Shown here piece by piece: positions 1 through 6,795 of a stretch of DNA of 6,795 bases (position 1 is its first letter; each line of letters begins with the position of its first letter). The DNA is from a bacterium (GTDB lineage: Bacteria; UBA9089; CG2-30-40-21; SBAY01). The notes beneath the pieces are model-generated. The model had not been told where the DNA came from. It worked only from the letters and a program-made list of their open reading frames with translations, and searched no databases. The DNA is taken from contig JBFLYA010000201.1 of the NCBI GenBank assembly GCA_040757115.1, positions 1 to 6,795 of the forward strand, written 5' to 3'. The translations under genes were made by a program, and so were the position numbers.

Positions 1-125
1 AATCTTTATATCCGGGGGTGGGTCAATTCTCATTGCCAAATTTGTTCATTTTTGATCTGATTTTTTTACATGGGTGGGTCAATTTCCATTGCCAAAAGTG
101 GGTCAATTTTGGTTTGCCATTAACA
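1..125. mobile_element. Terminal end of an IS21-family-like insertion sequence
   Basis: Three near-identical 23-bp direct repeats, each beginning GTGGGTCAATT and ending TTGCCA plus A or T, lie at 18-40, 74-96 and 98-120. The block ends in GCCATTAACA at 116-125, so the terminus read inward starts TGTTAATGGC. Multiple internal terminal repeats of about 20 bp and a TG...CA boundary are typical of IS21-family (istA/istB) elements. The boundary at 125 is supported because recognisable transposase coding of another family resumes at 126. The istA and istB genes would lie to the left of the window. The family call is by pattern only; no coding part is visible, and the target duplication cannot be checked because the other end is absent. 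Confidence 0.6.
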
Positions 126-527
126 ACTTATGAGAAGAATTTGAGTGCAGAGGAGATAATCGAATCTTATAAAGACCTACAAGATGTAGAGAGAGCATTT
201 CGGAGTTTAAAGGCACCATTAGAAGTTCGACCTTTTTATCACCATAAAGAGGAAAGAGTGAAAGCTCATGTGTTTATCTGTGTTTTGGCTTATATCGTGC
301 AAAAAGTAGTAGAGAAGATGTTACGGGAGGGAGGTATTAATGTAACAGGCGAAAGGGTTTTTAGTCTGTTTAAACAGATGGGAATAGGTGTTATGAAGGT
401 AGGAGGAGAATCTTATGCTTATACAAGTGAACCTACTTATATGCAAAATAGGATTTTGAAAACCCTCAAGATAAAATCTCCATCACGGATAATTATGGAA
501 GAGAAAAACAGAAAGAGCCACATGTAG
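126..527 (+). pseudogene. IS1634-type DDE transposase, C-terminal remnant
   Basis: This reading frame keeps about 133 residues of the C-terminal end of an IS4-superfamily transposase, most like the IS1634 family. The motif YKDLQDVERAFRSLK shows the Y-x6-E-x6-K spacing of the YREK signature. Its Glu, coded at 189-191, would be the third acidic residue of the DDE catalytic triad. The following RPFYHHKEERVKAHVFICVLAY is the usual family continuation, a segment with a His/Arg-rich turn and then a hydrophobic helix. Family members are usually around 500 residues, so both catalytic Asp residues and the whole N-terminal part are missing. The open frame extends upstream to a GTG at 18, but those 36 residues are translated IS terminal repeats and are not part of the transposase. 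The break at 125/126 is best read as insertion of the neighbouring IS into this gene. It should be inactive. Confidence 0.75.
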
Positions 528-715
528 TGACAATCTTAAAAATTAAGTGTAGTAATATCAATATGTTACAAATTTTGCTGTTGAATGTGAGTCGTAACTA
601 TTTACTCAAGTGAAGTGTAACAAAGGAAAAAGGGGAAATAAGAAAAATGGGAAAGGGTGAAATATTTGGGTTATGGTTAAGAAACCAGTAGAGAAATTGG
701 GTTGAGAAGTTAGTG

Positions 716-742
716 AAGGGAAAGACCAATTTCCTTTCCCTT
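716..742 (-). terminator. Hairpin downstream of lpxA, possible terminator
   Basis: A 9-bp perfect inverted repeat has arms AAGGGAAAG (716-724) and CTTTCCCTT (734-742) with a 9-nt loop. It starts 19 bp beyond the lpxA stop codon and lies between convergent transcription units: lpxA on the minus strand and the transposase remnant on the plus strand. No clear T-run follows on either strand, so intrinsic termination is only suggested. The rest of 528-760 is A/G-rich DNA in which I see no gene. The missing far end of the IS1634-type element should lie in it, but I could not fix that boundary. Confidence 0.4.
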
Positions 743-760
743 ATTTACACCTTCAGATGG

Positions 761-1540
761 CTAAAGTGTTACACCATGGCAAATACCCCGTTTAGAGTTT
801 TTAATAAAGTCTATCAGATAATTAATTTCAGGAGAGGGGGGTAATTCTTGCTCTATTTTTTTTAGAGCTTGAGAAGTATTAAGTTTAGAGCGATAAAGGA
901 TTTTGTAAGCAGATTTGAGGTTATTGCGGATTTCTTGTGAAAAACCTGCTCTTCGTAGCCCGACAGAATTTATCCCATGAATGACTAATGGATTACCATC
1001 AGCTAAGATATAAGGCGGGACATCTTGAGTTACCTGCGATAATCCACCAATCATAGCATAGCTACCGATTCTACAAAATTGATGAATTCCGACTAATCCT
1101 GAGATGACCGCTTTATCTTCAACCTTCACATGGCCAGCTAAGAGGGCACCATTAGTTATAATTACGCCTGAGCCTATTTCACAATTATGAGCGATATGGC
1201 TATTAGCCATCAGATAATTGTCATTGCCAATAACTGTTTTTTCTTTTTCCTTCCATCCGCGATGAATAGTAACATACTCTCTAATAATATTATTATCTCC
1301 AATGATACAATACGATTCCTTGATTTCATAATTTTTGATTTGAGGTTCATGACCAATAACACAGCCCATGTGGATGGTGCAGTTTTTGCCAATCGTGGTC
1401 CAGCCGTTTATAATAACATTAGCCCCGATTTTAGTCCCTTGCCTGATAGTCGCATTTTCTTCAATGATACTAAAAGGACCAATTTCTACATCATCTTCTA
1501 ATTTTGCCTTTGGATGGATAATTGCCGTTGGATGAATCAT
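761..1540 (-). CDS. lpxA: Acyl-ACP--UDP-N-acetylglucosamine O-acyltransferase (LpxA)
   Basis: LpxA performs the first step of lipid A synthesis in the cytoplasm, moving a 3-hydroxyacyl chain from ACP to the 3-position of UDP-GlcNAc. The protein has 259 residues, against 262 in E. coli. Residues 1 to about 185 are a left-handed beta-helix of hexapeptide repeats, seen as recurring [IV]G-x4 units (DVEIGP, TKIGAN, TTIGKN, CRIGSY). A helical C-terminal domain follows (RRAGFSQEIRNNLKSAYKILY). In SHIAHNC, His118 matches the catalytic His125 of E. coli and His115 matches His122. GHV (His137) and IHQF (His153, Gln154) are also in place. Gly166 falls at the 'hydrocarbon ruler' position (E. coli Gly173), which in known enzymes goes with long, about C14, chains; this is an inference. 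The ATG overlaps the fabZ stop as ATGA, and AAAAGGAG lies 5 nt upstream inside fabZ, so translation is probably coupled. lpxC and lpxD are not in the window. Confidence 0.96.
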   Translation of the reverse strand: MIHPTAIIHPKAKLEDDVEIGPFSIIEENATIRQGTKIGANVIINGWTTIGKNCTIHMGCVIGHEPQIKNYEIKESYCIIGDNNIIREYVTIHRGWKEKEKTVIGNDNYLMANSHIAHNCEIGSGVIITNGALLAGHVKVEDKAVISGLVGIHQFCRIGSYAMIGGLSQVTQDVPPYILADGNPLVIHGINSVGLRRAGFSQEIRNNLKSAYKILYRSKLNTSQALKKIEQELPPSPEINYLIDFIKNSKRGICHGVTL

Positions 1541-1974
1541 CTCGACTCCTTTTCAGATACAGCAAACATTAATGTTGCCTCAGCGGCTAATTTATTCTCT
1601 ACATAAGCTTTTCCTTCCATAACCCCAACTTTTTGTCGAATTTTAATTGGAACTACTTCAAACCGCAATTGGTCTCCCGGGATAACTGTTTTACGGAATC
1701 TTGCATGGTCAATTCCTGTAAAATAAACAATCTTACCCGCATGTTCAGGTTCAGAGAGCATAAGAACACCTGCAACCTGTGCCATTGCCTCAAGGATAAG
1801 TACTCCGGGTATAACCGGATGTCCTGGAAAATGTCCCTGAAAGAAAGATTCATTACAGGTAACATTTTTTATTCCCACTATTCTTTTGCCCCTTTCCATC
1901 TCAATAATACGGTCGATTAACAGAAATGGATATCGATGTGGCAAAATTTCTTGAATCTGTGTTATATCTAACAT
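1537..1974 (-). CDS. fabZ: 3-hydroxyacyl-[acyl-carrier-protein] dehydratase (FabZ)
   Basis: FabZ dehydrates 3-hydroxyacyl-ACP to trans-2-enoyl-ACP in type II fatty acid synthesis, in the cytoplasm. It competes with LpxA for the same 3-hydroxyacyl-ACP, which explains their common pairing. The 145-residue hot-dog-fold protein is of normal length. It starts with the family opening ILPHRYPFLLIDRI (10-23) and has FFQGHFPGHPVIPGVLILEAMAQ at 44-66. There His48 and Glu62 are the catalytic pair, spaced as His49 and Glu63 of the Pseudomonas enzyme. A good Shine-Dalgarno, AAGGAGAG, stands 4 nt before the ATG. Only 24 bp separate the start codon from the end of repeat element A, so the native ribosome site survived the insertion but everything upstream of it is now element sequence. 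Expression needs read-through from hslU or a promoter inside the element. The 3' end overlaps lpxA by 4 bp. Confidence 0.97.
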   Translation of the reverse strand: MLDITQIQEILPHRYPFLLIDRIIEMERGKRIVGIKNVTCNESFFQGHFPGHPVIPGVLILEAMAQVAGVLMLSEPEHAGKIVYFTGIDHARFRKTVIPGDQLRFEVVPIKIRQKVGVMEGKAYVENKLAAEATLMFAVSEKESR

Positions 1975-1990
1975 CTTTCTCTCCTTTTTT

Positions 1991-2013
1991 TACTAACTTA
2001 GAGTTCTGCAAAA
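1991..2013. repeat. Target duplication and terminal inverted repeat, fabZ side of element A
   Basis: TACTAACT (1991-1998) is the 8-bp target duplication. TAGAGTTCTGCAAAA (1999-2013) is the terminal inverted repeat, with A at 2002 where the other end has G. The duplication could also be scored as 9 bp (TACTAACTT), because T at 1999 is matched at 2460. Confidence 0.85.
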
Positions 2014-2093
2014 CTAAGAAACTGTAGTTTTTAAGCGGGTATTTAAAACCTCTATTTTTATCAATTTCCTCCAAAGAGCAAAATGCAAAACTC

Positions 2094-2240
2094 GTTTATA
2101 GTTTATAGTTTATAGTGTATAGTGTATAGTTTATAGTTTATGGTTTATAGTCTATAGTCCTTCAACTATCAACTATCTACTATCAACTATAAACTATCTA
2201 CTATAAACTATCAACTATCAACTATCTACTATCAACTATC
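2094..2240. repeat. Opposed heptad arrays forming a long imperfect hairpin (element A)
   Basis: Nine 7-bp units of consensus GTTTATA (variants GTGTATA, GTTTATG, GTCTATA) run from 2094 to 2156. After a short turn around GTCCTT, eleven units of consensus CAACTAT (variants CTACTAT, AAACTAT) run from 2163 to 2239. TATAGTT in the first arm is complementary to AACTATA in the second, and most units pair at 5 to 7 of 7 positions. The region can therefore fold into one hairpin with about 60 bp per arm. There is no spacer sequence as in a CRISPR and no coding potential: frames through it give only low-complexity Tyr/Ser/Ile/Asn peptides. Confidence 0.9.
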
Positions 2241-2377
2241 TTTGCCAAAGTTCAGTAAAATTATCTCTTTCCTTTCAGCGTTAAAATACTTGAAGCAAAG
2301 ATATTACCAAATTCCTCCAACTCTTTGAGAAATCATGCTACTTCCTTTTTGAAATTTGATTTGTAATTTTGCATTTT

Positions 2378-2412
2378 GATATTTAATATTTGATATTTAA
2401 TATTTGATATTT
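2378..2412. repeat. AAATATY heptad array (element A), five units
   Basis: On the minus strand this is AAATATC and AAATATT alternating for five 7-bp units. Degenerate units follow (AAAATGC and then AAA-led words). Copy B has six units, so the array differs by exactly one heptad. Confidence 0.85.
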
Positions 2413-2436
2413 AATTGTTGTCTCCCCCAAATCCTA

Positions 2437-2459
2437 TTTTGCAGAACCCTATACTAACT
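2437..2459. repeat. Terminal inverted repeat and target duplication, hslU side of element A
   Basis: TTTTGCAGAACCCTA (2437-2451) is the complement of TAGGGTTCTGCAAAA. It is followed at once by the second TACTAACT (2452-2459). Only one base separates the duplication from the last base of the hslU stop codon, so the insertion just missed hslU. Confidence 0.85.
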
Positions 2460-2460
2460 T

Positions 2461-3852
2461 TTAAAGTATATACCTGCTTAAATCCTCATCCTTAACAATA
2501 TCTTCTAATTTTTTGCGGACATACTCACGGTCGATAATAATCTCTTTAGTAGAGATTTCTGGTGCCTCAAAGGAAATATCTTCAACTACCTTTTCAATAA
2601 TCGTATGTAATCTTCTTGCCCCGATATTTTCGGTTCGTTCATTTATAGCATAGGCCATAGAAGCCATTTCGTCTATGGCATCTTCTGTGAATTTTATTTT
2701 TATTTCCTCTGTTTCTAATAAGGCAACATACTGTTTAATCAAGGCATTTTGAGGTTGAGTCAGGATTTGTTTAAATTGTTCTTCGGTTAATGTGTTTAAC
2801 TCAACTCGAATTGGAAATCTACCTTGCAACTCAGGGATTAAATCAGACGGTTTGGAATTGTGAAAAGTTCCGGCGGCAATAAAGAGAATATGTTGAGTTC
2901 GCACAGGTCCATAGCGGGTATTGACCGTAGAACCTTCAACAATAGGCAATAAATCTCGTTGAACCCCTTCTCGTGAGACATCAGGTCCTCCTCCTGGCGT
3001 TCCACTACCGGCGATTTTATCTAATTCATCTAAAAATATTATCCCTTGATTTTCTACGCGGGAAATAGCCTCTTTAGTTACCTTTTCCATATCGATTATT
3101 TTTTGAGATTCTTCTTGAGCTAATATTCTTCGGGCTTCAGCAACCGTTACCTTTCGCTTTTTAATCTTTGATGGTAGAACGGTACTCAAGGCATCCGTTA
3201 GTCCCATATCTATTCCTTCTATGCCACTGCCGGCAAAAACCTCTATCATTGGTAGCACTGTTTCTTTTACCTCAATCTCTATCATTCTATTTTCCAGAAC
3301 ACCCTGACGGAGTTGCTCTCGCAATTTTTCACGGGTAGCGGCAAATCTCTCTTTGGTATTAACCTCTTCTGTCTCAGGTTCTATTTCCATAAATGGAATA
3401 AACGGTGTGGCAAGTTTCTTTCTGCCTCTACCTCTTGGAACAGGAAGAAGAAGATCCAGTATCCTTTCTTCCGCTAACTCATCCGCCTTCCCCTTAACCG
3501 ACTCAATTGCCTCAGACTTGACCATATTAAGCGTCAGATTAGTCAGGTCTCTAACCATAGATTCCACATCTCGACCCACATAGCCAACCTCAGTGAATTT
3601 AGTCGCTTCTACCTTCAAGAAAGGCACTTTAGCTAAGTGAGCCAGCCGTCTGGCAATCTCTGTTTTACCGATACCCGTAGAACCTATCATAATGATATTT
3701 TTAGGTGCGACTTCATCTCGTAGTTCATCTGGTAGCCGTTGTCTGCGATAGCGATTTCGTAAGGCAATAGCTACAGATTTTTTAGCATCGTTTTGACCAA
3801 TGATGTATTTGTCTAACTCTGCAACTATCTTTCTTGGAGTTAATTCATCCAT
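2461..3852 (-). CDS. hslU: HslU, ATPase subunit of the HslUV protease
   Basis: HslU is the AAA+ unfoldase that feeds substrates to the HslV peptidase in the cytoplasm. This 463-residue protein is slightly longer than the E. coli one (443). Visible in order are the N-terminal [16 protein letters not shown] (5-20), Walker A GSTGIGKT (57-64; Ser replaces the usual Pro), the pore loop GYVG (90-93), an intermediate domain at about 110-240, Walker B FLDE (273-276), the arginine finger in GRFPIR (Arg345), sensor 2 GARRL (411-415, Arg414), and the C-terminal DLSRYIL tail that docks into HslV. All key residues are present. The TAA of ribBA is directly followed by this ATG, and the Shine-Dalgarno AAGGAGGGA lies inside the last ribBA codons, so the two are translationally coupled. 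hslV usually lies next to hslU but neither neighbour here is hslV. The DLSRYIL tail suggests an HslV partner is encoded elsewhere. Confidence 0.97.
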
Positions 3853-5112
3853 TTATCTTCCCTCCTTGTTCATCTTCTTTTTTTGTCGTAGAGTCTCACT
3901 ATTAGACCTATCTGACATATTCAACAGATGTCCTAATTTTTCCTTTTTTGTTTTCAGGTAGTCAACATTAAAAGGAGTTGGTAATATTTCTATTGGAACT
4001 CTTTCCACGACCTGTAATCCATAACCTTCTATTCCAACAATTTTGCGCGGGTTATTGGTTAATAATCTAATGGTGGATAGACCCAATTCCACCAGTATTT
4101 GAGCACCAATTCCATAATCACGCAAATCTCCAGGAAAACCCAATTCTTCATTTGCCTCAACCGTATCCAGTCCTTTATCCTGTAATTCGTAAGCCTTTAT
4201 CTTATTCAGCAGTCCAATCCCTCTACCTTCCTGGCACATATAAAGTAAAACACCTTTTCCCTCTTTTTCAATCATTTTTAGGGCATAGTCAAATTGTGAG
4301 CCGCAGTCACATCGTGTTGATTTAAAGACATCACCGGTTAAACATTGGGAATGAACACGGACTAAAACATTTTTAGCCCCGGATACATCTCCTTTTATTA
4401 AGGCGACATGAATATGTTTATCTAAGAGAGATTCATAGCCGCACATTCTAAATTGACCATAAGCCGTTGGCAGGAATGCATCGGCTACCTTTTCAATCAA
4501 TTTTTCCGAGCGTCTTCGATAATGAATAAGGTCAGCGATGGTAATAATTTTCAGGTGATGCAAAGCGGCGAATTTTATTAAAGATGGGAGTCGAGCCATA
4601 TATCCGTCATCATCCATTATCTCACAAATTACCCCTGCGGGATAACAACCCGCTAATTTGGCTAAATCTACCGCCGCCTCTGTATGGCCGGCTCTTCTCA
4701 AAACACCACCTTCTACAGCCCGTAATGGAAAGATATGGCCAGGTCGTCTGAGGTCACCAGGTTTAGAATCAGGATTTAAGACAGTCTTTATTGTCTGTGC
4801 CCGGTCGTGGGCAGAAATGCCTGTTGTTGTTCCATCCTTAGCATCAATAGAAACTGTAAATGCGGTTTCTAAAATATCTGTTGGTTCTTTGACCATCGGA
4901 TGGATATCTAACTCATCTAATCTCGAACCAATAACAGGCAGACAAATTAATCCTCGCCCATATTTAGCCATAAAATTTATATGTTCTGGGGTAACATATT
5001 CTGCCAGACAAACCAAATCCCCTTCATTTTCCCTATCTTCATCATCAACAACAATAATTAATTTGCCTTGTTTCAGGTCTTCAATAGCCTCTTTAATTTT
5101 ATTAAACTTCAT
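3853..5112 (-). CDS. ribBA: Bifunctional 3,4-dihydroxy-2-butanone-4-phosphate synthase / GTP cyclohydrolase II (RibBA)
   Basis: RibBA makes both riboflavin precursors: DHBP from ribulose 5-phosphate (N-terminal half) and the pyrimidine precursor from GTP (C-terminal half). The 419 residues fit the fused family. The DHBP synthase half, about 1-200, has the acidic catalytic loop [11 protein letters not shown] (23-33), [13 protein letters not shown] (93-105), RPGHIFPL (123-130) and HTEA (143-146). The GTP cyclohydrolase II half, about 205-400, has the zinc ligands Cys256, Cys267 and Cys269 in HSQCLTGD...RCDCGSQ, then QEGRGIGL (293-300) and [12 protein letters not shown] basic tail of about 20 residues follows the domain. 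Both halves look active. It is the first gene of the minus-strand run, and its stop codon abuts the hslU start. The ATG at 5112 has no good Shine-Dalgarno (GGGTATGTATAG precedes it), unlike the other genes here. I see no FMN riboswitch upstream. Confidence 0.96.
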
Positions 5113-5189
5113 CTATACATACCCACAATCAGCAGGTTTGCAAAATTTTTCCATAGAGAATTTAATGGATTCAGGGGTCAAATAAAAAA

Positions 5190-5424
5190 GTAACTGTTCA
5201 CCGCAGAGACACAGAGACGCAGAGAAAAAAATTAAAATCTATTCACCAGAAACAGAAATTTCCTTTTTTTTGTGCATTTCGGGTCTTTCGTTATTTATTA
5301 ATCTTTTAATACTTACTTTTGACTAACTGTTTTTTAAGCCTTTTTAAACACCGAAAAACGCGAAAAGCACGAAAAAAAGATATTTTCCTCTCTGTTTCTC
5401 TGCGTCTGTGCGGTAAAGAATTAC
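5190..5424. repeat. Nested inverted repeat, possible second miniature element
   Basis: The outer arms start GTAACTGTTCACCGCAGAG (5190-5208) and, on the opposite strand, GTAATTCTTTACCGCACAG (complement of 5406-5424), matching at 15 of 19 positions. Both continue inward with degenerate GCAGAGA or ACAGAGA words (to about 5226 and from about 5386). Inside lies a second inverted pair: 5264-5291, T-rich with GTGCATTTCG and TTTCGTT, against 5349-5380, CACCGAAAAACGCGAAAAG followed by CACGAAAA. The centre (about 5292-5345) is AT-rich and unique. I recall GCAGAGACGCAGAG and CACGAAAAACGC word families as recurrent intergenic repeats in many uncultured bacterial genomes, but this is memory only. I saw no clear target duplication. 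The repeat fills most of the ribBA-larB gap (5113-5593); no gene is seen in that gap. Confidence 0.65.
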
Positions 5425-5490
5425 CTGAATGGTTACATAAAAAGATTGTTTTTCAACCGCTTAAACTTATCCCCTTTTGGATTGAAGTTC

Positions 5491-5518
5491 TTGCAAACCT
5501 GATTTATTTAAATATAAT
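5491..5518 (+). promoter_or_regulatory. Predicted sigma-70-type promoter for larB
   Basis: The -35 box TTGCAA (5491-5496, 4 of 6 consensus bases) is separated by 16 bp from a perfect -10 box TATAAT (5513-5518). Transcription would start near 5525, giving a leader of about 70 nt before the larB ATG. AT-rich intergenic DNA produces such boxes by chance, but the position and the full -10 match support it. Confidence 0.5.
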
Positions 5519-5540
5519 AATACCATAAAATAAGTTCGTT

Positions 5541-5561
5541 GTCAATTAAAAATTAGTTGAC
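5541..5561. promoter_or_regulatory. Dyad in the larB leader
   Basis: The arms GTCAATTAA (5541-5549) and TTAGTTGAC (5553-5561) surround an AAA loop. Eight of nine pairs are Watson-Crick and the ninth is a G-U wobble in RNA. It lies just downstream of the predicted larB transcription start. There is no T-run, so it is not an intrinsic terminator. It could be an operator or an mRNA stem; no regulator is identified. Confidence 0.4.
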
Positions 5562-5593
5562 GGCAGCTAAAATGTTTGATATACTTACAAATA

Positions 5594-6382
5594 ATGGAAA
5601 TAAATCTGCTCAGGCAATTATTAGAAGGGGTTAAGGAAGGAAGATTAACGATAGAAGAGGCATTGCACAGATTAAAGTTTCTGCCATATCAAGGGTTAGA
5701 GGTTGATTCTGAGGTAGTTGCCCATATTGACCATCATCGAGCATTAAGAAGGGGATTTCCGGAGGTTATTTTTGGACAGGGTAAAAGAACCGTAGAGATA
5801 GTTGAGATAGTTAAATCAATGCTTAAACAAGGTAGTAATATTCTTATCACTAAAGCCTCTGAGAGGGTGTATCGTGCCGTTCATAAAATTGATATGCGGG
5901 CAGATTACAACAAACTTGCCTCAACCATAACCATAATTCAATCCCCAGTTACTCAAGATTTATCCTTACCATCTGTTTTAATTATTACTGCGGGCACATC
6001 TGATATACCTATTGCTGAGGAGTCTGCCGTCACAATAGAGATTATAGGGATAAAGACAGAAAAACTCTATGATGTTGGGGTAGCAGGAATTCATAGATTA
6101 TTAAATCAGAAAGAAAAACTTACTCGGGCAGGAATAATTATTGTTGTTGCAGGGATGGAAGGGGCATTAGCCAGTGTGGTGGGTGGATTAGTCGATGTGC
6201 CAATTATCGCCGTGCCAACAAGTGTCGGTTATGGAGCAAGCTTCAGGGGACTTGCGGCATTATTAACGATGTTAAATAGCTGTGCCCCAGGAATAGCCGT
6301 CGTAAATATTGATAATGGTTTTGGCGCTGGCTACTTCGCCGGCATGCTCATTAAAAAAATAAATGAAAAAAATTTAGTTTGA
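5594..6382 (+). CDS. larB: LarB, pyridinium-3,5-biscarboxylic acid mononucleotide synthase
   Basis: LarB starts synthesis of the nickel-pincer nucleotide cofactor of lactate racemase and related LarA enzymes. It carboxylates the pyridinium ring of nicotinic acid adenine dinucleotide and releases AMP. LarE and LarC complete the cofactor. The 262-residue protein has the family N-terminal region (LLEGVKEGRLTIEEAL, then DHHRALRRGFPEVIFGQGK at 46-64) and a PurE-like C-terminal domain: AGTSDIP (133-139), DVGVAGIHRLL (160-170), VVAGMEGALASVVGGL (184-199), VPTSVGYGASFRG (207-219) and NSCAPGIAVVNIDNGFGAG (228-246). Cys230 falls at the motif position of the Cys reported to bind substrate covalently in the Lactobacillus enzyme. 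The frame opens with TTG at 5576; I chose ATG at 5594 because MEINLLRQLL matches the usual start. Neither site has a clear Shine-Dalgarno. It diverges from ribBA. larC, larE and larA are not in the window. Confidence 0.93.
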   Translation: MEINLLRQLLEGVKEGRLTIEEALHRLKFLPYQGLEVDSEVVAHIDHHRALRRGFPEVIFGQGKRTVEIVEIVKSMLKQGSNILITKASERVYRAVHKIDMRADYNKLASTITIIQSPVTQDLSLPSVLIITAGTSDIPIAEESAVTIEIIGIKTEKLYDVGVAGIHRLLNQKEKLTRAGIIIVVAGMEGALASVVGGLVDVPIIAVPTSVGYGASFRGLAALLTMLNSCAPGIAVVNIDNGFGAGYFAGMLIKKINEKNLV

Positions 6383-6407
6383 CATTTAAAAGATAATATG
6401 TTATATT
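6379..6407 (+). promoter_or_regulatory. Near-consensus sigma-70-type promoter overlapping the larB stop codon
   Basis: TTGACA (6379-6384, 6 of 6) and TATATT (6402-6407, 5 of 6) are spaced by the optimal 17 bp. The -35 box contains the larB TGA stop (6380-6382). Transcription would begin near 6414 and run straight into repeat element B at 6424, toward a gene outside the window. The same stretch holds a perfect AT-only inverted repeat (ATAATAT 6393-6399, ATATTAT 6403-6409), too weak to be a convincing terminator. Confidence 0.5.
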
Positions 6408-6462
6408 ATTAGCGAGTTATCAATAGGATTCTGCAAAATAGGATTTGGGGGAGACAACAATT

Positions 6463-6504
6463 AAATATCAAATATTAAATATTAAATATCAAATATTAAA
6501 TATC
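6463..6504. repeat. AAATATY heptad array (element B), six units
   Basis: The units in order are AAATATC, AAATATT, AAATATT, AAATATC, AAATATT, AAATATC. Copy A has five strictly alternating units; the extra AAATATT here breaks the alternation, as expected of a single-unit slippage event. Confidence 0.85.
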
Positions 6505-6507
6505 AAA

Positions 6508-6621
6508 ATGCAAAATTACAAATCAAATTTCAAAGAGGAAGTAGCAGGATTTCTCAAAGAGTTGGAGGAATTTGGTAATATCTTTGCTTCAAGTATTTTA
6601 ACGCTGAAAGGAAAGAGATAA
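6508..6621 (+). other. Small open frame (37 codons) in the core of element B
   Basis: An ATG at 6508 opens a 37-residue frame ending in TAA at 6619-6621. It would encode a charged, helix-prone peptide with FLKELEEFGNIF in the middle. There is no Shine-Dalgarno: an AAATATC array precedes the ATG. In copy A the same frame (minus strand, 2374-2261) has Glu10 to Lys and a TGA in place of Gly14 (2333-2335). Both differences in the shared core change the residue or truncate the frame, which argues against selection on a peptide. I do not recognise it; it may be a decayed gene fragment or chance. Confidence 0.2.
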
Positions 6622-6641
6622 TTTTACTGAACTTTGGCAAA

Positions 6642-6795
6642 GATAGTTGATAGTAGATAGTTGATAGTTGATAGTTTATAGTAGATAGTTTATAGTTGAT
6701 AGTTGATAGTTGATAGTTGATAGTTGAAGGACTATAGACTATAAACCATAAACTATAAACCATAAACTATAAACCATAAACTATAAACTATAAAC
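6642..6795. repeat. Opposed heptad arrays (element B), continuing past window end
   Basis: Twelve units of consensus GATAGTT (variants GATAGTA, TATAGTA, TATAGTT) fill 6642-6725. After the turn GAAGGA, nine units of CTATAAA type (with CCATAAA and CTATAGA) fill 6732-6794. The corresponding arms of copy A have eleven and nine units. CCATAAA occurs three times here, alternating with CTATAAA, but once in copy A, where CTATACA units appear instead. The arms are complementary as in copy A. Confidence 0.9.

Follow-up and report, generated by a model that had tools for sequence, protein, structure and literature searches.

A MITE-like element between hslU and fabZ, from a family that appears anchored on Shine-Dalgarno sites and probably descends from a PF05635 element

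Tn7 inserts at one site beside glmS, in a fixed orientation, at a fixed distance from the sequence it recognizes and with a 5-bp target duplication. Insertion sequences of the ISL3 type have ends resembling GGNTCT..GCAAAAC, some IS4 members give duplications of 10–13 bp, and a single DDE transposase does not usually produce duplications of varying length. The intervening sequences (IVS) of 23S rRNA have an upper size of about 750 bp. Starting from about 430 bp, they carry the S23p/IVP open reading frame (PF05635) as their sole gene in Coxiella and Leptospira, together with stem-forming inverted repeats; 7-bp repeats precede the S23p ORF in the Coxiella IVS, and the origin of these sequences has been unexplained since 1990, transposition having long been suspected (PMC4990558). 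Bacterial MITEs are short, multi-copy elements with inverted ends, target duplications and a strong hairpin but no transposase, and the text of a review devoted to them makes no reference to Shine-Dalgarno sequences or ribosome binding (PMC10969869). The element described here, Element A, and its family share all of these MITE features, but differ in a duplication of variable length, in a duplication edge 5 bp from a Shine-Dalgarno (SD) sequence, and in a single orientation. With the IVS the family has in common its size, the 7-bp repeats and PF05635 as sole gene, which is true of the parent copy (L098:1039-1622), the window copy holding a remnant only, and the stem-forming inverted repeats; unlike the IVS, it lies outside rRNA and before protein genes, with defined ends, duplications and many copies, and no rRNA family was found in the window. 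In its constant orientation and its set distance from a recognized sequence the family recalls Tn7, from which it differs in using a motif before many genes and in its 8–13 bp duplications. The resemblance of ends and duplications to the ISL3 and IS4 types is a lead only; the 11 DDE_Tnp_1 loci examined are without Element A ends.

The window, i.e. the whole stretch of 6,795 nucleotides that was analysed, is part of contig C201 of a MAG of 4.3 Mb in 462 contigs. Element A occupies 453 bp (1999..2451, minus strand); its sense strand is taken as that of the PF05635 remnant, which is the minus strand, as for fabZ. The 5' terminal inverted repeat TAGGGTTCTGCAAAA (sense, 2437..2451, minus strand) and the 3' terminal inverted repeat TAGAGTTCTGCAAAA (read inwards, 1999..2013, plus strand) are identical at 14/15 positions, and perfect copies of TACTAACT flank the element at 2452..2459 on the hslU side and at 1991..1998 on the fabZ side, the fabZ-proximal edge of the latter lying 5 nt from AGGAG. 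The 15-bp inverted repeats with one mismatch and the perfect flanking repeats that had been read from the window alone are thus borne out. Inside the element, an A/T-rich tandem array of the AAATATC type (2375..2415) stands ahead of the remnant of a PF05635 gene (2261..2374, minus strand), delimited by alignment to the full-length copy at G000:C211; in the remnant an N-terminal MQNYKSNFK is fused to the C-terminal part, with an early stop in frame. Complementary arrays of 7-bp repeats (2094..2240) make up the proposed heptad hairpin, which is real, with arms at 2094-2158 and 2162-2240; the sense RNA of Element A folds at -122 kcal/mol against -77 kcal/mol for shuffles (z -8.7), as one closed hairpin with the inverted ends paired. 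The window holds a second, inverted copy that is truncated by the contig end (6424..6795, plus strand; 5' end TAGGATTCTGCAAAA) and contains a 58-aa remnant ORF (6445-6621).

A 469-bp query found about 40 substantial relatives within the MAG, among many other copies an 87% identical one at G000:C5. The end core GGGTTCTGCAAAA occurs at 146 sites with at most one mismatch, compared with 1 for the reversed control, so that the ends of Element A are not due to chance. Nearly all 146 places were examined and their ends paired, which yielded 33 elements of 131–584 bp. Copies are intergenic, lying between protein genes and by the dozen ahead of unrelated ones, and their interior codes for a PF05635 remnant only, with no transposase of their own. 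Duplications flank 27 of the 33 paired elements (9 bp in ten, 10 bp in seven, 11, 12 and 13 bp in three each, and 8 bp in one), and no recognisable duplication is present at the other six; the 8-bp duplication that had been put forward thus holds for the window copy, but as a family constant it gives way to a range of 8–13 bp. A sister genome, G001, has 97–98% DNA identity to the MAG around hslU-fabZ and offers exact empty sites for two copies (L043 and L100), each with a single target copy (TTTTATTCCT and GACTTTTAT) and an otherwise unchanged junction. Because these two orthologous sites are empty and carry one target copy, the duplications are real, and the original prediction of a MITE-like insertion with target duplication is supported by the 33 paired copies, the 27 duplications and the two empty sites. 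Other copies are common to both genomes (L078/L368, L117/L370 and L098:214/L353); together with the empty sites they imply that the family predates the split of the two genomes, yet is not frozen. The 24-base 5' end gave no match in viral contigs, and the 3' end combined with the SD pattern gave three matches, apparently by chance. About 45 further copies of the Element A interior are nested within elements of another kind, family B (L037-L134, about 45 copies), a 200-bp MITE whose ends are GGTGGTGTCT and whose duplications are A/T-rich and 8 bp long; family B is a separate family that amplified part of Element A by carrying it.

The placement of the copies relative to the downstream gene leads us to regard it as a MITE family whose target specificity is new. 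In 18/27 cases the edge of the duplication that faces the gene lies exactly 5 nt from AGGAGG, and in three more 4 nt (4–5 nt in 21), the SD belonging to the same-strand gene downstream of the element. For 18/27 at one exact gap, P is ~7e-24 if positions were uniform over 45. When the 27 sites were aligned on the duplication edge without regard to the SD, base counts displayed AAGGAGG at +5 to +11, in which G reached 1.7 bits; with the element end as the reference point, the same sites gave a blurred signal, and the SD offset follows duplication length with r = 0.97. In terms of ends, an SD motif is found within 45 nt of 39/48 3' ends (in the sense of the remnant), mostly at 13–18 nt, against a background of 10.9% and against 2/48 on the antisense strand, and orientation relative to the downstream gene is nearly absolute. 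A clear SD is missing at a few family sites. The window copy obeys the rule, its 8-bp duplication being followed by five A's and then AGGAG, as do copies in G001 (L371, with an 11-bp duplication with one mismatch and a gap of 5; L355, with an offset of 16). A genome-wide scan for other SD-anchored duplications peaked at gap 5 (21 vs ~7), largely on account of this family. Since the edge stays fixed while the duplication length varies, one of the two joins keeps a set distance to the SD and the other shifts, and the constant gap from edge to SD argues that insertion is anchored on the ribosome-binding site in a fixed orientation. Anchoring of this family on the SD site is thus shown at the level of sequence, in two related genomes, the MAG (G000) and G001. 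Two elements with family ends obey the rule without a PF05635 interior, namely L062 (133 bp, TGTCATTGCGAG interior, 9-bp duplication, gap 5) and L360 in G001 (SD offset 15), whereas no such placement by the SD is seen in family B of the MAG (6/29). Specificity therefore follows the end sequence and not the cargo, which would mean that it resides with a putative transposase or a partner of it.

The origin of the interior becomes apparent from the parent copy at G000:C211 (L098:1039-1622), which measures 584 bp and has family ends, a 9-bp duplication with one mismatch and a 5-nt gap. Its ORF is intact (MQNYKSNFKKDFKKRLYNF...LTLKGKR) and matches PF05635 (23S_rRNA_IVP) with E 1.8e-18 and PDB 2rld with E 3e-11; a second intact PF05635 ORF is present at C50:20864, in an element cut by the contig end. 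Compared to the parent, the window copies have the N- and C-terminal ends of the gene joined through a deletion, and in place of the 3' untranslated stretch they have heptad arrays. PF05635 has 26 matches in the MAG. In a survey of 25 other genomes, with one PF05635 locus taken per genome, the best repeat period was 7 upstream in 20/25 and downstream in 21/25, and complementary 9-mers were shared by both flanks in 22/25, as against 14% for random pairs of stretches. In many genomes (L135-L156 and L299-L326) PF05635 genes stand between complementary heptad arrays, mostly directly before the SD of a same-strand gene. We infer that heptad arms and PF05635 form an old unit, of which the palindrome in the window would be a remnant. 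Four PF05635 loci (L142, L144, L145 and L153) have another terminal inverted repeat, GTAACTATTCA, and an 8-bp duplication, and SD anchoring was not seen at these, as far as they were examined. A third MITE-like element occurs in the window at 5190-5436, between genes of the ribBA type and with an AIRC domain, with ends GTAACTGTTCA / GTAACCATTCA and near-perfect 8-bp flanks ATAAAAA[A/G]; elsewhere, elements with this type of end contain PF05635 genes and are flanked by perfect 8-bp duplications. Both the descent from a PF05635 element and the SD anchoring are visible only from other copies and are beyond the reading of a single window.

Element A is thus probably a non-autonomous MITE that descended from the 584-bp PF05635 element and was inserted by SD anchoring. 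It would be an internally deleted descendant of an element whose sole gene is PF05635 (S23/IVP), moved in trans by a putative transposase acting on TAGRGTTCTGCAAAA ends. The junction of the element's 5' end lies exactly 5 bp before AGGAGG, and the second join is 8–13 bp upstream of that, which gives one orientation and a duplication of variable length. Either the transposase or a separate targeting protein may read the purine-rich AAGGAGG in DNA, and the 5' end of the element would always be seated on the side of the factor that recognizes it. The outcome is an element within the untranslated leader, with the ribosome-binding site intact and 13–18 nt away.

As to the mobilizing enzyme, no transposase was found between matching ends up to 4 kb from the ends that were examined, which covered all but about 16 one-mismatch sites of the 146, nor between matching ends among the 56 TTCTGCAAAA sites in G001, and none of 11 DDE_Tnp_1 loci had Element A family ends. 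Repeats interrupt the assembly, from which an autonomous copy could therefore be absent; many described MITEs are likewise without a known autonomous partner. At 3-527 the window contains a C-terminal DDE_Tnp_1 transposase fragment beside GTGGGTCAATT..CATTGCCAAA repeats, whose ends are unlike those of Element A. Two reverse-transcriptase genes are present (L378 and L379), one with TPR and a primase-like C-terminal part and one RVT_1-like, and neither of these RVT_1 loci is an obvious DGR or an element-linked reverse transcriptase.

These loci bear on a different account of the targeting, in which integration is guided by SD/anti-SD pairing in mRNA bound to the 30S subunit, or by a function of PF05635 linked to the ribosome. 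The motif is the SD itself, before a gene and in the gene's sense, and intervening sequences of 23S rRNA are known to encode PF05635 proteins (PMC4990558). A DNA-binding targeting factor accounts for the same pattern, however, L062 and L360 obey the rule with no PF05635 interior, neither a retroelement-type reverse transcriptase nor a DGR was seen at the two RT loci, and inverted ends with duplications fit DNA transposition, so that guidance by RNA or ribosome seems rather unlikely. The intergenic position of the copies, in a genome whose intergenic spacers are often short, could also be taken to mean that insertion occurs anywhere and that only harmless copies upstream of a ribosome-binding site persist. 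What selection would see is how far the element lies from the SD, a variable distance (13–18 nt), and not the duplication edge, which is fixed (5 nt); as the duplication is made by insertion, selection for harmlessness hardly yields a fixed distance to its edge. Given, in addition, the nearly absolute orientation and the different placement of family B in the same genome, we regard such survivorship as quite improbable.

Turning to the locus itself, SD-anchored insertion of a MITE is consistent with what is found between hslU (2461..3852, minus strand; AAA_2 and ClpB_D2-small domains, with HslU homologues), upstream of the element, and fabZ (1537..1974, minus strand; PF07977, E 2e-35), downstream. 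The SD of fabZ, AAGGAGAG, is intact (1979..1986, minus strand), as judged from its sequence and the family rule. From the hslU stop to the fabZ ATG the spacer measures 486 nt, or 25 nt minus the element and one repeat. In G001 the sequence at the fabZ site is ...TTTA / CTAATTTTTAAAG..., split by a different element and containing one TACTAA[C/T]T instead of two; this element is palindromic (L162:1397-1607) and interrupts TACTAATT, with no duplication in evidence. The MAG and G001 differ in their inserts at sites L109 and L125 as well. The rebuilt 25-nt empty spacer agrees with this arithmetic and with the single TACTAA[C/T]T; the anticipated empty hslU-fabZ site in a relative was thus recovered as regards the single target copy, but not as a clean junction. 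There is no direct empty site at fabZ because G001 has another insert and other relatives differ in gene order, while elsewhere in the family copies do have duplications. The closest named HslU relatives are from the MAGs 'bacterium Yes70-31' and 'Nitrospira sp. Bin_21_1' (82–83%), followed by UBA9089 (67%). In other relatives lpxC apparently precedes fabZ or is fused to it, which makes the hslU-fabZ order special to this genus among the genomes examined; the tight operon that had been assumed holds for this genus, but elsewhere lpxC rather than hslU stands before fabZ. FabZ lies inside open frames of 427–434 aa in the relatives L165, L166, L167, L171, L173 and L174, and such lengths suggest that LpxC and FabZ are fused elsewhere in the phylum.

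Element A shows no terminator-like site, and read-through into fabZ would be the simplest expectation. Whereas no good -35/-10 pair had originally been found, there is one decent pair on the fabZ strand (TTGATA-17-TATAGT, 10/12), in low-complexity sequence. That Element A is a selected regulatory module for fabZ-lpxA, be it promoter, RNase III switch or attenuator, is very improbable in spite of its very stable hairpin (z -8.7) and of promoter-like pairs in excess of shuffles (11 vs 3.0), as these matches lie in and stem from low-complexity heptads, an unrelated insert occupies the same spot in G001, and dozens of copies stand ahead of unrelated genes. For an SD-anchored MITE, the intact ribosome-binding site and a co-transcribed element closing as one hairpin would explain how it can reside within the hslU-fabZ-lpxA run, where little harm from it is predicted.

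To our knowledge, a transposable element with one cut fixed 5 bp from ribosome-binding sites and with one orientation is undescribed; in the open-access literature, as far as our limited coverage extends, no description of an SD-spaced, single-orientation transposable element was found. There is a small chance that machinery of a mobile element finds new sites through the SD signal by way of RNA or the ribosome, possibly with the help of PF05635; if true, the translation start signal would be a genome-wide landing pad, and the origin of the S23p IVS would be explained. Insertion at this position amounts to a safe-site strategy, by which operons of likely essential genes (fabZ-lpxA) can be invaded with coding sequence and translation signals untouched. 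The PF05635/S23p family, whose function is unknown, is now linked to an element that transposes, with empty sites and duplications as well as defined ends, and complementary heptad arms emerge as a general companion of PF05635 genes.
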